Virus record (IMG/VR): IMGVR_UViG_3300042451_000105
Coordinates: 1 to 64,000 of that record
Reading direction: 5' to 3' (one strand)
Length of the DNA: 64,000 bases
DNA from: a virus
Of this stretch, positions 1-64,000 are shown piece by piece. Position 1 is the first letter of the stretch; each line of letters starts with the position of its first letter. Below the pieces are notes generated by a model. The model was not told the DNA's origin. It worked only from the letters and a program-made list of their open reading frames with translations, and searched no databases. The translations under genes were made by a program, and so were the position numbers.

Positions 1-246
1 ATGACAAACAATAAACAACAGACGGCAGTTGAACAATTTCTAAATGCTATTAAAGACCAAATTCTACTGAGTAAAGAACATCTTGAAATGATAGAATCTT
101 ATGCAGACCAATGCAAAGAAATGGAGAAGGAAAGAATTGAAACTGCATACAACAAAGGAACAGTTCATGGAATTGATTATCCTGAAAGTACACTACCAAT
201 AACTGGTGAACAATACTACAACGAAACATACGGAGATAACAAATGA
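1..246 (+). CDS. Small hypothetical protein (81 aa)
   Basis: Function not recognised. The protein is short, charged and probably helical through residues 5-50. It ends in a YYNETYG-type tail that resembles the HYNKTFG tail of the third gene in this row, so the two look like distant paralogues. The ATG is the first base of the window, so a longer upstream start cannot be excluded. The tail codons for Gly-Asp-Asn-Lys also spell a GGAG ribosome-binding site for the next gene, whose ATG overlaps this stop as ATGA. Confidence 0.6.
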   Translation: MTNNKQQTAVEQFLNAIKDQILLSKEHLEMIESYADQCKEMEKERIETAYNKGTVHGIDYPESTLPITGEQYYNETYGDNK

Positions 247-539
247 AACTATACACGCAACATCAATTGTTAAACACTGCTGAGGCAATTAAAAATTACT
301 ACGAGAATAATCCAGATACTGCACAAGAAATGGTAAAAAAACATCTTATGAATTTAGCACCCGTTACTACAAAAAGAACTCTCATCATCTACAACACCAA
401 AGAAACAACGGAAGAAGAAGCAAGGCATCTATTAGAGATTCTAAATTGTGATGATTCAACTTTATGGGACAACGCAGACCATTGCGGTGTGCAAGTTTTA
501 GAAGTTCCAATACAAGGAGGTAACAATGAGCAACGATAA
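243..539 (+). CDS. Small hypothetical protein (98 aa)
   Basis: Not recognised. No signal peptide or membrane segment is visible. A basic, Thr-rich middle (residues 40-60) is followed by an acidic helix. The start overlaps the previous stop (ATGA) and is preceded by GGAG. The C-terminal Gly-Gly-Asn-Asn stretch encodes the AAGGAGG ribosome-binding site (514-520) of the following gene. Tight overlap on both sides supports a real, translationally coupled gene. Confidence 0.6.
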   Translation: MKLYTQHQLLNTAEAIKNYYENNPDTAQEMVKKHLMNLAPVTTKRTLIIYNTKETTEEEARHLLEILNCDDSTLWDNADHCGVQVLEVPIQGGNNEQR

Positions 540-801
540 ACAAGACCATATTGGTGACACCAACAAAATGCTAGGAGTAGTAGACTGGTTAGAACAAGAG
601 TTTTTAAAACTTGAATCTACGGTAGGTGTACAAGGAGTATTCTATGAACTATTAGAACAAGCCAAAGAAAAGCATAAGAAAGAAATGATAAACTTTACTA
701 CGGATTGGTATCATAATGGTTCTTTATTGGGTGGTGAAATTTTAGTATCAACAAGTGTTAAGGAACATTATAATAAAACATTTGGAGGCAACAATGACTA
801 A
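526..801 (+). CDS. Small hypothetical protein, paralogous tail to first gene (91 aa)
   Basis: Not recognised. A perfect AAGGAGG at 514-520, five bases before the ATG, fixes the start; such a strong Shine-Dalgarno site is unusual for Bacteroidota. The C-terminal half (WYHNG, then EHYNKTFGG) parallels the first gene of the window (AYNKG, then QYYNETYG), suggesting duplication of a small family. The last codons encode the GGAGG of the next gene. Confidence 0.65.
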   Translation: MSNDKQDHIGDTNKMLGVVDWLEQEFLKLESTVGVQGVFYELLEQAKEKHKKEMINFTTDWYHNGSLLGGEILVSTSVKEHYNKTFGGNND

Positions 802-1132
802 AGAATCTATATCTCCACTTATTGAAAAGCTACTTAGTGAAGTATCTCCTGAACAGTTTGAAGCTACTAGCAAACAAATGGAATCTCAAGGTCCTAGAGC
901 AGAAGCTCAAGACTTAGTTTTATCTTTCTACTACAGATTACCTAACAATGGCAGCCTTAAAACCGGGATTAACAGTTGTGAGTCCCGGTATAAAGAAGCT
1001 GTGATATGTGCTATGGTTGCTGTTAATAAAATCATAAGTATTGCTCCTTGGGGAGGTGATATTGACGGTGAAATTGAGGAAGGGTCTAAGGAATACTATC
1101 AACAAGTAAAACAAGAACTAGAAAAACTATGA
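794..1132 (+). CDS. Small hypothetical phage protein (112 aa)
   Basis: Not recognised by function. I chose ATG 794 rather than an in-frame start 39 bases upstream because GGAGG (784-788) sits six bases before 794. The C-terminal half has the pattern of alternating hydrophobic helix (residues 66-85) and a YYQQVKQELEKL-type tail, common in small Bacteroidota phage proteins of unknown role. The stop overlaps the next ATG. Confidence 0.65.
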   Translation: MTKESISPLIEKLLSEVSPEQFEATSKQMESQGPRAEAQDLVLSFYYRLPNNGSLKTGINSCESRYKEAVICAMVAVNKIISIAPWGGDIDGEIEEGSKEYYQQVKQELEKL

Positions 1133-1491
1133 GCAAGATTAAACAAGACAAAATATACCTAACTCAAGATGAGAATGGTAATCTAAAAATGGATGATGAA
1201 GTAGGTAAGGTACTGTTTGGTGATCCTAATGCTAACGCTAAATATAAACTAGTTCGTGAACGTGATGGTTTGACACATTATGGAAGAGAGATGGGATGGA
1301 TTGAATGGGGATACAATGGTAGGTTTAGTGACTTACATAAAGAACCCAAAATTGGTTTATCTTGTATATTAGATCCACACCGAATAAGTTTCACTTGGCT
1401 AACAACTTCTATTACGGAAATTGTGGAAGAGCGAGAAGATTATATTAAATTTAAAACCACAAATAGCATCTACGAATTATTTAAGTTATGA
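1129..1491 (+). CDS. Small hypothetical protein (120 aa)
   Basis: Not recognised. The protein is mixed alpha/beta by eye and soluble, with a Gly/Trp-containing middle (GWIEWGYNGRF). It overlaps both neighbours by four bases (ATGA), consistent with translation from a single polycistronic message. No nucleic acid or metal-binding motif is visible. Confidence 0.6.
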   Translation: MSKIKQDKIYLTQDENGNLKMDDEVGKVLFGDPNANAKYKLVRERDGLTHYGREMGWIEWGYNGRFSDLHKEPKIGLSCILDPHRISFTWLTTSITEIVEEREDYIKFKTTNSIYELFKL

Positions 1492-1910
1492 GTGAAGAAT
1501 ATAATGAGTGGTACTGGAGACTCTACAGATGGTTTAGATGGGAGTTTAAATACCAACACAAATACATTAAGTACGGAGTTAAGAACTTATATAAATGGTT
1601 CTGGATAATCTGGAAAGATAGAGACTGGGACCACTATTATATCTTTCAGGTACTAAAATTTAAATTAGAGAAACAAGCTAAACATTTAGCCGAAAATGGT
1701 TTTCATAATAATGCTCAACGAGATGCAGAGTTAATGATGACTTGTGTTAGATTAATTGATAAGCTCCAAAATGAGTATTACTATGATGAGCTATGTAAAT
1801 CCGGTGTAAGGTCATCTGAAGCAGTTAAAAATGTAATAGCTAAACACAAAAAAGCAAAACGTTTATTATTTAAAATAATGAATGATAGGATTGAGGAATG
1901 GTGGGATTAA
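1488..1910 (+). CDS. Tryptophan-rich basic hypothetical protein (140 aa)
   Basis: Not recognised. The first 55 residues are unusually rich in Trp, Tyr and Lys (WYWRLYRWFRW, then YKWFWIIWKDRDW), which suggests an amphipathic, possibly membrane-surface or nucleic-acid-contacting region rather than a normal transmembrane helix. The rest is a charged helical domain with a basic stretch (HKKAKR) near the end. The start overlaps the previous stop. Confidence 0.6.
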   Translation: MSEEYNEWYWRLYRWFRWEFKYQHKYIKYGVKNLYKWFWIIWKDRDWDHYYIFQVLKFKLEKQAKHLAENGFHNNAQRDAELMMTCVRLIDKLQNEYYYDELCKSGVRSSEAVKNVIAKHKKAKRLLFKIMNDRIEEWWD

Positions 1911-1922
1911 AATAAAAAAATT

Positions 1923-2207
1923 ATGGCAAGAACAACAAGAGAACAAAAAAGAGAACAAGCACTAATTGACATCATCAATCAGATGTTTATCATTGCAGGT
2001 CATGATGTTACATTTGATGACATCAAAGACCGTAAAGATGATTGGTTTACTGACTGGACTATGACTACTGCACAAGCAGAAGAATGGAAAAAGTGGGGTG
2101 TAGATTATCTTAGAAAAGAACTAAAGATGAATAAAGGATTAGCAGAGAAAGAGATGATGTGGGTTAATGTACAATGGGGACTTAAATACTCAGATTTTAA
2201 CATATGA
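1923..2207 (+). CDS. Small hypothetical protein (94 aa)
   Basis: Not recognised. A basic N-terminus (residues 1-15, Arg/Lys/Gln) is followed by an acidic, Trp-containing helical region with a TTAQAEEWKKW segment. The start lies 12 bases after the previous stop behind an A-rich leader, the usual Bacteroidota pattern in place of a Shine-Dalgarno site. The stop overlaps the next ATG. Confidence 0.6.
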   Translation: MARTTREQKREQALIDIINQMFIIAGHDVTFDDIKDRKDDWFTDWTMTTAQAEEWKKWGVDYLRKELKMNKGLAEKEMMWVNVQWGLKYSDFNI

Positions 2208-2443
2208 AAGAACAAGATATAATTAATTTAGGATTTGAGAAGGAGTTTGGTGAGAACAATAGTTTTTATTACTATACATTAAATATTGGTAGTGATTATA
2301 CACCACTGTGTTTAATATCTAATGCAAATGATGATACTGTAGATGAAAACTGGTGGTATGTTAGCATACTTAACTATGAGTCTATTAAGTTTAAAGAGCG
2401 AGATAAGCTAAGAGATTTTATATATCTTTTAAATAATTTATAA
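2204..2443 (+). CDS. Small hypothetical protein (79 aa)
   Basis: Not recognised. It is an acidic, beta-rich small protein with aromatic clusters (NSFYYYTL, ENWWYVS) and no export signal. The four-base overlap with the preceding gene supports expression as part of the same unit. Its stop is one base before the ATG of a tiny membrane protein. Confidence 0.55.
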   Translation: MKEQDIINLGFEKEFGENNSFYYYTLNIGSDYTPLCLISNANDDTVDENWWYVSILNYESIKFKERDKLRDFIYLLNNL

Positions 2444-2444
2444 T

Positions 2445-2606
2445 ATGAAACTATTTATATTTAGAATAACTCTTTTGTCTTTAATGTTCTTCTTTGGATT
2501 AATAGGTTTTGTAATACTTATACTAGAAGCAATAGTTGAAAGCATTACTACATTACTTTACAAGATAAATGATTTTTTAGAAGAAAAACTAAACTCACTT
2601 AAATGA
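2445..2606 (+). CDS. Tiny single-span membrane protein (53 aa)
   Basis: A 53-residue frame between the preceding gene and thyA. It has a basic N-terminus (MKLFIFR), one long hydrophobic helix at about residues 8-30 (TLLSLMFFFGLIGFVILIL) and a charged amphipathic tail ending NSLK. Its stop overlaps the thyA ATG (ATGA), and it starts one base after the previous stop. This exact packing is the main evidence that it is real. The role is unknown; small phage membrane proteins of this shape often act in lysis timing or exclusion. Confidence 0.55.
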   Translation: MKLFIFRITLLSLMFFFGLIGFVILILEAIVESITTLLYKINDFLEEKLNSLK

Positions 2607-3637
2607 ACAGTATAGATACACAATATCAGATCCTACTTCAATCTATCTTAGATTACGGAATAGAGAAGTCAGATAGGACGGGAACAGGTACTAAGTCAAT
2701 CTTTGGTTACACCATTAGGCACAGGATGAGTGAGGGATTTCCTCTCTTAACTACTAAGAAGATGCCCTGGAAGACAATAGTAACTGAATTGCTGTGGTTT
2801 TTAAAAGGTGACACAAACATTAAGTATCTCTTAGATAACGGATGTAATATTTGGACAGGAGACGCTTACAAATCCTACCGTGAAGCAAGACCAGACGATA
2901 ATCATGCTTACACTATAGAAGAGTTTGCAGAACAAATCAAGACTAATTCTGACTTTGCTGCTAGATACGGTGAGTTAGGTCCTATTTATGGTGCTCAGTG
3001 GAGAAAATGGCCTTCAACAGACTTAGCAGGAGGTTCAATTGACCAGATTAAAAGTCTAATCCACAATCTTAAACACAATCCAGACTCTAGAAGACTGATG
3101 GTTAGTGCTTGGAATGTAGATGCTCTTGAAGATATGGTACTTCCTCCTTGTCATTATGGATTTCAAGTTTATACAAGAGAATTGAGTAGAGTAGAAAGAG
3201 TAGAAAATTATAACTTTAAGTTTGAAAATAAAATAGACGTACCCTTCATGAAAGTAAACTTAGGAGATGCCATAGAAAATACTATTGATACAGCTTTAAC
3301 TCAAGCTAACATACCGACCAGAGCAATCTCTTTAATGTGGAATCAGCGTTCAGTAGATGCATTCTTAGGTCTTCCTTTTAATATTGCTTCTTATGCCCTG
3401 TTATTGACTATGATTGCTGATGAGGTTAACATGATACCTGACCAATTAATAGGTAACTTAGGTGATACTCATCTTTATCTTAATCACATTGAACAAGCCC
3501 AAGAACAGATTACAAGAACACCCTATCAATTACCCACTGTACATGTTAGAGATGGAATCTTTTGCAGTTCTATTAATGATATTATCTTAGAAAACTACTT
3601 ATGTCATCCCCCGATCAAAGCACCCCTCTCAAACTAG
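2603..3637 (+). CDS. thyA: Thymidylate synthase (ThyA family)
   Basis: Methylates dUMP to dTMP using methylenetetrahydrofolate. Visible family motifs, in order, are RTGTGTKSIFG near residue 25, GPIYGAQWR, RRLMVSAWN, the catalytic-cysteine segment LPPCHYGFQVY (Cys183), QRSVDAFLGLPFNIASYA and LGDTHLYLNH. The Asn in LPFNIASYA, which discriminates dUMP from dCMP in this family, is kept, so a dCMP hydroxymethylase is less likely. At 344 residues it is longer than the 264 of E. coli ThyA. Extra residues lie around 80-125 and 190-225. It overlaps the genes on both sides. Together with the dCTP deaminase-like gene and ung it points to a thymidine supply route. Confidence 0.95.
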   Translation: MNSIDTQYQILLQSILDYGIEKSDRTGTGTKSIFGYTIRHRMSEGFPLLTTKKMPWKTIVTELLWFLKGDTNIKYLLDNGCNIWTGDAYKSYREARPDDNHAYTIEEFAEQIKTNSDFAARYGELGPIYGAQWRKWPSTDLAGGSIDQIKSLIHNLKHNPDSRRLMVSAWNVDALEDMVLPPCHYGFQVYTRELSRVERVENYNFKFENKIDVPFMKVNLGDAIENTIDTALTQANIPTRAISLMWNQRSVDAFLGLPFNIASYALLLTMIADEVNMIPDQLIGNLGDTHLYLNHIEQAQEQITRTPYQLPTVHVRDGIFCSSINDIILENYLCHPPIKAPLSN

Positions 3638-3798
3638 ACTTAAAGGGTTTTACTGCTAAGCAGTATGCTGCCCTTATTATTAAAGAAGAATTAAAACTTA
3701 CTCATGGACAAGGTGGTATAAAAATGGGTACTAATAGAGAAACTTTTGCTAGACTTTATAGAAGAGCTAAACTTAAAGAAAATGCCAAATCAATGTAA
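3601..3798 (+). CDS. Small basic hypothetical protein (65 aa)
   Basis: Not recognised. It is Lys/Arg-rich and helical, with a segment around residues 38-60 (GGIKMGTNRETFARLYRRAKLK) that could be a helix-turn-helix. It overlaps the last 37 bases of thyA in another frame and the start of the following zinc-ribbon gene. The long overlap on the 5' side makes the exact start uncertain. Confidence 0.45.
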   Translation: MSSPDQSTPLKLDLKGFTAKQYAALIIKEELKLTHGQGGIKMGTNRETFARLYRRAKLKENAKSM

Positions 3799-3952
3799 CT
3801 ACTGCTGTGTAGAAATACCTGAACAAGATGTACTTTGTGAAGAGTGCTACAACAGCCGGTACATGTTAGAAAAATATATTACTAAAGATGAAATACTTAA
3901 CGGCACTGATGAAAACAATCCATCATTCTATCAAATGGACGATGACGCATAG
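3782..3952 (+). CDS. Small zinc-ribbon protein (56 aa)
   Basis: Four cysteines arranged CxxC...CxxC (Cys5, Cys8, Cys19, Cys22) form a compact treble-clef or ribbon-like metal site, followed by an acidic helix. I chose ATG 3782 so that the protein starts immediately before the first cysteine; an upstream in-frame start at 3746 would lie wholly inside the previous gene. Function unknown; such mini zinc proteins often act as protein adaptors or bind nucleic acid. Confidence 0.6.
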   Translation: MPNQCNYCCVEIPEQDVLCEECYNSRYMLEKYITKDEILNGTDENNPSFYQMDDDA

Positions 3953-3973
3953 CGTTTTCCAAAAATTTTAATT

Positions 3974-4348
3974 ATGAAGACAAAACTAACTTTAATTATC
4001 CTGGCACCTTTAATGTTGCTGGGCTTTAATCAATTGTACTCTGTTATATACAAATTTAACAGAATGCGTAAACTGTATGTAGATAGATTCCAGTACTACA
4101 AAAGAAGAAATCTTATCAAAGACTCTTACTGTGAATACTATATCCAAGCTTTTGGTGAATTCAGGTTGTGGATGTTTAAAGAGTTTGTCTTTAACAAGCA
4201 TTACACAGTTAAACATTTCTTTAATAGCACTTATGTTTACAAGAACATGAATGCACATTACATTAAAGAATCCGGGGATGTACCATTCATGCCGGAGTTT
4301 AATAATATAATGGAACACTGGAAGTTACACAGTCTTAAAAGGGGGTAG
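3974..4348 (+). CDS. Membrane-anchored hypothetical protein (124 aa)
   Basis: Not recognised. A hydrophobic segment at residues 4-22 (LTLIILAPLMLLGF) after a short basic start looks like a signal anchor. The rest is basic and rich in Tyr and Phe. It is the last gene before a rho-independent terminator whose loop contains its stop codon, so it probably ends the first transcription unit. Confidence 0.6.
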   Translation: MKTKLTLIILAPLMLLGFNQLYSVIYKFNRMRKLYVDRFQYYKRRNLIKDSYCEYYIQAFGEFRLWMFKEFVFNKHYTVKHFFNSTYVYKNMNAHYIKESGDVPFMPEFNNIMEHWKLHSLKRG

Positions 4349-4368
4349 AAATATCCCCTTTATTTTTT
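4337..4368 (+). terminator. Rho-independent terminator
   Basis: Stem AAAGGGG (4338-4344) pairs with CCCCTTT (4355-4361), with a 10-base loop and a T-rich tract to 4368. It covers the stop of the preceding gene. Confidence 0.65.
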
Positions 4369-4375
4369 ATATTTG
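4368..4375 (+). promoter_or_regulatory. Bacteroidota -7 box (TATATTTG)
   Basis: TATATTTG matches the TAnnTTTG box of Bacteroidota sigma-ABfr promoters. It follows a terminator directly and ends six bases before the ATG at 4382, so a transcript would be nearly leaderless. No clear -33 TTTG box is seen upstream, which lowers confidence. Confidence 0.5.
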
Positions 4376-4381
4376 AAGGTT

Positions 4382-4648
4382 ATGACCCATACCCAAACAT
4401 TAATTGCTGAGACCTGTGATGAGATTAAAGAGTTACTTCTAGATAAGAATAGAAAATATGGTGACTCTGCAGTAAATCCTATCAGAATATTATCTAAAAG
4501 TAGTAATACTGAACAGATATTAGTAAGAATAGATGACAAATTAAATAGAATTAAAAATGCTCAATCTGATGAAGATGAGGATGTTATCACTGATTTAATT
4601 GGTTACCTGGTTTTATATAAAGTAGCTAAGAAGTTTAATAACCCCTAA
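4382..4648 (+). CDS. DUF1599-like protein (nucleotide-modification-associated domain)
   Basis: The pattern KNRKYGDSAVNPIR...EQILVRIDDKLNRI...DVITDLIGYLVLYKVA over residues 20-85 resembles the all-alpha DUF1599 family. That family has been called nucleotide modification associated domain 1 and is related in style to MazG-type folds. The acidic residues in DDKLNRI and DEDEDVITDL could bind metal. A TTG start nine bases upstream also exists; ATG 4382 fits the promoter better. Proximity to thyA suggests a role in nucleotide metabolism, but the reaction is unknown. Confidence 0.55.
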   Translation: MTHTQTLIAETCDEIKELLLDKNRKYGDSAVNPIRILSKSSNTEQILVRIDDKLNRIKNAQSDEDEDVITDLIGYLVLYKVAKKFNNP

Positions 4649-4657
4649 TTTATTAAG

Positions 4658-5320
4658 ATGAGAATAGTTTGTATATCTGACACGCACACAATGCATGAAG
4701 ATGTTAATCTTCCTAATGGTGATATATTAATACATGCTGGTGACTTTAGTAATAGAGGTGGTAAGAGTGATGTAGAAGATTTCTTTGGTTGGTTAATGCG
4801 CATTAAACCTAAGTATAGACATATAATATTTATTGCCGGTAATCATGATAAATCATTTGATAGTAAGTACGGAGAGATGCCAGACTGGTTATCAGAAGGT
4901 ATAGCAGAACTAGAGCAGAATAATATCTGGTATCTAAAAGATGCTCTAATAGAATTAGAGAGTATTAAATTTTATGGTATGCCTTGGACTCCTTGGTTTT
5001 ATGGAGATACATGGGCATTTAATAAAAGATTAGGCCCGGATATGCAAGAAGTTATAGATATGATTGAACCCTGTGATGTATTAATTACACATGGTCCACC
5101 AATGTATACTGGTGATCTAGCATCAAATAATGGACAACATGTAGGTTGTCCTCAGTTAAGAGAGAAAATAGAGGAGATCCAACCTAGATTACATGTCTTT
5201 GGACATATTCATGAAGGTAGCGGTATCCAAGCAGTAAATAGATGTATTCACGTTAATGCATCTCAGCTCAATGAGCACTATGAATTAATAAATATACCTT
5301 ATTCAATTGAACTACCATGA
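4658..5320 (+). CDS. Calcineurin-like metallophosphoesterase
   Basis: All metal-ligand motifs of the family are present in order: DTH (residues 8-10), GDILIHAGD, AGNHD, LITHGPP and HVFGHIH. This gives a two-metal phosphoesterase active site. At 220 residues it is close to the compact class often annotated as phage 3'-5' phosphodiesterases or phosphatases. Substrate cannot be read from the sequence; nucleotide or RNA/DNA ends are the likely candidates given the neighbours. The stop overlaps the next start. Confidence 0.85.
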   Translation: MRIVCISDTHTMHEDVNLPNGDILIHAGDFSNRGGKSDVEDFFGWLMRIKPKYRHIIFIAGNHDKSFDSKYGEMPDWLSEGIAELEQNNIWYLKDALIELESIKFYGMPWTPWFYGDTWAFNKRLGPDMQEVIDMIEPCDVLITHGPPMYTGDLASNNGQHVGCPQLREKIEEIQPRLHVFGHIHEGSGIQAVNRCIHVNASQLNEHYELINIPYSIELP

Positions 5321-5496
5321 TAAAAGTAGAATGCACTTACTACAACTTCTTTAGAAAGAAAGTTGGACAAAGGGACTACCCTTACATTTTTTTCTATCCA
5401 TTTCCATTTATTGCAATATCTAAAACTGGGATTACCCATAAGTTTAGTATTACATTAGGATGGTTGTTCTGGACAATTTATCTAAAATTTAAATGA
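5317..5496 (+). CDS. Tiny aromatic, membrane-associated protein (59 aa)
   Basis: A 59-residue frame that overlaps both neighbours by ATGA. It is rich in Phe, Tyr and Trp, with hydrophobic stretches YPYIFFYPFPFIAI (21-34) and FSITLGWLFWTIYL (43-56), and a basic end. The perfect start/stop coupling on both sides is the evidence for a real gene. Function unknown; possibly a two-pass or interfacial membrane protein. Confidence 0.55.
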   Translation: MIKVECTYYNFFRKKVGQRDYPYIFFYPFPFIAISKTGITHKFSITLGWLFWTIYLKFK

Positions 5497-6596
5497 CTAA
5501 AAGAGATCAAATACAACAAAATGCATTAATAGAAGTAATTAAATACAAAAGAAGTAGCGCTGTAATGAGTATGGGGTCCGGTAAAACTAAACTGGGCCTA
5601 ATGCATATGCAGTATTATCTACATGATCAAAGCAGATACCTAGTAGTAGCACCCAAAAGATCTATCTTCCAATCTTGGATTGATGATTGTAAAAAGTTTG
5701 AGTGTGAAGAGTTACTAGAGCATATCACCTTTACAACATACTTATCTTTAAGTAAGAATAAAACAGATTATGACTGTGTGTATCTAGATGAGATGCATAG
5801 TCTATTAGATAGTCACCTAGAGTGGCTTGACAGTTACCGGGGAAGAATACTAGGTCTAACAGGTACACCTCCTAAGAGAGGCTCTAAAGCAGATATAGTA
5901 TTTAAATATTGCCCGGTTAAGTTTACATACACTGTAGATACCGCAATTGATGATAAAATTCTTAATGACTATGAGATCCATGTGCATACTATGCCATTGG
6001 ATACTAGAAATAACATTAAGAAAGAATCTAAAAAGACCGGTACATGGTATACATCTGAGTATAAGCAATACAGTTTCTGGAATAACAAACTACAGAATGC
6101 CAGCAGTGATAAAGAAGTAAGATTCTTAAGAATCATGCGTATGAAAACACTGATGAGCTTACCAAGCAAAGAGAAGTATGCTACACATCTTATGAATAGC
6201 AGCACTAATAAATGTATAGTGTTTGCCAATACTAAAGAACAAGCAGATAAACTTTGTAGGTATAGTTACTATTCCGGGAATAAGAAATCTGAGGACAATC
6301 TTCAGAAATTTAAAGATGGTACCATTGATAGACTAAGCTGTGTACTACAACTTAATGAAGGTATTAATATCCCTAATCTTAAAGAGGGTATTATCTTACA
6401 TAGTTACAGTAATGAGCGCAAGTCTAATCAACGTATAGGTAGATTGCTGAGACTAAATCCGGATGAGAAGTCTATAATCCATATACTATGCTATAGTAAT
6501 ACTATAGATGAGACATGGGTAAAGGAAGCCTTATCAGATTTAGATCAGAGTAAAATTGCCTGGAAACAGATTAACCAATTACAATTAGAGTTATGA
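5493..6596 (+). CDS. Superfamily 2 helicase (SNF2/DEAD-like)
   Basis: ATP-dependent DNA translocase or helicase. Motif I is GSGKT (28-32), motif II is DEMH (99-102), motif III is TGTP (123-126), and motif VI is RIGRLLRLNPDEK near the C-terminus, with a possible motif V around LNEGINIP. The first RecA domain covers about residues 1-165 and the second about 200-350. At 367 residues it is a minimal two-domain enzyme without accessory modules, like the small SNF2-type helicases common in crAss-like phages. It probably works in replication or recombination. Confidence 0.85.
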   Translation: MTKRDQIQQNALIEVIKYKRSSAVMSMGSGKTKLGLMHMQYYLHDQSRYLVVAPKRSIFQSWIDDCKKFECEELLEHITFTTYLSLSKNKTDYDCVYLDEMHSLLDSHLEWLDSYRGRILGLTGTPPKRGSKADIVFKYCPVKFTYTVDTAIDDKILNDYEIHVHTMPLDTRNNIKKESKKTGTWYTSEYKQYSFWNNKLQNASSDKEVRFLRIMRMKTLMSLPSKEKYATHLMNSSTNKCIVFANTKEQADKLCRYSYYSGNKKSEDNLQKFKDGTIDRLSCVLQLNEGINIPNLKEGIILHSYSNERKSNQRIGRLLRLNPDEKSIIHILCYSNTIDETWVKEALSDLDQSKIAWKQINQLQLEL

Positions 6597-6982
6597 AAGT
6601 ATTCACAACAACATTACTTAAGAAAGATGGTAAGTTAGATTTTAATAATGATGCCGTTAAAAAAGTATATAACCAATTTGTTGGAGTAGTACCGGATGGT
6701 TTTACTGTTAATGTAATCTTTGAATTAAATGGTCCTAAAGCTACACTAGCTCAAATATCTAAAGCACATGCTGCTTGTAGAGAGATAGCTGTGTTTACGG
6801 GACATAACTTTGAGGATGTAAAGTTATTAGTAAAAGAGAAGGCAGGATTGATTATAAAAAATAATAGTGATGGGGAAACCACCACTATTATTAAATCCTT
6901 TGCTGACTGCTCTAAGGAAGAGATGAGTCAGGTAATACAGGTTACTGAAGAAATGTGCGCTAATATGGGAATAGGATGTTAA
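6593..6982 (+). CDS. Possible NinB-like recombination protein
   Basis: The C-terminal half resembles the NinB/Orf recombination-mediator type: a helix with AQISKAHAACREIAVFTGHNFEDVKLLVKEKAG, then KSFADCSKEEMSQVIQVTEEMC, ending in NMGIGC. NinB proteins bind single-stranded DNA and replace RecFOR functions. At 129 residues the length is right. The match rests on general pattern only. The gene is coupled to the upstream helicase by a four-base overlap and converges on a minus-strand gene. Confidence 0.4.
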   Translation: MKVFTTTLLKKDGKLDFNNDAVKKVYNQFVGVVPDGFTVNVIFELNGPKATLAQISKAHAACREIAVFTGHNFEDVKLLVKEKAGLIIKNNSDGETTTIIKSFADCSKEEMSQVIQVTEEMCANMGIGC

Positions 6983-7278
6983 TTACCTAGGTTTTTAGCA
7001 TCCTCTTCAATTTCTTCAATAGTCTTGTATTCTGTAAGTCCTGATTCTAAACCTGCTTTTTCTATATCATTAATGAGAATAGCTAAAGTTTCATAATGAA
7101 ATTCCCAAGGTTCATTGTGTGTTTGATTCTTAATTTTTTCACCAGCAGTAGTTAACTCATCTTGAGTTTTATCTTTAAGTACATAAAACAATAAAGATTT
7201 TACTCTAGTTAAAAAAGCACCATTTACCTCAATCTTAACAATCGCAGAGAAAGGCAGCATTCCAATTTTTTCAGACAT
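6979..7278 (-). CDS. Hypothetical protein on a lone minus-strand island (99 aa)
   Basis: Not recognised. It has a mixed N-terminal domain (IVKIEVNGAFLTRVKSLLFYVL) and an acidic helical C-terminus. ATG 7278 is preferred over an upstream TTG because a consensus promoter box (CAAATTTA on the plus strand, 7284-7291) ends five bases before it. The stop overlaps that of the convergent plus-strand gene by three bases. Being transcribed against all its neighbours suggests separate regulation, for instance by an early or repressor-like role. Confidence 0.6.
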   Translation of the reverse strand: MSEKIGMLPFSAIVKIEVNGAFLTRVKSLLFYVLKDKTQDELTTAGEKIKNQTHNEPWEFHYETLAILINDIEKAGLESGLTEYKTIEEIEEDAKNLGN

Positions 7279-7283
7279 AATAA

Positions 7284-7316
7284 CAAATTTATACAATATG
7301 AGCACTATTCAACAAA
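7284..7316 (-). promoter_or_regulatory. Bacteroidota promoter inside the 5' end of ung
   Basis: On the minus strand: TTTG (7316-7313), a 21-base spacer, then TAAATTTG (7291-7284), a full match to TTTG-N19-21-TAnnTTTG. It drives the lone minus-strand gene, whose ATG is five bases downstream, and overlaps the first codons of the uracil-DNA glycosylase gene. Confidence 0.65.
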
Positions 7317-8020
7317 TAAATGTAGAAGAAATACAAAAAAAATTAGCAAATACTCTTAGTAAAACAGCCTGGTATAATGTATTAAACCATTTTATTACTA
7401 AAAGCGAGTTCCAAGAAATTGTAGAAAAACTTATATATGAGGTTGAGCAAGGAAAAAGATTTGTACCTAAAATTAAGAATACTCTGAATGCATTTAAAGA
7501 ATGTGATCTTAGTGATCTAAAAGTAGTTATAATTGGTCAAGATCCTTATCCCTGGTTATATAAGAACCATCCTGATGGTACTGTAGCAGATGGTTTAGCT
7601 TTTAGTTGTGGTCATAGTATGAAAATACAACCATCTTTAGACTATATCTATAATGCTATGGGTAAAGAACCTGATGATAGAAACCCGGATTTAAGATATC
7701 TGGCAAATCAAGGTGTATTATTATTAAACAGTGCGTTTACTGTAGAAGTAAATAAGCCAGGTACTCACTATGATATCTGGAAACCTTTTATGAATATAGT
7801 AATTGATACAATTAATTATAATAAATCAGATATTGTTTTTATATTGCTTGGGAAAGTAGCACAACAGTTTGAAGATATGATATCTGATAAACACCTAGTA
7901 CTAAAAGCATCTCATCCTGCAAGTGCTGGATACAATAAAGGTGTTTGGAACTGTGATGATGTCTTCAATAGAGCAAATAACTATTTAAAAGAAAAAGATA
8001 AAACTACAATACAATGGTAA
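7298..8020 (+). CDS. ung: Uracil-DNA glycosylase (family 1)
   Basis: Removes uracil from DNA by cleaving the N-glycosidic bond. The water-activating motif GQDPYP (80-85, catalytic Asp82) is followed by GLAFSC, LLLNSAFTV and the leucine-loop-like SHPASAG with His206. The usual His after GQDPY is Pro here, and HPSPLS has become HPASAG, both modest departures from E. coli Ung. At 240 residues it has the standard length. A UDG gene is characteristic of crAss-like phages and fits with thyA and dcd as a uracil-exclusion set. Confidence 0.93.
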   Translation: MSTIQQINVEEIQKKLANTLSKTAWYNVLNHFITKSEFQEIVEKLIYEVEQGKRFVPKIKNTLNAFKECDLSDLKVVIIGQDPYPWLYKNHPDGTVADGLAFSCGHSMKIQPSLDYIYNAMGKEPDDRNPDLRYLANQGVLLLNSAFTVEVNKPGTHYDIWKPFMNIVIDTINYNKSDIVFILLGKVAQQFEDMISDKHLVLKASHPASAGYNKGVWNCDDVFNRANNYLKEKDKTTIQW

Positions 8021-8208
8021 GAGATTTTATTGACACGGTAATCTGTACTTATATACATAAGAAGTACAAAGAAAAAAACCCAGCTGTTGTAGCCAGGTTT
8101 CTTAGATCAAAATATAGTATAAATTGTTCTATTGATGTAATCAACAAAAGATACAATTTAGAAAAATGCTCTCTTGAGTCTGAAGCCAATATAAAGAGCA
8201 ATAGCTAA
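8014..8208 (+). CDS. Small basic hypothetical protein (64 aa)
   Basis: Not recognised. Residues 22-48 (NPAVVARFLRSKYSINCSIDVINKRY) have the spacing of a small helix-turn-helix. The start overlaps the end of ung by seven bases. The 3' end overlaps the convergent spanin gene by about 50 bases, which makes the last third of the coding claim less certain. Confidence 0.45.
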   Translation: MVRDFIDTVICTYIHKKYKEKNPAVVARFLRSKYSINCSIDVINKRYNLEKCSLESEANIKSNS

Positions 8209-8685
8209 TAGAAGACCATAGAGCTCTGCTTTTAACTTTTTAATATCGGAGCTCTTATCTTTTATAATAAACTCTTGTTCTTTAATGGTACTATCTTTAA
8301 GCCGGATATCATTTTCTAATACAGACTCATAAGACTTATCTCTTAGCTTCTGTGTGATTGTATTATTCTTTACAATGGTCTGAGTTTTCTCAGGACAAAA
8401 TGCTGAAACAGCGCCATTTTGAATAGTAATTCTTACATCACCTACAGTGGTATCCAAACTAACACCCTTTAAACCATCATGAATAACTGTAGTTTGCTTT
8501 ACGGTATCAATAGTTGTAAGAGTATCAATACTAGTAACGGTGTCAATAATGGTATCAACAACGCAAAGCTTTCTCCTAAAGAATTCTTCTTTGGTGTTAC
8601 TGATATGTTTTTCTTTGAAAGCAAGTTTAACAGGGTTACATGCTAATAGTGTGATAGTTAATAAGATTGATAATCGGTATTTCAT
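8158..8685 (-). CDS. Candidate unimolecular spanin (u-spanin)
   Basis: Would fuse inner and outer membranes in the last step of lysis. The N-terminus is a lipoprotein signal with lipobox LLAC (Cys16), which places that end in the outer membrane. The C-terminus has a transmembrane helix at about 155-172 (LYGLLLAIALYIGFRL) with a short basic cytoplasmic tail. The middle is a Thr/Asp-rich beta region (VDTIIDTVTSIDTL...) and a coiled-coil-like helix (110-150). A single protein with lipobox plus C-terminal membrane helix is the defining layout of u-spanins (phage T1 gp11 type). It lies five bases after another membrane protein gene. Confidence 0.7.
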   Translation of the reverse strand: MKYRLSILLTITLLACNPVKLAFKEKHISNTKEEFFRRKLCVVDTIIDTVTSIDTLTTIDTVKQTTVIHDGLKGVSLDTTVGDVRITIQNGAVSAFCPEKTQTIVKNNTITQKLRDKSYESVLENDIRLKDSTIKEQEFIIKDKSSDIKKLKAELYGLLLAIALYIGFRLKRAFF

Positions 8686-8690
8686 ATAGT

Positions 8691-9002
8691 TTAAATTTTG
8701 GTTTTACTTAGTTCCTTATCTAAATCACAAATCTCTTCGTGTTTAGCAAAAGGAATAAAAAAAGGTAACTGTTTTTCAGGTAGCTCACCCTCATTGGATG
8801 CTCTCCTAAAATAGTTACCCTTGATTAGAGCTAAGTCTTTTTCTAAAGACTCAATTCTAGCTTGCTGTGAGCTTGATACCTCTAAAAGACGTTTTACATC
8901 TTGCTTCATCTCACGGAGATCAGCCCAAATCATCATCCCAAGAATTGAGACAATTGCAGGGCTGGCCCAGATTTTAATTTTGTCAATAACGTTTGTTGCC
9001 AT
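8691..9002 (-). CDS. Membrane protein with coiled coil, possible holin/lysis accessory (103 aa)
   Basis: One transmembrane segment at about residues 11-27 (WASPAIVSILGMMIWA) is followed by a heptad-patterned helix (30-62) and a Pro/Lys-rich tail. This layout resembles holin-like or hemolysin-XhlA-type phage proteins. It precedes the candidate spanin in a two-gene minus-strand unit, so a role in lysis is inferred from position. Its ATG lies directly behind a possible attenuator or terminator hairpin. Confidence 0.5.
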   Translation of the reverse strand: MATNVIDKIKIWASPAIVSILGMMIWADLREMKQDVKRLLEVSSSQQARIESLEKDLALIKGNYFRRASNEGELPEKQLPFFIPFAKHEEICDLDKELSKTKI

Positions 9003-9006
9003 AACT

Positions 9007-9067
9007 AAAAAGGGTTAGCCTTCCTCTGAGATAACCCATCTTTGGAAACCTGCAGATAGAGGAAGGC
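9007..9067 (-). promoter_or_regulatory. Candidate attenuator or pseudoknot leader of the spanin unit
   Basis: Read on the minus strand: GCCTTCCTCT (9067-9058), then GGGTTA (9037-9032), AGAGGAAGGC (9027-9018), TAACCC (9017-9012) and TTTTT (9011-9007). GGGTTA/TAACCC plus the T-tract is a small terminator. GCCTTCCTCT/AGAGGAAGGC is a perfect 10-bp helix whose arms interleave with it, so the two can compete or form a pseudoknot. The AGAGGAAGGC arm is also Shine-Dalgarno-like. Confidence 0.5.
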
Positions 9068-9136
9068 ATCCCCACCTAAATTAAAACTATGAATGATAGA
9101 AGTTGTCAAAAGATATACAGATTTCTAGATAGGTTC

Positions 9137-9167
9137 TTGTGGATACGATGTTAGTGAGTTATATTTG
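9137..9167 (+). promoter_or_regulatory. Bacteroidota promoter of the replication operon
   Basis: TTG (9137-9139, in context TCTTG), a 20-base spacer and TATATTTG (9160-9167) match the TTTG-N19-21-TAnnTTTG consensus. It lies about 30 bases upstream of the first gene of the long plus-strand replication block, in the largest intergenic gap of the window (9003-9196). Confidence 0.65.
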
Positions 9168-9196
9168 TACTCCCACTATTAATATACAAACCAACT

Positions 9197-9652
9197 ATGA
9201 AAGAAACAATAAAAAGTGAAGAAGTAGAGGAAGAAATTGCAAAATTTAAAAAGCAATTTCAGGAAAAACACGGCATTAAACTAATTGTATTATCTCCTGC
9301 AGATAATATAAATAGGCTTACAATACCGGAAACAGCTGAGATTATTAATAGACACCTGGTTAAGTATAGTGCACTGCATTATAAAGCACCGGCTAAAAAG
9401 AAATCTAGAAGAGAGGACACCGTTATTCACTCACAGGCATTCTGTAAGATCTGTAAAGATTTTAATTATGGACCTAGTGAAATAGCAAGATTTCTTGATA
9501 AAGATCATAGTACCGTTATATACTCTATAAGAAAAGCAAGTGACTTATTATCTATAAATGATAACCGGTTCTTGACTGTATATAATTCTGTTAAACGAGA
9601 GATAATAAATAAAATGTATGGAAGAGATATTCAATATTCTGATTCAGAATAA
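9197..9652 (+). CDS. DnaA domain IV-like DNA-binding protein
   Basis: Residues 75-120 resemble the C-terminal helix-turn-helix domain of DnaA: FCKICKDFNYGPSEIARFLDKDHSTVIYSIRKA matches the signature where DHTTV(L/I)xAxRK contacts the DnaA box. There is no AAA+ domain. The N-terminal 70 residues are a charged helix with a basic patch (KAPAKKKSRRED) before the HTH. It is the first gene of the replication operon, so an origin-binding or operon-regulating role is the natural inference. A second protein of this kind closes the operon at 22582. Confidence 0.7.
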   Translation: MKETIKSEEVEEEIAKFKKQFQEKHGIKLIVLSPADNINRLTIPETAEIINRHLVKYSALHYKAPAKKKSRREDTVIHSQAFCKICKDFNYGPSEIARFLDKDHSTVIYSIRKASDLLSINDNRFLTVYNSVKREIINKMYGRDIQYSDSE

Positions 9653-10205
9653 GATAACTCCTAACCAGCATTACATGTTACATTGTCTCCGGAATAAAGT
9701 ACAACCTACTGCTATTAATCCATATGCAGAGGGAAGAGAACTCAAGTTTAAAGGTTTAGTAAATGATAAGTGGGAACTACTCCCAATTGCCATTGAACTC
9801 CTTGATAAGATAGATGAGTTCTTCCATGTAAAGAAAGAAGAGACAACTAAAGTAATTGCCGGTGATGATTTTAAAGAGAACATAGTCAAGTATCTGGACC
9901 TATTCCCTAAACGTAAACTACCAAGCGGTAAACTAGCTAGATCAGACAAGAAGAATATTGAGAGTAACTTTAGATGGTTCTTTAAAACCTTTGAGTATTC
10001 TTGGGACACTGTTCTTAAAGCAACAGCTCACTATGTAGACGAGTATGAGAAGAAGAATTATCTATACATGCAGACATCACAGTACTTTATCAGTAAGACA
10101 CAACCGGATAAATCCAAAATGTCAGAACTGGCAAACTATTGTGCAATGCTAATAGATGGTGTAGATATGGATGATGATGATCATTTTAAAGAAAAAGTAG
10201 TATGA
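9618..10205 (+). CDS. Hypothetical replication-operon protein (195 aa)
   Basis: Not recognised. It has an N-terminal winged-helix-like segment (residues 8-70) and a C-terminal helical region (85-180) with FRWFFKTFEYSWDTVLKATAHYVDEY. That two-part layout recalls helicase loaders or primosomal DnaD-type proteins. It lies immediately upstream of, and coupled to, the DnaB-like helicase gene, where loaders are often found. The call is inference from position and general shape. It overlaps the preceding gene by 35 bases. Confidence 0.5.
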   Translation: MEEIFNILIQNKITPNQHYMLHCLRNKVQPTAINPYAEGRELKFKGLVNDKWELLPIAIELLDKIDEFFHVKKEETTKVIAGDDFKENIVKYLDLFPKRKLPSGKLARSDKKNIESNFRWFFKTFEYSWDTVLKATAHYVDEYEKKNYLYMQTSQYFISKTQPDKSKMSELANYCAMLIDGVDMDDDDHFKEKVV

Positions 10206-11164
10206 CAAAAGAGTTATGGATTCCTAGAAAAGATGGCTTTAAGAAAGCTTTAGAGTACATGAAGGGTAGATCTGATGGAGTTATTAAATCCATACAGACA
10301 CCCTGGGCTAAATTTAATGATGCTACTACTAATGGTATTGAGTGGAACACACTTAATGTAATTGGTGGTAGACCAGGTGCTGGTAAAACTCTGATTAAAG
10401 ACCAGATTATCCGGGAAGCATTTTCTCTTAACCCAGATACACAGTTTAGAGTACTAGAGTTCAGCTTTGAGATGATTATGCAGACTTCATGTCTGCGTGA
10501 TTTTAGTGCAAGTTTAGGTAAGACTTATAAGTATCTGTGTAGTGCAGAGAACAATAAACTTACCAATGAAGAGTTAGCTCAATGTTATGAGTTAGCAAAA
10601 CAGAAGGTGCACTATCCTATTGACACAGTTGAACAACCCTGTACTGTAAATGAGATGCGTGATATAGTAGATAAATACATCAATGAATATCAGACAAAGA
10701 CAATTATTACATTGGACCACAGTATCCTATTAAAGAAAGCCCCATACCATAGAGACAAATACGAGATGTTATATGAGTTTGGTGAGATGCTTACTGAGAT
10801 AAAAAGAGTGTACCCAATTACTATGATTGTTCTTAGTCAGTTAAATAGAAGTGTAGAATCACCGGAAAGAAATGAAGATGGTAAGTATGGTAACTACATA
10901 CTTGACTCTGATATCTTTGGTGGTGATGCTCTATTACAGCACGCTGACTTAGTAGTAGGTCTTAACAGGCCAGCAAAACAAAAAATTAAATACTATGGAC
11001 CTGATAGATATATCATTGAAGATGATAAGACTTTGGTTATGCACTTTCTTAAAGCAAGAAATGGTGATAACCGGATGTCATTCTTTAAGGCCCAATTTGA
11101 AAAGATGAGTGTAACAGAAATGGAGACACCAGCAACACAAGAAAGAAGAATTAAAACCGTATGA
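10202..11164 (+). CDS. DnaB-like replicative helicase
   Basis: RecA-fold hexameric helicase core. Walker A is GGRPGAGKT (55-63). FSFEM (about 96) corresponds to the conserved segment after H1a, IITLDH (about 172) is Walker B, and VLSQLNRSVE (about 215) is the motif with the Gln sensor. ADLVVGLNRP follows. At 320 residues it lacks the N-terminal DnaG-binding domain of bacterial DnaB, so primase may be recruited differently. It is coupled to both neighbours by four-base overlaps. Confidence 0.88.
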   Translation: MTKELWIPRKDGFKKALEYMKGRSDGVIKSIQTPWAKFNDATTNGIEWNTLNVIGGRPGAGKTLIKDQIIREAFSLNPDTQFRVLEFSFEMIMQTSCLRDFSASLGKTYKYLCSAENNKLTNEELAQCYELAKQKVHYPIDTVEQPCTVNEMRDIVDKYINEYQTKTIITLDHSILLKKAPYHRDKYEMLYEFGEMLTEIKRVYPITMIVLSQLNRSVESPERNEDGKYGNYILDSDIFGGDALLQHADLVVGLNRPAKQKIKYYGPDRYIIEDDKTLVMHFLKARNGDNRMSFFKAQFEKMSVTEMETPATQERRIKTV

Positions 11165-11709
11165 TAAGCACAAAATCAACACAGAAACTTAGTACGGAAG
11201 AAAGAAAGAAGAGGATACAAGACTTGTATGAACACCAAATGGAAAAATTCATGCAGGAAAATGTATCTGAACCTTTATTTATTCCAAAGATGGCCTACAA
11301 ACCGGCCACAAAAGATGAGAAGCACATTACATTCTTTGCCTCTGAGTTAGAGAGAGCAGAGTATTATGAGGTGCCTAAGAATGTATACACTGAATTTATT
11401 AGCAGTGAGTACATTCCTGAAGATCCCAAACGTACATTGTACAAGTGGGTATTTAATCCACACTGGAGAACAGAGTATGATATCATTGAAGCTACAGAAA
11501 GCATTCAAGAGAGATACATGATCCCTGTTGCGGAACTTAGAATTGTGCAGCAACCTGTTGCACAAAAAGAAATTAAATTGCCACAATTGGATCTAGGTCC
11601 TACAGATGAGCCTTTTAATATGCTTACAATTAGAGATCTTGCTGCTATCATGCTGAAGAAGCCAGTTAGTAACAAGCAATGGTTAAATGAAATTATAAAA
11701 TCAAAGTAA
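11161..11709 (+). CDS. Hypothetical replication-operon protein (182 aa)
   Basis: Not recognised. The N-terminus is basic and helical (KLSTEERKKRIQDLYEHQ). The C-terminal 40 residues form a small domain ending in FNMLTIRDLAAIMLKKPVSNKQWLNEII, helical and possibly a protein-interaction element. It is coupled to the helicase upstream and ends one base before the Sak4-like gene. Confidence 0.55.
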   Translation: MISTKSTQKLSTEERKKRIQDLYEHQMEKFMQENVSEPLFIPKMAYKPATKDEKHITFFASELERAEYYEVPKNVYTEFISSEYIPEDPKRTLYKWVFNPHWRTEYDIIEATESIQERYMIPVAELRIVQQPVAQKEIKLPQLDLGPTDEPFNMLTIRDLAAIMLKKPVSNKQWLNEIIKSK

Positions 11710-11710
11710 T

Positions 11711-12394
11711 ATGGCATCAAGCATCTTAGTTATCGCAGAGAGTGGTGCAGGTAAAAGCACAAGTATTGCAAACCTGGACCCACAAGAAACATTTATTATT
11801 AACGTTGCAAACAAACCACTTCCTTTTAAAGGATGGAAGTCTAAGTACAAAATCTGGAGTAGGGAAGATCCTACAGGTAACATGTACACAAGAGCAGCTT
11901 CTAAAGAAATTGAGGCCTGTCTTAAATATGTTAGTGAGAAGAGACCTGAGATCAAGAATATTGTCATTGATGATTTTCAATACATGTCAGCATTTGAGTA
12001 TTTTGATAGAGCTGAAGAGAAAGGTTTTGATAAGTTTACTAGTATTGCTAAGAGTATTGCAACTATTGCAAAGCTCCCAACTACATTACGTGAAGATTTG
12101 TACATTTTCTTCTTAACCCATGCAGAAGAGTCTCAAGACTTAGAAGGTAGAAGAAAGTTTAAGGCCAAGACTATTGGAAAATTAGTAGATAACAGTTTAA
12201 CTTTGGAGGGACTATACTCTATAGTTTTATTTGGTAAAGTAAAGAAAGATAAGGATGGTGGTATGCGCTACATATTTGAGACCCAGAATAATGGTGAGAA
12301 TACATGCAAGTCACCAGCCGGTATGTTTGAGTCCTTTGAGATTCCCAATGATTTAGAATTTGTAAAACAAGCAATAATTAACTACGAAAATTAA
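11711..12394 (+). CDS. Sak4-like RecA-fold ATPase
   Basis: A compact RecA-type core: Walker A ESGAGKST (10-17), Walker B NIVIDDFQYM (about 80-89), then YIFFLTHAEE as the polar sensor strand. Sak4-type phage proteins promote single-strand annealing and usually need an SSB partner. The next gene is a plausible partner, which strengthens the call. Generic annotation would be ATP-binding protein (AAA_24 type). At 227 residues it fits the family. Confidence 0.75.
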   Translation: MASSILVIAESGAGKSTSIANLDPQETFIINVANKPLPFKGWKSKYKIWSREDPTGNMYTRAASKEIEACLKYVSEKRPEIKNIVIDDFQYMSAFEYFDRAEEKGFDKFTSIAKSIATIAKLPTTLREDLYIFFLTHAEESQDLEGRRKFKAKTIGKLVDNSLTLEGLYSIVLFGKVKKDKDGGMRYIFETQNNGENTCKSPAGMFESFEIPNDLEFVKQAIINYEN

Positions 12395-12399
12395 TAACC

Positions 12400-13080
12400 A
12401 TGATTAGCACTAAAGACGTGCAAGCTACAAGTAGCTCGCCAAAGAAAACCCTGAGCCCCGGTGAACACACCGTGAAAATTAACTCTATTGCATTAGAGAG
12501 TGTAAGTTACAAAGCAGGTGCATACCACCTGATTCTTAATGTAGAAGGTCCTGACATGGGATCAGAATTTGAAGGATTCTTAGTAGACAAAGACAAGCCT
12601 ACTGGTCCCCGTTACAAGGGTCAGATTGGTAAAGTTAAGTTTGGCTTTTATCCTTTCTCTGATGGTGAAACCAAAACTGGTATCAAAATCAGTAGAGATT
12701 TGAGTATTTTACGTGCAGTGCAGCAATTATGTATTGCCGGAAATAAACTTGAGTGGTTTGAAGAAGCAGATGGTAAGTTTGCCACCATTGAAGATTTTGT
12801 TAAAGCAGCCGGTACAATCATTTCTGATGATACCTTATTTAACATGTGTATCAATGGTAAAGAGTATGAGAAGAATGGTTATATCAACTATGATTTATTC
12901 TTACCAAAGTCTAGCAAAGAGGCCTATGCTGTAGAGTCTGCAGCTGCAAGCCCAAGTAAATTAATCTCTTACAATCCTGAGTTACATATCAAGAAAGCTA
13001 AGGTAGAAACAGTAGCATCATTTGGTGATACTAATCCTTTTACCTCTGATTCTGGTACATCTACAGGATTTGAGTTTTAA
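12400..13080 (+). CDS. Putative single-stranded DNA-binding protein
   Basis: The N-terminal 100 residues are beta-rich (HTVKINSIALES, AYHLILNVEG, EGFLVDK, KVKFGFYPF), as expected for an OB fold. The C-terminal 40 residues are flexible and end in an acidic/aromatic tip (GDTNPFTSDSG...GFEF), like the protein-docking tail of SSBs. Its place directly after the Sak4-like ATPase is where phages keep the partner SSB. No direct homologue is recalled, so the call is partly contextual. A terminator follows. Confidence 0.55.
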   Translation: MISTKDVQATSSSPKKTLSPGEHTVKINSIALESVSYKAGAYHLILNVEGPDMGSEFEGFLVDKDKPTGPRYKGQIGKVKFGFYPFSDGETKTGIKISRDLSILRAVQQLCIAGNKLEWFEEADGKFATIEDFVKAAGTIISDDTLFNMCINGKEYEKNGYINYDLFLPKSSKEAYAVESAAASPSKLISYNPELHIKKAKVETVASFGDTNPFTSDSGTSTGFEF

Positions 13081-13100
13081 GTTTTAAAGTTTATTATATA

Positions 13101-13129
13101 AAAGGGGGATTATATGGTCCCCCTTTTTT
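13101..13129 (+). terminator. Rho-independent terminator after the SSB-like gene
   Basis: AAAGGGGGA (13101-13109) pairs with TCCCCCTTT (13118-13126), loop TTATATGG, followed by six T (13124-13129). A strong 9-bp stem splits the replication block into two units. Confidence 0.85.
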
Positions 13130-13141
13130 ATTATTGCAGTT

Positions 13142-14131
13142 ATGATTAGCACAAAGATTCTAATTCCGGATATAAAGTCAGTACCTATTACATGGGTATT
13201 TGAGCATTATTGTAGATTAGATCAGAAGTTAACTGGTCAAGATATTAAGATAAAGTCCGTCTTTAATCCTAGTGAAAGAACTCCTAGTATGTGTATTTAC
13301 TTTAAACAAGATAAAGAAAAATATTACTACAAAGATTTCTCAACGGATAATGGCGGTGATTGTATTGACTTAGTACAGAAGATGCTTGGTATAGATACCC
13401 GGTTAAATACTATGCACAAGCTTGTAAGAGATTACAATGAGTTTGTATTGCATAATAACGGTGGTTATGACTTACAAGTGTTTAAACAGTACAATAAATA
13501 CAAGATTGATAGATATGAAGTTAGGCAATGGAATACACTAGATAAAGGTTACTGGGGTAAATATGGTATAGGTTCTAAAATGCTAGAACACTACAACATA
13601 AAACCTCTAAGTAGTTACAGCATGTTCAAAGAAGAGGATGGTATATATAAAGTCTTAAATATTGAAGGCTCTAATATATATGGTTACTTTAAGAAAGATG
13701 GTACACTAGTTAAAATCTATCAGCCTAAAGTTCAGAAGAAGAAATTCTTAAAAGTAAAAGATTATGTACAAGGTAGTGAGCAACTATTCGGTAATGATTT
13801 ATTAGTGATTGTATCCTCTCTCAAAGATGGTATGTGTTTAAAGAAGATGTATCCCCATATAGATTTTCTGGCACCAGATTCTGAGAATACAATGATTAAG
13901 AAAGAATATCTAAACATCGTTAGTGGTAATTATAAAAGTTGCTATATACTATTTGATAATGATGATGCCGGTAATAGAGCTACAATAAAGTATTGTAATC
14001 AATTTCTTTATTTAAAACCTTTATATTTGCCTTTCTCTAAAGACATCTCTGATTCTGTAAAGGATCATGGATATCAAAAGATAAAGGAATATTTAGATAA
14101 TTACTATGACAACATTTATCATACCGGGTAA
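13142..14131 (+). CDS. DnaG-type primase with zinc-free N-domain
   Basis: Makes RNA primers for replication. Residues 37-80 (SVFNPSERTPSMCIYF...YYYKDFSTDNGGDCIDLVQ) follow the CHC2 zinc-finger domain pattern, but the metal-binding cysteines are gone. The Toprim domain starts near residue 220: VIVSSLKDGMCL replaces the usual V(E)GxxDA motif, and ILFDNDDAGNRA (about 277-288) supplies the DxD acidic pair. The SxKD form of the first motif is known in some phage primases. At 329 residues there is no helicase domain; the DnaB-like protein is encoded 3 kb upstream. It overlaps the resolvase gene by 26 bases. Confidence 0.8.
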   Translation: MISTKILIPDIKSVPITWVFEHYCRLDQKLTGQDIKIKSVFNPSERTPSMCIYFKQDKEKYYYKDFSTDNGGDCIDLVQKMLGIDTRLNTMHKLVRDYNEFVLHNNGGYDLQVFKQYNKYKIDRYEVRQWNTLDKGYWGKYGIGSKMLEHYNIKPLSSYSMFKEEDGIYKVLNIEGSNIYGYFKKDGTLVKIYQPKVQKKKFLKVKDYVQGSEQLFGNDLLVIVSSLKDGMCLKKMYPHIDFLAPDSENTMIKKEYLNIVSGNYKSCYILFDNDDAGNRATIKYCNQFLYLKPLYLPFSKDISDSVKDHGYQKIKEYLDNYYDNIYHTG

Positions 14132-14483
14132 CACACCATCTAGTAAGAATGGTAGAGTATGGACAGGCAGATACAGTATAGCAAGTGCAGCAACAAGAAA
14201 GTGGAAACTTGCAACTGATGAACACTGGAAATCACAAGCTAAACAGTTTAGAAAAGAATCTAAAGATCTTGGTAAACCATTGTATATAGAGTTTAAGTTC
14301 TATAGAAAGAGCAGACATAAGTTTGACTTGATTAACATAGCACAAGCTGTACAAGATGCAATGGTAAACTATGATTGGATAGATGATGATAACGCTGATG
14401 AACTAGTGCCAGTATTTGCTACTTATGAGTATGATAATAAAAACCCAAGAGTTGAAATTAAAATCCTAAAGAAATGGAAGTAA
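14106..14483 (+). CDS. RusA-like Holliday junction resolvase
   Basis: Endonuclease that cuts four-way junctions. The start has the family pattern FIIPGNTPSSKNGR. The catalytic region is DLINIAQAVQDAMVNYDWIDDDNADELVP (about 75-104), matching the RusA arrangement of DxxN, a later Asp in QDAM, and the DDD before the final strand. At 125 residues it is the normal length. It would resolve recombination and branched replication products before packaging. Confidence 0.82.
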   Translation: MTTFIIPGNTPSSKNGRVWTGRYSIASAATRKWKLATDEHWKSQAKQFRKESKDLGKPLYIEFKFYRKSRHKFDLINIAQAVQDAMVNYDWIDDDNADELVPVFATYEYDNKNPRVEIKILKKWK

Positions 14484-14701
14484 AAAAGAAGATTAAGGTA
14501 ATGTACGCTTTTAGTCAAGCTGCAGCTCTTTATGTAGACATTCATGGTTGGGATGCATTATTTAGTAATAAACATGAATCAATGCAGGAAGACTATGATT
14601 ATGGTATTAAAGAATTTGATACCAAGAAAGAAGCAGAAGCCTATGTTAGTGGTGTAAATGATGCAAATGGTTGGACAGACCCTGTAGCAGAGATTGTGTG
14701 A
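14474..14701 (+). CDS. Small hypothetical protein (75 aa)
   Basis: Not recognised. It has an acidic C-terminal half (DYGIKEFDTKKEAEAYVSGVNDANGW) and a basic first strand. The pattern resembles small proteins that handle a single TKKEAEAY-type helix after a beta hairpin, seen in many phage operons without known role. It overlaps the resolvase gene by ten bases and the next gene by four. Confidence 0.5.
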   Translation: MEVKKKIKVMYAFSQAAALYVDIHGWDALFSNKHESMQEDYDYGIKEFDTKKEAEAYVSGVNDANGWTDPVAEIV

Positions 14702-14958
14702 AAGAATCAGATTTAAAAGAAATTAGAAAGGCTTATATATTAGCTAAAGCACTTAATGTGCAGTATCAGTTTATTAGAGAACTTGTAAATCCAGAACTTA
14801 AAAAATCTGTAAACGAGGCAAAAGCTAAGAACTCTTATGTGATCAAGATTGTAAATGATTATTTCTCTAAGAGAAATGTTACAGGCTCATTTATAGATCA
14901 GGAAGAAGAATTAGCATTTCAGTTTTTAGAGGAACTGGATAAGATTACAAAACTTTAA
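14698..14958 (+). CDS. Small helical hypothetical protein, GTG start (86 aa)
   Basis: Not recognised. All-helical and charged. The only sensible start is GTG 14698, giving a GTGA overlap with the previous stop; an in-frame TTG at 14671 would add nine residues inside the upstream gene. GTG starts are otherwise rare in this window. It sits just upstream of the metallopeptidase/VWA gene. Confidence 0.5.
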   Translation: MKESDLKEIRKAYILAKALNVQYQFIRELVNPELKKSVNEAKAKNSYVIKIVNDYFSKRNVTGSFIDQEEELAFQFLEELDKITKL

Positions 14959-14971
14959 ACCCAAACTTACT

Positions 14972-16111
14972 ATGAGAAAAGACGAAGAACTGGCATTAGC
15001 CGGGAAAGAACTTATGCTTGAACAACCCTTCTATGGTATGTTCTTGATAGGTCTTAACAAAGAATGGAATAACAGAATTCCAACTGCTGGTGTAAGCAAA
15101 CACAACATTAATTATAAGCTTGTGATTAACTCAGATTTCTGGGCTAATCTACCACATGACCACAAGAAAGGTCTATTGTGGCATGAGCTTTTACATATTG
15201 TGTTTGATCACCTTAACTTACGGGATGAGTTTGCAGACAAGAAGTTGTTTAACATAGCTGCTGACTGTGAGCTTAATCAGTATATCACTCCAAGCTGTCT
15301 TCCAGATGGTGCTATCTTACCTAGTTCATTTCCTAACTTGAGACTTGATTACAAAGCAGGTACTAGATACTATTATGATATGCTACAAAAGAATCAAGAT
15401 GATGAAGATGTACAAAACATGATGGGTAATGGTGATGATATGCATCCTACATGGGAAGAGTTTGATAACCTAAGTGATTCTGAAAAGAAATTACTTAAGT
15501 CTCAAGCTGAGTATCAACTTAGAGAGGCAGCAGAAGAGTGTCTAAAAGCTAGAGGTCATTTACCTGGAGAGATCAGTGAGATTTATAAAAGAATCACTGC
15601 AGTTACTCCAAGTAAATTTAACTGGAAAGCTTATCTGAGAAGATTTGCTGGTAACTCTTACATTGTTGAGACTAAGTTATCTAGAAAGAAGATTAACAAA
15701 AGATATCCGGATGCTCCCGGAATGAAATTTAAACCCAAGAAACATATCTTGGTTGCAATAGATACATCTGGTAGTGTGAGCAATGATGAACTTATAGAGT
15801 TCTTCAATGAAATTAAACACATGCATAAAACCGGAACAGAGATTACAGTATTACAGTGTGATACAGAGATTACTAGTGTTGAGAGTTATAACCCTAAGAA
15901 GGATGTAGAAGTCAAAGGCCGTGGAGGTACTGAGTTTGATCCCGTACTAGAATATTATAACAAGAATACTAAAAGATACACATGTCTTATTTATTTAACA
16001 GATGGTGAATGTTATACAACAGTTACACCAAGAGGTAGAATGCTTTGGGTTATTTCTTCAAAAGCCCAAATCAATGAGCAACTACCCGGTCCCCAAATCC
16101 AATTAAATTAA
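14972..16111 (+). CDS. Metallopeptidase/VWA-like protein (DUF2201 type)
   Basis: Two domains. The first has a zinc-peptidase motif HELLH (71-75) within GLLWHELLHIVFDHL, with an Asn/Asp-rich region downstream. The second, from about residue 255, is a von Willebrand A-like domain with the MIDAS motif DTSGS (264-268), a GGTEFDP loop and LTDGE. This pair of domains defines the DUF2201 (VWA-like metallopeptidase) family, which is regularly coupled to a MoxR AAA+ ATPase, exactly the next gene here. The two probably form a chaperone-like or maturation complex; its target in phage replication is unknown. Confidence 0.8.
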   Translation: MRKDEELALAGKELMLEQPFYGMFLIGLNKEWNNRIPTAGVSKHNINYKLVINSDFWANLPHDHKKGLLWHELLHIVFDHLNLRDEFADKKLFNIAADCELNQYITPSCLPDGAILPSSFPNLRLDYKAGTRYYYDMLQKNQDDEDVQNMMGNGDDMHPTWEEFDNLSDSEKKLLKSQAEYQLREAAEECLKARGHLPGEISEIYKRITAVTPSKFNWKAYLRRFAGNSYIVETKLSRKKINKRYPDAPGMKFKPKKHILVAIDTSGSVSNDELIEFFNEIKHMHKTGTEITVLQCDTEITSVESYNPKKDVEVKGRGGTEFDPVLEYYNKNTKRYTCLIYLTDGECYTTVTPRGRMLWVISSKAQINEQLPGPQIQLN

Positions 16112-16124
16112 AAACCCTAAAAAC

Positions 16125-17306
16125 ATGGCACAAGTAAAATTAAACAGCGCTGAATTAAAAGATTTCATTAAGCACGTAATTAACAACAACAGATTCATTC
16201 AAGGTCAAGGTAAAGTACCAACAGCTTTGAATGTAGTAGGTAATGCAGGTCTTGGTAAAACTACAATTGTCTCTAACCTTGCAAAAGAAGAGGGTATGCA
16301 GTTTGTAAAAATTAACCTTGCAATGATAGAAGAGTTATCAGATCTAGTAGGATTTCCAGTTAAGGAATTTCAGATTGGTAAAGATACTCCTGATGGTCTT
16401 AAGACTAAGTGGGTAACTGAGATGGAAGCTGAGCTAGCAGTTAAGGCCGGGTTTAAACTAACCGGTGCAAGGCGCACTGCTTATTGTGCACCTGAATGGA
16501 TTTCTGGTAAAGGTGAGTCTGGTATCTTATTATTAGATGATTACACTCGTGCAGATCCTAGAATGATCCAAGCATGTATGGATTTGATTAACACTCAGGA
16601 GTATATCTCATGGAAGTTACCTAAAGACTGGACTATCATCCTAACTACTAACCCTGATGGTGGTGACTATCACGTAAATAGTATGGACGTAGCACAAACT
16701 ACTCGCTTTATTTCTTGTGACTTAAAGTTTGATGTAGACTGTTGGGCACAGTGGGCAGAAGAAACAGCTATGGATGGCAGATGTATTAACTTCATCTTGA
16801 AGCATCCTGAAGTTGTTACTGAGTCTACTAACCCACGTGCAATTACTACATTCTTTAATGCTATCTCTAGCTTTGAGAAGTTTGAAGATAACCTACCTAT
16901 GATCCAAATGATTGGTGAAGGTTCTGTTGGTGCAGACATGACTAGCTTGTTTACTTTGTTTATCAATAACAAACTGGACCAGTTGATGTCTCCTAAAGAC
17001 ATTATCTTACATGACAATGAGGATTATATCATAGGCACTTTGAAGTCTACAGTTGGTAGAGGTGACGATTACCGGGCAGACATTGCTAGTATTATGAGTA
17101 CTAGGATTGTAAACTTTGCCTTGGCACACTTCAAAACAAATCCTATGAAGAGTGAAGTAATCAAACGTTTTGAGAAATTAGTGGTGGATGAGATATTTGC
17201 TATTGACCTTAAGTATATGATTGTAAGAAATCTTATTAATGGTAACAAGCAAAAATTTCAAAAGCTTATGTTGAACGATAAAGTTATGGAGTACACAATC
17301 CGATGA
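16125..17306 (+). CDS. MoxR-like AAA+ ATPase
   Basis: Walker A is GNAGLGKTT (39-47). Walker B is GILLLDDYTRAD (about 132-143). The sensor-1 strand IILTTNPDG (about 167-175) and an arginine in MDVAQTTRF follow, the MoxR/RavA layout. C-terminal helical lid from about residue 230. MoxR ATPases act with VWA proteins as in the RavA-ViaA pair, and the gene directly upstream encodes one. In crAss-like phages such an ATPase lies among replication genes, so remodelling of a replication complex is a reasonable inference. Confidence 0.82.
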   Translation: MAQVKLNSAELKDFIKHVINNNRFIQGQGKVPTALNVVGNAGLGKTTIVSNLAKEEGMQFVKINLAMIEELSDLVGFPVKEFQIGKDTPDGLKTKWVTEMEAELAVKAGFKLTGARRTAYCAPEWISGKGESGILLLDDYTRADPRMIQACMDLINTQEYISWKLPKDWTIILTTNPDGGDYHVNSMDVAQTTRFISCDLKFDVDCWAQWAEETAMDGRCINFILKHPEVVTESTNPRAITTFFNAISSFEKFEDNLPMIQMIGEGSVGADMTSLFTLFINNKLDQLMSPKDIILHDNEDYIIGTLKSTVGRGDDYRADIASIMSTRIVNFALAHFKTNPMKSEVIKRFEKLVVDEIFAIDLKYMIVRNLINGNKQKFQKLMLNDKVMEYTIR

Positions 17307-18364
17307 AAAATTTGTATTTAAGAATAGATGGTAATAAGTTTCAAAAGAAAGTAGGTGATACTTATTCTCCTTATGGTTTTAGTAGTAGTAACTATAAAGA
17401 CTTGTTAGAGTCTCTTAAGTTAGAAAGCGTTAATATTGTAGATCCAACAATCTTTGATGGATTAAATACATCATCACAAAGTCTTGTAGCTGGTGACAAA
17501 GTATTTATAATGCCGGGGGTAACCATCCCCCGGTATAAAATACGGGAAACTGGTAAAGAGATTGGTTTTGATATAGTAAGAAATCAAAGTAAAGCAACCA
17601 AAGTAGTCTTTAACAAGAAACAGGTTATAGAGGAAATGATAGACAAAAGAAATGAGATGGGAATACCTATTAATAGTGTAAAACAAATGTTTGAAACTTA
17701 TAATATTAGTGCTCCTGAACTAGATGATCCAGATATAGGTAGTTATGTTGTTGTAGACTGGTCATTACTTAGAGGACTTAATCATATCTATAATAGTGTT
17801 ATATCTGGCAATACAGATGGTCTAGAAACTAATCATTTTTATACTTATCGCTTTAAAGAAGATGCTTATGAGCAACTAATCAATGACTTGCTAGCTAACA
17901 CTAAAGTTATTATCTCTGATAAAGATGTAATGAAACAGTGTAATGGTTCTCAACCACTTAACTCTGAATCTTATGCAAGGTTAGTAAGTATGTTTAGTTC
18001 AAATCAAAATCAGGAAATTGGCTTGGAGTTATTATGTAACTGTGACTATGATCAGTCTATGGTATATATCTTGAAGTTAATGTCTAGATTTGATCTACGT
18101 AGTATGCCCGGTACAAACCATGTAAACTACAAAGCATTTAGACAGTACATGACCACACACTGGAATATTGATCCTAACTATTACAGTGGTGATATTATAG
18201 ATATTATATCTAGACTTGCAGAGGGTAATAAACTTAAGAGAGAATACTTATCTGAATTTAAAGATGAGATTCTAAAACATGTAAAATCATATGGTGAGAA
18301 TAAAATCTTTACCATCAGTGCAATTCAAATGAATGATAAGTACAAAGAAAAAATAGTAGAATGA
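17303..18364 (+). CDS. Hypothetical partner of the MoxR/VWA pair (353 aa)
   Basis: Not recognised. The first 80 residues are beta-rich and include VAGDKVFIMPGVTIPRYKI; the rest is mostly helical. No catalytic motif is visible. It is coupled to the MoxR gene by four bases and to the nuclease gene by four bases, so it is very likely made with them. A reasonable guess is a substrate or adaptor for the ATPase complex. Confidence 0.5.
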   Translation: MKNLYLRIDGNKFQKKVGDTYSPYGFSSSNYKDLLESLKLESVNIVDPTIFDGLNTSSQSLVAGDKVFIMPGVTIPRYKIRETGKEIGFDIVRNQSKATKVVFNKKQVIEEMIDKRNEMGIPINSVKQMFETYNISAPELDDPDIGSYVVVDWSLLRGLNHIYNSVISGNTDGLETNHFYTYRFKEDAYEQLINDLLANTKVIISDKDVMKQCNGSQPLNSESYARLVSMFSSNQNQEIGLELLCNCDYDQSMVYILKLMSRFDLRSMPGTNHVNYKAFRQYMTTHWNIDPNYYSGDIIDIISRLAEGNKLKREYLSEFKDEILKHVKSYGENKIFTISAIQMNDKYKEKIVE

Positions 18365-19335
18365 CAGATCAAGAGTTAATAGAACAGTTTTATAAAACTA
18401 AATATTACATTAGTTACTCAGGACTAAGCAAACTAAGGTTTAGTCCTAGATTGTTCTTCACTCATTACATCCTCCAACAAAAAGAGGAATCGGTTGGTGC
18501 ACATTTGGTAGAGGGCAGGTTAATTCACTGCCTTCTACTACAACCGGATGAGTATGATAATCAATTCTATGTAGCTAAAAGTAAACTTCCTTCAGATAAT
18601 CTTAAGGATATTGTAGATAAAATATTTAGAGAGCACCCTGAATGTAGTGATTTGTCTAACTTTCAAGATGAAATCTTAAACATTTTAATAGAAAAGAACC
18701 TTTACCAGACACTAAAAACGGATGAGCAAAGACTAGCCAAGGTAATTACACCAATTACTACTGACTATCTCACTGATCTTATAAATAGTATTGGTAAATC
18801 TGTAATTGATCAGAGCACATATGATAAATGCTTACGGGTAGTAACTAAGTTTAAAGCTAATCCGGAAGTTAGATATCATCTAGGTCTAGACATTACAGAG
18901 TTTGATGATGTTAAATTTCATAGAGAGTTACCGGCATCTTGTGATTTAGTTGATTACAAGTTTGGTATCAAGGGTATTCTTGACAGTGTAATTGTAGATG
19001 ATGTAAACAAAGTAATTAAGATAGCAGACGTTAAGACTACTAGTAAGACAATCCCTGAATTCAAAGAGAGTGTAGAGTACTACAACTATTGGATGCAGGC
19101 AGCAATGTATGTACTACTAGCTAAATGTCACTTCTTAAAACTTGATTACACTTACGAGTATTCTTTTGTGGTGGTAGACAAGTATGAGCAGATTTATTGC
19201 TTTCCTGTTTCTCAGTTAACACTTGATGACTGGAATGAAAGATTTAGAAAAGCGCTAAATGAAGCACATTATCACTATGAAAATAGAGATTATTCTCTAC
19301 CTTATGAGTATATTGTAAACAAAATAATACTATGA
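18361..19335 (+). CDS. PD-(D/E)XK nuclease (RecE/YqaJ-like)
   Basis: Exonuclease or endonuclease for recombination. An N-terminal helix contains the family hallmark SYSGLSKLRFSPRLFFTHYI and EGRLIHCLLLQP (about 50-61). The active site is GIKGILDSVIVDD, then IKIADVKTT (D...DxK at about 200-224), followed by Tyr/Gln-rich YWMQAAMYV (the QxxxY helix). This arrangement is typical of the exonuclease VIII/YqaJ group. With the Sak4-like ATPase and SSB-like protein it would complete a single-strand annealing recombination system. Confidence 0.78.
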   Translation: MTDQELIEQFYKTKYYISYSGLSKLRFSPRLFFTHYILQQKEESVGAHLVEGRLIHCLLLQPDEYDNQFYVAKSKLPSDNLKDIVDKIFREHPECSDLSNFQDEILNILIEKNLYQTLKTDEQRLAKVITPITTDYLTDLINSIGKSVIDQSTYDKCLRVVTKFKANPEVRYHLGLDITEFDDVKFHRELPASCDLVDYKFGIKGILDSVIVDDVNKVIKIADVKTTSKTIPEFKESVEYYNYWMQAAMYVLLAKCHFLKLDYTYEYSFVVVDKYEQIYCFPVSQLTLDDWNERFRKALNEAHYHYENRDYSLPYEYIVNKIIL

Positions 19336-19892
19336 AAAAATTACATGACAAGTACACACAGAAATCCCGGATATTCTTATACCCGGCACTAAACATTAGA
19401 AGAGGCAGTCATATCAAACCTATACAGACTTACATTGCATGGGAAGAGATTGTATCTCCTACTGATAGAAAACTTATTTGCGTTTATGATATACAAGATA
19501 ATGAAGACTATCAAATCTTTGAGAGGGTTAAGTTGTTTGGTAATGATAAATTCTGTGAGTTTAGACAGACTACAGATAACAAGGGTATTTATATTTTTAC
19601 ATTTGATGACCGGGCTTATGACTGGGATAAATTTGTAAAGGGTAAATATTCTCAACTGTCTGATGCTGCTAAAGATGAGATTGAAAGATTCTATGGTAAA
19701 GACTCTAGTACTTATGAGTACGTAATGAGCTATCTATACCCTGAAGACTATTTTGATATCTATGCAGAGCTGTTAGGAGTCAATGTAAATATCCTAAAAG
19801 GCGTTGGAGAATTATGTGCTCCTTATAACGCTGAAAAAGAAACACTTAAAATACCTGTAGAGAATTTGGAAATGAAAGATTTAATTATTTGA
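19332..19892 (+). CDS. Hypothetical replication-operon protein (186 aa)
   Basis: Not recognised. The first 100 residues are beta-rich (IFLYPALNIRRGSHIKPIQTYI, LICVYDIQDNEDYQIFERVKLF); the rest is helical and acidic. No known motif. It is coupled to the nuclease gene and is found where small replication accessory proteins usually lie in crAss-like genomes. Confidence 0.5.
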   Translation: MKKLHDKYTQKSRIFLYPALNIRRGSHIKPIQTYIAWEEIVSPTDRKLICVYDIQDNEDYQIFERVKLFGNDKFCEFRQTTDNKGIYIFTFDDRAYDWDKFVKGKYSQLSDAAKDEIERFYGKDSSTYEYVMSYLYPEDYFDIYAELLGVNVNILKGVGELCAPYNAEKETLKIPVENLEMKDLII

Positions 19893-19901
19893 TTTGTGTA
19901 T

Positions 19902-20294
19902 ATGAAAGATAGTATGTTATGTATTAGTTCCGTATGGAACGGTCAGGAGAGTTTTAAGGTTATACCTTTAGTAGAAACTTGTCCTTATGTAGAAATGATT
20001 TATGATCCAGAAGCAAGCATGTTGGTTATCATCTCAAAAATTATTAAAGATGCTTACCATATGATTCCTAGAATGGATGATAAAGGTGATGTAGTATTTA
20101 CTAAGAACAGAAAGAATCCAGAGAAAAGTTACGCGGAAGAGAGAAGACTGGTTGAGTCTTTCCAAGAGTATTATATACATAAGAAAGAAGAGATCTTAGA
20201 TATCATTGCTAAATTTGCAATGAATCATGATACTTTTAACTTTAGTATCTTGGAAAAAGAATCAGTAGGAATCACGGGTCCAACTCAAGTATAG
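19902..20294 (+). CDS. Hypothetical protein before terminator (130 aa)
   Basis: Not recognised. A beta-rich N-terminus (LCISSVWNGQESFKVIPLV, VEMIYDPEASMLVIISK) is followed by a long charged helix. ATG 19902 was preferred over GTG 19896. It ends a transcription unit, since a strong terminator follows within 35 bases. Confidence 0.5.
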   Translation: MKDSMLCISSVWNGQESFKVIPLVETCPYVEMIYDPEASMLVIISKIIKDAYHMIPRMDDKGDVVFTKNRKNPEKSYAEERRLVESFQEYYIHKKEEILDIIAKFAMNHDTFNFSILEKESVGITGPTQV

Positions 20295-20326
20295 GGTCTT
20301 GAGGATTGCCATATAAACCAACAATT

Positions 20327-20356
20327 AAGGGGGATGTAATAGTCCCCCTTTTTTTT
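20327..20356 (+). terminator. Rho-independent terminator before the DNA polymerase gene
   Basis: AAGGGGGA (20327-20334) pairs with TCCCCCTT (20343-20350), loop TGTAATAG, followed by T to 20356. It is almost identical in stem sequence to the terminator at 13101-13129. Confidence 0.85.
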
Positions 20357-20364
20357 CTAAAACT

Positions 20365-22347
20365 ATGAAAAGACATTGGGTAATGGATATAGAAACTATG
20401 TCAGATTTCTTCTGTGCTGTATTCGAGCACTATAAAGAAGAGTCTGTAACAGAGTTTGTAATATCTTTTAAAGAGAATCAGATTAAAAAGTTAGTAGATT
20501 TTATTAATGAGAATATTAAAAGTGAAGAATGGCATATTAGTTTTAATGGTCTTGACTTTGATGCACAAGTAATACAGTACATCATTGATCATGCTCAAGA
20601 ACTTATTGCACTAGATTCTGCACAAATTACAGATAAACTATATAAAGTAGCGCAAGATATTATCTATAGAAAGAATAATGGCGAGTTTGCTTTGTATAGT
20701 CACAAACAATTAAAGATTAACCAGATAGATTTGTTTAAACTTAATCACTGGGACAATCCGGCTAAAAGCTCTAGCCTTAAATGGTTAGAGTACACATTAG
20801 ATTGGCACAATGTAGAGGAGATGCCCATACATCATAGTGATAGCATAGATACTATTGAAAAACAAGAGATGGTACTAAGCTACTGTAGAAATGATGTAAA
20901 GTTCACCAAGAAGATAATGGAGTATAGTAAATCTCAGATTGCTTTACGTGGTGTACTTACAAAAGAATATGGTATTAACCTGTACAGTGCTAGTGAGCCA
21001 AGGATATCTAAAGAACTATTTAAGTATTTCTTATCTAAAGCTACCGGGATTAGTAGTTATGAGCTCAACGGTCTTAGAACTAACAGAACTCTTATCAAAG
21101 TAAATGATATCATTCTAGACTATGTGAAGTTTAAAACACCAGAGTTGCAGGCGCTGCTAGATAAGTTTAGAACTATTGAGTTAGACCCTAAAGAAACTAA
21201 AGGCGGGTTTGCTCATAGTGTAACTTATAAAGGTATGCAGACTGACTTTGGTCTAGGCGGTTTACATGGTGCACGTTCCGGAATCTTTGAAGCCAAGAAT
21301 GGTATGATAATAATGTCATCAGATGTTGTAAGTTATTATCCTAACCTAGCTATTAAGAATAAATGGGCCCCGGCTCATCTTCCTAAAGAAGAATTCTGTG
21401 AGCAGTATGAGTGGTTCTTTACAGAGCGTAAGAAGATCCCTAAGAAAGATCCAAAGAACTACGTATACAAGATCATCTTGAACAGTACTTATGGCCTTAG
21501 CAATGATAAGAATAGCTTTCTGTATGATCCTGAGTTTACCATGCGTATCACTATTAATGGTCAGCTCAGTCTATGTATGCTTTATGAGATGATAGCAGAA
21601 GGTATACCCGGTGCTATTCCTATCATGCAAAATACAGATGGTCTAGAGATGATGATACCTGAAGAACATAAAGCAAAATATCTTGAGATATGTTCTGAAT
21701 GGGAAACAATCACTCAGCTAGCACTAGAACATGACCAGTATCAGAAGATGATTATTGGGGATGTAAATAATTACATTGGTATAAATACCCACAGGGAAGC
21801 AGATCAAGAAACTCTAATTAGTCTTAAAGAAGATGAGCCCTATTATATTTATACTGATAATGGTTATTCCCCGGTAAAGTGTAAAGGTAGATTTGAGTTT
21901 CATCACTTAGCATTACATAAGAATAAATCTTTCTTAATCATCAGAAAAGCGCTCTATAATTACTTTGTATTTAATACCCCGGTAGATAAGACTATTCTGG
22001 AATCTAAAAGCATAGTTGACTTCTGTGGTGGTATAAAAGCAAAAGGTGATTGGAGATTTACAAGTAACTGCATGATTAAAGGTGTGCTCATAACAGAACC
22101 GTTACAAAAAATAGTGAGATACTATATCTCTAATAAGGGTTGTAAGATACTAAAACAACACAGAGATGGTAGAATCATACAAGTAGAATCAGGTAGATGG
22201 TTGCAGACTACATTGAATAAGTTAGATAAAAAAGATTGGGATGGTTATGATATCAACTATGATTATTATATTAACAATGCAATACGTGAAATTATGAATG
22301 TATGTCCAGAAAAGATAGCTTACCAACAACTAGAACTAAACTTATGA
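20365..22347 (+). CDS. Family B DNA polymerase with 3'-5' exonuclease
   Basis: Replicative polymerase. Exonuclease motifs: ExoI MDIETM (7-12), ExoII SFNGLDFDAQV (about 59-69) and ExoIII YCRNDVKF (about 173-180). Polymerase motifs: A SSDVVSYYPNLAI (about 317-329), B KIILNSTYGL (about 373-382) and C MQNTDGLEM (about 422-430). Motif C reads NTDG rather than YGDTD, which still keeps the metal-binding Asp. At 660 residues it is short for family B, with compact thumb and palm. Some crAss-like lineages use PolB and others PolA; this one uses PolB. A terminator precedes it, so it may have its own promoter. Confidence 0.9.
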   Translation: MKRHWVMDIETMSDFFCAVFEHYKEESVTEFVISFKENQIKKLVDFINENIKSEEWHISFNGLDFDAQVIQYIIDHAQELIALDSAQITDKLYKVAQDIIYRKNNGEFALYSHKQLKINQIDLFKLNHWDNPAKSSSLKWLEYTLDWHNVEEMPIHHSDSIDTIEKQEMVLSYCRNDVKFTKKIMEYSKSQIALRGVLTKEYGINLYSASEPRISKELFKYFLSKATGISSYELNGLRTNRTLIKVNDIILDYVKFKTPELQALLDKFRTIELDPKETKGGFAHSVTYKGMQTDFGLGGLHGARSGIFEAKNGMIIMSSDVVSYYPNLAIKNKWAPAHLPKEEFCEQYEWFFTERKKIPKKDPKNYVYKIILNSTYGLSNDKNSFLYDPEFTMRITINGQLSLCMLYEMIAEGIPGAIPIMQNTDGLEMMIPEEHKAKYLEICSEWETITQLALEHDQYQKMIIGDVNNYIGINTHREADQETLISLKEDEPYYIYTDNGYSPVKCKGRFEFHHLALHKNKSFLIIRKALYNYFVFNTPVDKTILESKSIVDFCGGIKAKGDWRFTSNCMIKGVLITEPLQKIVRYYISNKGCKILKQHRDGRIIQVESGRWLQTTLNKLDKKDWDGYDINYDYYINNAIREIMNVCPEKIAYQQLELNL

Positions 22348-22598
22348 TTAATATAGAAAAACAACCGATTCACAAGACTGAGGTCTTTATTCACAATGGT
22401 ACTTACATAACTAAGGATGCATGGGAAGATGAGATAGATTTAACACCCTATCCTTTCTCATGCACACTTAGAATAGATCATCTACAACAATCTGTTACTT
22501 GTACTGTGGTTTGGCCACAACTAAAGCCACCTGGTACAGCTGATATAGAAGTAGAGATTGAGAAAAAATTAAAAAAGATTTATGTCAATCCTGAATGA
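22344..22598 (+). CDS. Small hypothetical protein (84 aa)
   Basis: Not recognised. A beta-rich small protein with EVFIHNGTYI, SCTLRIDH and VTCTVVWPQ strands, then an acidic helix at the end. Start ATG 22344 forms an ATGA overlap with the polymerase stop; an upstream in-frame start inside the polymerase gene is less likely. A processivity or polymerase-associated role is only a guess from position. Confidence 0.5.
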   Translation: MINIEKQPIHKTEVFIHNGTYITKDAWEDEIDLTPYPFSCTLRIDHLQQSVTCTVVWPQLKPPGTADIEVEIEKKLKKIYVNPE

Positions 22599-23076
22599 AA
22601 AAGAAACATTAAAGATCCAGGTGCATAATTTAAAATTAGCACTTAGAAGAAAAGAAGAACAACTTACTAAGATTAAGGAAGAATATAGTAATGAGTTACA
22701 AAAGGTAAAGAAAGAGTACGGGATAAAACTATTACATCTACGTATTACTCTCTCACCTAAAAAGGAATTAACAGATAATGTTGTACCCTTGCTTTGTAAT
22801 ATACTACATTCTGTAACAGGTGTATCTGCTAAAGAGATATTAAGTAAGTCCCGTAAAAGAGATTACATTATACCTAGGTATGTGATTATTCATATACTTA
22901 GATTAGAAGGTAAAACACTCCAATTTATTGGAAAAACAATTGGTAATCAGCATCACGCAACTATTATACACGCTATTAGAAATGTAGAAGACTGGCATAC
23001 ATATCCGGATTACTACAAGAAAGAAGTGGAAATTTATAATAAAACAAAGAAATTGTTTGAAGAAGTGAAAAACTGA
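22582..23076 (+). CDS. Second DnaA domain IV-like DNA-binding protein
   Basis: Residues 1-60 form a coiled coil (KETLKIQVHNLKLALRRKEEQLTKIKEEYSNE region, heptad pattern). Residues 75-135 match the DnaA domain IV helix-turn-helix: YVIIHILRLEGKTLQFIGKTIG, then HHATIIHAIRN in the DnaA-box contact position. There is no ATPase domain. The coiled coil suggests a dimer. It is the second such protein in the replication block, so the phage may use two origin or promoter binders with different specificity. A promoter and a strong hairpin follow directly. Confidence 0.65.
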   Translation: MSILNEKETLKIQVHNLKLALRRKEEQLTKIKEEYSNELQKVKKEYGIKLLHLRITLSPKKELTDNVVPLLCNILHSVTGVSAKEILSKSRKRDYIIPRYVIIHILRLEGKTLQFIGKTIGNQHHATIIHAIRNVEDWHTYPDYYKKEVEIYNKTKKLFEEVKN

Positions 23077-23085
23077 TTATATTTG
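23056..23085 (+). promoter_or_regulatory. Bacteroidota promoter of the GroES-like gene
   Basis: TTTG (23056-23059), 18-base spacer, TATATTTG (23078-23085). The box pair overlaps the end of the upstream gene. The transcript would begin near 23090, placing the large hairpin at 23108-23164 in a long 5' leader of about 95 bases. Confidence 0.6.
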
Positions 23086-23107
23086 TATTGTCTTCTGATT
23101 TTCATAG

Positions 23108-23164
23108 TAATCACTCAATAATGTGTACTAGGTTATGCCTGTTTCCTAGTACACAGAGTGATTA
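23108..23164 (+). promoter_or_regulatory. Large 20-bp leader hairpin with 5-base bulge
   Basis: TAATCACTC (23108-23116) pairs with GAGTGATTA (23156-23164), and TGTGTACTAGG (23122-23132) pairs with CCTAGTACACA (23145-23155). AATAA bulges on the 5' side and the loop is 12 bases. All 20 pairs are perfect. No T-tract follows, so it is not a terminator; a regulatory or RNA-stabilising 5' leader is likely. Confidence 0.7.
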
Positions 23165-23184
23165 GAAAACTAAAAACCAAAACA

Positions 23185-23472
23185 ATGAGCACATTTAAAC
23201 TAAGAGGTAAAAGAATTTTACTAAATAAACCACACAAAGAAACCTTTGGAATTGAATTAACTGAAGCTGCTAAAGCAGAAATGGATGCTGAACTTATGAA
23301 AAAATGGACAGCATTAGAAATATATGCTATCGGCACTGATGTAACTGAAGTTAATGTAGGAAACAAAGTATATATCCCTAGCTATACCTTACAATCTGCA
23401 GAAATTGTAGACATGCATGATCAAGGTATAAAGATTATGGTTGGGGAACAAGACATTGCCATTATTTGGTAA
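23185..23472 (+). CDS. Possible GroES-like co-chaperonin (95 aa)
   Basis: Small all-beta protein. The first strand is KLRGKRILLNKP. The second half has VNVGNKVYIPSYTLQSAEIV, then GIKIMVGEQDIAIIW. This matches the order of GroES (early strand, mobile loop, then VGDxV.., and a C-terminal strand ending in DIxAII), and phage T4 gp31 and its relatives share it. A phage co-chaperonin would help fold the capsid protein with host GroEL. Length fits (GroES 97). ATG 23185 was chosen over an upstream GTG inside the hairpin arm. It is a single-gene unit with its own promoter and terminator. Confidence 0.5.
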   Translation: MSTFKLRGKRILLNKPHKETFGIELTEAAKAEMDAELMKKWTALEIYAIGTDVTEVNVGNKVYIPSYTLQSAEIVDMHDQGIKIMVGEQDIAIIW

Positions 23473-23473
23473 T

Positions 23474-23553
23474 ACTAGGTAACCACTAACCCACTGGTAG
23501 TAGGCGTTGATCAGGATGGAAAGCTGAGATCATGTAAGTCCTGCCTAGTTTTT
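23474..23553 (+). ncRNA. Structured RNA candidate / complex terminator
   Basis: Closing helix ACTAGG (23474-23479)/CCTAGT (23544-23549), ending in a T-tract (23549-23553). Inside are two further arms: ACTAACC (23485-23491, one bulge)/GGTAGT (23496-23501) and TGATCAG (23508-23514)/CTGAGATCA (23524-23532, two-base bulge). It may end the GroES-like transcript, or be a small processed RNA. It does not fold as a tRNA. It fills the gap between the convergent operons. Confidence 0.45.
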
Positions 23554-24028
23554 AATCCCAGTGTTTATTATATCTTTCCCAATAGAATTCAGGAATAGTA
23601 TCTGTATAAGCCTGTACGTAATCACATTTAAATATACTAGTATTCATCTCAGTAAGAGCTATGGTGATAATATCATCATTCTCATAACCCCTATCTAATA
23701 ATCTCTCTTTTATCCAAGTATAGTTATTACCAGAAAGTACTGCTGCTTCTACTAAAATAATCTTATTATATAACACAGGTAATGCAGTGCTCTCTTTCTT
23801 AAACTTTAATTCATAGTAATCTCTCTCCTCACCAGGATAAGGAACATCTACTCCAATCATATCCAACATAGTACCTCCTTCAGAAAGATGGTGTGCGATT
23901 TCCATTGCTACCTTAGAAGAATAATCTGGGGACACATTAAGTACCACTGTATCATGGGGATCTACCCTAGGTAACCTGTTGAGCAAGCCTTGTATAAGCT
24001 CATACTCTTTTAAAAAATCTATATACAT
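23552..24028 (-). CDS. Phosphoribosyltransferase-like protein
   Basis: The middle and end resemble a type I PRTase fold: DTVVLNVSPDYSSKVAMEIAHHL early, then KIILVEAAVLSGNNYTWIKERLLDRGY in the place of the PRPP loop (normally VDDxxxTGxT), and IITIALTEM as the next strand. The two acidic residues of the PRPP loop are reduced to one (VEAA), so catalysis is uncertain. It may be a nucleotide-salvage enzyme or a regulatory relative. ATG 24028 was taken; a GTG three codons earlier overlaps the phoH stop. Confidence 0.5.
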   Translation of the reverse strand: MYIDFLKEYELIQGLLNRLPRVDPHDTVVLNVSPDYSSKVAMEIAHHLSEGGTMLDMIGVDVPYPGEERDYYELKFKKESTALPVLYNKIILVEAAVLSGNNYTWIKERLLDRGYENDDIITIALTEMNTSIFKCDYVQAYTDTIPEFYWERYNKHWD

Positions 24029-24029
24029 A

Positions 24030-24716
24030 TTAATCACTAAAGGTCTTATATACTTCTAGTATAGGAGAAACTATACTGTGTCTGTGATTCTGTAATAAAG
24101 CAAAGACCTTAAATCCCTGAACATGTTCTTCTATACGTGCTAAGAAACTAAAACCAGATGTTTTCTTATCTTTAAGATCTATCTGAGCAATATCACCACA
24201 GATTACCATCTTACTTTCTTTACCCAATCTACCTAGAATAGCCTCCATCTGAGAGTGTGTAACATTCTGGGCCTCATCTACAATGATGAAACTATTTACA
24301 AACGTCCTACCTCTTACAAATGCAAAGGGTACAATCTCAATATTACCAAACTCTATTTCTTTATCTATCTTCTCTTTGTTATAGAGACCATATAGATTAT
24401 GATAAATAGGCGCTAACCATGGGTCCATTTTTTCTTTAATGTCTCCGGGTAAGAATCCTATATCTTCTTTAGATACAGTAGGTCTAGTAATAATAATCTT
24501 GTCAACCTCTTTGTTAAATAACATATCAAGAGCAACTTGACAGGCTACAAGTGTTTTACCTGAGCCTGCCATACCTTTTAATACAGTTATTGGATTGTCT
24601 AGAATCAGAGACTTAGCTCTTTTCTGCTCCTCATTTAAAGTTATTTGAAACTTAATAGGATTCTTGGGCCTTCTTTTTGCTTTGAAGACCTCATCTTCAT
24701 GTGAATTTGATGTCAT
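24030..24716 (-). CDS. phoH: PhoH-like ATPase
   Basis: Walker A is GMAGSGKT (48-55). RPTVSKEDIGFLPGDIKEKMDPWLAP is the strongly conserved PhoH segment. Walker B/DEAQ is in FIIVDEAQNVTHSQME, followed by ICGDIAQIDL. It is an RNA-helicase-like P-loop NTPase common in phages, with a proposed role in RNA or phosphate-stress metabolism. ATG 24716 was chosen because GGAG lies ten bases upstream; it overlaps the preceding stop as ATGA. Confidence 0.9.
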   Translation of the reverse strand: MTSNSHEDEVFKAKRRPKNPIKFQITLNEEQKRAKSLILDNPITVLKGMAGSGKTLVACQVALDMLFNKEVDKIIITRPTVSKEDIGFLPGDIKEKMDPWLAPIYHNLYGLYNKEKIDKEIEFGNIEIVPFAFVRGRTFVNSFIIVDEAQNVTHSQMEAILGRLGKESKMVICGDIAQIDLKDKKTSGFSFLARIEEHVQGFKVFALLQNHRHSIVSPILEVYKTFSD

Positions 24717-24898
24717 GCTTGTTCTCCGTTGCAGCAAGGTATAGCATTTTGTTTACATACCGGGCACTGATAGTGACCATGTACAAAAATATACTCTACC
24801 CTACTATTACAAAATACACAATAATCAGAAGTTTTTATGCATGAGAGACTCTTGCACTCCTGATTGTCCGTGGTATTTGCTTCCTGGTTTTTTGTCAT
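24713..24898 (-). CDS. Small zinc-ribbon protein (61 aa)
   Basis: Two CxxC knuckles, CVFC and CPVC (residues 27-48), about 17 residues apart, make a classic zinc ribbon; extra cysteines flank it. It overlaps the end of the dCTP deaminase-like gene by 74 bases, so a later start is possible, and it is coupled to phoH. Unknown role. Confidence 0.55.
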   Translation of the reverse strand: MTKNQEANTTDNQECKSLSCIKTSDYCVFCNSRVEYIFVHGHYQCPVCKQNAIPCCNGEQA

Positions 24899-25358
24899 AA
24901 GTCTGGAGAATTTTACCAGCTACACGTTCAAACTTGATTTGACAGATCTTCATGTTTGGATAAATACGTAATGGTTTTACCACACGCATCTCTAATACTA
25001 GAGATCCCATAAATCCTGAATCAATAAATCCGGCACAGATGTGAATATCTAAACCTAGTCTACCTAGACTAGACTTACCCATAACTGTAGCACAGATATC
25101 TTCTTTTACTCCAATAGTTTCATTACATGAGTAAAGATATAATTCACCTGGCTGTAACACATAACCCTCTTCAGGAATCTCAAATTCCTCTACAGGATTA
25201 GGTTGTCTGCAGTCTAAAGTATTACCCGTATATATTTTACATTTAGGGTTTAAAGTTAAATCTACAGAGTTTGGATTTAAATACTCTTGTTTAAAAGGAG
25301 AGATAATGATCATACCTCTCTCGTGCTCCAATAAAATTTCAGAATCTGCTAATACCAT
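24825..25358 (-). CDS. dcd: dCTP deaminase-like (dUTPase superfamily)
   Basis: Trimeric dUTPase fold. Early PNSVDLTLNP, then GKSSLGRLGLDIHICAGFIDSGFMGSLVLEM, with the serine/arginine segment and the Asp-containing GFIDSGF motif of the dCTP deaminase branch. The C-terminal KYHGQSGVQ corresponds to the glutamine-rich closing motif. It would make dUMP or dUTP for ThyA. A bifunctional dCTP deaminase/dUTPase is possible and cannot be told apart here. A promoter box lies five bases before its ATG. Confidence 0.82.
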   Translation of the reverse strand: MVLADSEILLEHERGMIIISPFKQEYLNPNSVDLTLNPKCKIYTGNTLDCRQPNPVEEFEIPEEGYVLQPGELYLYSCNETIGVKEDICATVMGKSSLGRLGLDIHICAGFIDSGFMGSLVLEMRVVKPLRIYPNMKICQIKFERVAGKILQTYDKKPGSKYHGQSGVQESLMHKNF

Positions 25359-25363
25359 ACTGA

Positions 25364-25371
25364 CAAAGATA
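25364..25371 (-). promoter_or_regulatory. Bacteroidota -7 box before dcd (TATCTTTG)
   Basis: TATCTTTG on the minus strand ends five bases before the dcd ATG, as at 4368-4375 and 7284-7291. No clear -33 box is seen at the expected distance. Confidence 0.45.
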
Positions 25372-25378
25372 GTAATTA

Positions 25379-25525
25379 TTATCTACCTTGACCACGATAT
25401 TTTGATTCAGGTGTAGCTTTTGGTCCAACGGATTTATGAGCCTTACCTTTTTTCTTATTTACATTTTTAGGTGCAAGGCTTTTAGCTAAACTAGTTCCGC
25501 CTTTTTTAGTTTTTGTTGCTGCCAT
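25379..25525 (-). CDS. Tiny basic protein, likely nucleic-acid-binding (48 aa)
   Basis: A 48-residue frame, starting MAATKTKKGGTSL and ending KSKYRGQGR-like (ESKYRGQGR), with net charge near +14 and no hydrophobic core. Arg/Lys/Gly composition suggests binding to DNA or RNA. It overlaps the end of the upstream secreted-protein gene by 20 bases and precedes the dcd promoter. Unknown family. Confidence 0.6.
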   Translation of the reverse strand: MAATKTKKGGTSLAKSLAPKNVNKKKGKAHKSVGPKATPESKYRGQGR

Positions 25526-25967
25526 ATATATAATATACAGCATTTTTTAAGGATTGCTGCATAGTCTTGTAAAAAACCTTTTTGTTATGTGGTATACCAG
25601 ATACCTCAACAAACATGGCATTCACAAACATTGTTTTAGTAGCAGTACCCATATAGGTTTTGCCATCAATAACAACTTTAGTTGTAATAATATATTGTCT
25701 CTTTAAAAACTGCAATCCTACAATATTTAGTAATTGTTCCGGCATTGCAATTGATACAATCTCTCCAGATACAATACTTCCGGAATCACATAGACTATAT
25801 TTATCAGAGATTAACTCTTCTAGTGTTGCCTTAGCACCAAACTCTACAGGCCTGTCTAGTAAATACTTTACAGTAGCAGTGTTAGAAACAGTGTCAACTT
25901 TGTAGCATTGAGCACTCAGAGAAGTCATCATAATGACTAAAGCGGAAAGTATAAATAGTTTTTTCAT
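25506..25967 (-). CDS. Secreted hypothetical protein (153 aa)
   Basis: Starts with a clear Sec signal peptide (MKKLFILSALVIMMTSLSA, cleavage before Gln in SAQ). The mature part has beta-strand-rich stretches (IVSGEIVSIAMPEQLLNIVGL, RQYIITTKVVIDGKTYMG) and a helical end. Not recognised. It is the last of the four exported products of the envelope module downstream of the CsgG-like promoter. ATG lies one base after the neighbouring stop. Confidence 0.6.
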   Translation of the reverse strand: MKKLFILSALVIMMTSLSAQCYKVDTVSNTATVKYLLDRPVEFGAKATLEELISDKYSLCDSGSIVSGEIVSIAMPEQLLNIVGLQFLKRQYIITTKVVIDGKTYMGTATKTMFVNAMFVEVSGIPHNKKVFYKTMQQSLKNAVYYIYGSNKN

Positions 25968-25968
25968 G

Positions 25969-27120
25969 TTAGTAGGTTACTGCTCCAGAGTATCCCGGAG
26001 CTATTAAATATAGATTTAAAGTTCCTCCACTAGTTAAAGTAGAAGTTGAGAAGGTAGTTATTCCTGGATATGTAGTACGCACATTACCAGTAGAAGAAGA
26101 GATTGTATTGTACTCAGTAGCTGTAAATATTCTTACATCAGAGGCTAACCTCCATCTAGTAAATCTTCCTGACTTCCTAGCAGCTACATAATACTTGTCT
26201 GCAATGTTTAATCTTCCGTCATCATTAACATCAAATCTGTGATAAGATAATCCATTGACTGTAGACTTACCTAAGATAATATTAGATACTGTTTGAATAT
26301 CTGTGCTAGTGTAAGCCTGAATTCTTGTAGGTACATCTACTTGTATATACCATTGCGTACTTGCAGTAGTGGTTCTAGAGAAAGCATAGTATCCTGAAGA
26401 GTTAGTATACGCTGTAGCATCTAAAGTCCAAGAAGAGGTTGTAGTAGTTATTGTCCCTACTTCAGAAGATTGATAAGAATGTGCAGATTGCGAAGGTCTT
26501 CTCCAGATAAGATATAATCCATCTCCTCCAGAGTATTCTTGCATGCGTGCAATAAACGTATAAGAAGTACCTGCGGTTAAACTCACACTACCGTATTTGT
26601 AAGTACCTACTCCTTTACCTCCATAGTATTCAATAATACTTCCTGTGTTTACTAACCACAAATCTGATCCATCATCAGAAGTCATACCAAAAGAATAGGT
26701 GCCAGTTTCTGCAGGGGTAAAAGTAAAACTTACTTCTGTAGCATAGTAATCTCCACTACTAGGAACACTAGCACCTGCAGAAGTTAATGTACTATAAGTT
26801 CCAAAATTTAAAGAAGAGTTACCCGACATTGTAGTTGTTGACCACAAACTAGTGTGAGAGTAACTTGTGTTAAAACACCTATCCATTTCTGATCTCGTAG
26901 AAGGATAAGTAGAGTACTGTGTGGTAGCACCAGTTCCATTATGAGTTCTATAAACCTTTACTGTAGTAGAGTTATTTCCTGTAGTAGTTGTTGTTCTTTT
27001 ATAAAGCTTCACAGGAACGTTTATAGCAGCACCTCCATTAGCACTGTACATATATCCTGAGTAAGTGAATTGTGCACTCAGTGCGTTCACAAAGAAGAAT
27101 AGAACAATAACCCACCTCAT
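25969..27120 (-). CDS. Secreted PA14-like protein with dockerin-like module
   Basis: Signal peptide MRWVIVLFFFVNALSAQ. Residues about 105-215 (VSFTFTPAETGTYSFGMTSDDGSDLWL, then TSYTFIARMQEYSGGDGLYLIWRRP) match the PA14 carbohydrate-binding beta-barrel. Residues about 270-320 hold a dockerin-like segment: TDIQTVSNIILGK, then the EF-hand loop DVNDDGRLNIAD and RKSGRFTRW. A Thr/Ser-rich tail follows, with no T9SS sorting domain at the end. The dockerin-like part and what follows are clearly related to the T9SS-targeted protein at 31611-33503. It would be secreted to the periplasm or beyond and bind glycans and calcium. Confidence 0.7.
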   Translation of the reverse strand: MRWVIVLFFFVNALSAQFTYSGYMYSANGGAAINVPVKLYKRTTTTTGNNSTTVKVYRTHNGTGATTQYSTYPSTRSEMDRCFNTSYSHTSLWSTTTMSGNSSLNFGTYSTLTSAGASVPSSGDYYATEVSFTFTPAETGTYSFGMTSDDGSDLWLVNTGSIIEYYGGKGVGTYKYGSVSLTAGTSYTFIARMQEYSGGDGLYLIWRRPSQSAHSYQSSEVGTITTTTSSWTLDATAYTNSSGYYAFSRTTTASTQWYIQVDVPTRIQAYTSTDIQTVSNIILGKSTVNGLSYHRFDVNDDGRLNIADKYYVAARKSGRFTRWRLASDVRIFTATEYNTISSSTGNVRTTYPGITTFSTSTLTSGGTLNLYLIAPGYSGAVTY

Positions 27121-28589
27121 ATCAATAGCTTTGCTCCCATTAAGATTTGAAAGTTTAAGATATCCTGTCCTGCTACGTAAGTTCCTCCTCCTGTAATACC
27201 TAAGCCAAAAGTCTTGGTCATTTTGTAGGTAAAGTTAAAGAAAGGAATTACAATAGGCTTAGCTTCAAATAAAGACTCTGTATAATATTTAGAGTAGGGA
27301 GAATAGATTCCTGCTGCAATAATTGTAGCATCTATATTCTTAGTAAGTTTTCCCTTGTACATAAATCCACCTATAGCAATTGTAGAAATCATCTCTTCTC
27401 CAAATAATTTACCATAGGTTCCAGCTGCTCCGTAAAGTGCTGTAAAGTTTTTAACCGAGTTTACTCTTACAAACAAGAGTGTGTTTGATATTGATTTAGG
27501 CATCAGACTTAAACCATCTGAAACAACACTAATGTGTTTGTTGCCTTTTTTGTTTGCTCCTATCCAAGAACGGACACAGGAGATATTACCGATTCTAGCA
27601 TTAAGCATGTAATCAGCTGAAAACCCAAGAGAAGAAGTACCATCTCCTTTTACTCTTGTAAAGGAGGCAGTACCTCTTGCATCTTGTGCTCCATCAGACT
27701 TAGTCTGAATACCAACTAAATCACCAGTTACTAATATTGCGGGCTTAGCAACTTCGGCTTTAGCTTTATTGGCTGCTTTCGCAGTACCACTAGACTGAGT
27801 CTTTTGTTGCTCAGTCTTAGTTTCTTCTACTTGTTGGTCTGTGGGTTTTTCTTCTTGTACTTGCGTTTTTTCTTCGGTTTTACCTCCGCTTCCTGAGCCG
27901 CCACCATTTCCGCTACTGTTGGAACTTCCACTACTACTTCCACTGGAACTTCCACTGGAGCCGGAGCCACTGCTTCCTCCATTACCTTCTCCGCTGCCAC
28001 TACCACTTCCGGTACTGGGGTTGGATCCGGAGTTATCCCCGCTTTGATTTTCTGGTGGATTTCCTCCACTGCTGTTGCTTCCAGTTTCTCCTGACGAGCC
28101 GCTAGAAGAATTAGAATTACTAGAGCTGTTACTAGTACGATTCCGAGAATTAGTTCTGCTGTCATTATTATTTGTTTTATTGGTTGTTCCTACGTTAGTT
28201 CCTGAAGAGGTGCTAGATCCTACATCTATATTTACACTACCAACATTTGAAATAGCCCCTAAGTTCATTACATTACTTACAATGTTTAGAGTCGTATTTG
28301 TTGTGGTAGTTGTAGTAGTAGTTACTCCAACTCCTTGACAGGGTGATGTATTTTTATACTTCAAATATACACTATTTATCCAATTGTCAAATGTTCCGTC
28401 TTGTAATTCTGTATAAGAGAATGTTTTAACCTGTCCATAGTAAGCAATTACTATAGGACTAGACATGTCAGCATTAATAAATTTAAGCTCTTGTGTACAG
28501 GGATCTGTATAAGAATAGATAAAGCCCTGCCCATTTACGGACAGAGCTATTATCATAAATAGGATTAGTATCTTAGTTTTTAAATACAC
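27117..28589 (-). CDS. Outer-membrane-barrel-like protein with Ser/Gly linker
   Basis: Signal peptide at residues 1-20 (ending VNGQ). A folded N-terminal domain covers about 21-90. A long Ser/Gly/Asn linker (130-245) and a charged Gln/Lys/Glu stretch (245-285) follow. The C-terminal 200 residues are amphipathic beta strands ending in TFGLGITGGGTYV...FQILMGAKLLI, as expected for an outer-membrane barrel. A different-frame gene is nested inside the linker (27827-28165). It is coupled to the CsgG-like gene by a 17-base overlap. The role is unknown, but it is placed to act in or at the outer membrane. Confidence 0.55.
   Translation of the reverse strand: MYLKTKILILFMIIALSVNGQGFIYSYTDPCTQELKFINADMSSPIVIAYYGQVKTFSYTELQDGTFDNWINSVYLKYKNTSPCQGVGVTTTTTTTTNTTLNIVSNVMNLGAISNVGSVNIDVGSSTSSGTNVGTTNKTNNNDSRTNSRNRTSNSSSNSNSSSGSSGETGSNSSGGNPPENQSGDNSGSNPSTGSGSGSGEGNGGSSGSGSSGSSSGSSSGSSNSSGNGGGSGSGGKTEEKTQVQEEKPTDQQVEETKTEQQKTQSSGTAKAANKAKAEVAKPAILVTGDLVGIQTKSDGAQDARGTASFTRVKGDGTSSLGFSADYMLNARIGNISCVRSWIGANKKGNKHISVVSDGLSLMPKSISNTLLFVRVNSVKNFTALYGAAGTYGKLFGEEMISTIAIGGFMYKGKLTKNIDATIIAAGIYSPYSKYYTESLFEAKPIVIPFFNFTYKMTKTFGLGITGGGTYVAGQDILNFQILMGAKLLI
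27827..28165 (-). CDS. Nested overlapping gene: single-span membrane protein (112 aa)
   Basis: A second-frame reading on the same strand, lying completely inside the Ser/Gly-rich linker of the barrel-like gene. It looks like a real protein: N-terminal transmembrane helix (residues 4-22, ELILGIVLVTALVILILLAA), short helix, Pro/Val/Glu-rich stretch (50-88) and very basic end (KPKKKRKYKKK). This is the layout of a TonB-like or i-spanin-like inner-membrane protein. Upstream of the ATG is an A-rich leader. Doubt: VE/VP repeats may be a mere shadow of Ser/Gly codons in the other frame, though the hydrophobic N-terminus is hard to explain that way. Confidence 0.45.
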   Translation of the reverse strand: MTAELILGIVLVTALVILILLAARQEKLEATAVEEIHQKIKAGITPDPTPVPEVVVAAEKVMEEAVAPAPVEVPVEVVVEVPTVAEMVAAQEAEVKPKKKRKYKKKNPQTNK

Positions 28590-29268
28590 CTGACTTAATG
28601 AGATTTTGAATCACATTAGTGCAAGCAGTTTCAAGAGACTTACGGGTAGCTTTACCCACAGTACTTTGAGAGAATTTCATGTCATCTAAAGATTTTAAGA
28701 ATGATTCACCAGTTTTTGTAGATTCACCTTCACCAGATCCAATATAGATCTGACCTGTTTTAGCATCCACAAAGCGGACCTGTAAACGGATGAAGGTAGT
28801 AACCACAACCTTTGACTTAAGGCCATCAACTTGCTCGTCTTCATCAACAGCAAAATCAGCCACAGTAACGTAAACAAAGTAGTGAGCAGGTTTAATCTTA
28901 CCTTTTCCATCAATTGGCTCATCAAATACACCTTTTTTAGAGGCTTTAAATTGAGTAACCATTCTTTCTTTAATCTCTGATTTTTCTTCAGTGAATATAA
29001 ATCTGTTAGTTTCATCTAAATAATCTAGTACTGACTCAGCAAAACCAAGTCCTACATTCTTTTCCTGTAAAGCAGGATACAATGAAAGAACTTTTGTCAT
29101 GTCTACACTAACTACTTGTACTGTTTTCTTAATAGAATCAGTATAGGAAGAAACTGTAGAGATATCTTTACTCTCTACAACTTCCCCATCAGTTGTTGTT
29201 TTCATAGAACCGCAACCGGCTAATGTTATAACCACCAAGGCCATAAACTTATTGAACCATTTTTTCAT
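28573..29268 (-). CDS. CsgG-like lipoprotein
   Basis: Lipoprotein signal with lipobox LAGC (Cys19), so acylated and probably in the outer membrane. Residues 125-225 fit the CsgG family: HYFVYVTVADF, FIRLQVRFVDAKTGQIYIGSGEGES, then a helix with VGKATRKSLETACTNVIQNLI. CsgG forms an outer-membrane pore for curli secretion. Here no curli subunit is seen, but the next gene is a barrel-like outer membrane protein. It is the first gene after a good promoter and is coupled to the barrel gene. Confidence 0.7.
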   Translation of the reverse strand: MKKWFNKFMALVVITLAGCGSMKTTTDGEVVESKDISTVSSYTDSIKKTVQVVSVDMTKVLSLYPALQEKNVGLGFAESVLDYLDETNRFIFTEEKSEIKERMVTQFKASKKGVFDEPIDGKGKIKPAHYFVYVTVADFAVDEDEQVDGLKSKVVVTTFIRLQVRFVDAKTGQIYIGSGEGESTKTGESFLKSLDDMKFSQSTVGKATRKSLETACTNVIQNLIKSGVFKN

Positions 29269-29306
29269 ACCTTATTTTATTTTACACCAGCCCAGACAAA
29301 CTTTTC

Positions 29307-29336
29307 CAAAGGTAATTTTTTCGATAAAATTACAAA
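29307..29336 (-). promoter_or_regulatory. Promoter with operator-like inverted repeat
   Basis: On the minus strand: TTTG (29336-29333), an 18-base spacer and TACCTTTG (29314-29307). The spacer is taken up by an inverted repeat, GTAATTTT/AAAATTAC (29312-29319 and 29326-29333), a typical repressor-operator geometry. It precedes the CsgG-like gene by about 38 bases, inside the 77-base gap 29269-29345. Confidence 0.55.
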
Positions 29337-29345
29337 CTAACTTGC

Positions 29346-29675
29346 TTACCATGGATCTTCTTCTTTAGGTTCAGGTTTAGCAGCAGGAGCAGCTGGTGCA
29401 GGTGCTTGTTTTTCAATCACACGTTCTTTAATAACTGTGTTTGTACCACCACCACTAGATTGCTTCTGTTGGTTTGTGTTGTTGTTCTGTAAGTTAATCA
29501 CAACAGGTGCACCGGGTGCAGCTTGTTCTGTTTTAGCTTCTTCTTTAGACTCTTCACCACCGCCTAAGTGGGTTGCAAACCAGGCACCCCCGGCTGTAAC
29601 AGCTGTAGTAACAGCACCAATAATTGCTTTCTTAGTTGCTGACATTACGCTTTCTTCTTGTTGTTCCTCAGACAT
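29346..29675 (-). CDS. Membrane-inserted low-complexity protein (109 aa)
   Basis: A hydrophobic Ala/Gly/Val-rich segment (residues 14-36, AIIGAVTTAVTAGGAWFATHLGG) is followed by a Glu/Lys/Ala stretch, an Asn/Gln-rich stretch (NLQNNNTNQQKQ), then Ala/Pro repeats and an acidic, Trp-tipped end. Not recognised; the shape suggests an inner membrane protein with an extended tail. It lies upstream of the CsgG-like promoter. Confidence 0.5.
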   Translation of the reverse strand: MSEEQQEESVMSATKKAIIGAVTTAVTAGGAWFATHLGGGEESKEEAKTEQAAPGAPVVINLQNNNTNQQKQSSGGGTNTVIKERVIEKQAPAPAAPAAKPEPKEEDPW

Positions 29676-29679
29676 AATA

Positions 29680-29940
29680 TTATTTTTGATTTATAAGTTC
29701 TTCTACGTATTTATCTCTTTGCTCCATTAAATGCTCATTACGTTCAAGCATTCTAGTTCTTTCATCATCAGTAAGTTTAAGGATTAGAGTTTCTTTCTCA
29801 TCTATCATCTTTTTGTACTCTTCCAACTGACTTTTAAAGTTCATGTTCTGGTAGTACAAAATGCCCACTAATAATATAATAGTAAAAGACTGTTCTTTCA
29901 GCTTCTCAAAAAATGTTTCACCAATAGATCCTTCTTTCAT
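29680..29940 (-). CDS. Membrane protein with coiled-coil tail (86 aa)
   Basis: A hydrophobic helix at residues 18-32 (SFTIILLVGILYY) is followed by a long charged coiled coil (35-86). This resembles small phage lysis accessory proteins such as holin partners or inner-membrane spanin components. Start ATG 29940 lies one base after the DUF2589-like gene stop, so the genes are expressed together. Confidence 0.5.
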   Translation of the reverse strand: MKEGSIGETFFEKLKEQSFTIILLVGILYYQNMNFKSQLEEYKKMIDEKETLILKLTDDERTRMLERNEHLMEQRDKYVEELINQK

Positions 29941-29941
29941 A

Positions 29942-30412
29942 TTATTTTTCTTGCCCTAATGCTTGTATATAAGAGTCAATGATTCTAGACACGGCTTCAG
30001 GTTTTTCATCAGCTTTAAATTTAACTTTAATTTTAGCCATTCCTGAAGCAGTAGGATTAACTCCTGAGTCTACTTCAATTCCTTTTATATTGTGTTCATA
30101 TCCCTTCTTCTTAAATAGTCCCAGTAAAGACTTCTTAAGACTAGATACTTCTTTCTCCTCATCCCCAAAAATTAATCTAGCTTCAAACTCTATGTCTAAC
30201 TCATCTAGTCCAATAGAAGAGTGATCTGCTAGAATATAAAGAGGCACTAATAACTCCTTGTCTCCAATCATAAAGTTTGTAACTTTAGGAGTACCATCCT
30301 CATTAAAGTAATTTCGTAGAGCATTAATGTGTTGTCTTTCACTAATACTCTGAGAAACCATAGCGGCCTCTAATAGACCGCCAACTAGTTCCTCAATGTT
30401 TAATCTTGCCAT
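29942..30412 (-). CDS. DUF2589-like protein B (156 aa)
   Basis: The order of motifs follows DUF2589 in a looser form: VPLYILADHSSIGLDELDIEFEARLIF in the centre (compare VPLxxLxxxPxxxIxxxDIxFxMEV), then SGMAKIKVKFKADEKPEAVSRIIDSYI at the end (compare AKYxVxVxAxQ..PEGLxRVLDxL). It is therefore a divergent paralogue of the next gene upstream. DUF2589 proteins have no known function. Two tandem copies suggest a heteromer. Confidence 0.6.
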   Translation of the reverse strand: MARLNIEELVGGLLEAAMVSQSISERQHINALRNYFNEDGTPKVTNFMIGDKELLVPLYILADHSSIGLDELDIEFEARLIFGDEEKEVSSLKKSLLGLFKKKGYEHNIKGIEVDSGVNPTASGMAKIKVKFKADEKPEAVSRIIDSYIQALGQEK

Positions 30413-30416
30413 ACTA

Positions 30417-30424
30417 CAAAACTA
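30417..30424 (-). promoter_or_regulatory. Possible -7 box before DUF2589-like gene B
   Basis: TAGTTTTG on the minus strand matches TAnnTTTG and ends four bases before the ATG at 30412. No good -33 box is seen. Weak on its own, but the same placement recurs at three other genes. Confidence 0.3.
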
Positions 30425-30438
30425 CTCAAATTTTCTGA

Positions 30439-31029
30439 TTAAGATTCTTTACTCAATGGAACCAAAGAAGGCTCTAACATTGCTGTAAGGAAGTCAGACA
30501 ATTTAAGCATACCTTCTGTTGGAGGCAACTGTTCTGCGTGTACTTTTACTTCGTACTTAGCTGAGTTATCTGTTTGTCTAGTATTCTCACGGTGAGAACT
30601 TACGCTACCAGATACTTTAGCATTAAAACTCATACCCCACCATTTGCCACCTGCAGATACTTCGTAAGCTGTTTGAGAATCATTAGATTCTTTAGACATG
30701 TCTGAGGTTTTTACTTCCATAGTAAAGTTAATATCAGCAGAAGTAATTGCTAAAGAAGGCAATGGAACTAAAGGAAGCATAGGAACTTTACTGTAAACAG
30801 TTTTAAGTTCTTGGATTCCTGTATCTCCATCTGTAAATACACGTTGCATTTCTACGTCAAGTGAGCGTGCAACATTAGCATCACCTTTTTTCTCAAAAGC
30901 TACCTCAGAGATGTATCTCCAAGTTACTTCATTTAATTTAGCTTGTCCTTTTGCCATTCCGACAATAGGGCTTACAATAAGGTCTTCAATAGGAAGTCCT
31001 CTAAATTGATCTGCAATTGAATCTGCCAT
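30439..31029 (-). CDS. DUF2589 family protein A (196 aa)
   Basis: Good pattern match to DUF2589: GLPIEDLIVSPIVGMAKGQAKLNEVTWRYI at the start, then VPMLPLVPLPSLAITSADINFTMEVKTS (about 84-111), MSFNAKVSGSVSSHRENTRQTDNSAKYEVKVHAEQLPPTEGMLKLSDFL. These are the conserved blocks of the family, which has no assigned function. It is followed by a divergent second copy and preceded by a zinc-ribbon gene and a membrane protein gene, a cassette I also associate with bacterial DUF2589 loci. It may bind a partner surface or form a complex with the second copy. Confidence 0.75.
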   Translation of the reverse strand: MADSIADQFRGLPIEDLIVSPIVGMAKGQAKLNEVTWRYISEVAFEKKGDANVARSLDVEMQRVFTDGDTGIQELKTVYSKVPMLPLVPLPSLAITSADINFTMEVKTSDMSKESNDSQTAYEVSAGGKWWGMSFNAKVSGSVSSHRENTRQTDNSAKYEVKVHAEQLPPTEGMLKLSDFLTAMLEPSLVPLSKES

Positions 31030-31057
31030 AATTTATATATTAGTTTGTTTTATTTGG

Positions 31058-31261
31058 TTATTTAAATTTAACTGTACCACTGTACGATTTCTTGACACTT
31101 TCTATTTCTTTAATTGCAGAATAAAAGGAAGTTTTTATTTCTTCATTTATTGTGAAGTTAAAGATAGTGCTGCAGTGTGGACATCCTGATTTAGGATTCT
31201 TTAAGATAAACTTTAGGTCTAAGCCTAAAGGTTCTTTACACATAGGACAGGGTATAGCCAT
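31058..31261 (-). CDS. Zinc-ribbon protein of the DUF2589 cassette (67 aa)
   Basis: Two knuckles, CPMC (residues 5-8) and CPHC (residues 31-34), about 22 residues apart, with the intervening GLDLKFIL strand, make a zinc ribbon. A soluble helical end (IKTSFYSAIKEIESVKKSY) follows. It lies between the membrane protein and the two DUF2589-type genes, with two bases to the upstream stop, so it probably works with them. Confidence 0.65.
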   Translation of the reverse strand: MAIPCPMCKEPLGLDLKFILKNPKSGCPHCSTIFNFTINEEIKTSFYSAIKEIESVKKSYSGTVKFK

Positions 31262-31263
31262 AA

Positions 31264-31614
31264 TTAAGAGTTATTTGGGTTAGATAATGATTCTCCGTCT
31301 TCTTCATCTACCTTCTGAATTAACATTTTGTCACGGTCTTCTGAGTTAAACCAGTAGTCAACTACCTTGTTTAAGTTACCTACAAAGGCACCAAAAAGAA
31401 TAAGTAACATCTCTTTCCAGTTTTCTTGGATTTCTATTCCAAAAAATACTGCAGAATTAATACCAAGGATAATAAAGAAGAACAAACCTAATACAATAGC
31501 AGTAATCTTCCAACGATTAGCCTGCATTTGTTGTAGCATGTAATAGAATCTGTTCTTAGGATCTACTACTACTGGTTCTGCTTGGTTAAGACCAAGTGCT
31601 TTTTTAATGTTCAT
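31264..31614 (-). CDS. Two-span membrane protein (116 aa)
   Basis: Transmembrane helices at about 36-57 (ITAIVLGLFFFIILGINSAVFF) and 66-83 (WKEMLLILFGAFVGNLNKVV), then an acidic tail. The second helix with GAFVGNLNKVVDYWFNS resembles holin-like sequences with the conserved Gly/Asn/Lys helix end. It is coupled to the T9SS-targeted gene by ATGA, so both are translated from one message. It could be a holin or an assembly platform for the DUF2589 pair. Confidence 0.55.
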   Translation of the reverse strand: MNIKKALGLNQAEPVVVDPKNRFYYMLQQMQANRWKITAIVLGLFFFIILGINSAVFFGIEIQENWKEMLLILFGAFVGNLNKVVDYWFNSEDRDKMLIQKVDEEDGESLSNPNNS

Positions 31615-33503
31615 TTGTTTACGACAATTTTAGAATGTAATACTTCATGCTCTGTTACTACAGTAAGTACATATACACCATCTGAGAGACGATCTAAATT
31701 AGCACTATACTTGTATTTACCTGCAGGCATCTTCTCTTTTAAAATAGTCTGTATGCGTCTTCCTACCTCATCAGAGATAGCTACGTCTACATCAGCATCT
31801 TGCTTGATCTGGAATTGGATCTGTACTGCTCCATCTGTAGGATTAGGAAATACGATAATAGAGTTAAGATCATTTAAAGAAACAACTCCTTTGTTAATCC
31901 TACGTACTTCAATGATACCCATAGCAGGAGTAATGTTCATATCTTTAGACTTAGCATCACCTACGTATTTAGCACCAGTCCATAAAGCTGCAGTAGCCCA
32001 AGAGTCTTGTGGCTTCTTAGCAATAAACTGAAGGGTAAATACTTGCTCTCCATCATTTAAGAGGTTTTCGTTAGTTAAGTCAGCACCTCCCCAAGATACT
32101 GTACCGTTAGAAGGGTTTAAGTAAGAAGTCCACTTCATCATCTTCTCGGTATTTTCTACTTTCTTAAACTCTAAGTAAGCAGTATCATAACGTAAATCTA
32201 ATTGAAGTGCACCCAACTGCTTGCCATCTGTAAGAACTTTAACAGGAACGTTAACTAAGTTACCTTCATCTACAGTTACTTTAGGCATGTTAATCTCAAT
32301 AGTTTCTGCAGGAAAATCGTAACTTACAGTCTCATCAATGATGTAACGCTTAGCATTAGCTGGGTTAGTAATCTTGATAGGAGTCAAACGGGCCATCTTA
32401 AAACCGGTAGAGTTAGCATCTCCTTTAACAGCTACGTAGTAGGTGATAGAATCACGACCATCAATAGTGTAGTTAAAGTTGTTAATAGTAGAGTAAGTAG
32501 AAGTTAAGTTAGTAGCTGATCCGTTAATTGAATTGTATTCAGCAACTGTAAAGAACATTACATCTTTCTTAGAGTTAGGCCAAGCTGAGAATCTACCTGC
32601 TAAACGTCCGTACACAGAGTATACGTCAGCAATAGTAATAGAGCCATCAGTGTTGTTTACATCCATTGTGTAGTAGTCAAATCCAGAAGGAGTGTATTGA
32701 GCTAAGATAGATTGGTTAATCTTCTGTGCATCTGCAGTAGAGAACACGTTACCAGGAGTCATTGTATCACCTTTAACTACCATACGTACATCCCAGTAAG
32801 TAGTATCTAAGAATTTACGGAATACTACAACACCACTAGAGTTAGTTGCTTTAGCTTCTACCTGAGTCCAAGATCCACTAGGAGCTTTCTTCTCTAAAGA
32901 CACCCACAAGTTCTTAGCGTCAGAACCTGTAACGTTTTTAAACTTAGCAGCAAATCTTAAAACTTTTTGGTTGAAACGACCACCGTAAGAATAAACTACC
33001 AATGTAGTATCGTTACCCCAGTTAGTAGCAGCTTTGTTAGCAAATGATTTAACACCTGCAACTTTCAAAGTTTTAATAGAATCTAAAGTATTCCATGTTG
33101 AGCTTCCTGCGTGCGTGAAGGTTAAATCAAAGGTAGCTCCGTTAGAATAGTTGTAAGTAGAATTAGATCCAGTGTAAGCCAAAGTTACAGTTAAGAATCC
33201 TTGTGAGTTACTATCTACGTACTGAAGATACTGATCTGTACTAGAGATCTTCAAAGAAGGAACTACAGCAGTAAATGCAGTGTTATCGTAGAATACACGG
33301 AATTGCATACCAGTGATCTTCTCTGAAGTAGAAGTGTTATAGAAATGTAAAGGTGCTACTGTCTGCCCTGTAGTAGTAGTAGCAACTTGGTAACCAGAAT
33401 CAATCACAACCCAGTGACCTGTACCTGGAGATGTGCTAGAACTTTGCGCAAACATTACTGTTGCAAACAAAGTAGTGACAAGTGAAGAGATAAATTTTTT
33501 CAT
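31611..33503 (-). CDS. T9SS-targeted cohesin/dockerin-like surface protein (630 aa)
   Basis: Signal peptide (residues 1-19, ending MFAQ). Cohesin-like domain about 25-160 (ITGMQFRVFYDNTAFTAV, then LTVTLAYTG). Beta-sandwich about 175-245 (transthyretin-like, with KNLWVSLEKKAP). Dockerin-like module about 250-305: FSTADAQKINQSILA, EF-hand loop DVNNTDGSITIAD, RLAGRFSAW. Second cohesin-like domain about 395-530 (VDEGNLVNVPVKVL, LGALQLDLRYD). The last 80 residues are a type A T9SS sorting domain: IVFPNPTDGAVQIQF, then DGVYVLTV and KIVVNK. That domain would be recognised by the host Bacteroidota secretion machine and lead to surface display. It overlaps the genes on both sides by four bases, so it belongs to the phage operon. 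Confidence 0.82.
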   Translation of the reverse strand: MKKFISSLVTTLFATVMFAQSSSTSPGTGHWVVIDSGYQVATTTTGQTVAPLHFYNTSTSEKITGMQFRVFYDNTAFTAVVPSLKISSTDQYLQYVDSNSQGFLTVTLAYTGSNSTYNYSNGATFDLTFTHAGSSTWNTLDSIKTLKVAGVKSFANKAATNWGNDTTLVVYSYGGRFNQKVLRFAAKFKNVTGSDAKNLWVSLEKKAPSGSWTQVEAKATNSSGVVVFRKFLDTTYWDVRMVVKGDTMTPGNVFSTADAQKINQSILAQYTPSGFDYYTMDVNNTDGSITIADVYSVYGRLAGRFSAWPNSKKDVMFFTVAEYNSINGSATNLTSTYSTINNFNYTIDGRDSITYYVAVKGDANSTGFKMARLTPIKITNPANAKRYIIDETVSYDFPAETIEINMPKVTVDEGNLVNVPVKVLTDGKQLGALQLDLRYDTAYLEFKKVENTEKMMKWTSYLNPSNGTVSWGGADLTNENLLNDGEQVFTLQFIAKKPQDSWATAALWTGAKYVGDAKSKDMNITPAMGIIEVRRINKGVVSLNDLNSIIVFPNPTDGAVQIQFQIKQDADVDVAISDEVGRRIQTILKEKMPAGKYKYSANLDRLSDGVYVLTVVTEHEVLHSKIVVNK

Positions 33504-33949
33504 TTTTTTATGTTATTTACAGCGTGTTCTATGAGCCAAGGCTCAGGATTTTCTAAGTTTTTTATAAAGCTAAGTTCATACATGTAGCAAAATGTCTCCT
33601 CTTTTTCCGGAATCATCTCTATACCTTTCTTTGCTATATAAAGATGTAAGCTTTCATGTACTAGAACTACAGCAATGTTATTTATAGAGTTTAGTTTAAG
33701 ATCGGCTACAGCTATGTAGATGTGACCTTTACCATTCTCTAGTTCACAAGAAGAGTAGGGACTTATCATAAAAGATACCTGAGAACAATTTGTATCAAGC
33801 ATCTTGTACTTATCTATGTCTACCTTCTTTATCAGTTGAATTGCTGAATCAACTTTTAAATCCCAACCGTCCCCAGCTTTGTCAATTTTGATTTGAGCAA
33901 AACAAGGGACGGCTAAGAATAAAAAGAGGTTAATTACTAACCCCTTCAT
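33500..33949 (-). CDS. Secreted zinc metallopeptidase-like protein (149 aa)
   Basis: Signal peptide of about 19 residues ending CFAQ. Residues 96-106 hold a zincin motif, VVLVHESLHLYIAKKG (HExxH), with a Glu-rich downstream helix (EKEETFCYMYELSF) that could give the third ligand. It is small for the class. The site suggests it cuts peptides in the periplasm or cell wall. It lies between the endolysin-like and T9SS-targeted genes and is coupled to the latter. Confidence 0.65.
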   Translation of the reverse strand: MKGLVINLFLFLAVPCFAQIKIDKAGDGWDLKVDSAIQLIKKVDIDKYKMLDTNCSQVSFMISPYSSCELENGKGHIYIAVADLKLNSINNIAVVLVHESLHLYIAKKGIEMIPEKEETFCYMYELSFIKNLENPEPWLIEHAVNNIKK

Positions 33950-33952
33950 AAA

Positions 33953-34540
33953 TTATTTAATGTCTTTAGACTCAATAAGAGTGTAGGTAAAAGAGTTACC
34001 ACCCAATGTAGCAGCTTTCTTACAGATTGCCATGAATGCATCAAAGTCAGCAGACTTCTTGAACACTTGGCAACCTTCTGACCAGTTCTCCACGTAAGTA
34101 GAATCTGCACCAGCTTTATGAATGTTAATACCGAAGATGCCTTCTTGTATCTTAGATTCATCATAAGTCATGTCTTTGTTAGCATCACGGTAAACCTTTA
34201 CGTTTGCCTTTTGCTTAAGGGCCTCATACTTACCTTGGTGTAATCCTACATGGTGTGAACCACTGTATTGACCGGGCACTAAGCGTGCAACACCAGCAGC
34301 ATTGTGAAATTCTTTAACACCCTTAGTTCCGGGATCAGTAGTAGCAGGCCAAATTTTAAATTTCCACTCACCGTTTTCTTTGTAAGAAAGAGTTAAGTGA
34401 TCATCAAATACATTGGTTACTTTGTTACCAGTAGAAGAATTACGTACACCAATGATGTTTACATTGAAGTCACCATTCTCAAAATACTTGTAACCTTTGG
34501 CTTTCATTGCAGCCTCAATTTGTTCTCTAGTATAGCTCAT
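33953..34540 (-). CDS. Endolysin-like peptidoglycan enzyme (195 aa)
   Basis: The C-terminal half has the pattern FGINIHKAGADSTYVENWSEGCQVFK (about 138-163), with a His in NIHKAG and a Cys in SEGCQVF, the arrangement of a YkuD-like L,D-transpeptidase or related cysteine lytic enzyme often found in Bacteroidota phages. There is no signal peptide, as in classical endolysins released by a holin. A holin-like gene is directly upstream. The substrate bond cannot be told from sequence. Confidence 0.6.
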   Translation of the reverse strand: MSYTREQIEAAMKAKGYKYFENGDFNVNIIGVRNSSTGNKVTNVFDDHLTLSYKENGEWKFKIWPATTDPGTKGVKEFHNAAGVARLVPGQYSGSHHVGLHQGKYEALKQKANVKVYRDANKDMTYDESKIQEGIFGINIHKAGADSTYVENWSEGCQVFKKSADFDAFMAICKKAATLGGNSFTYTLIESKDIK

Positions 34541-34541
34541 A

Positions 34542-34567
34542 ATAGTTTATAGTTTATAGTTTATAGT
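34542..34567 (-). repeat. Short tandem repeat, 7-base unit
   Basis: Three copies of ATAGTTT (34542-34562), plus a partial fourth, in the gap between the holin-like and endolysin-like genes. It lies in the leader of the endolysin gene, where changes in copy number could alter translation. Confidence 0.6.
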
Positions 34568-34577
34568 AAACAGTGAA

Positions 34578-34826
34578 TTACTCCTCAGTGTTAGCTTCTG
34601 GCTTCTTCATGATTTTCTCAACAGAAGTCAAACCTAAACAACCAAATGCAAGCAATGCAACTGCATCCACTAAGGGTACAGATGGGGCAAAGTGTGCTTC
34701 AGTAAAAGAGTTAGCATACAAAGTAGCGCAAAGAGTTAAAGTGCAGACTAAGCCACACAAGCGCTTCATGGAAATGGAGCCTTTTTCATCTTTAAAAAGA
34801 CCACCAATAAAGTTTAATAGTTTCAT
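34578..34826 (-). CDS. Holin-like membrane protein (82 aa)
   Basis: N-terminal cytoplasmic LFKDEKGSISMKRL, a first helix about 20-37 (LCGLVCTLTLCATLYANS) and a second about 50-67 (PLVDAVALLAFGCLGLTSV), then a charged tail (KIMKKPEANTEE). The DEKGxxSMKR start and two spans are typical of holins of this group. It opens the lysis and envelope operon, followed by the endolysin-like gene. An imperfect hairpin CGGTA/TACCG abuts its ATG. Confidence 0.7.
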   Translation of the reverse strand: MKLLNFIGGLFKDEKGSISMKRLCGLVCTLTLCATLYANSFTEAHFAPSVPLVDAVALLAFGCLGLTSVEKIMKKPEANTEE

Positions 34827-34908
34827 ACGGTATAAATTTTTTTACCGCAGTTAATTCGGGATGCAGCCCTAGATGGTTTTTAGGGTACTACATATATAAT
34901 ATACAAAA
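34827..34908 (-). other. Intergenic leader of the lysis/envelope operon
   Basis: 82 bases between the last giant virion gene and the holin-like gene. It has a hairpin CCCTA/TAGGG (loop AAAACCATC, no strong T-tract) and, at its upstream edge, TAATTTTG (34911-34904) overlapping the previous stop, a possible -7 box without a -33 partner. The gap is large for this genome and probably holds the operon's control. Confidence 0.4.
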
Positions 34909-37900
34909 TTATCTTCTAATTTGGTACTCCATACCTTTCAAAGCTTTAACCGGATCAATTTGATTACCAGTAAATCCAAACAAGTATCCAAAGTCATTGA
35001 AAATTTTAGGCGCACCTTCTTTCTGCCATGAGTAAGGACCTACATCTCTTGTATAGTAGGCACGGTTATCATTAGAAAGTAAGTGAAGTAAGTTAGTACC
35101 AAAATCTTTATACTTATCTACAACGGGACCTAATGTAGGTGCTCCTCCATTGTATACTAATCCTACATATTCTTTTGGATTTAAGAAAGTAATTGTTTCT
35201 TGTCTAGTACCCATTGTTGCAACAAGTGCATGGTTTACTAACCAGCCACCAGCATTGAAGTTATCAGATAATAAATCACCACTTCTTTGGCGCATCTTTT
35301 CAAATCTTTCTTCATCATCCGGATCATAGTCAAATAAGTAAGCAATGATAAGAGCCAGTAATGTAATACTAATACCTTCAGTTACTATCTTCTTAGCAGC
35401 ATATGCTTCATCATCTGTCATATACATATTACCACTAGAGGCTCTAGAAACAAAAGACTTTAAGAATCTAGCAAATGATCTGTAGTAACCTTCTGTCATA
35501 TCTCCACTACGCATATTATATCTCAAAGGACTAAATCTATTTACAAACATTCTTGTAAAGAACCTTCTTAATCCTGAGAACATTCTCCATACAGCATACT
35601 TATCAAGCATTACTTTATCCATTAAAGAATAAGCACCCTGTAAGTCGTTACTCTTTTCCTGTATAGTATTACGCATTGCTTTAAACTCTGCACCACCTGG
35701 AGCATATGTTTCATCAATACCTGGTTTTAGTTTAATAATTCCCTGACCATCTTTCTCCCAAGCATCTATGTAATTGATCATATTTGTTTGGCCATTTACT
35801 GTTTGTGGTATCTTTTTAAAGATCATCATACCCGCAAACAAAGAAAGTGTACCTTCATTTTCTAACCATTTTCTTGGAGCAGTATATACACCATTTGATA
35901 TACCTTTACCTGCTCCAAACATTAAACTATCTGCTAAGTCAGTACCAAAGGATCTACCAAACTCAGTACCAAAACGTTCTTGGAATCTACCTTTGATAGG
36001 ATCAAAAATCTCAACTAACTGATAGTCAATACTTTTCTCACCGGGATTATAGATATTAGCAGAGATGTCTGTCATTATCTTTAAAGCTTTTGACTGTCCT
36101 TGTAAATAAGAACGCTTGTTAAGATACTTACCACCACCTGATTCAATGATCATTTGTGTAACAGCACCACCAAAGTTTTTAACTGCAGATGGTAAAATGT
36201 TAAATGCAAACATTCCAAATGAAGATTGTGACTGTAAAATATCTACAGTTTTACTTAATGTAGTAGGCTCAGATAACCAACCGGCTTTTGTTTGTCCTTT
36301 AAACTCTCTTTCAATAAGAGTATTGATTGCTTCAGCTCTTACGTTCTTACCTTTCTTTGCAACAAAAGATTTAATGTTGTTAGTTACCCAATTATAACCA
36401 TTTACTTTAGAGGTATCCTTAATAGAATTCTCAGAGTTATTTACAACTTTCTGTAAAGCTTGAGCAATAGGATTTAACTCAATAAGTTTTTTCTGGTGCT
36501 CTAACGAGAACATGTATTGCAATAGAGAGTACGGTACATTTAATGATACCTGATCTATATCTAGTTTATATAATCCTTTTACAGGAATAGATGAGATCTC
36601 TTCGTCAAACATGTCAGCTCTAACTAAGTTAAACGCATCATCATAGTTGAAGCCCTGATCAAAATCATCTTGAGATGTTGTTACAGCATCTTTAACTTGC
36701 TTAACAAAAGTCTTTACTTTCTCTGCACCTCTATTTAAACTACCGCCTACTAATTCACTCTTAAGCTTTCTGAATCTTGGAATATCTAAATATAGTCTAC
36801 TATACTTAGTTTTATCTTCCTGGAAAAGAAGTGTGTACTTTGTAATAACATCAAGGACATTTGCTTTATCCGGAGAATTCTTTTGTAAATCATAATAAGC
36901 TTTATTGATATAAGAATCATCCTTTGCTCCTTCTGCTACTGTTCTTGGTAACCAGTTACCACGGTTATCAACGTGCACTCCTACTTTACGCTCTACTTTA
37001 CCGGTTGTTTTATTATACCCAGTTCTGTATTCTTTTTTAACAGCTCTTCTGTAAAAATCCATAGTAGGTATTCTATCTAAAGTAACTTCAGTAGTCTCAC
37101 CTGTAGATGGATTTACATCGTTATACGTGTAAGTATTATAGTATTCTAGATCAGAAGGAATTGTTACATTCCAAACATATAATCTTTCATATACGCGCTC
37201 ATCTTTTTTAGTCTTACTGTTGTACTTTTCTGTTTCAATGTGATTAGCAAGAAACCATTCTTTAAATTCAGGACTTGCTTTAAAGTACTTAGATAAGAAT
37301 GCGGGCTTTAAGAAATTATCTGAGTTATCAGTATTAATTTCACTAACTGTAAAACCAGCAAGTTTAGCAGGATCAATAGCCTCTAAATTATTATTAAATG
37401 CAGATAAGTAATCATCAGTTGGTTCTTTAGATTGCATATCAGATAGCTGACTATATAGATTTAACAATGTCTTCTTAGTTAATCTATCTACAGCACTTGC
37501 TCCCTTTAATTTATCTAACTCTTTAAACTCTTCTTTATCATTTATAGATGCTCTTCTACTTTTAATTAACTTAGCTAGTTCTATGTATCTTTCAAACTCT
37601 AATTTACTTAGACCACTAAAGCCAGCCATGTTGTTTTTAATTTTGATGAGCTCTTTCTGTAGTTCTTTTACCCGTTTGATTCTTTCTTCAGACATTTCTG
37701 ATCCAACAATTTGTCCATCAGCATTTCTAAATCCTACAGATATATCAATAAGCTCTTCCCAAAGCTCATCTTGCTTTAGTTTACTAGCTGCATCTTTTGG
37801 TAAACCATCTACTATAGCTTTAATCTTATCAAGAATAACTTTCTTTTCATCATAGAAACTTTCTTTAATAGATGTTCTTGTATTAGCTTTAACCCAATCA

Positions 37901-40467
37901 TTAACGTTATCTTCAAACTCTTTAGAATCAGAGAGCAGACCCTGATCTAAAAGATCTTGTTTAAATTGATTTAGCTTAAACTCAAATAGACCAGTGATCT
38001 CTTTGTTTTCATAGAATTTACGAGACTCCTCTCTGTACTTTTTTTCTATCTTAGCCATCTCTAATTCATCACCAGTTTTTAATTTACCGGCTTCATCACG
38101 TAGTGAAGATAACTGACTATACTTCTTCCATAGAATCTTCTTTTGTTCAAAAGCCTCATCTTCTGTAAGATCTTCAAATACTCTTTGATCTACATCAGCA
38201 ATATCAGCTAGAATGTTTTGCTTTCTTTGATATATGATAGAACCTAAGTCAGAGTCATAGATTTTTTCTTTTGTATAAAACTCCGGTACAAACTCATCAT
38301 GCATATAATCACGAGAGAATTGTCTGTACTGCTTGTTTAGTAATCTTGCTTTCTCTAAGTCTCCAACTCTTTTAGCATCTTCTATATCAAACTGAAACTG
38401 ACTTGTTACTTTTTCAAATGCTTTAAATGGATTAAGTAATACTAACTTAGTAATAGGTTTAGGATTACCATTTTCATCACGTACAATAACTTCTTCCTCA
38501 GATACTAATTCTTTCATTAGTTCTGTAATGTTCTTATCAGAGTAACCGGCTTGTTTTAATGCTGGTAATAACTCTCTTAAGAAATCATCTTTATTCTTCT
38601 TAGCCTTTAACTCTACATCAGTGTAGGCATTGTCTAAGAATACTGAGAAACTAGCAATAATAGGATCCGGTGAACTTGCAAATGATTCTACATAAGCAGA
38701 TAAAGCATTAACATCACCACGCATTCCTGATAAGTAATCATCAACTGTAGCACGGTTTAATTTTAATCTATCCCACTCTTCTTGTACCTCTCTTATTTGT
38801 TTTGGAGTAGCATTTTTAGATCTTAACTTCTCAAGCTTATTAGTAAAGTATGTATCTACATTTTTAGATAATGGCTCAAGTTGTTCTGTTAATATTCCAC
38901 CAATTCCTTTTTTATAAATCTCATTAATAAGTCTGTCAGCTTGCTCTGCTTTCTTACCCATCTTAGCAAATAAAGCAAATAATGAACTATCTGTACGTAA
39001 ACCGGCATCAGTTAAACCATTAGTAGTTTCTTGAATAAATTTATTCCAGTTACGTAATAAGATGTCATAATAGAATGTTTGATTGATAACCTCTTTAGTA
39101 TCACCAAGAGCTTTCATATCTGTTAACTTATCTATTATTCTATCTAATAAGACATCTGTCTGTAGAGCGCTTCTTACACTAGCTGTAATTTGTTTCTCTC
39201 TCTTATCAACTTCATCTTTAAATTTCTTAACCTTATCATCTACTGTAGTTGTTTCAGCAACACGTAAGTTATCTACTATATCTTTAAGAATAGATCTTCC
39301 TGATTCAGTTGTAATTGTGTCTACAACATCAGAATAGTTTTGATTTGTCCTAATTCTATTTAACTGTGATCTAGAGTTAGAAAAGAATCTATTAACCACT
39401 TGAATAAGTACATCAGTATTAACTTTATCTAGGTCGTTATACAGAGTTTGATTATTCTTTGCATATAGTACTAAGTCTTCCGGTGTAATAATCTCTGTTG
39501 TAAGAATAAAGTTCTCTCCAACTAACATATCAGCTAACTGATTAAGTGTAGTATCTACAGATAACTTCTCAATCTTTATACCTTTACCAAATATTTTTCT
39601 GATTAACTGCTTAATAGCAAATAACAGGTTAGAGATAAATGAATTAAATCCGGGAGTAGCAGATACTTTATTAGCTTTCTGTACAGCGGCTTGCTCTAAA
39701 GCTCTTACAAATACTTCCTGAGCAAAATTAGGGTTAGTAATATCATACTCAGGATATAGTTCAGATACAGTATTTACAAGTGTAGCGCCTTCTGGTGTAC
39801 TAATAATCTGATTGTATAGATTATTAAACAACTCATAGTTGCTTAAATATAAACTTCTAACTATAGGGTGTGCATATTCATGCAGTACGTGATTTAATTT
39901 AAACCCATTCTCAATAAGATATACAGTGTCCTGATAATAAAATGCAGGCTCACCATTCCAGGGAGAAGTTGTATCTTTTGTAATCTCTGCAGCTTGTTGA
40001 GCAGAAATCATCTTATAGTTAATACCTGTCTGAGATGCTAAGTTATTAGCAAACTTAGTTGCTATCTCTTGAGCTTTTACACCCTCTTGTAACTCTACAG
40101 ATGGAAACAAACTATTTAAAAAGTCTTCATCAGCAACTCTGTAATAGTCAGGACTTTCATCAGTAATATTATTTTTCTTTTTGTATTCTTCCCAGTAATG
40201 ATCAATAACAAAACTTGGAGGATTAACAAATACTCTAGCTGTACCATCCCATGTAATAAAGTCAGCCATATTGGTTCTCCAATACTCGTTTAATCCTATT
40301 ACTGCCTTTACAATAGATGAGGCACCGGCTCTTGTATCACCGGCAGCATTAACATAAAATGTAGTTAAACTATCTGTTGGAGATAAGAACTGTCCAACCT
40401 CTTTAGCTAAAGCTTTTTTATATGTCTTTAGTACATCATTCTGTATATCTAATCTACACTTACTCAT
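34909..40467 (-). CDS. Giant virion cargo protein with zincin motif (1852 aa)
   Basis: ATG 40467 overlaps the previous stop as ATGA. Near the N-terminus, HEYAH (196-200, within LHEYAHPIVRSL) is a zincin peptidase motif. Most of the rest is long charged helix with coiled-coil character (about 380-1050), followed by a mixed domain and a hydrophobic helix near 1715 (GISITLLALIIAYLF). In crAss-like phages, genes in this place next to the RNA polymerase code for virion-packaged cargo. The peptidase may process the packaged proteins or host targets. The specific homologue cannot be named. Confidence 0.65.
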   Translation of the reverse strand: MSKCRLDIQNDVLKTYKKALAKEVGQFLSPTDSLTTFYVNAAGDTRAGASSIVKAVIGLNEYWRTNMADFITWDGTARVFVNPPSFVIDHYWEEYKKKNNITDESPDYYRVADEDFLNSLFPSVELQEGVKAQEIATKFANNLASQTGINYKMISAQQAAEITKDTTSPWNGEPAFYYQDTVYLIENGFKLNHVLHEYAHPIVRSLYLSNYELFNNLYNQIISTPEGATLVNTVSELYPEYDITNPNFAQEVFVRALEQAAVQKANKVSATPGFNSFISNLLFAIKQLIRKIFGKGIKIEKLSVDTTLNQLADMLVGENFILTTEIITPEDLVLYAKNNQTLYNDLDKVNTDVLIQVVNRFFSNSRSQLNRIRTNQNYSDVVDTITTESGRSILKDIVDNLRVAETTTVDDKVKKFKDEVDKREKQITASVRSALQTDVLLDRIIDKLTDMKALGDTKEVINQTFYYDILLRNWNKFIQETTNGLTDAGLRTDSSLFALFAKMGKKAEQADRLINEIYKKGIGGILTEQLEPLSKNVDTYFTNKLEKLRSKNATPKQIREVQEEWDRLKLNRATVDDYLSGMRGDVNALSAYVESFASSPDPIIASFSVFLDNAYTDVELKAKKNKDDFLRELLPALKQAGYSDKNITELMKELVSEEEVIVRDENGNPKPITKLVLLNPFKAFEKVTSQFQFDIEDAKRVGDLEKARLLNKQYRQFSRDYMHDEFVPEFYTKEKIYDSDLGSIIYQRKQNILADIADVDQRVFEDLTEDEAFEQKKILWKKYSQLSSLRDEAGKLKTGDELEMAKIEKKYREESRKFYENKEITGLFEFKLNQFKQDLLDQGLLSDSKEFEDNVNDWVKANTRTSIKESFYDEKKVILDKIKAIVDGLPKDAASKLKQDELWEELIDISVGFRNADGQIVGSEMSEERIKRVKELQKELIKIKNNMAGFSGLSKLEFERYIELAKLIKSRRASINDKEEFKELDKLKGASAVDRLTKKTLLNLYSQLSDMQSKEPTDDYLSAFNNNLEAIDPAKLAGFTVSEINTDNSDNFLKPAFLSKYFKASPEFKEWFLANHIETEKYNSKTKKDERVYERLYVWNVTIPSDLEYYNTYTYNDVNPSTGETTEVTLDRIPTMDFYRRAVKKEYRTGYNKTTGKVERKVGVHVDNRGNWLPRTVAEGAKDDSYINKAYYDLQKNSPDKANVLDVITKYTLLFQEDKTKYSRLYLDIPRFRKLKSELVGGSLNRGAEKVKTFVKQVKDAVTTSQDDFDQGFNYDDAFNLVRADMFDEEISSIPVKGLYKLDIDQVSLNVPYSLLQYMFSLEHQKKLIELNPIAQALQKVVNNSENSIKDTSKVNGYNWVTNNIKSFVAKKGKNVRAEAINTLIEREFKGQTKAGWLSEPTTLSKTVDILQSQSSFGMFAFNILPSAVKNFGGAVTQMIIESGGGKYLNKRSYLQGQSKALKIMTDISANIYNPGEKSIDYQLVEIFDPIKGRFQERFGTEFGRSFGTDLADSLMFGAGKGISNGVYTAPRKWLENEGTLSLFAGMMIFKKIPQTVNGQTNMINYIDAWEKDGQGIIKLKPGIDETYAPGGAEFKAMRNTIQEKSNDLQGAYSLMDKVMLDKYAVWRMFSGLRRFFTRMFVNRFSPLRYNMRSGDMTEGYYRSFARFLKSFVSRASSGNMYMTDDEAYAAKKIVTEGISITLLALIIAYLFDYDPDDEERFEKMRQRSGDLLSDNFNAGGWLVNHALVATMGTRQETITFLNPKEYVGLVYNGGAPTLGPVVDKYKDFGTNLLHLLSNDNRAYYTRDVGPYSWQKEGAPKIFNDFGYLFGFTGNQIDPVKALKGMEYQIRR

Positions 40468-42239
40468 AATTTGCAACTATTGTATGTTTCATCTTGAACT
40501 TCTGGGTATCCTGTCGGAGCATATTCTGCACCAGATGGTTTTTCATATGGATCAGTTGGTTCTGCATTCTCATCTGTATTAAAACTAGTAGTGCCATCAG
40601 CAAAAGAGAAATATCTATATCCAGCGTTTGTAAACTTAAATGCATTATCAATAAAGGGATCATAGTAAATTAAATCTACTATATCTTTTGACCTACCCAT
40701 TTTAACTTTAGCTTCAAAGATTTGTTTCCAGTCTTTAAAGTAGTTATCAAATATTTCAGGATAGTTACCTTCTGCAGTACGTACAAAGAAATCAAAAGTA
40801 TAAGCTACTATGTTACCTTTATCATCATACTGCTTTTTACTAGCATCATCTAATATAGGTATAACGCCTTGCACGGTTACTGTCTCTTGATTAGCTTTAT
40901 GATCCTTACCAATAAATGAATTAGTCATCTCAAAGGTCGGATATTTTTTAGTAAAAGATTTATACCAATTTTGATCTTCTATAAATTCTTTTACTTTAGC
41001 TGTAAACTCATTTTGGTCTTTAATAAATATTCCCTTATGATGTAACCAACCATAGAATTCACTATAGTTTTCTTCTTTCTGAACAGTACCTAATTCTATA
41101 ACTCCATCAATATCATGTATATCTTCATCTATAGCTCTATACACGGTGCCATAGTATCTTAATACCATAGAACCACTTAACTTATAACCCATATTAGGAT
41201 CATTAAGCATAAAGTCTATAATTGATTTAGCTTCAGCATCTTTAGATAAAGTTTGATTGTACTTTTTTATCTCTAATTGTTTAAATGCTCCCAGATTATT
41301 TTTATCAGGAACCAATAAAGAATCACCAACTCTTTCTACACCACGTGTAAAAATATTATAATTACCCTTATAGATATCATCTACTAAATCCAGCAATCTA
41401 TCTTCTAAGTCTTGCTGACTAAGCTTATCAAACTTATTTCTAAACAAAGACAAAAAGAAATCATGAATCTTATACCATAACTTCTTTAGTGCACTGGATT
41501 GTTTATCATAAGGATTATACTTAAAGCCACGCTTTTGGAAATACTCTTTATCTACATCACCATTACCTCGTTCACTTCTAACAAATGTGGTTAAGTCTCT
41601 TCCATAAAAATCTGTAAGACCCTCAGCAATAAAATCTATAATTACTTGTTTGTGTGCAGTAAAATTAAAAGTTCTATCTGCATACATATCAACAAGATAC
41701 GCTGGTAAATCACTATCTTTATCTAGATTTTCTTTAGTAAAAATATCTTCTACCTCTGTAGTATCTTCTAACTTTAATCTATAAGATCTGTATAGATCTT
41801 TATACTTAGACCAGCTTTTAATATTAAACCAAAGATTATTATAGAGCTCGCTTTTCTTACCTAAGAAACTAAGCATGATGTTAGCTACTTGCTTTGGTAC
41901 AATTTCTTCAGCACCATCTCTAATAGCTAAATACTTTTGTAATAAATCAAATCCAGCTAAAGGATTACCGGGAACATTATTTAATACAGCCTCAGCAACA
42001 TTACCACCTTCAACTTTAATATTAAGAGCTTTTACAAAATCTAGTAATATCTTATTAGTTCCTGCAGATAATTTAGAATTAAGAGGAATAGAATTCTTTT
42101 TTCTATTTACAATATTCTTATATACAGTAGCTGGAGGATTACCCTCAAACTTATCCCAAAGATAAGTAGCCATCTTTGTACCTTGGAATGCTTCTAACCT
42201 TTGAAAGTCAGGATCTGATTTTATAGGACAGGTTGCCAT
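40464..42239 (-). CDS. Virion cassette protein with nucleotidyltransferase-like motif (591 aa)
   Basis: Residues 352-379 read YKLSGSMVLRYYGTVYR, then DEDIHDIDGVI. A GS...D.D pattern (Gly356-Ser357, Asp376, Asp378) like this marks nucleotidyltransferase-fold enzymes of the minimal or AbiEii kind. The rest is helical with a basic linker. It starts inside the stop region of the RNA polymerase gene (TAATG overlap) and is coupled to the zincin gene after it, so the three are almost certainly made together and packaged. It may be an accessory to transcription, but no activity is known. Confidence 0.55.
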   Translation of the reverse strand: MATCPIKSDPDFQRLEAFQGTKMATYLWDKFEGNPPATVYKNIVNRKKNSIPLNSKLSAGTNKILLDFVKALNIKVEGGNVAEAVLNNVPGNPLAGFDLLQKYLAIRDGAEEIVPKQVANIMLSFLGKKSELYNNLWFNIKSWSKYKDLYRSYRLKLEDTTEVEDIFTKENLDKDSDLPAYLVDMYADRTFNFTAHKQVIIDFIAEGLTDFYGRDLTTFVRSERGNGDVDKEYFQKRGFKYNPYDKQSSALKKLWYKIHDFFLSLFRNKFDKLSQQDLEDRLLDLVDDIYKGNYNIFTRGVERVGDSLLVPDKNNLGAFKQLEIKKYNQTLSKDAEAKSIIDFMLNDPNMGYKLSGSMVLRYYGTVYRAIDEDIHDIDGVIELGTVQKEENYSEFYGWLHHKGIFIKDQNEFTAKVKEFIEDQNWYKSFTKKYPTFEMTNSFIGKDHKANQETVTVQGVIPILDDASKKQYDDKGNIVAYTFDFFVRTAEGNYPEIFDNYFKDWKQIFEAKVKMGRSKDIVDLIYYDPFIDNAFKFTNAGYRYFSFADGTTSFNTDENAEPTDPYEKPSGAEYAPTGYPEVQDETYNSCKL

Positions 42240-45200
42240 TAGCCACAAATTTCTTTTAATATTTCACCAATTGTATCTTCATCATATCCCATCTCTTCTA
42301 GCATTTTAGAATTAATAGCAGATGCTGGATAAATGTTACCATCAACTAAAGTTACTTCTTTTTCTTTTACAACTTGATCCTCGGTATCTGGGGCACTATC
42401 AGCATCTTCTTCAAAGAGCTGATTGATAGGTTGCACAGAATAAATATACTCTTTAAATTCCGGATCTTCTGCAAACACAGGATTTTTATACCCAAAGTTA
42501 TAGTATAACTCTTTAAATAACTCCATATAAGCTGGCTTATCAATATTAGGATCATCATTTAAGATACCATATCCTTCTTTGTTAAAGAGTAATGTTTTAC
42601 CAGCCTCATATAATTCTATAAGAGTGGTAACAGTCTCCTCTACTAACTTCATATTGTTAGCAGTATCTGCAGCATTTAAGTATTTAGCTTTACCAACAAA
42701 TGATTCAAAGATTGGTAATCCTATAGTAGTACCAGTTACTTTACTAGCATTACCTAAGTAAGTATCCGAAGCAATAACATTAGTTCCGGTATTATCTTTT
42801 GCTTTACTATATATACCAACTAGACCTGAGTATTTATTAATCAGTCCTATAGTACGCATCTTACCATAAGAATAAGTATATACTCTAGGAGTTAATGTTG
42901 AAGATGTACCCTCTGGTAATTTAGGAACTTCATCACCCATCTTTTCAATAGTATTATCTATTACATAGTTTTTAAACCTGTACTTAGTAATATTATTTCT
43001 AGAGTTCTGCTCACCAAACTTCTTATAGTATCTGTATAAAGCAGTATTACCCTTATTACTTTCTAATACTTTAGTGAACTTATCAATGTTTTCTTTAATG
43101 ATATCTTTAAAGTTATTACTAGATAAGATAGGAACAAATGATAAGTATGACTTATTCATACCAGACTGCATGAATCCAAAGATAGATAACTTGTTAAAGA
43201 ACTCAGAAATCTCTCTATTAATAATAGGGTCGGGATTCTTTTCTACATTTATATCAGATAGTTCTTCAAACTGAGTATTCAGTTCTTCTAAGAAATCGGG
43301 ATCTTTTATATCACCAGTTAAACGTAAGTTTTTAATTGTTGCATTCTTAGTTCCAGTTTTAATCTGTTGAGAATCATAAACCAAGTAATCAAACAAATTA
43401 TAGTCTTCATTTTCTATAGCATTCTTTACCATCTCAAACTTATCTGGGAAACTATTGGTACCAAAGAACATTGACTTCAGATTGTATACGTTATGTAAAG
43501 CATCTTGGATAAGACCTTTTTCATAGATATCATCTGAAAAAATACCTTTATCTCTAGTAGCACGTAAGTATTCTCTCTCTAAAACAAAAGCAGTGTACTG
43601 TTTTTCAGAACTAAATAAAGGTATAACATCTGTACGTTTATCAGCTGGTAACTTTGCTAAACCTGTTTCTTCATACTCAGCCTTAGAATAAGTTTTATTA
43701 TTATACTCCTCACGTAACTTGGCTCTATCTAAATAGATCTTACCTTCATAGTATACAGCACTTCTTTTAAGACCTCTTACCTTTTCTACATCAATAGAAT
43801 CACTTACAGCATAACCTTTGTAATCTTTTACTGTATTGATATCTACAGATCCAATACTATTCTGAATGATAAACTGAAGAAGATCATTTCTAAATAAATC
43901 TACAAATGATTCTACATCTTTATACTCTTCACGGATGATATTATAGTTGTTGTTAATTATATCAGTTAAGTAAGTATTTATGGTATCACTTGCTCTTAAT
44001 GGGAAGTAATCTTTAAATACGTTTAAGATATAATCCTGTATAAAGAATGGAGCAATAGAAGATTGATTTTCCATTCTTGTTGTAATCTCTTGAGGTAATC
44101 TATTACCCTCCTCTAATTGTTCTAATTTACTTAAACGACTCTTTGCTTGGAATAAGTTACCAGACTTCTTAGTATCAACGTTGGTAGAAGAAGAAATTTC
44201 CCGCATCACTTGAGCTTGGTCCTCTACTTCTAAGAAATGTATAAAGGATAACATAGCAAGAGGACTTCTTTTCTCACCATTCTGTACAATCTTTTTAATA
44301 TTCTCATTAGAGATAGCATAAACATTATAAGCTTTAGTCATAATGTCTACTGCTGCAGTTAAAGATTTTTTAGAAGCCAATGGATTCTTCATTGTATTTG
44401 CATTATACAATTGCTTAAGTAAGAAAGGATCCTTTATTTTTTTCTTTAACTCAAGTTTATGCTCAGGATCAAATAAACCATATTTGTTTATTACATACTG
44501 TTTTGCTTTAAACTTTAAGAAACCAGGACCTTTAGCACTATCTCCAGAAGCATCTAATGATTTAGTGTACATACCATTTAATACTCTGTATGCAGATATA
44601 TAATCTCTAATTAAAGGTTGTGATAAGAAATAAGAAGCAGTTTCAACATCAACACCGGCTTGTAACATATACAACAATGTAGGTGTTAACTCATAGATAG
44701 CATTCATATCAAATACCCAAGAGTCTTTTTCAACATCCACCCATCCGTTCATAAGCTGAGATATTACATCTGAGATATAAACAGCTGAATCTTTAGAGTT
44801 AAGATCTGATAAAGATATTTTACCGTCCTCTGTTTTATTATGTTTAAATAGAATACGATTCTTAGCAGTTCTTGTCTTTCCTTTACTATCTAAGAAAGTA
44901 TAAGTCTTATTTAAATATGCACCAACACGGTTAAGTACTACTGAGTATTTGTTTGATACAGCACCAATACCTAAAGTTAATTTACCAATGTTATTAGACT
45001 CATGCTTATATAAGTTATTCTGAGTCTCAAACATTCTTGTTGGAGAAATAACAAATTCAGAATCCTGAAACTCAGCTTTAGCTCTTGGATCATACTCTCT
45101 ATTATATTTTGCTAATTCATCTGCAATTGGTTTAACAATATCTGTTTCGTTAGGAGTAATAAGCTGAACAAAGTTTTCCTTAATCTCCATTATACCAATC

Positions 45201-48200
45201 ATAGATTTAATGATTTCATTCTCAATACCTTTTACTGTAATATCATCTGAAGTCATTTGAGCTTCTTTATTAAATACATCATCTAATAAAGTTTTATACT
45301 CAGCATCTGCAATAGTTTCTTGAGTAATATTAATACCTATATTAGGCATTAGGATACTTAACTTATCAATATCAAAGTCACCACCAGATTTAGCAACTAG
45401 TTCAGTTGGAACAATTACAATAGATCCAGCTTCTGGAGGTAAAAACTCACCAACCTCCATGTATTCAATAGAGTTAAGACCTTGTACAGGAATACGTACA
45501 CCAACCATCTTAATGGTTTCTCCGTTAATTTCCTTCCATGCTGTATCTTTCAGCATTTCATTAAGTCTAGCTAATGTATTTACTGGCTGACCATCTGTAT
45601 GAGTAGTAGTTAAAAGCTTTAAGAAATCACCTTGTAAAGCAATCTTTACTTGCATTGGTGTGATCTTACCATTTACTATATCATAAAAAGCAAGACCATT
45701 AGTACCATACTTTAATAGATCTTCTTTAGATGGATTACTAAACTTAGGATTCTCAAATCCGGAACTAGATACTTGTACTAACTGCTCACCTTTTACTGTA
45801 GGTCTTACAATCTTTCTTTCAATGATTGCAACAAGCTGCTTCTCAATAGCATTAGAGTTGATAATACTATCAAAGTCATACTTTAAACTACCATCCTCAT
45901 TTACATCTAGAATATCCATCTGATGTTCAGGAACCTCTAAACGTATTAATTCTTTCTGAATAGCTTTAATTAAATCTTTTGGATCTCCTTTAATTAGTTT
46001 ACCATCAGCACTAAATTCTAGGCCTACCTCTTTAAATAACTTCTGCTTATAGAACTTTACATAGTTATCAATAGCTTTCTCATATCGCTCTACAATTGGT
46101 TTATATTCTTTCTTAAGAGGCTTACCGTTAGCATAGAGGTTAGTCTCAATAATTGTACGTAACTGAGAAGACAATGTAACTTTACCTTTAAAGTATGGAG
46201 CAATGTCTAACTGATTCTTAAAGAAGTTTAAATTAATACCATTTATAGGATACTCACCAGAATACAATGTACGCTTTGTAGCATCAGTATACATGTTAGG
46301 AATAGTACCATCTTCTAATGTAATATTAGAGATCTTACTACCTGACTTATATAATGCATAAGATATACCTTGCTCAAGCAATTGCTTGTGGAACTGCTCT
46401 AAGTTGGTGTCCTTAATAACTGAAGGAATCAAAGGCATCAATGAAAACTTATGTAATCCGGAAACATTTAATTTCTCTGTTTTTAAAGGACCATAATAAC
46501 TGGCTTTTAATACTGGGAAGAACTCAGATGCTTTTCTAGGATCTACAGAAGTAGGATCATTAATAATCTGGTTATACAAATCTTCTTGTACATCAGACCA
46601 TTTATTTAAAGATCTTAAGAAGTTACGATAGAAATCAAAAGTAATCCAACCCTGACCATCACCTTCAGTAATCTTTTTATAAGGTTTTAAAATCTTTTCA
46701 GCTCTATCTTCACTTACTCCAAGACTAGTTAATAACTGTTTGTAGTGACTATAGTATACTGATTCTGGTTCTACATCATCAAGAACTGTAGTCTTAACAG
46801 CTGAATCAAATCTTAACTTTGGTAAACCTTCTTTCTCAGCATATGTATTGTTACTTGTATTATTTAAGTAATCAATGGTGTAGTTATCCAAAATACTAAA
46901 CTCTCCAGTAGAAGCAATAGCTGCATTACGTTTAGGAAACTCTTCTTTGTCATGCTTAAACTGAGAAGCATCACCATAAAATAGTTGTGTCTCAAAGTTA
47001 TTAAACCATGAGTTATACGTATAAACCTCATTTACTAACTCTAATTGATCTTGAGGATTAATAGCATATATATTAGTTTTATCTAACCCTTTACCAATTC
47101 TAGTTTCTTCAGCAATCTTATTTCTAATTTCAGGACTTAGTAATACACTTCCAGTAACAGCACTAATCTGAGTCCAGATCTTATAATTAGTTTTAATCTG
47201 ATTATCAAAATATTTACCTGAATCTTTTTTAATAGCTTTCTCTAGTTCTTCAGAGTAAACTATATCATCTATAGAATCTGCATTATCTACTAACTCGTAA
47301 AGCTTAGCTTTAGTAGGACCAGATAATACAGAATCAAAAGCCATAATCTTAGTACCATTCTTCTTAAAACTATCTACGTTTTGTAATGAAGGAATATTTT
47401 TAATATACCAGATTCTTCCTAATTCAGCAGATAAGTAGTTTAAGATAATAGGCATTGCAGAATCATGTCCATATCTGGCTACATCCTTAATAGGTAGTAT
47501 TAAATTATCTACTCCAGATTCACCGTAGTACTTATTCATACCAACACCATAAGAAGAACTTTTACTAGCGTGTCTAGGAAGCTCTGGTGTTTTACCTAAA
47601 ATAATGGCATGTACATCAAACATAAACTTATCATACTTATTAAGTTTATTTGTTTTAATACCTTCAACAGTAATACCATTAAAGTCTCTACGGATACCAC
47701 TTAAGTTCTCTAAACTAAGAATAACATCTTTTCTTCTATTGCCATTAGCATCAAAGAGAGAGTTAATGATATAAGAATGTTTAGCATAAGGATTATTATT
47801 AGGATGGTAAACACTTAAGTATTGAAACTCAGGATCTTGTAACATCTGATCCATAAACTCAAGTTTATTAAGACCATCAATGATCTGACTTAAAGAGTTT
47901 CTTAATGATGTTTCATACTCCATGTTACCTTCAGGATTCATGATACCAGTACTAAAATCACTAGAAGTATATCTTGCCTGCAGAGTTAAAAGTTTACTTA
48001 CATATCCCGCTTGATTACCCTGCTTAGGATCCCTAAAGAACTTAATAGGGTTAGTAATTATAGTTTTATTTTCTTTAGCTTTTTCTAAAGCTTCTATTAA
48101 ATAATCAAATGCAATATATGTCTCCTTGCTTTTTCTATCTACTACAGCATTCTCTAGTGCTGCTCTTAAAGTAGGATTATTATCCAAATAGAAACCTATA

Positions 48201-51200
48201 GCTTTTAAAAAGTCAAATACATTATACTTATTAATTGATGAAAAGTCTTCAAGTACCTTATCTATATTTAAAATAGGTGTTGAACCTTTCTTTCTAATTA
48301 CATACTTAGATTTACTAACCAGGAACTTAGAATTAAAAGTATTAATAATCTTTGTTGTATCACTAGTAGCTCTCTGGATATATGTAGAAACTTTAGTTGA
48401 ACTAGGTTTTCCTTCCTCTTCTTCAATAGAAGTAGAAAGCCTGTGTTCTATAATAGGAGTTACTGTTTTATTAAATGTTTGAGCAAATCCTAACCAACGT
48501 TTAAAGTTAGCATTATTAATTTGAGATTGACTTGGATCTCCCAACTTAGCAATTAACTGTGCTACTTCTGGAAAACTTTCTTGTAAGCCAATTAACTTAG
48601 TATATATCTCATCAAAACTATTTGAGTTAATTAAGGTTTTAGATATAGTACTCCAAGCTTTACCAAACTCAACAAGCTTATTAAAACCTAATCTATTCTT
48701 GATAGGTTCTCCGTTTGCTTTTACTTGGTATAAACTCTTAACCATATAAAGAGCTTGTTTAGAAGCTAACTCTTTTAATGATTTATCATTACCGGTACGG
48801 TCAAAACTATCTATACTTGGATCTGACTTATCTTCTTCTGCTTCAAGAACTTTTGCTTCAAATGCTAAGTACTTAGATTTTTGTCTATGATAAGCAATAA
48901 CACCTGATTTTTCTTTACCAGAAATAACGTTATCTAATTCACCAAAGTTATTAATAGCATACTCTAAAATCCGGATATTATTTCTATCTACAGTATCAGC
49001 ACCATCAGGATCATTTTCAACTCTAGCAATTGTATCAGTTAAAACATCTTGGAAGTACTGCTTAGTATTCTTGTATAAGAAATCTAATGCTCTCTTATCA
49101 CTATAAATAGCTGAAACGTTTAATCCAGTAGCATTAATAATTTCAGAAAAAGCACCATCAACTGATTCATTGATTAACCTACTGTCTGATAAACTAATAC
49201 TTGGTTCTTCTTCATTTAATGGATCTATACCTCTATACAAGTTACCAAACTGCATGTTCTCTACAGAGTACGCATACTCAAATAGATTACCCAATCTTAA
49301 GTTATCATATAACTCTTTTACTAATGGTACAACAGTGGGGTCTACAATATCAGTTTGACCGGTAAAGAAAGCTTTTACAATACGCCATAATTTCTGGAAG
49401 ATACTCTCATTAGGTTTAACAAGAATTTTCTTACCATCAGATAATACATAACCTCTAAAGTCTTCAGCTAAGTATTCTTCTACTTGCTTATCAGTAGCAT
49501 TAGCTAAATACTTAACCCCTTTTCTTACTGAGTTATATAAGCTTTGCTTTTGATCTTGTGTTAATAGTAACTGAGAGAATGCATGCCATGCTTCATGGTA
49601 TAACGTAGTGTAATCTTTGTTACCGGCTTTTGTAAATAATGTAATACCACTAGAACTAAATAGTCCCAATGCATCTGAGTTAGTTAAAGCAATTGCTTCA
49701 TTAACCGGAATCATTGTAGAAAGCTTTACTTTCTCACCATCTACCATAACCTCTAAAGATCCATACCAATCTTTAATCTTCTTAATCTCTTCAGGTGTAG
49801 TATTTACAGTTTTAAATCCGGCTCTTTTTAGACTATTATTAATATCATTAATAAGGTCCATATCAAATGTACCTTTAAAACCAGAGGGAGTAGTATTTAC
49901 ATTCTGATTCTTAATAATGGTTTTAGGTTTGGGTTTAGGTTTAGCAGTACTAGTAGATGGTTCTAAAGCAGCTAATTCTGCGTTATATTTAGCATTGATT
50001 TCTTTTACTTTATTTTTATATTCATCTGTATTTTCAATGCCGGTAGGAGTTTCTATACCTTGAAATAATAAATCACCTATTTCTTCTCCAAAAGTGCTGG
50101 CATATGCAGATAATTCTGCCAATCTTCTTCTTTCTATATCTGCTTTAGCATCTGTAGAACTTACTATAGGTTCTTGTTTCTTCTCAGTTGGATACATTTC
50201 TTCTAATGCCTCCATAGTAAATTCATACTGCAGACTGGGATTAAAAGTTTTAATAGTACCATCATTACGTAATACGGTAAATACTACAGTATTCTGTCTT
50301 ACAAAATCATTATAGTTAACCTTACTCTTTGCAAACTTGCCTGAGTTATAGTTAGGTACATCTATCTTACCATCAATGTTATCCTTTGATATGTTTATAT
50401 AAGCAGTAGCTAATTGCTCTGCTATAAAATCTTCATCAGCTAAATCCGGATTTTCAGAATCATATATTACATCCTTATCTGAATAGATACTTAGTAATGG
50501 TTTCTTACTAGTATTATCATAACTGATATTAAAAGTACCATCATTGATATTATAGATATTCTCTAGTATTCCAAACTTTACACTAGCTGATACTTTAGGA
50601 TCTACAATAAGCTTTGCAAGATTCTTAGCTAACTCAGCAGATGTTTTATTTGGAAATATCTGTACTAGATCACCAAACTTATCTAACTTCAAATATGTTT
50701 TACCAAAGTTATCAAACTCTATATTACTAATAGTATCTGAAGTAACGTTAGTCACCTCTGTTAACTTAACAGGGGTATCAGATAATAAGTTAAAACCGGA
50801 TCTACCACCAACTATGTTTAAAGGTAAAGCTAAAGTCTTATTACCTATAAAGGTCTTAATAAACTTATCTACTAACTCTACTTCTTTAGTTCTTTGATCC
50901 TCTAATTGTTTTCTTAAGACATCAGTGTCTGGAATTTCTACTCCGGCTTTAGCAGCTCTAACAATAGTTCTTTCTACAAGTTCATCTATAGGTGCAAGAC
51001 TGGTTTCACCACTCTCTATAAATATAAATTCTCTTTTACCCTTATTAGTGTTAGGGGTAATGAAATCAGTTACGGGAATAATAGCACCTTCTGCTTCATC
51101 CTGACCCTCAATGTTTGTAATATAACCTCTGCTATTTACAAAGATTTTCTTATATCCATCTTTAGTAAGTGTGGCAAAAGATAACTGTGTAATTCTACTA

Positions 51201-51874
51201 CCTCTAGATGTAATTATGTCAGTAGGAATCATATAGATCCCTTTGATCTTGGTACCGTTAGATGCGGTTATCTCTATTTGTTCAGCGCTAGTTAAATTTT
51301 GTTTACTTAATCTATCTAGAATAGAACGCATAAATGCATAAGTAGCAATCTTTTCAGGATCTGGATCTGCCTCACCTGTTAGTTCACCCTCATCATTAAC
51401 CTCTTCTTCTTGACCAGTAGTAACTAGACCGGTAGTATGCTTTGCTTGGAATTCTATATCATTACTTAATTCTGTTGCTTTCTCTAATTGAGAACTAACA
51501 ATACCAGCTTTCTTTCTTACTTGCTCTAGTCTTTCTGGACTTAACTCTTTTACAGCAAGGTATTTTTCTACAACAGTAACATCTTCAAAGCTATCTCTAA
51601 GATCTAAAACATCATCAGTACTAATTTGATTATCTCTAAGATGCTTACGAACATTAGGATTTTTGTTAACAATAGTAGCAACTATTCTTGGAAGTAACTG
51701 TATATAGGTTAATCCTAAACTAGGATCATTACTGGCAGCAACTACTTGCTCATAAAATTCATTAATGTAATCTTTTAAATTATAAGGTGTTTTGTTATCT
51801 GTAATTACAGATAAGTCTTTAAAAACTTTAGCATAAAACTGCTGCTGTTGTAATGCGGATAGTGAGCAATTCAT
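42239..51874 (-). CDS. Giant virion RNA polymerase with zincin domain (3211 aa)
   Basis: The signature DFDID (Asp2166, Asp2168, Asp2170) in SGGDFDIDKLSIL is the catalytic metal-binding loop of crAss-like virion RNA polymerases; the phi14:2 gp66 structure showed a two-barrel enzyme related to eukaryotic RNAi polymerases. A second functional motif, HEAWH (760-764, in YHEAWHAFSQ), is zincin-like and may cleave the polyprotein or another packaged protein. The polymerase core would span roughly 1700-2700. The protein would be injected with the DNA to transcribe early genes. At 3211 residues it is the largest gene here. Confidence 0.88.
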   Translation of the reverse strand: MNCSLSALQQQQFYAKVFKDLSVITDNKTPYNLKDYINEFYEQVVAASNDPSLGLTYIQLLPRIVATIVNKNPNVRKHLRDNQISTDDVLDLRDSFEDVTVVEKYLAVKELSPERLEQVRKKAGIVSSQLEKATELSNDIEFQAKHTTGLVTTGQEEEVNDEGELTGEADPDPEKIATYAFMRSILDRLSKQNLTSAEQIEITASNGTKIKGIYMIPTDIITSRGSRITQLSFATLTKDGYKKIFVNSRGYITNIEGQDEAEGAIIPVTDFITPNTNKGKREFIFIESGETSLAPIDELVERTIVRAAKAGVEIPDTDVLRKQLEDQRTKEVELVDKFIKTFIGNKTLALPLNIVGGRSGFNLLSDTPVKLTEVTNVTSDTISNIEFDNFGKTYLKLDKFGDLVQIFPNKTSAELAKNLAKLIVDPKVSASVKFGILENIYNINDGTFNISYDNTSKKPLLSIYSDKDVIYDSENPDLADEDFIAEQLATAYINISKDNIDGKIDVPNYNSGKFAKSKVNYNDFVRQNTVVFTVLRNDGTIKTFNPSLQYEFTMEALEEMYPTEKKQEPIVSSTDAKADIERRRLAELSAYASTFGEEIGDLLFQGIETPTGIENTDEYKNKVKEINAKYNAELAALEPSTSTAKPKPKPKTIIKNQNVNTTPSGFKGTFDMDLINDINNSLKRAGFKTVNTTPEEIKKIKDWYGSLEVMVDGEKVKLSTMIPVNEAIALTNSDALGLFSSSGITLFTKAGNKDYTTLYHEAWHAFSQLLLTQDQKQSLYNSVRKGVKYLANATDKQVEEYLAEDFRGYVLSDGKKILVKPNESIFQKLWRIVKAFFTGQTDIVDPTVVPLVKELYDNLRLGNLFEYAYSVENMQFGNLYRGIDPLNEEEPSISLSDSRLINESVDGAFSEIINATGLNVSAIYSDKRALDFLYKNTKQYFQDVLTDTIARVENDPDGADTVDRNNIRILEYAINNFGELDNVISGKEKSGVIAYHRQKSKYLAFEAKVLEAEEDKSDPSIDSFDRTGNDKSLKELASKQALYMVKSLYQVKANGEPIKNRLGFNKLVEFGKAWSTISKTLINSNSFDEIYTKLIGLQESFPEVAQLIAKLGDPSQSQINNANFKRWLGFAQTFNKTVTPIIEHRLSTSIEEEEGKPSSTKVSTYIQRATSDTTKIINTFNSKFLVSKSKYVIRKKGSTPILNIDKVLEDFSSINKYNVFDFLKAIGFYLDNNPTLRAALENAVVDRKSKETYIAFDYLIEALEKAKENKTIITNPIKFFRDPKQGNQAGYVSKLLTLQARYTSSDFSTGIMNPEGNMEYETSLRNSLSQIIDGLNKLEFMDQMLQDPEFQYLSVYHPNNNPYAKHSYIINSLFDANGNRRKDVILSLENLSGIRRDFNGITVEGIKTNKLNKYDKFMFDVHAIILGKTPELPRHASKSSSYGVGMNKYYGESGVDNLILPIKDVARYGHDSAMPIILNYLSAELGRIWYIKNIPSLQNVDSFKKNGTKIMAFDSVLSGPTKAKLYELVDNADSIDDIVYSEELEKAIKKDSGKYFDNQIKTNYKIWTQISAVTGSVLLSPEIRNKIAEETRIGKGLDKTNIYAINPQDQLELVNEVYTYNSWFNNFETQLFYGDASQFKHDKEEFPKRNAAIASTGEFSILDNYTIDYLNNTSNNTYAEKEGLPKLRFDSAVKTTVLDDVEPESVYYSHYKQLLTSLGVSEDRAEKILKPYKKITEGDGQGWITFDFYRNFLRSLNKWSDVQEDLYNQIINDPTSVDPRKASEFFPVLKASYYGPLKTEKLNVSGLHKFSLMPLIPSVIKDTNLEQFHKQLLEQGISYALYKSGSKISNITLEDGTIPNMYTDATKRTLYSGEYPINGINLNFFKNQLDIAPYFKGKVTLSSQLRTIIETNLYANGKPLKKEYKPIVERYEKAIDNYVKFYKQKLFKEVGLEFSADGKLIKGDPKDLIKAIQKELIRLEVPEHQMDILDVNEDGSLKYDFDSIINSNAIEKQLVAIIERKIVRPTVKGEQLVQVSSSGFENPKFSNPSKEDLLKYGTNGLAFYDIVNGKITPMQVKIALQGDFLKLLTTTHTDGQPVNTLARLNEMLKDTAWKEINGETIKMVGVRIPVQGLNSIEYMEVGEFLPPEAGSIVIVPTELVAKSGGDFDIDKLSILMPNIGINITQETIADAEYKTLLDDVFNKEAQMTSDDITVKGIENEIIKSMIGIMEIKENFVQLITPNETDIVKPIADELAKYNREYDPRAKAEFQDSEFVISPTRMFETQNNLYKHESNNIGKLTLGIGAVSNKYSVVLNRVGAYLNKTYTFLDSKGKTRTAKNRILFKHNKTEDGKISLSDLNSKDSAVYISDVISQLMNGWVDVEKDSWVFDMNAIYELTPTLLYMLQAGVDVETASYFLSQPLIRDYISAYRVLNGMYTKSLDASGDSAKGPGFLKFKAKQYVINKYGLFDPEHKLELKKKIKDPFLLKQLYNANTMKNPLASKKSLTAAVDIMTKAYNVYAISNENIKKIVQNGEKRSPLAMLSFIHFLEVEDQAQVMREISSSTNVDTKKSGNLFQAKSRLSKLEQLEEGNRLPQEITTRMENQSSIAPFFIQDYILNVFKDYFPLRASDTINTYLTDIINNNYNIIREEYKDVESFVDLFRNDLLQFIIQNSIGSVDINTVKDYKGYAVSDSIDVEKVRGLKRSAVYYEGKIYLDRAKLREEYNNKTYSKAEYEETGLAKLPADKRTDVIPLFSSEKQYTAFVLEREYLRATRDKGIFSDDIYEKGLIQDALHNVYNLKSMFFGTNSFPDKFEMVKNAIENEDYNLFDYLVYDSQQIKTGTKNATIKNLRLTGDIKDPDFLEELNTQFEELSDINVEKNPDPIINREISEFFNKLSIFGFMQSGMNKSYLSFVPILSSNNFKDIIKENIDKFTKVLESNKGNTALYRYYKKFGEQNSRNNITKYRFKNYVIDNTIEKMGDEVPKLPEGTSSTLTPRVYTYSYGKMRTIGLINKYSGLVGIYSKAKDNTGTNVIASDTYLGNASKVTGTTIGLPIFESFVGKAKYLNAADTANNMKLVEETVTTLIELYEAGKTLLFNKEGYGILNDDPNIDKPAYMELFKELYYNFGYKNPVFAEDPEFKEYIYSVQPINQLFEEDADSAPDTEDQVVKEKEVTLVDGNIYPASAINSKMLEEMGYDEDTIGEILKEICG

Positions 51875-51878
51875 ATTA

Positions 51879-54800
51879 TTAACAACCTATATTATTAAAG
51901 AAATCATTATTTACATCTTTTTCAGACTTGTTATTAGTCTGATCTTCAAGCTTTTTAGTGGCTTCCTCATTATCTAAGAAGTCATCTATATTCTGTGAGT
52001 TAGTCTCAATAATCTTTTTCTCTTCTGCTGAAGGAGAAGGAACATCTTTAGTACCAACTACTACATTGGACTCTGTATCATATAATGATTTTACCATTTT
52101 TGAGAAATCTTTCTTTAAAACTGTAATGCGCTTATTAGCATCTTTTGCCGGAGTCATACGCTCACCATACAAAGGTACTACAGTTAATTTAGTTGAAGTA
52201 ACTTTCTCAACCAAACCAAACTTATTATCCCCAAATACTAATACATCTCCAACTTTAACATTCTCATACTTTACAGACTTACTCAACTCTTGTTTACGAG
52301 ACTCAATTGCTTTATTAACTGCATCAATATTAGCTGGATCTTCAGCCAGTAAATCTAAATCTAGTTCTTCTAGCATAGTATCTAACTCACCAAGTGACTT
52401 GGCTTTACTAATTGTATCTAGGATTGGTTGTAATGGATTAGTAACTACTTCAGCTTCTATAACCGGTTCTTCTTCTACAGGTTCTTCTGTTTTAACAGGT
52501 TCAGCTTTAGGTGCTTCTGCCGGTTTTGCTGGAGCTTTCTTTTCATTAAATGCTTTAACATCTGCAGCATTCTCAGGATCTTTAAAGAACTTAGTAATAA
52601 TTCTTCTAGCTGAAGCTGTACGTAAGAATCTATCTAAAGGTAATTCTGATTCACCATCAGCTTCTCTAGCAGAATTCTGTTGAGTTAATGCAGATCTAAT
52701 TAAACCTTGTAGCTTAACTGGTAATGTATTAAACTGTTTAACTGATTGAATTAAAGGTACACCCTCTTCTTGTTGTATCTCATCTGATACAGCAGGTTGA
52801 TCTTCTACCACTTCTTCTTCTGTAACTACTTCTTCTGCTGGAGCTTCCTCTGTTACTTCTTCAGTTACAATACCATCAAACTCGTTAATAATACTAAAGA
52901 CAAGTAAGGATCTTGGATCAGTCTTATCAAACTCTCTATCTGAATTAAAATCTATAAATACAACATCTAGATCATTGATAATAGTTTTTACAAACTCATC
53001 ATAATCTTTACTTACATCTTTAGGTAAAGAAGATAGTTTTATACCATAACCTCTATCAGCTAGATACTGAATAAAATCTCTAACCTTTACAGCATTAATA
53101 AAAGACTTTCTAGCATTTTGCATATAAGTAATTTGCTTTTCTTGTCTATATTTTTGCTGTTCTAGAAGTCTATTTACATAATCATAGAAACTCTGTGGAT
53201 CATATAATGAATTCAGGTTTTCTGTAAATATATTTACATCATCTGATAATGAATAGTAATCAGTTATTATATTGTAAGCTTCTGCAGCTTCAGTTTTAGA
53301 GATAGTTGTACCTGCCTCTTGTGCTAAAGTATTAAAGTATTTAATAAAAGCATCTCTTAAAAATCTTTTATTTTTTAATTGTTCAGAATCAGATACATCT
53401 CCGGCTTTCTCAAGATTTGTTTTATATAATTCTAAAGCTTTTTTCTTAGCTTTTTTATAGTTAAGAATCTTTAAGGTTTCTTTATCTGTAGAACCAGTTA
53501 ATGATTTGATTTCACTATCTAATAAATCTAACTCTTGTTCAAGATTATTAGAATTTAAAAGTGGTGTAATGTCTGAGTATGTTAATTTACCAATTGTACC
53601 AATAGCTGTAAGTTTATCAGTAAGCTCACCCATTCTTTTCTGAGCTTGCTCTCTACCATGTAAACTAAATACAGCAACCTTTCTTGCTTCTTCAAATGCT
53701 TCATGGTTTATTACTTCTTTAAGATAAGCATTTTTAGTTTCAGGATCTGATAGATTAGTTCTTCTAAATCTATTAGGATTAAAAGGATTTTTATAATCTG
53801 AGAATTCTTTATACTGTTCTTTGACTTGTTTAGCTCTTTCAATACTAACATCTAATACCTTTAAAGCATCTTCATCAGTTACATCTTCAGTTAAATCAAA
53901 AGCCTCTTTTAATTCAGAGCCTTTCATATCTTTTAGATTCTGCAGCTTTTCTATTAAGAGATCAAATTTACCAGATTTTAATGCTGTATAAATACTATTA
54001 AACCGGGCCATATCTTTTAGATCATGAAAAACTTTCTCATCAAAGTTCTTTCTAGCCTCTACCATGTCTGTACCTAATCTAACTTGCGTTAGTAGATTTT
54101 CCATATCTAAAGTTAAAACCTTCTGACCATTCTTAATAGCATCATCTAATTCAGTAACTATACTTTTAAATCTTTCTTGTTCTGCTTTATATAATTGATT
54201 ATACTTTTCAGGATCATTTTTAATGTAGTTATAATATACATTAGATCCAGCTCGCTTTGATACATTAGCTAAATTACCAGCAATACCAGTAAGACCACCC
54301 ATCAAAAATCCTGACGCAAATACTTCAAGACCTTGCATAGAAGCTTGTCTCTTAGTATTCTCATAGGCATCAGCCAAGTAAATCATAATACCACCAGCTT
54401 CTGGGGTATCATATAATCTATCATAATAATTCTTAGAAGCACCAGCTACAACCTCTTGAGAAATTTCCTGAATACCTTCAGATAAGTTTCTCTTAAAGTA
54501 TTGGGCTCCAAAACTTAAATACTCTTTAGGTTTTAATAATTTTTTAGCTGCTTCTTTTGCAGTTAAAACTGTAGCACCTTCTGTACTAGCAATAATCTTT
54601 TCTCCAGTTAATGCTGATCTAGCAATAACATCATTTGTTGGAGCATTCAGCATTGCTGCTTTACCCTTAAATAAGTTATTAAAGGTGATAGCATTTGTAA
54701 GATATATAAGCGGTGTGTTAATAGCACTAGTGGTAAAACCAGCATCACCAGCTAAACTATATATCCGGTTCATCTCTTCCTGTTCTGGATAGTATCCATT

Positions 54801-55868
54801 CTCAGAAACAAACTGATTTATCTTATCATCAATAAATTCATTCTTAACAGCACCACCCTCCATAGAAGCTTCAGCAACTGTGTATCCAACTTGCTTAAGA
54901 TCTAATATAAAATCACCAACACCTCTTACAGCATTAGCATAACCAATTACATTATCTCCAGCATTTACTGTATTTCTAATATTTGTTAAAGTTCTTGGTA
55001 CAAGTGCTTCTGCAACACTTGTAACTCCTTGACCTATCTTGGTAGCATTTAAACCTTTAATAGAGCTATAAGCTTCCCTTGCACCATTAGCGGTAAATAA
55101 CTTACGCATGTTAGCCAAGTCTTTAGCAGCTTTAACTGTCTTAGCAGAACTAGCTGCTAGAGCTGCTGGTAAAGTAGCGCCTTCGGTTAAAGCCACACTA
55201 CCTGCAATTACAGCTTCAGTTAATAAATAGTCTCCAACAATACCTGCTACAAATCCAGATTGCAATAATAAATTAGAGGCAAACTGTGTAGCACCACCTT
55301 TAGTACTACCATACTCAGCCATAATCTTAGCAAACTCATCTGCAGCTACTTCATCTGTCATTGAGAAATCACCGGTAAGCATCTCACCCATTCCTCTGTA
55401 GCTAGACTTAACTACAGATAAACCCAATGCCGGTACTCCTAATAAACCTCTACCAAGATCCTCATACCAAGATCTATTTTGATTATAGATCTCATCGTTA
55501 TTAGCTAAAGGATCAAAACCTAATTTATAGAAGTTATCATTATCACTATAGTATCTATTAAAGTTAGTTTTCTGATATCCGGATTGAAAAGTTTTAATTT
55601 TAGACTTTTCAAAGACAATATCAGATTCAGTAATAGGAGATCTTAAAACATCCTTAGTAATATCAAAAGGATTATTCTTATTATAATTTACTTCAAATCC
55701 TCCAGTAGGAACTGCTGGTATACTTACATCTTCATTATAAGGAACTAATGGTGCACCGGGTGGTAATGAATTCATACCATCTACAAATACCATATCTGGT
55801 CCTTGTAATGAATTAGGTATACCGGTTTCTATACCTGGAGGTGGTAAAATGTTTTCAAAATCTGCCAT
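51879..55868 (-). CDS. Large virion cargo protein with membrane-active segments (1329 aa)
   Basis: Not matched to a named family. Residues about 195-250 (QFASNLLLQSGFVAGIVGDYLLTEAVIAGSVAL region) and about 505-525 (GFLMGGLTGIAGNLANV) are hydrophobic, Gly/Ala-rich and likely to enter membranes, as in ejection proteins. Long coiled coils fill 560-900. The C-terminal half has a Glu/Pro/Ala-rich linker (about 1030-1150). It directly precedes the RNA polymerase gene, where crAss-like phages have cargo proteins released on infection. Confidence 0.6.
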   Translation of the reverse strand: MADFENILPPPGIETGIPNSLQGPDMVFVDGMNSLPPGAPLVPYNEDVSIPAVPTGGFEVNYNKNNPFDITKDVLRSPITESDIVFEKSKIKTFQSGYQKTNFNRYYSDNDNFYKLGFDPLANNDEIYNQNRSWYEDLGRGLLGVPALGLSVVKSSYRGMGEMLTGDFSMTDEVAADEFAKIMAEYGSTKGGATQFASNLLLQSGFVAGIVGDYLLTEAVIAGSVALTEGATLPAALAASSAKTVKAAKDLANMRKLFTANGAREAYSSIKGLNATKIGQGVTSVAEALVPRTLTNIRNTVNAGDNVIGYANAVRGVGDFILDLKQVGYTVAEASMEGGAVKNEFIDDKINQFVSENGYYPEQEEMNRIYSLAGDAGFTTSAINTPLIYLTNAITFNNLFKGKAAMLNAPTNDVIARSALTGEKIIASTEGATVLTAKEAAKKLLKPKEYLSFGAQYFKRNLSEGIQEISQEVVAGASKNYYDRLYDTPEAGGIMIYLADAYENTKRQASMQGLEVFASGFLMGGLTGIAGNLANVSKRAGSNVYYNYIKNDPEKYNQLYKAEQERFKSIVTELDDAIKNGQKVLTLDMENLLTQVRLGTDMVEARKNFDEKVFHDLKDMARFNSIYTALKSGKFDLLIEKLQNLKDMKGSELKEAFDLTEDVTDEDALKVLDVSIERAKQVKEQYKEFSDYKNPFNPNRFRRTNLSDPETKNAYLKEVINHEAFEEARKVAVFSLHGREQAQKRMGELTDKLTAIGTIGKLTYSDITPLLNSNNLEQELDLLDSEIKSLTGSTDKETLKILNYKKAKKKALELYKTNLEKAGDVSDSEQLKNKRFLRDAFIKYFNTLAQEAGTTISKTEAAEAYNIITDYYSLSDDVNIFTENLNSLYDPQSFYDYVNRLLEQQKYRQEKQITYMQNARKSFINAVKVRDFIQYLADRGYGIKLSSLPKDVSKDYDEFVKTIINDLDVVFIDFNSDREFDKTDPRSLLVFSIINEFDGIVTEEVTEEAPAEEVVTEEEVVEDQPAVSDEIQQEEGVPLIQSVKQFNTLPVKLQGLIRSALTQQNSAREADGESELPLDRFLRTASARRIITKFFKDPENAADVKAFNEKKAPAKPAEAPKAEPVKTEEPVEEEPVIEAEVVTNPLQPILDTISKAKSLGELDTMLEELDLDLLAEDPANIDAVNKAIESRKQELSKSVKYENVKVGDVLVFGDNKFGLVEKVTSTKLTVVPLYGERMTPAKDANKRITVLKKDFSKMVKSLYDTESNVVVGTKDVPSPSAEEKKIIETNSQNIDDFLDNEEATKKLEDQTNNKSEKDVNNDFFNNIGC

Positions 55869-55876
55869 TATAATTA

Positions 55877-58444
55877 TTATTCAGTAATCTGATCAAACCT
55901 ACTAAGGAGATTATTAAAGTATATAGAATTCATATTATCCTGAATAAAAGGATCTATTCTTCCAGTTGCTGAATTAAATGCTGTTCCTGATGCAGAAATA
56001 CTACCGTCATTATTCTGAGTAAATGTAATATCAATATTATTAATAGGATTCTTATATCTATAAGAACCACTATTATTTAAAATCATTTGCCTATCAGATG
56101 TCTCTAATCTAGCAGCAATTGGATTTGTAACTATCTCTCTTGGAATAACTGCTGTAATACCTCTAGCAATAATTTTATTATATTGATCTACGCTAATAAT
56201 ACCAGACTCTTTTAAAGCTTTTAATTCTTTATCAGTAGAACTAGGTCTTACAGTTAATGAATGATAATTATTATTACCTAAAGCTCTTCCTGCATAATCA
56301 TATGCGATAGCTGTTTTATCTACAGCCATTTTAGAACGCAAGTTATTAAAGTAAGCTTTTAACTCAGGTGATGATTCCATATCTGCAAATACACCTTGAC
56401 TCTGTGTTGTAACATCAGCAGCATTACCAGCTCCTACTTTAACTACTGGATTATTTACATCATTCATAACACCAATAAATCCAATGGTGGTTGGTGACAT
56501 AAACTTCTTAGGATCTGCAACACCGGTTACATAGTTAGAAATATACTGACCATCTCCTCCTGCACCTACAGGTCTGTACCCTGCTTTATTCTGAGCTAGA
56601 TTTACATATTTAGCTTTATACTCTTCAGAAATATCTGCATAGTTTTCAGCAAAATTTTCAAATGACATAGGATAACCAGAACTAGCTAATGCTTTATATG
56701 CAGAATTAACATCTCTTAATGATCCTTCTTTGCTAAACATAGCTCCTAAAATATTTGGATTAAACTCATTGCTAGCAATCATATTACTAACTACTACTTT
56801 ATTATTACTTGCTACTACAGAAGAATTAGTATAAGCTAATTGCTTTCTATCATTTACAGCAATTAATAAAGGCGCCATCTTATTACTCAAGTTAGGATCA
56901 GCAGCTAGCATATTCTCTATTCTTTGCTGAATCTTATTAAGTCCACTTAAACCAATTTTACCTTGCTTAAGTGCAGTCATATTAAATCCAGCACCAGATA
57001 CTGCAGACTCAATAGCACTCTGTAACTTAGGATCATTAGTATTGTAAATACTTTGTGCTAGTGCAGAAACACTTCCTGAGTATTGTTGCCAGCTAGTATT
57101 AAACTCTTGTCTATCTGCAGCAAGTGGATCACCAGAAACACCAGCTTGATAGCTTGTAGAACCTGCCATAAACTGATCTTGTGCACCGGCTGCCATTGCC
57201 ATCTTCTCTCTTTCAAAGTCTTGCCTAATCTTTTCTTTCTTTGTCCAAGTAGAAAACTCTAAACTATTTTTATATCCCTCAAATCTATACTCATCAACAT
57301 CTCTTTTAACAGAGTAATTTTTATAGGCTTCTGTTTCAGAAGCTTTAGCTAATTGATCAGAAATAAAACTTGTAGCTTTAGAAGCTTGAAAAGCTCTACC
57401 TAATAAATCTACATCTTGTGTTTCAACAGCTGTAGTAATCTGTTTGATTCTATCTTCTAGATTAGTAACTATTTGATCACCAGTAGCTTTTTCTTTTGCT
57501 AATGCCTGATACTGCGCTTGCTCTTTTTGAGAGAGTCTATCACCCCTGTTTATTCTAGACTCATATACGCTTAACTTACTAGATGTTTCAGATACACTTT
57601 CTTTAACATCTTCTAATCTAGACATATCATTTTCTAAAGCTACATCAGCATTATTAATATAATACTCTTGCTTAGCAGCATTAATATCACCGTTATATTT
57701 TTGATTTGCTAATGCAGTTATATCATTCATTGATCTAACATATGCATCTTCCTGAGCATAAGCTCTAACGTTAGGATCAGCTCCTAATGCCATACTTAAA
57801 TACTGCCTGATTACATTTATAGACTTTGGCCCACCAGTAGTAGTAATATTATATCCACCTTTTAGTTCTTCAACAGATATGTTTTTAAAATCATCACCAA
57901 TTAACTTATGAGCCATCTTTGCAATATTTACAGCTGGCACATACTTAGGTAAAGGCATTTTATATGCTTTATCTTGAGATGCTGTTCTAAATTCCATCTG
58001 TTTATACTCTAGCGCTTGTACTCCTATCGGAGACCATTTGGCTTGTGTTTCTTCATCACCAGCAATCCTATATGCTTCTGCTTCAGTTTCACCTTGCCTT
58101 TTAGCTTTAGTAAACATGATGTCATACTGCATCTTCTTGTCATCTACAAAAGGTTGAAATACCTGTTGTGCTAATTGTACATTAGCTGGATCTGAAAGAT
58201 CTAAAGTTGTAATTTGTTGAATAGCTTTCTCAGAGTTCTTCAAGAAGTTATCTCTTGCTTCTCTATTATCATCTCTTGTAAGATCAGCATATACAATACT
58301 ACCGTATGCACCACTTAATTTATTAAGTGCGCTATCATACCTAGCCTGTCTTGTTGCTAAAACCGTATTAAGAAAATCAAAATTGGGTTTATAAGGCTCA
58401 GCCTTTGGTATATAATCGGTAAGACCTTGAATGTAACTAGCCAT
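55877..58444 (-). CDS. Conserved large virion cargo/structural protein (855 aa)
   Basis: The N-terminus SYIQGLTDYIPKAEPYKPNFDFLNTVLATRQARYD is a pattern I recall as shared by crAss-like phages' large structural proteins of this locus. It is mostly helical, without export signals, with long coiled coils and an N-terminal DLSDPANVQLAQQVFQPF block. It lies between the 1190-aa and 1329-aa genes in the usual order. It probably forms part of the packaged cargo or tail interior. Confidence 0.65.
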   Translation of the reverse strand: MASYIQGLTDYIPKAEPYKPNFDFLNTVLATRQARYDSALNKLSGAYGSIVYADLTRDDNREARDNFLKNSEKAIQQITTLDLSDPANVQLAQQVFQPFVDDKKMQYDIMFTKAKRQGETEAEAYRIAGDEETQAKWSPIGVQALEYKQMEFRTASQDKAYKMPLPKYVPAVNIAKMAHKLIGDDFKNISVEELKGGYNITTTGGPKSINVIRQYLSMALGADPNVRAYAQEDAYVRSMNDITALANQKYNGDINAAKQEYYINNADVALENDMSRLEDVKESVSETSSKLSVYESRINRGDRLSQKEQAQYQALAKEKATGDQIVTNLEDRIKQITTAVETQDVDLLGRAFQASKATSFISDQLAKASETEAYKNYSVKRDVDEYRFEGYKNSLEFSTWTKKEKIRQDFEREKMAMAAGAQDQFMAGSTSYQAGVSGDPLAADRQEFNTSWQQYSGSVSALAQSIYNTNDPKLQSAIESAVSGAGFNMTALKQGKIGLSGLNKIQQRIENMLAADPNLSNKMAPLLIAVNDRKQLAYTNSSVVASNNKVVVSNMIASNEFNPNILGAMFSKEGSLRDVNSAYKALASSGYPMSFENFAENYADISEEYKAKYVNLAQNKAGYRPVGAGGDGQYISNYVTGVADPKKFMSPTTIGFIGVMNDVNNPVVKVGAGNAADVTTQSQGVFADMESSPELKAYFNNLRSKMAVDKTAIAYDYAGRALGNNNYHSLTVRPSSTDKELKALKESGIISVDQYNKIIARGITAVIPREIVTNPIAARLETSDRQMILNNSGSYRYKNPINNIDITFTQNNDGSISASGTAFNSATGRIDPFIQDNMNSIYFNNLLSRFDQITE

Positions 58445-58464
58445 TATCTATATTATAAATATAA

Positions 58465-58472
58465 CAAATATA
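58465..58472 (-). promoter_or_regulatory. Possible -7 box before the cargo operon
   Basis: TATATTTG on the minus strand, about 20 bases before the ATG at 58444, in one of the few gaps (54 bases) among the structural genes. A -33 box is not evident. Could separate the structural and cargo transcription units. Confidence 0.35.
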
Positions 58473-58498
58473 AAGTTAAACTATTAAACCTCTAATAT

Positions 58499-61400
58499 TT
58501 AAGAGCCCTTAGTTTTTCTTCTGTTAGACATTGCAGATTGTGCTGCTAAAATATTACCACGCTCATCTACATCTATATCTCCGAATATACTTTTAACCAT
58601 AGCAGCCTGAACTGTAGGATTCTTAATATCAATTCCCATTTCAGTTAAGTATTTTGCTAAATCTTTACCCTTTTGTCCAGGTGGAAGTTTTTGAGCTGGT
58701 TTATAATAAGTTTTAAGAGCAGCAGGATCAACAAAGAAATTAGGATATAAACTGTTCATTTGATCTGTTATAAATCTATTTTCTAATGCAGCATTTACAT
58801 AATCTACAGCCTCTCTTCTACCAGCTCTTTTAGAATTATCAAATTGCTGATTAGCAATAACAGTTTTATCATAAAAGTCATTAGCCATTAAAGCATTTCT
58901 AAAGTTTGCTTCATTGTTTATTTGCTTATTAGCTTGTTCAAACTGATTAGCTACACCAACATTTAAGTTATTATATCTACCTAACACATTAGCAGCATTA
59001 GCTAAACTCTTACCTTGTACATCAGAGAATCTTGTATTGAAAGCTTGTGGTCCTGTAAACTGCGCCAAATTTGCAGAAGCAATATTAGCCATCTCAGCAT
59101 TATTAGCTAACTCCCTATTGGGATCATAGAATGTAGGCTCCATAGGTTCTGGTACAAATTGTGCCATTCTAGGATTGTATTTATTAATACTAGCTAAGTC
59201 ACCAACAGCAGCTGCTGTATTTAATACATCTTGAGGATAAAAACCAATAGGTGGTCTTTTTGGAACTGGTGGAGGATTTAATTCTCCTGGTTCAACAGGC
59301 TCTCTTGGGGTATCTGGAGTATTTGGAGTCTCTGGAGTTTCATCATCAAAATAGTTTGGAACAGAATAACTTACTCTACCAAATTTTATATCTCTTTGAT
59401 AAGGATCTTTACTATTAGGATCTTTTGGTTTAAAGTAAGCTTTACCTGTGGCTTTAATAGATTTTTCATTAACCTTATCTTGGAACCATCCTGCAGCTTT
59501 ATTACCAACAGTTTCTAAATTTTTTAATCTATCTGGATCATTTTCTACAGTTTCTAAATCTTGTTTAAATTTATTAAATCCTCCTGGATATTCTTTTTCA
59601 ATCCAATCACCATGTCTGTCTTGAAAATCTTTCCACTCTGCAGAACTTAAAGTTCCTTCTGTTCTAGATGAAGCTTCAGCACTTGGTAAATAAATACCTG
59701 TGTTTTTTACACGAGGTTGATTAGCAAACTGTCCTGCAGGAATTCTGGTATAGATAACTTTATTACCCTTTTTAATTCTTTCATCAATAGCAGTTCCAAT
59801 TTCTGGAGAACCATATTGTGTAAACTTTGTATCGTCTGCGGTTCTGACTTTTCTAGTTCCTGGTATTTCATTACCTGCCTCATCAACAAGATATTTCTGA
59901 TCACCTTCATAATACAGATAAGCTTTCTTTCCTGTTGTTTTACTAGTTCTTTCTTCAATGAAAACTTTAGCATACGGGTTTGGCTTTGCTACTTCTTGAG
60001 GAGTTTCTCCTGCAGTTTGATACTGTGGAATATTACCACCATATTCATAATCGCCCCATTCTGAACTTACAGGATCTGTACTGGGTTTAGCTACATTAAC
60101 TTTAGGCTTTGGTGTTTGAGCAGCAGGTTTAGCTTTTTGTGTTACAACCGGTTGTTTAACTGGTGCTGGAGCAATAGTATCTACTTGTTGTTTAGCAAAT
60201 GGTTGATTAAGAGTATTTAAAAACTCTTGTCTTCCTTTATCTACTCTTTCAATGTAAGATGGAATACCACTAGATTTAATAACTAAATCAATTGCAGCTT
60301 CTGGATTATTAAATGTATAATCTTGAAATCTCTGAGGAGACATATTTTGTGAAGATACACTATATGGTGCAGCTTGCATATTAGCTGTAGGTTTAACTTG
60401 CCATCTACCATCTTTAAATTCAATATCCTGAGCTGTATATGGTGTTGTTCTATTAACTGGAACATTTGGTGTTGCTCTCTGAGTAATTCCAGTATTTGGA
60501 TTACCAGCGTAGTAATTTCTTTTTAATTTTTCAAACTCTGCCATACCATCCATTCTACTAATACCATTTTGAGCTTTAGGAATACCACCATACATAGCCA
60601 TTGCCATACCTTCTTCAGGAGATGGTGGTAAGAACTGTGCTGGATCTAATCCTACTTTATCCATATATGGTACAGCAATTTGTGGAACACCTTGAGGAAA
60701 TCCTTTCTGTGATTCTTGTACAAGAGCTAACTTACCTAAATTAGAGATATAGTTATCAGCCATCATAACAGCTGTCTTTTTACGTAAGGGGTCACTATCA
60801 GAATATAAACCTTCACGCAACTCTTTACTATTAAGATCAAACTTCTTAGAAATTTTAGCTGGAGTGTAACCACCTTTCTTAGCAGTAAAACCAAAAGATT
60901 CTAAAATAGCGGGATCTTTAATCTTCATAGCTTTTGTATCCGAGTAAATAAAACTATCTGGTGTAGCTTTTTCTCCAGACAATGGTGTACCACCTTCTGA
61001 GTGACGCTTGCCACCAATCTTAAAGAACTCAGGAATTGCACTATTAGTACCTTTACGTATTAAAGTCTCTCCTTTCTCTGCTTCTAATACAGACATAGAT
61101 CTGGGATCCGGTTGTAATGTCTGGTTATATGCAGGTTCTTGTTCTTCTTGTTCTGCACCAGAAAACTTATTAACCATATAAGCTGAGTTACCATATAACT
61201 GGTTAACAGCATTTTGATTCTGACTACCACCATATCCAGCTTGGGGTAAACTTGTAATTTTTACTTTTCTTTTCATTTCTCCACCCATTTGGGCCTCTTT
61301 ATTGTAATCACCTTTTATATAATCATCTGGTCTGAAACCAGGACCAAAACCAAATTCATTAAAATTATAGTCACCTCTGTTACCAGACTGACCCTCTTCT

Positions 61401-62071
61401 CTGGCATATGCTAAATTATCTGATAAAAACTGATCTCTAAGATCACGCTTTGCAAATCTATTATCTATTTGATTTGCTAAACCACGGAATATATCTGTAC
61501 CAGCTAAGATTGCTTGACCAACATAAGGATTACCTTTCTGTTGCTCAGGTTTTTTTGTTTTAATATCACCAAAAGGTTCTAAGCCCATTAACTTCCTAGT
61601 ATCTTCAGGAATCTGATCAATATAAGACTTTCTAATAGCATCTTTTGTACTAAGAATACCAGACTCTAATTTAGTATTTCTAGGATATAAACTTAAAGGA
61701 TTACTAAAGGGATTTACATTATTATCAAATACTAATGGTTCTCCTACACTAGTCTGAATAAATTCTGGCATACCTACATTAAAAGATCCTGTAGTATTAG
61801 GATCTCCTTGATATGCATCAGAATAATATAATGGACTAGTGTTTAAATTAAATTCAGGCATTCCCACATTAAAGTTACCACTAGTATTATTAATACCAGA
61901 ATAAACATCTGCAGAAATTGGTTTAGATGTTGGTGCATTTCCAAAAGGCGGATAGGGATTATTTTTTTTCCAGGTGGCTAAATAATCTGGACGTAGCACA
62001 TTAGGTGCAGATAAATTATTAAATCCATATTGAGCTTTAGGTAAGCTCTTAACCCTTACTTTCTTTTTCAT
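58499..62071 (-). CDS. Structural protein, apparent fusion of two related units (1190 aa)
   Basis: The N-terminus MKKKVRVKSLPKAQYG is repeated in the middle as MKRKVKITSLPQAGYG (residue 266 onward), each the kind of start seen on separate crAss-like structural genes. The second unit has GTNSAIPEFFKIGGKRHSEGGTPL and PDSFIYSDTKAMKIKDPAILESFG, blocks I recall as conserved in these phages. Short repeats of FNVGMPEF occur near residues 70 and 100. Pro/Lys-rich linkers separate domains. Probably a tail or portal-vicinity structural protein; no exact role. Confidence 0.6.
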   Translation of the reverse strand: MKKKVRVKSLPKAQYGFNNLSAPNVLRPDYLATWKKNNPYPPFGNAPTSKPISADVYSGINNTSGNFNVGMPEFNLNTSPLYYSDAYQGDPNTTGSFNVGMPEFIQTSVGEPLVFDNNVNPFSNPLSLYPRNTKLESGILSTKDAIRKSYIDQIPEDTRKLMGLEPFGDIKTKKPEQQKGNPYVGQAILAGTDIFRGLANQIDNRFAKRDLRDQFLSDNLAYAREEGQSGNRGDYNFNEFGFGPGFRPDDYIKGDYNKEAQMGGEMKRKVKITSLPQAGYGGSQNQNAVNQLYGNSAYMVNKFSGAEQEEQEPAYNQTLQPDPRSMSVLEAEKGETLIRKGTNSAIPEFFKIGGKRHSEGGTPLSGEKATPDSFIYSDTKAMKIKDPAILESFGFTAKKGGYTPAKISKKFDLNSKELREGLYSDSDPLRKKTAVMMADNYISNLGKLALVQESQKGFPQGVPQIAVPYMDKVGLDPAQFLPPSPEEGMAMAMYGGIPKAQNGISRMDGMAEFEKLKRNYYAGNPNTGITQRATPNVPVNRTTPYTAQDIEFKDGRWQVKPTANMQAAPYSVSSQNMSPQRFQDYTFNNPEAAIDLVIKSSGIPSYIERVDKGRQEFLNTLNQPFAKQQVDTIAPAPVKQPVVTQKAKPAAQTPKPKVNVAKPSTDPVSSEWGDYEYGGNIPQYQTAGETPQEVAKPNPYAKVFIEERTSKTTGKKAYLYYEGDQKYLVDEAGNEIPGTRKVRTADDTKFTQYGSPEIGTAIDERIKKGNKVIYTRIPAGQFANQPRVKNTGIYLPSAEASSRTEGTLSSAEWKDFQDRHGDWIEKEYPGGFNKFKQDLETVENDPDRLKNLETVGNKAAGWFQDKVNEKSIKATGKAYFKPKDPNSKDPYQRDIKFGRVSYSVPNYFDDETPETPNTPDTPREPVEPGELNPPPVPKRPPIGFYPQDVLNTAAAVGDLASINKYNPRMAQFVPEPMEPTFYDPNRELANNAEMANIASANLAQFTGPQAFNTRFSDVQGKSLANAANVLGRYNNLNVGVANQFEQANKQINNEANFRNALMANDFYDKTVIANQQFDNSKRAGRREAVDYVNAALENRFITDQMNSLYPNFFVDPAALKTYYKPAQKLPPGQKGKDLAKYLTEMGIDIKNPTVQAAMVKSIFGDIDVDERGNILAAQSAMSNRRKTKGS

Positions 62072-62075
62072 TGTA

Positions 62076-63923
62076 TTAGTCTAAATACTCAATACCATAA
62101 CCCTGATCAATCAATGCTTGAATCTCATCAGGATGTAATTCTAATTCAGAACCTTGAGTCATACCACCAAATTGTTTCTTCCAACCTGCGGCATTTCTAG
62201 CAAAGTTAGCTCTTTTAACTTGTGTTGCACTATAGTCCTCTTTATTTGCAAGTATCTTTCTAGCAAACTCTTGCACACCCATACCGGCTCTATTAGCTGA
62301 CTCAGTAAACTTACCTTTGTTAGCAGGATTAATATAGATACCACCATTCTTCATCTGACCAGTTTGTGCTTCTTGAATAGCTTGCATAATCTTTTGAATA
62401 GCTTCTTGTTGCTCCAAAGGAGGTAATGCTTGCAATTGTGCCATAAGTTGTTCAGGATCTGTCTGAGTCATTTGTGCATACATTTGAATAGCTTGCATCA
62501 TTTCATCTTGTTGACCACCCTGTTGATATACATTACCACCACACTCGTAACAAGGTTGTCCACCTTTACCATACCATGCGTTTCCACTAAATGTAGAACC
62601 ACCCTTCATCATATTATACATAGCATCCATATCTTCTTGACCACCATACATATCTATATCACCACCGTATGCATAACCATAATCATTTAACTTATCTAAG
62701 TTACCGGCTGCTGCAAAACGTGCACGGGCAATTTCAGCTGGCATCTTACCACCAACACCCATTTCTGGCATGTATCCACCATAAGCCATATTAGACATAA
62801 TCTTGTTTTGTACATAATCTGGTAATGCTTGAAATCCGGGATTACTAGGTTCACCACCATTAGCCCAAGTACCAAAACGTTTATGCCAGTATAAAGGAGA
62901 GAAAGGATCTGTAGCTTTAGATGAGTTTTTACCACCCATTCTATTCCAGAAATTATCTTTACGCTTTTGAGAACCATGTTGGCTAAAGTCTTTCATACCA
63001 ACATAACCACCATGTACAATTTTATACTTATCACCTTTCTTAGCTAGTACCATCCATTTCTTACCAGCTCTATCAGATTTTCTTTTAGCACCTACTTTAG
63101 TAAACCCTCTATTCTTATAACGCTGAGGAATACCACCCATCTTCATCTCTTCCATCTCACCCATGTTCATATCAATATCTTCCTCCTCTTCTTCTCCTTC
63201 TTCAGAGCCTTCATTGAACTGAAGATAATCAGCAACAGAAGAAATATAATCATCAGCTAAAGTTAATTTACTAGCTACCCAAGGCTCAACCTCTGATTCA
63301 CCATTAATAAAGTTTTGCAATCTAGCAATCTTATCATTCATAGCCATTATTTGACCCATTGCCATTTCACCACCCTCATCATAATAATTATCACGCATCA
63401 TCATACCTACACCACCCATTCCCATAGCTGGCATACCCATAAAATTCATAGCAAGATTAGCCATTTTCATTTTATCTTCACCATTTCCTTCACCATTATC
63501 CATTCCTTGACCTATAGCCATTGCGGTATTTTTTAAGAAATTACCAACGGGCTCTTGAATATTATTGCTATTATACTCATTTACTTTATCATAGTAGCTA
63601 CCAAGAGATTCATAGTTATTAGGATATTGAAACATATCTTGTCCCATACTACCACCAGTTTGAGCTTTTCTATATCCACCACCACGGCTCTTGTAAGTCT
63701 TAACAAGCCATGCAGAACCATAAGCTGAAGGCCAGGTATCAAATTTAGCTTTAGCTTCGGATTTAACACGAGAATATAATCCAGGATTAGTGGGTACATT
63801 ACCACCTTTCTTCATCTCTCTGGCTTCAGGATAAGCTTGAAAGAATGCTTCTTCTGTAGGAAACATAGAATAGAATTCTTCCTCAGAATTAACACCAGCC
63901 ATTTGTAAAAATTTATCTTTCAT
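62076..63923 (-). CDS. Glycine/methionine-rich structural protein (615 aa)
   Basis: Not matched to a named family. Rich in Gly and Met (MGMPAMGMGGVGMM and similar), with an acidic run (EEGEEEEEDIDMN) around 245. The second half has blocks GQPCYECGGN and a tail GSELELHPDEIQALIDQGYGIEYL like those of other crAss-like virion genes. It is coupled to the next structural gene by four bases of spacing. Likely a structural or cargo protein. Confidence 0.55.
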   Translation of the reverse strand: MKDKFLQMAGVNSEEEFYSMFPTEEAFFQAYPEAREMKKGGNVPTNPGLYSRVKSEAKAKFDTWPSAYGSAWLVKTYKSRGGGYRKAQTGGSMGQDMFQYPNNYESLGSYYDKVNEYNSNNIQEPVGNFLKNTAMAIGQGMDNGEGNGEDKMKMANLAMNFMGMPAMGMGGVGMMMRDNYYDEGGEMAMGQIMAMNDKIARLQNFINGESEVEPWVASKLTLADDYISSVADYLQFNEGSEEGEEEEEDIDMNMGEMEEMKMGGIPQRYKNRGFTKVGAKRKSDRAGKKWMVLAKKGDKYKIVHGGYVGMKDFSQHGSQKRKDNFWNRMGGKNSSKATDPFSPLYWHKRFGTWANGGEPSNPGFQALPDYVQNKIMSNMAYGGYMPEMGVGGKMPAEIARARFAAAGNLDKLNDYGYAYGGDIDMYGGQEDMDAMYNMMKGGSTFSGNAWYGKGGQPCYECGGNVYQQGGQQDEMMQAIQMYAQMTQTDPEQLMAQLQALPPLEQQEAIQKIMQAIQEAQTGQMKNGGIYINPANKGKFTESANRAGMGVQEFARKILANKEDYSATQVKRANFARNAAGWKKQFGGMTQGSELELHPDEIQALIDQGYGIEYLD

Positions 63924-63928
63924 TTTAG

Positions 63929-64000
63929 TTATTTGTATTTTTTAAGCCAACCTGTTTCACCACCTTCTTTGCGGTATGTTGGTGTAGTATTATTTAATAA
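63929..64000 (-). CDS. Partial structural gene, C-terminal 23 residues
   Basis: The frame runs off the window end. Its C-terminus reads RKEGGETGWLKKYK, and a GG-x-GWLxKY ending is one I recall from crAss-like structural proteins that neighbour the 615-aa gene. The stop is five bases before the next ATG, in keeping with one operon. Confidence 0.55.
   Translation of the reverse strand, partial: LLNNTTPTYRKEGGETGWLKKYK

Follow-up and report, generated by a model that had tools for sequence, protein, structure and literature searches.

A conserved phage gene cassette encodes a cohesin-like scaffold with a type IX secretion sorting domain and may direct protein display on the host cell surface

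RESULTS

The locus and its phage

The window analyzed here, a stretch of 64,000 nucleotides, comprises bases 1 to 64000 of an IMG/VR virus record (IMGVR_UViG_3300042451_000105) that is 80,821 bp in full. On its minus strand, an ORF of 630 codons (31611..33503), hereafter called the scaffold gene, shares 4 bp with the gene on either side (33500..33949 and 31264..31614), as a preliminary description of the DNA had reported. The features of the locus are as follows.

33500..33949, minus strand: secreted 149-aa protein with an HESLH motif (possible metallopeptidase), matching phrog_1365 (function unassigned) with an E value of 3e-4
31611..33503, minus strand: scaffold, 630 aa, with a signal peptide (residues 1-20), cohesin 1 (~27-172), a CnaB/prealbumin-like beta domain followed by a dockerin-like module and a short C-terminal extension (~176-395), cohesin 2 (~400-535) and a sorting domain (551-629)
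31617..31853, minus strand: type A C-terminal sorting domain of the type IX secretion system (T9SS) within the scaffold gene (TIGR04183, 38.2 bits on DNA)
31264..31614, minus strand: 116-aa membrane protein with two transmembrane (TM) helices, whose gene shares 4 bp with the scaffold gene
29680..31261, minus strand: optional four-gene insert coding for a zinc-ribbon-like protein of 67 aa, two DUF2589 proteins and a small membrane protein
29346..29675, minus strand: small membrane protein of the cassette, with one TM helix and a charged C-terminal part containing INLQNNNTNQQ
28573..29268, minus strand: CsgG-like 231-aa lipoprotein with the lipobox LAGC, the most conserved partner gene
27117..28589, minus strand: secreted 490-aa protein with a signal peptide, a Cys-bearing N-terminal domain (Y-D-P-C-T motif) and a Ser/Gly-rich linker
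25969..27120, minus strand: head protein, 383 aa, with a signal peptide, a PA14 head that seems to interrupt a CnaB-like domain, and a dockerin-like module with an extension
25506..25967, minus strand: secreted 153-aa protein, after the head gene

CrAss_Ring_1, CrAss_Ring_2 and the crAss muzzle protein (PF24228, PF25702 and PF25731) scored above their cut-offs elsewhere in the same record (L002). On the basis of these tail-ring and muzzle proteins, found on an 80.8-kb fragment, we assign the phage to Crassvirales or a close relative. A stray host gene or a chimeric contig was ruled out by the 4-bp overlaps, by more than 90 related phage contigs with constant gene order, and by the presence of the genes in an isolated Flavobacterium phage described below. 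The earlier view that this is a genuine phage gene thus holds. Rfam and tRNA scans of the 64-kb window gave no matches. Very large ORFs (1855, 3211, 1329 and 855 aa) separate the cassette from the tail genes (34909-58444, minus strand), and their products are possibly packaged in the virion. Two small proteins encoded on the plus strand (9197-9652 and 22582-23076) carry a motif resembling DnaA domain IV (DHSTVIYSIRKA and HHATIIHAIRNV).

Modular composition of the scaffold

The scaffold starts with a typical predicted Sec signal peptide, MKKFISSLVTTLFATVMFAQ, which is hydrophobic and ends in FAQ, Q20 being invariant among 25 homologs. The preliminary description had seen this signal and, behind it, two cohesin-like domains and a dockerin-like module. 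Cohesin 2 was clearly recovered: the cohesin profile PF00963 matched the whole scaffold at 50.2 bits (cut-off 24.1), with the best stretch at residues 403-524, and a Foldseek search with the AlphaFold model aligned this domain with cohesins in the PDB at a TM score of 0.8, normalized by target. The scaffold and CsgG-like models were of low confidence (pLDDT 50 and 41), and the cohesin 2 match is the only result that we used from them. Cohesin 1 alone was borderline (23.6 versus 24.1 bits, E value 6e-5). Its region matched PF00963 in 11 of 14 relatives at an E value of at most 5 (best 7e-6), and an hhalign comparison of cohesin 1 with cohesin 2 gave no match.

The dockerin-like module has a canonical-looking calcium loop, DVNNTDGSITIAD, but it stayed below the Pfam cut-off for dockerin type I (PF00404; best 18.7 versus 22.9 bits) and possesses one loop instead of two F-hand calcium loops. 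We therefore call it dockerin-like. The loop of the scaffold itself carries a one-residue insertion. A profile search of the PDB with this module returned chance matches only, and no solved dockerin.

A single conserved sorting domain under purifying selection

The preliminary description had proposed a profile search as a check on the type A sorting domain, and the domain was found by both models: TIGR04183 matched residues 551-629 at 35.8 bits (cut-off 23) and PF18962 (Por_Secre_tail) residues 551-628 at 38.9 bits (cut-off 27). The sorting-domain profile also weakly matched the C-terminal domain chains 8glk_D and 8glj_D in the PDB (E values 0.005 and 0.02). In the low-confidence AlphaFold model, this region contains a long helix at residues 573-591 and not a clean beta sandwich.

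A first scan of IMG/VR yielded 91 stretches with scaffold relatives, of which 80 were kept (58-99% identical), and more than 90 IMG/VR contigs encode a scaffold. TIGR04183 matched all 25 aligned homologs, and a recognizable sorting domain ends each of 58 distinct full-length homologs. In the 80.8-kb record, the scaffold provides the sole TIGR04183 match. Exactly one match per record was likewise found in 21 of 21 long crAss-type or myovirus records and in 13 of 13 immuto-like or divergent records. That a phage might carry several T9SS cargoes, like the Cryophage, was ruled out by the one match in each of 35 records at the E value used. A SprA-like translocon (SprA_N) was not detected in 12 phage records, a weak result, as the positive control also gave no match.

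Mean pairwise identity was 86% for cohesin 1, 85% for the dockerin-like module, 77% for cohesin 2 and 55% for the sorting domain, and the median pairwise dN/dS values were 0.07, 0.13, 0.14 and ~0.30, respectively. These values indicate that all modules are under purifying selection and that the tag drifts the most, as expected of a signal domain. They also bear on the possibility that abundant phage cargo acts as a decoy that saturates or jams the host T9SS, thereby stopping the export of surface adhesins and phage receptors. Such a role would account for T9SS dependence with no further function, and would suit a sorting domain that is single-copy and strictly conserved. However, that domain is the least conserved of the folded modules (55% versus 77-86% identity), and the stronger selection on the cohesins (dN/dS 0.07-0.14) argues that the passenger matters more than the tag, which makes a decoy quite improbable.

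The scaffold belongs to a cassette of fixed order

The genes around the scaffold follow a fixed order: the HESLH-motif secreted protein, the scaffold, the two-TM protein, the optional DUF2589 insert, the small membrane protein, the CsgG-like protein, the Ser/Gly-rich presumed-barrel protein and the head protein. The HESLH-motif gene is kept as the upstream neighbor in most fused cassettes, and its product might process the scaffold or its tag. Most fused cassettes have also kept the two-TM protein. The insert is highly conserved where present, which is in only a few cassettes; its two DUF2589 proteins matched PF11655 at 106.3 and 50.9 bits.

The CsgG-like protein is named so because its match to CsgG (PF03783) is subthreshold: 7 of 20 relatives matched, with a best E value of 0.015, and scores were below the cut-off in 11 of 11 records. 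When Escherichia coli CsgG was compared with the family by hhalign, the signal peptide alone matched. The 490-aa protein had no Pfam match. By eye, its C terminus, which ends in ILMGAKLLI, looks like an outer-membrane beta-barrel.

Searching with the CsgG-like gene yielded 77 loci, many lying on contigs found before. The barrel gene was present in all those with enough sequence, and a tagged scaffold was detected by HMM in 70; three of the loci were incomplete, which leaves four others. Two of these four, L191 and L195, encode a full scaffold whose divergent tail resembles a sorting domain by eye. Near the cassette, the same two loci code for another secreted protein of ~510 aa (L191 792-2336; L195 810-2336), the end of which also looks like a sorting domain by eye.

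Head domains are exchanged between nearly identical scaffolds

The head protein matched PA14 at 26.5 bits (cut-off 24) and Dockerin_1 at 17.1 bits (cut-off 22.9). Its module of beta domain, dockerin-like part and extension can be aligned with that of the scaffold, indicating homology. The head protein itself has no sorting domain, which counts against a role in display. A calcium-binding loop was found in 61 of 62 head proteins and in none of the shuffled sequences, although the proteins are homologous and hence not independent.

Heads vary widely. In the crAss-type set we counted 23 C-type lectins, 10 PA14 and 6 GEVED heads, together with two related types devoid of recognized domains (17+1, and 6), and the Pfam matches of other relatives include laminin-G with C-type lectin. 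No enzyme domain was matched among the heads examined (PA14, C-type lectin, GEVED, laminin-G and others). Different heads accompany scaffolds that are 93-98% identical, showing that they are swapped. At L088 (7642-9918), on the same 157-kb contig as L105, two different genes for head-dockerin-like proteins lie in tandem.

Swappable C-type lectin, PA14 and laminin-G heads recall the diversity of phage receptor-binding proteins, and the window has the tail genes upstream of the cassette, on the same strand. The proteins might then decorate new virions after their release at the surface, or be structural adhesins of the particle. Nevertheless, the scaffold, head and barrel proteins bear Sec signals and would thus leave the cytoplasm, where virions assemble, and crAss-like and contractile-tailed phages use the same cassette despite unrelated tails. 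Virion decoration is thus distinctly unlikely.

A split form in an isolated phage and two phage lineages

Flavobacterium phage immuto (MW353176), isolated on Flavobacterium sp. LMO8, carries a cassette in which the scaffold is split. It encodes a lectin-dockerin-like protein, a cohesin 1-dockerin-like protein and a cohesin 2-sorting domain protein, each with its own signal peptide. The latter matched PF18962 at 36.7 bits, and the calcium loop of the cohesin-dockerin protein is degenerate. Behind the split genes come the immuto homologs of three other cassette genes, those for the small membrane, CsgG-like and barrel proteins. The CsgG-like protein is 41-43% identical to its immuto homolog, and the barrel protein aligns with its counterpart at 28% identity; the two-TM protein was not detected in immuto. 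A gene similar to that of the small membrane protein occupies the matching position in immuto, L118 and L191, and in these three a secreted protein of a size similar to that of the 153-aa protein also comes after the cassette (homology by eye). Flavobacterium generally has a T9SS. About 20 further IMG/VR loci have the split form. Queries with the scaffold, the head, the CsgG-like protein and the cohesin-CTD protein found no cultured phage other than immuto. The immuto genes can be read as an anchoring scaffoldin, an adaptor scaffoldin and a head, i.e., a dockerin-bearing subunit. Fusion of the scaffold parts in one lineage, and their separation in another, implies that they act together.

The preliminary description had placed the gene in a lysis operon and its action late in infection. 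An endolysin-like gene (phrog_33083, E value 1e-12) is indeed found two genes upstream of the scaffold, but in immuto the cassette comes after replication and ribonucleotide reductase (RNR) genes. The cassette position thus differs between phage lineages, and late action is unsupported. The same observations bear on a role as a lysis aid, in which the exported proteins, the CsgG-like protein and the barrel would act late in infection to destabilize the outer membrane, with the T9SS tag serving simply to bring one of them there. In keeping with such a role, the cassette adjoins the endolysin-like gene in the window, a small membrane gene gave a weak spanin-like match (E value 0.05), and the passages on CsgGF in the description of phage Melnitz propose a function in lysis regulation (PMC9004378). 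However, it leaves the cohesin and dockerin parts and the exchangeable lectin-like heads unexplained, and the neighbors of the immuto cassette are replication rather than lysis genes. We regard a lysis aid as unlikely.

Ring or muzzle proteins of crAss phages were found in one set of records and a contractile tail sheath in another, which includes the split-form phages. Three sheath-bearing records (L049, L052 and L077) have fused scaffolds 76-78% identical to that of the window. In a quick tree of the fused scaffolds, midpoint rooted and with long outgroup branches, the classified crAss-like rows formed one clade (SH-aLRT 100) beside a clade of three sheath-bearing ones. We infer that one change of phage type suffices to explain this tree. 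When divergent sheath-bearing copies serve as the outgroup, a crAss-like phage probably acquired the cassette from a contractile-tailed one, the direction being tentative.

Cohesin, PA14, GEVED and sorting domains are typical of Bacteroidota secreted proteins. The cassette might therefore be a captured host set of adhesin or polysaccharide-binding genes, which the phages would retain by chance or because it helps the infected cell to take up nutrients. Yet one scan of 84,980 species genomes revealed no cellular relative, the sole match being a phage-like 16.5-kb contig in a metagenome-assembled genome (MAG), and conservation of the whole cassette together with its occurrence in two phage lineages argues for a phage function. 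A captured host set is accordingly very improbable. A cassette is also found on a contig binned as Sphingomonadaceae in GTDB (L084, RFPL01000028.1), which is probably a misbinned phage contig.

DISCUSSION

A proposed surface display

The domain content, conservation, selection and linkage of these genes, the swapping of heads and the presence of the cassette in two phage lineages are the observations on which we build our proposal. We favor, with moderate confidence, the view that the scaffold anchors a phage-encoded surface display, being exported by the host T9SS and holding glycan-binding heads through its cohesins. Sec would take the scaffold across the inner membrane. The host T9SS would then recognize its sorting domain and carry it through the outer membrane, after which it would be released or fixed at the cell surface. 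Given a valid type A sorting domain and the established biology of the T9SS, such a route to the surface is the natural inference. The architecture of the two proteins suggests that the scaffold cohesins hold the dockerin-like modules of the secreted head protein (25969-27120). The exchangeable part of the latter, be it a PA14, C-type lectin, GEVED, laminin-G or other head, may bind glycans on the host cell or its neighbors. In crAss-like phages, the equivalents of the anchoring and adaptor scaffoldins would be fused into one protein. The CsgG-like and presumed barrel proteins may form an outer-membrane component, perhaps exporting or seating the head protein.

The most likely benefit would be an altered surface of the infected cell, by which competing phages are blocked or infected cells and progeny are kept near new hosts. 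Both superinfection exclusion and "sibling capture" fit swappable glycan-binding heads. The preliminary description had named a block to superinfection or an altered glycan coat as possible benefits. The preliminary description had taken a single protein as the functional unit, but a multigene cassette with a separate dockerin-like, head-swapping partner is found instead. A broader reading, which we put forward tentatively and at slightly less than an even chance, is that of a mobile cassette of unrelated aquatic Bacteroidota phages that builds a cellulosome-like surface organelle from a T9SS-exported scaffold, interchangeable heads loaded by cohesin-dockerin pairing and a CsgG-like outer-membrane component.

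If the proposal is correct, phages remodel the exterior of the infected cell through the phylum-specific secretion machine of their host, with a modular scaffold and swappable lectins in place of a single exclusion protein. The cassette is common among the viral contigs searched and occurs in two unrelated lineages. Immuto and Flavobacterium sp. LMO8 form a cultivated pair in which the reason why Bacteroidota phages encode T9SS cargo can be tested directly, and the cassette offers concrete, testable functions for genes of crAss-like phages now annotated as hypothetical.

Comparison with known systems

We know of no earlier description of a phage-encoded cohesin-dockerin scaffold of this kind. 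In the open-access literature, we found no description of the cassette and no paper on cohesin or dockerin in bacteriophage genomes, and a single paper, from 2019, on the T9SS in crAss-like phages (PMC6949934). In that paper, the sections on crAss-BACON cluster 2 of de Jonge et al. note T9SS sorting domains near and within the ORFs. The likeness to our locus lies in sorting domains near or within secreted ORFs of gut phages studied alongside crAss-like phages. In contrast, those ORFs have BACON repeats, and the same sections propose no mechanism and describe no cohesin/dockerin cassette.

Phages also encode curli-type CsgGF operons, according to the relevant passages on pelagimyophages (PMC7029224), Melnitz (PMC9004378) and a marine Bacteroidetes virus (PMC7198788), and "sibling capture" is proposed for such genes in the first of these. 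Like our cassette, they provide outer-membrane secretion parts proposed to alter the infected-cell surface or lysis. Unlike it, they have no T9SS tag or cohesins reported in those passages, and the CsgG-like protein described here is a subthreshold match.

The homologous cassette of immuto (MW353175-MW353177) corresponds to genes 13-18 and differs from that of the window by its three-gene split form and its myovirus context. The annotation of immuto names cohesin and lectin domains, and a T9SS domain is absent from it. With cellulosomes, the cassette shares the cohesin fold and a chain of anchoring scaffoldin, adaptor scaffoldin and dockerin-bearing subunits. It departs from them by its presumed T9SS anchoring, its weak dockerin match and the lack of enzymes on the dockerin-like proteins: the heads examined include none of the plant-polysaccharide-degrading enzymes that bear dockerins in cellulosomes.

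The closest precedent concerns T9SS cargo, of which the preliminary description knew no phage example. Bellas et al. reported in 2020 that the Cryophage, a 76-kb Bacteroidetes phage, codes for three tagged cargo proteins (an endoglucanase, a GH39 and a PA14 protein) and proposed that it hijacks the T9SS for possible superinfection exclusion (PMC7468147); sorting domains had also been noted in crAss-BACON phages (PMC6949934). The Cryophage resembles the phages studied here in having proteins with type A sorting domains, one with PA14, and highly variable cargo. However, its three cargoes are independently tagged and cohesin is nowhere mentioned (PMC7468147), whereas here the tag is confined to a conserved scaffold, and an untagged dockerin-like partner bears the variable heads. 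Phage-encoded T9SS cargo being already known, the new element is the conserved multigene surface cassette.
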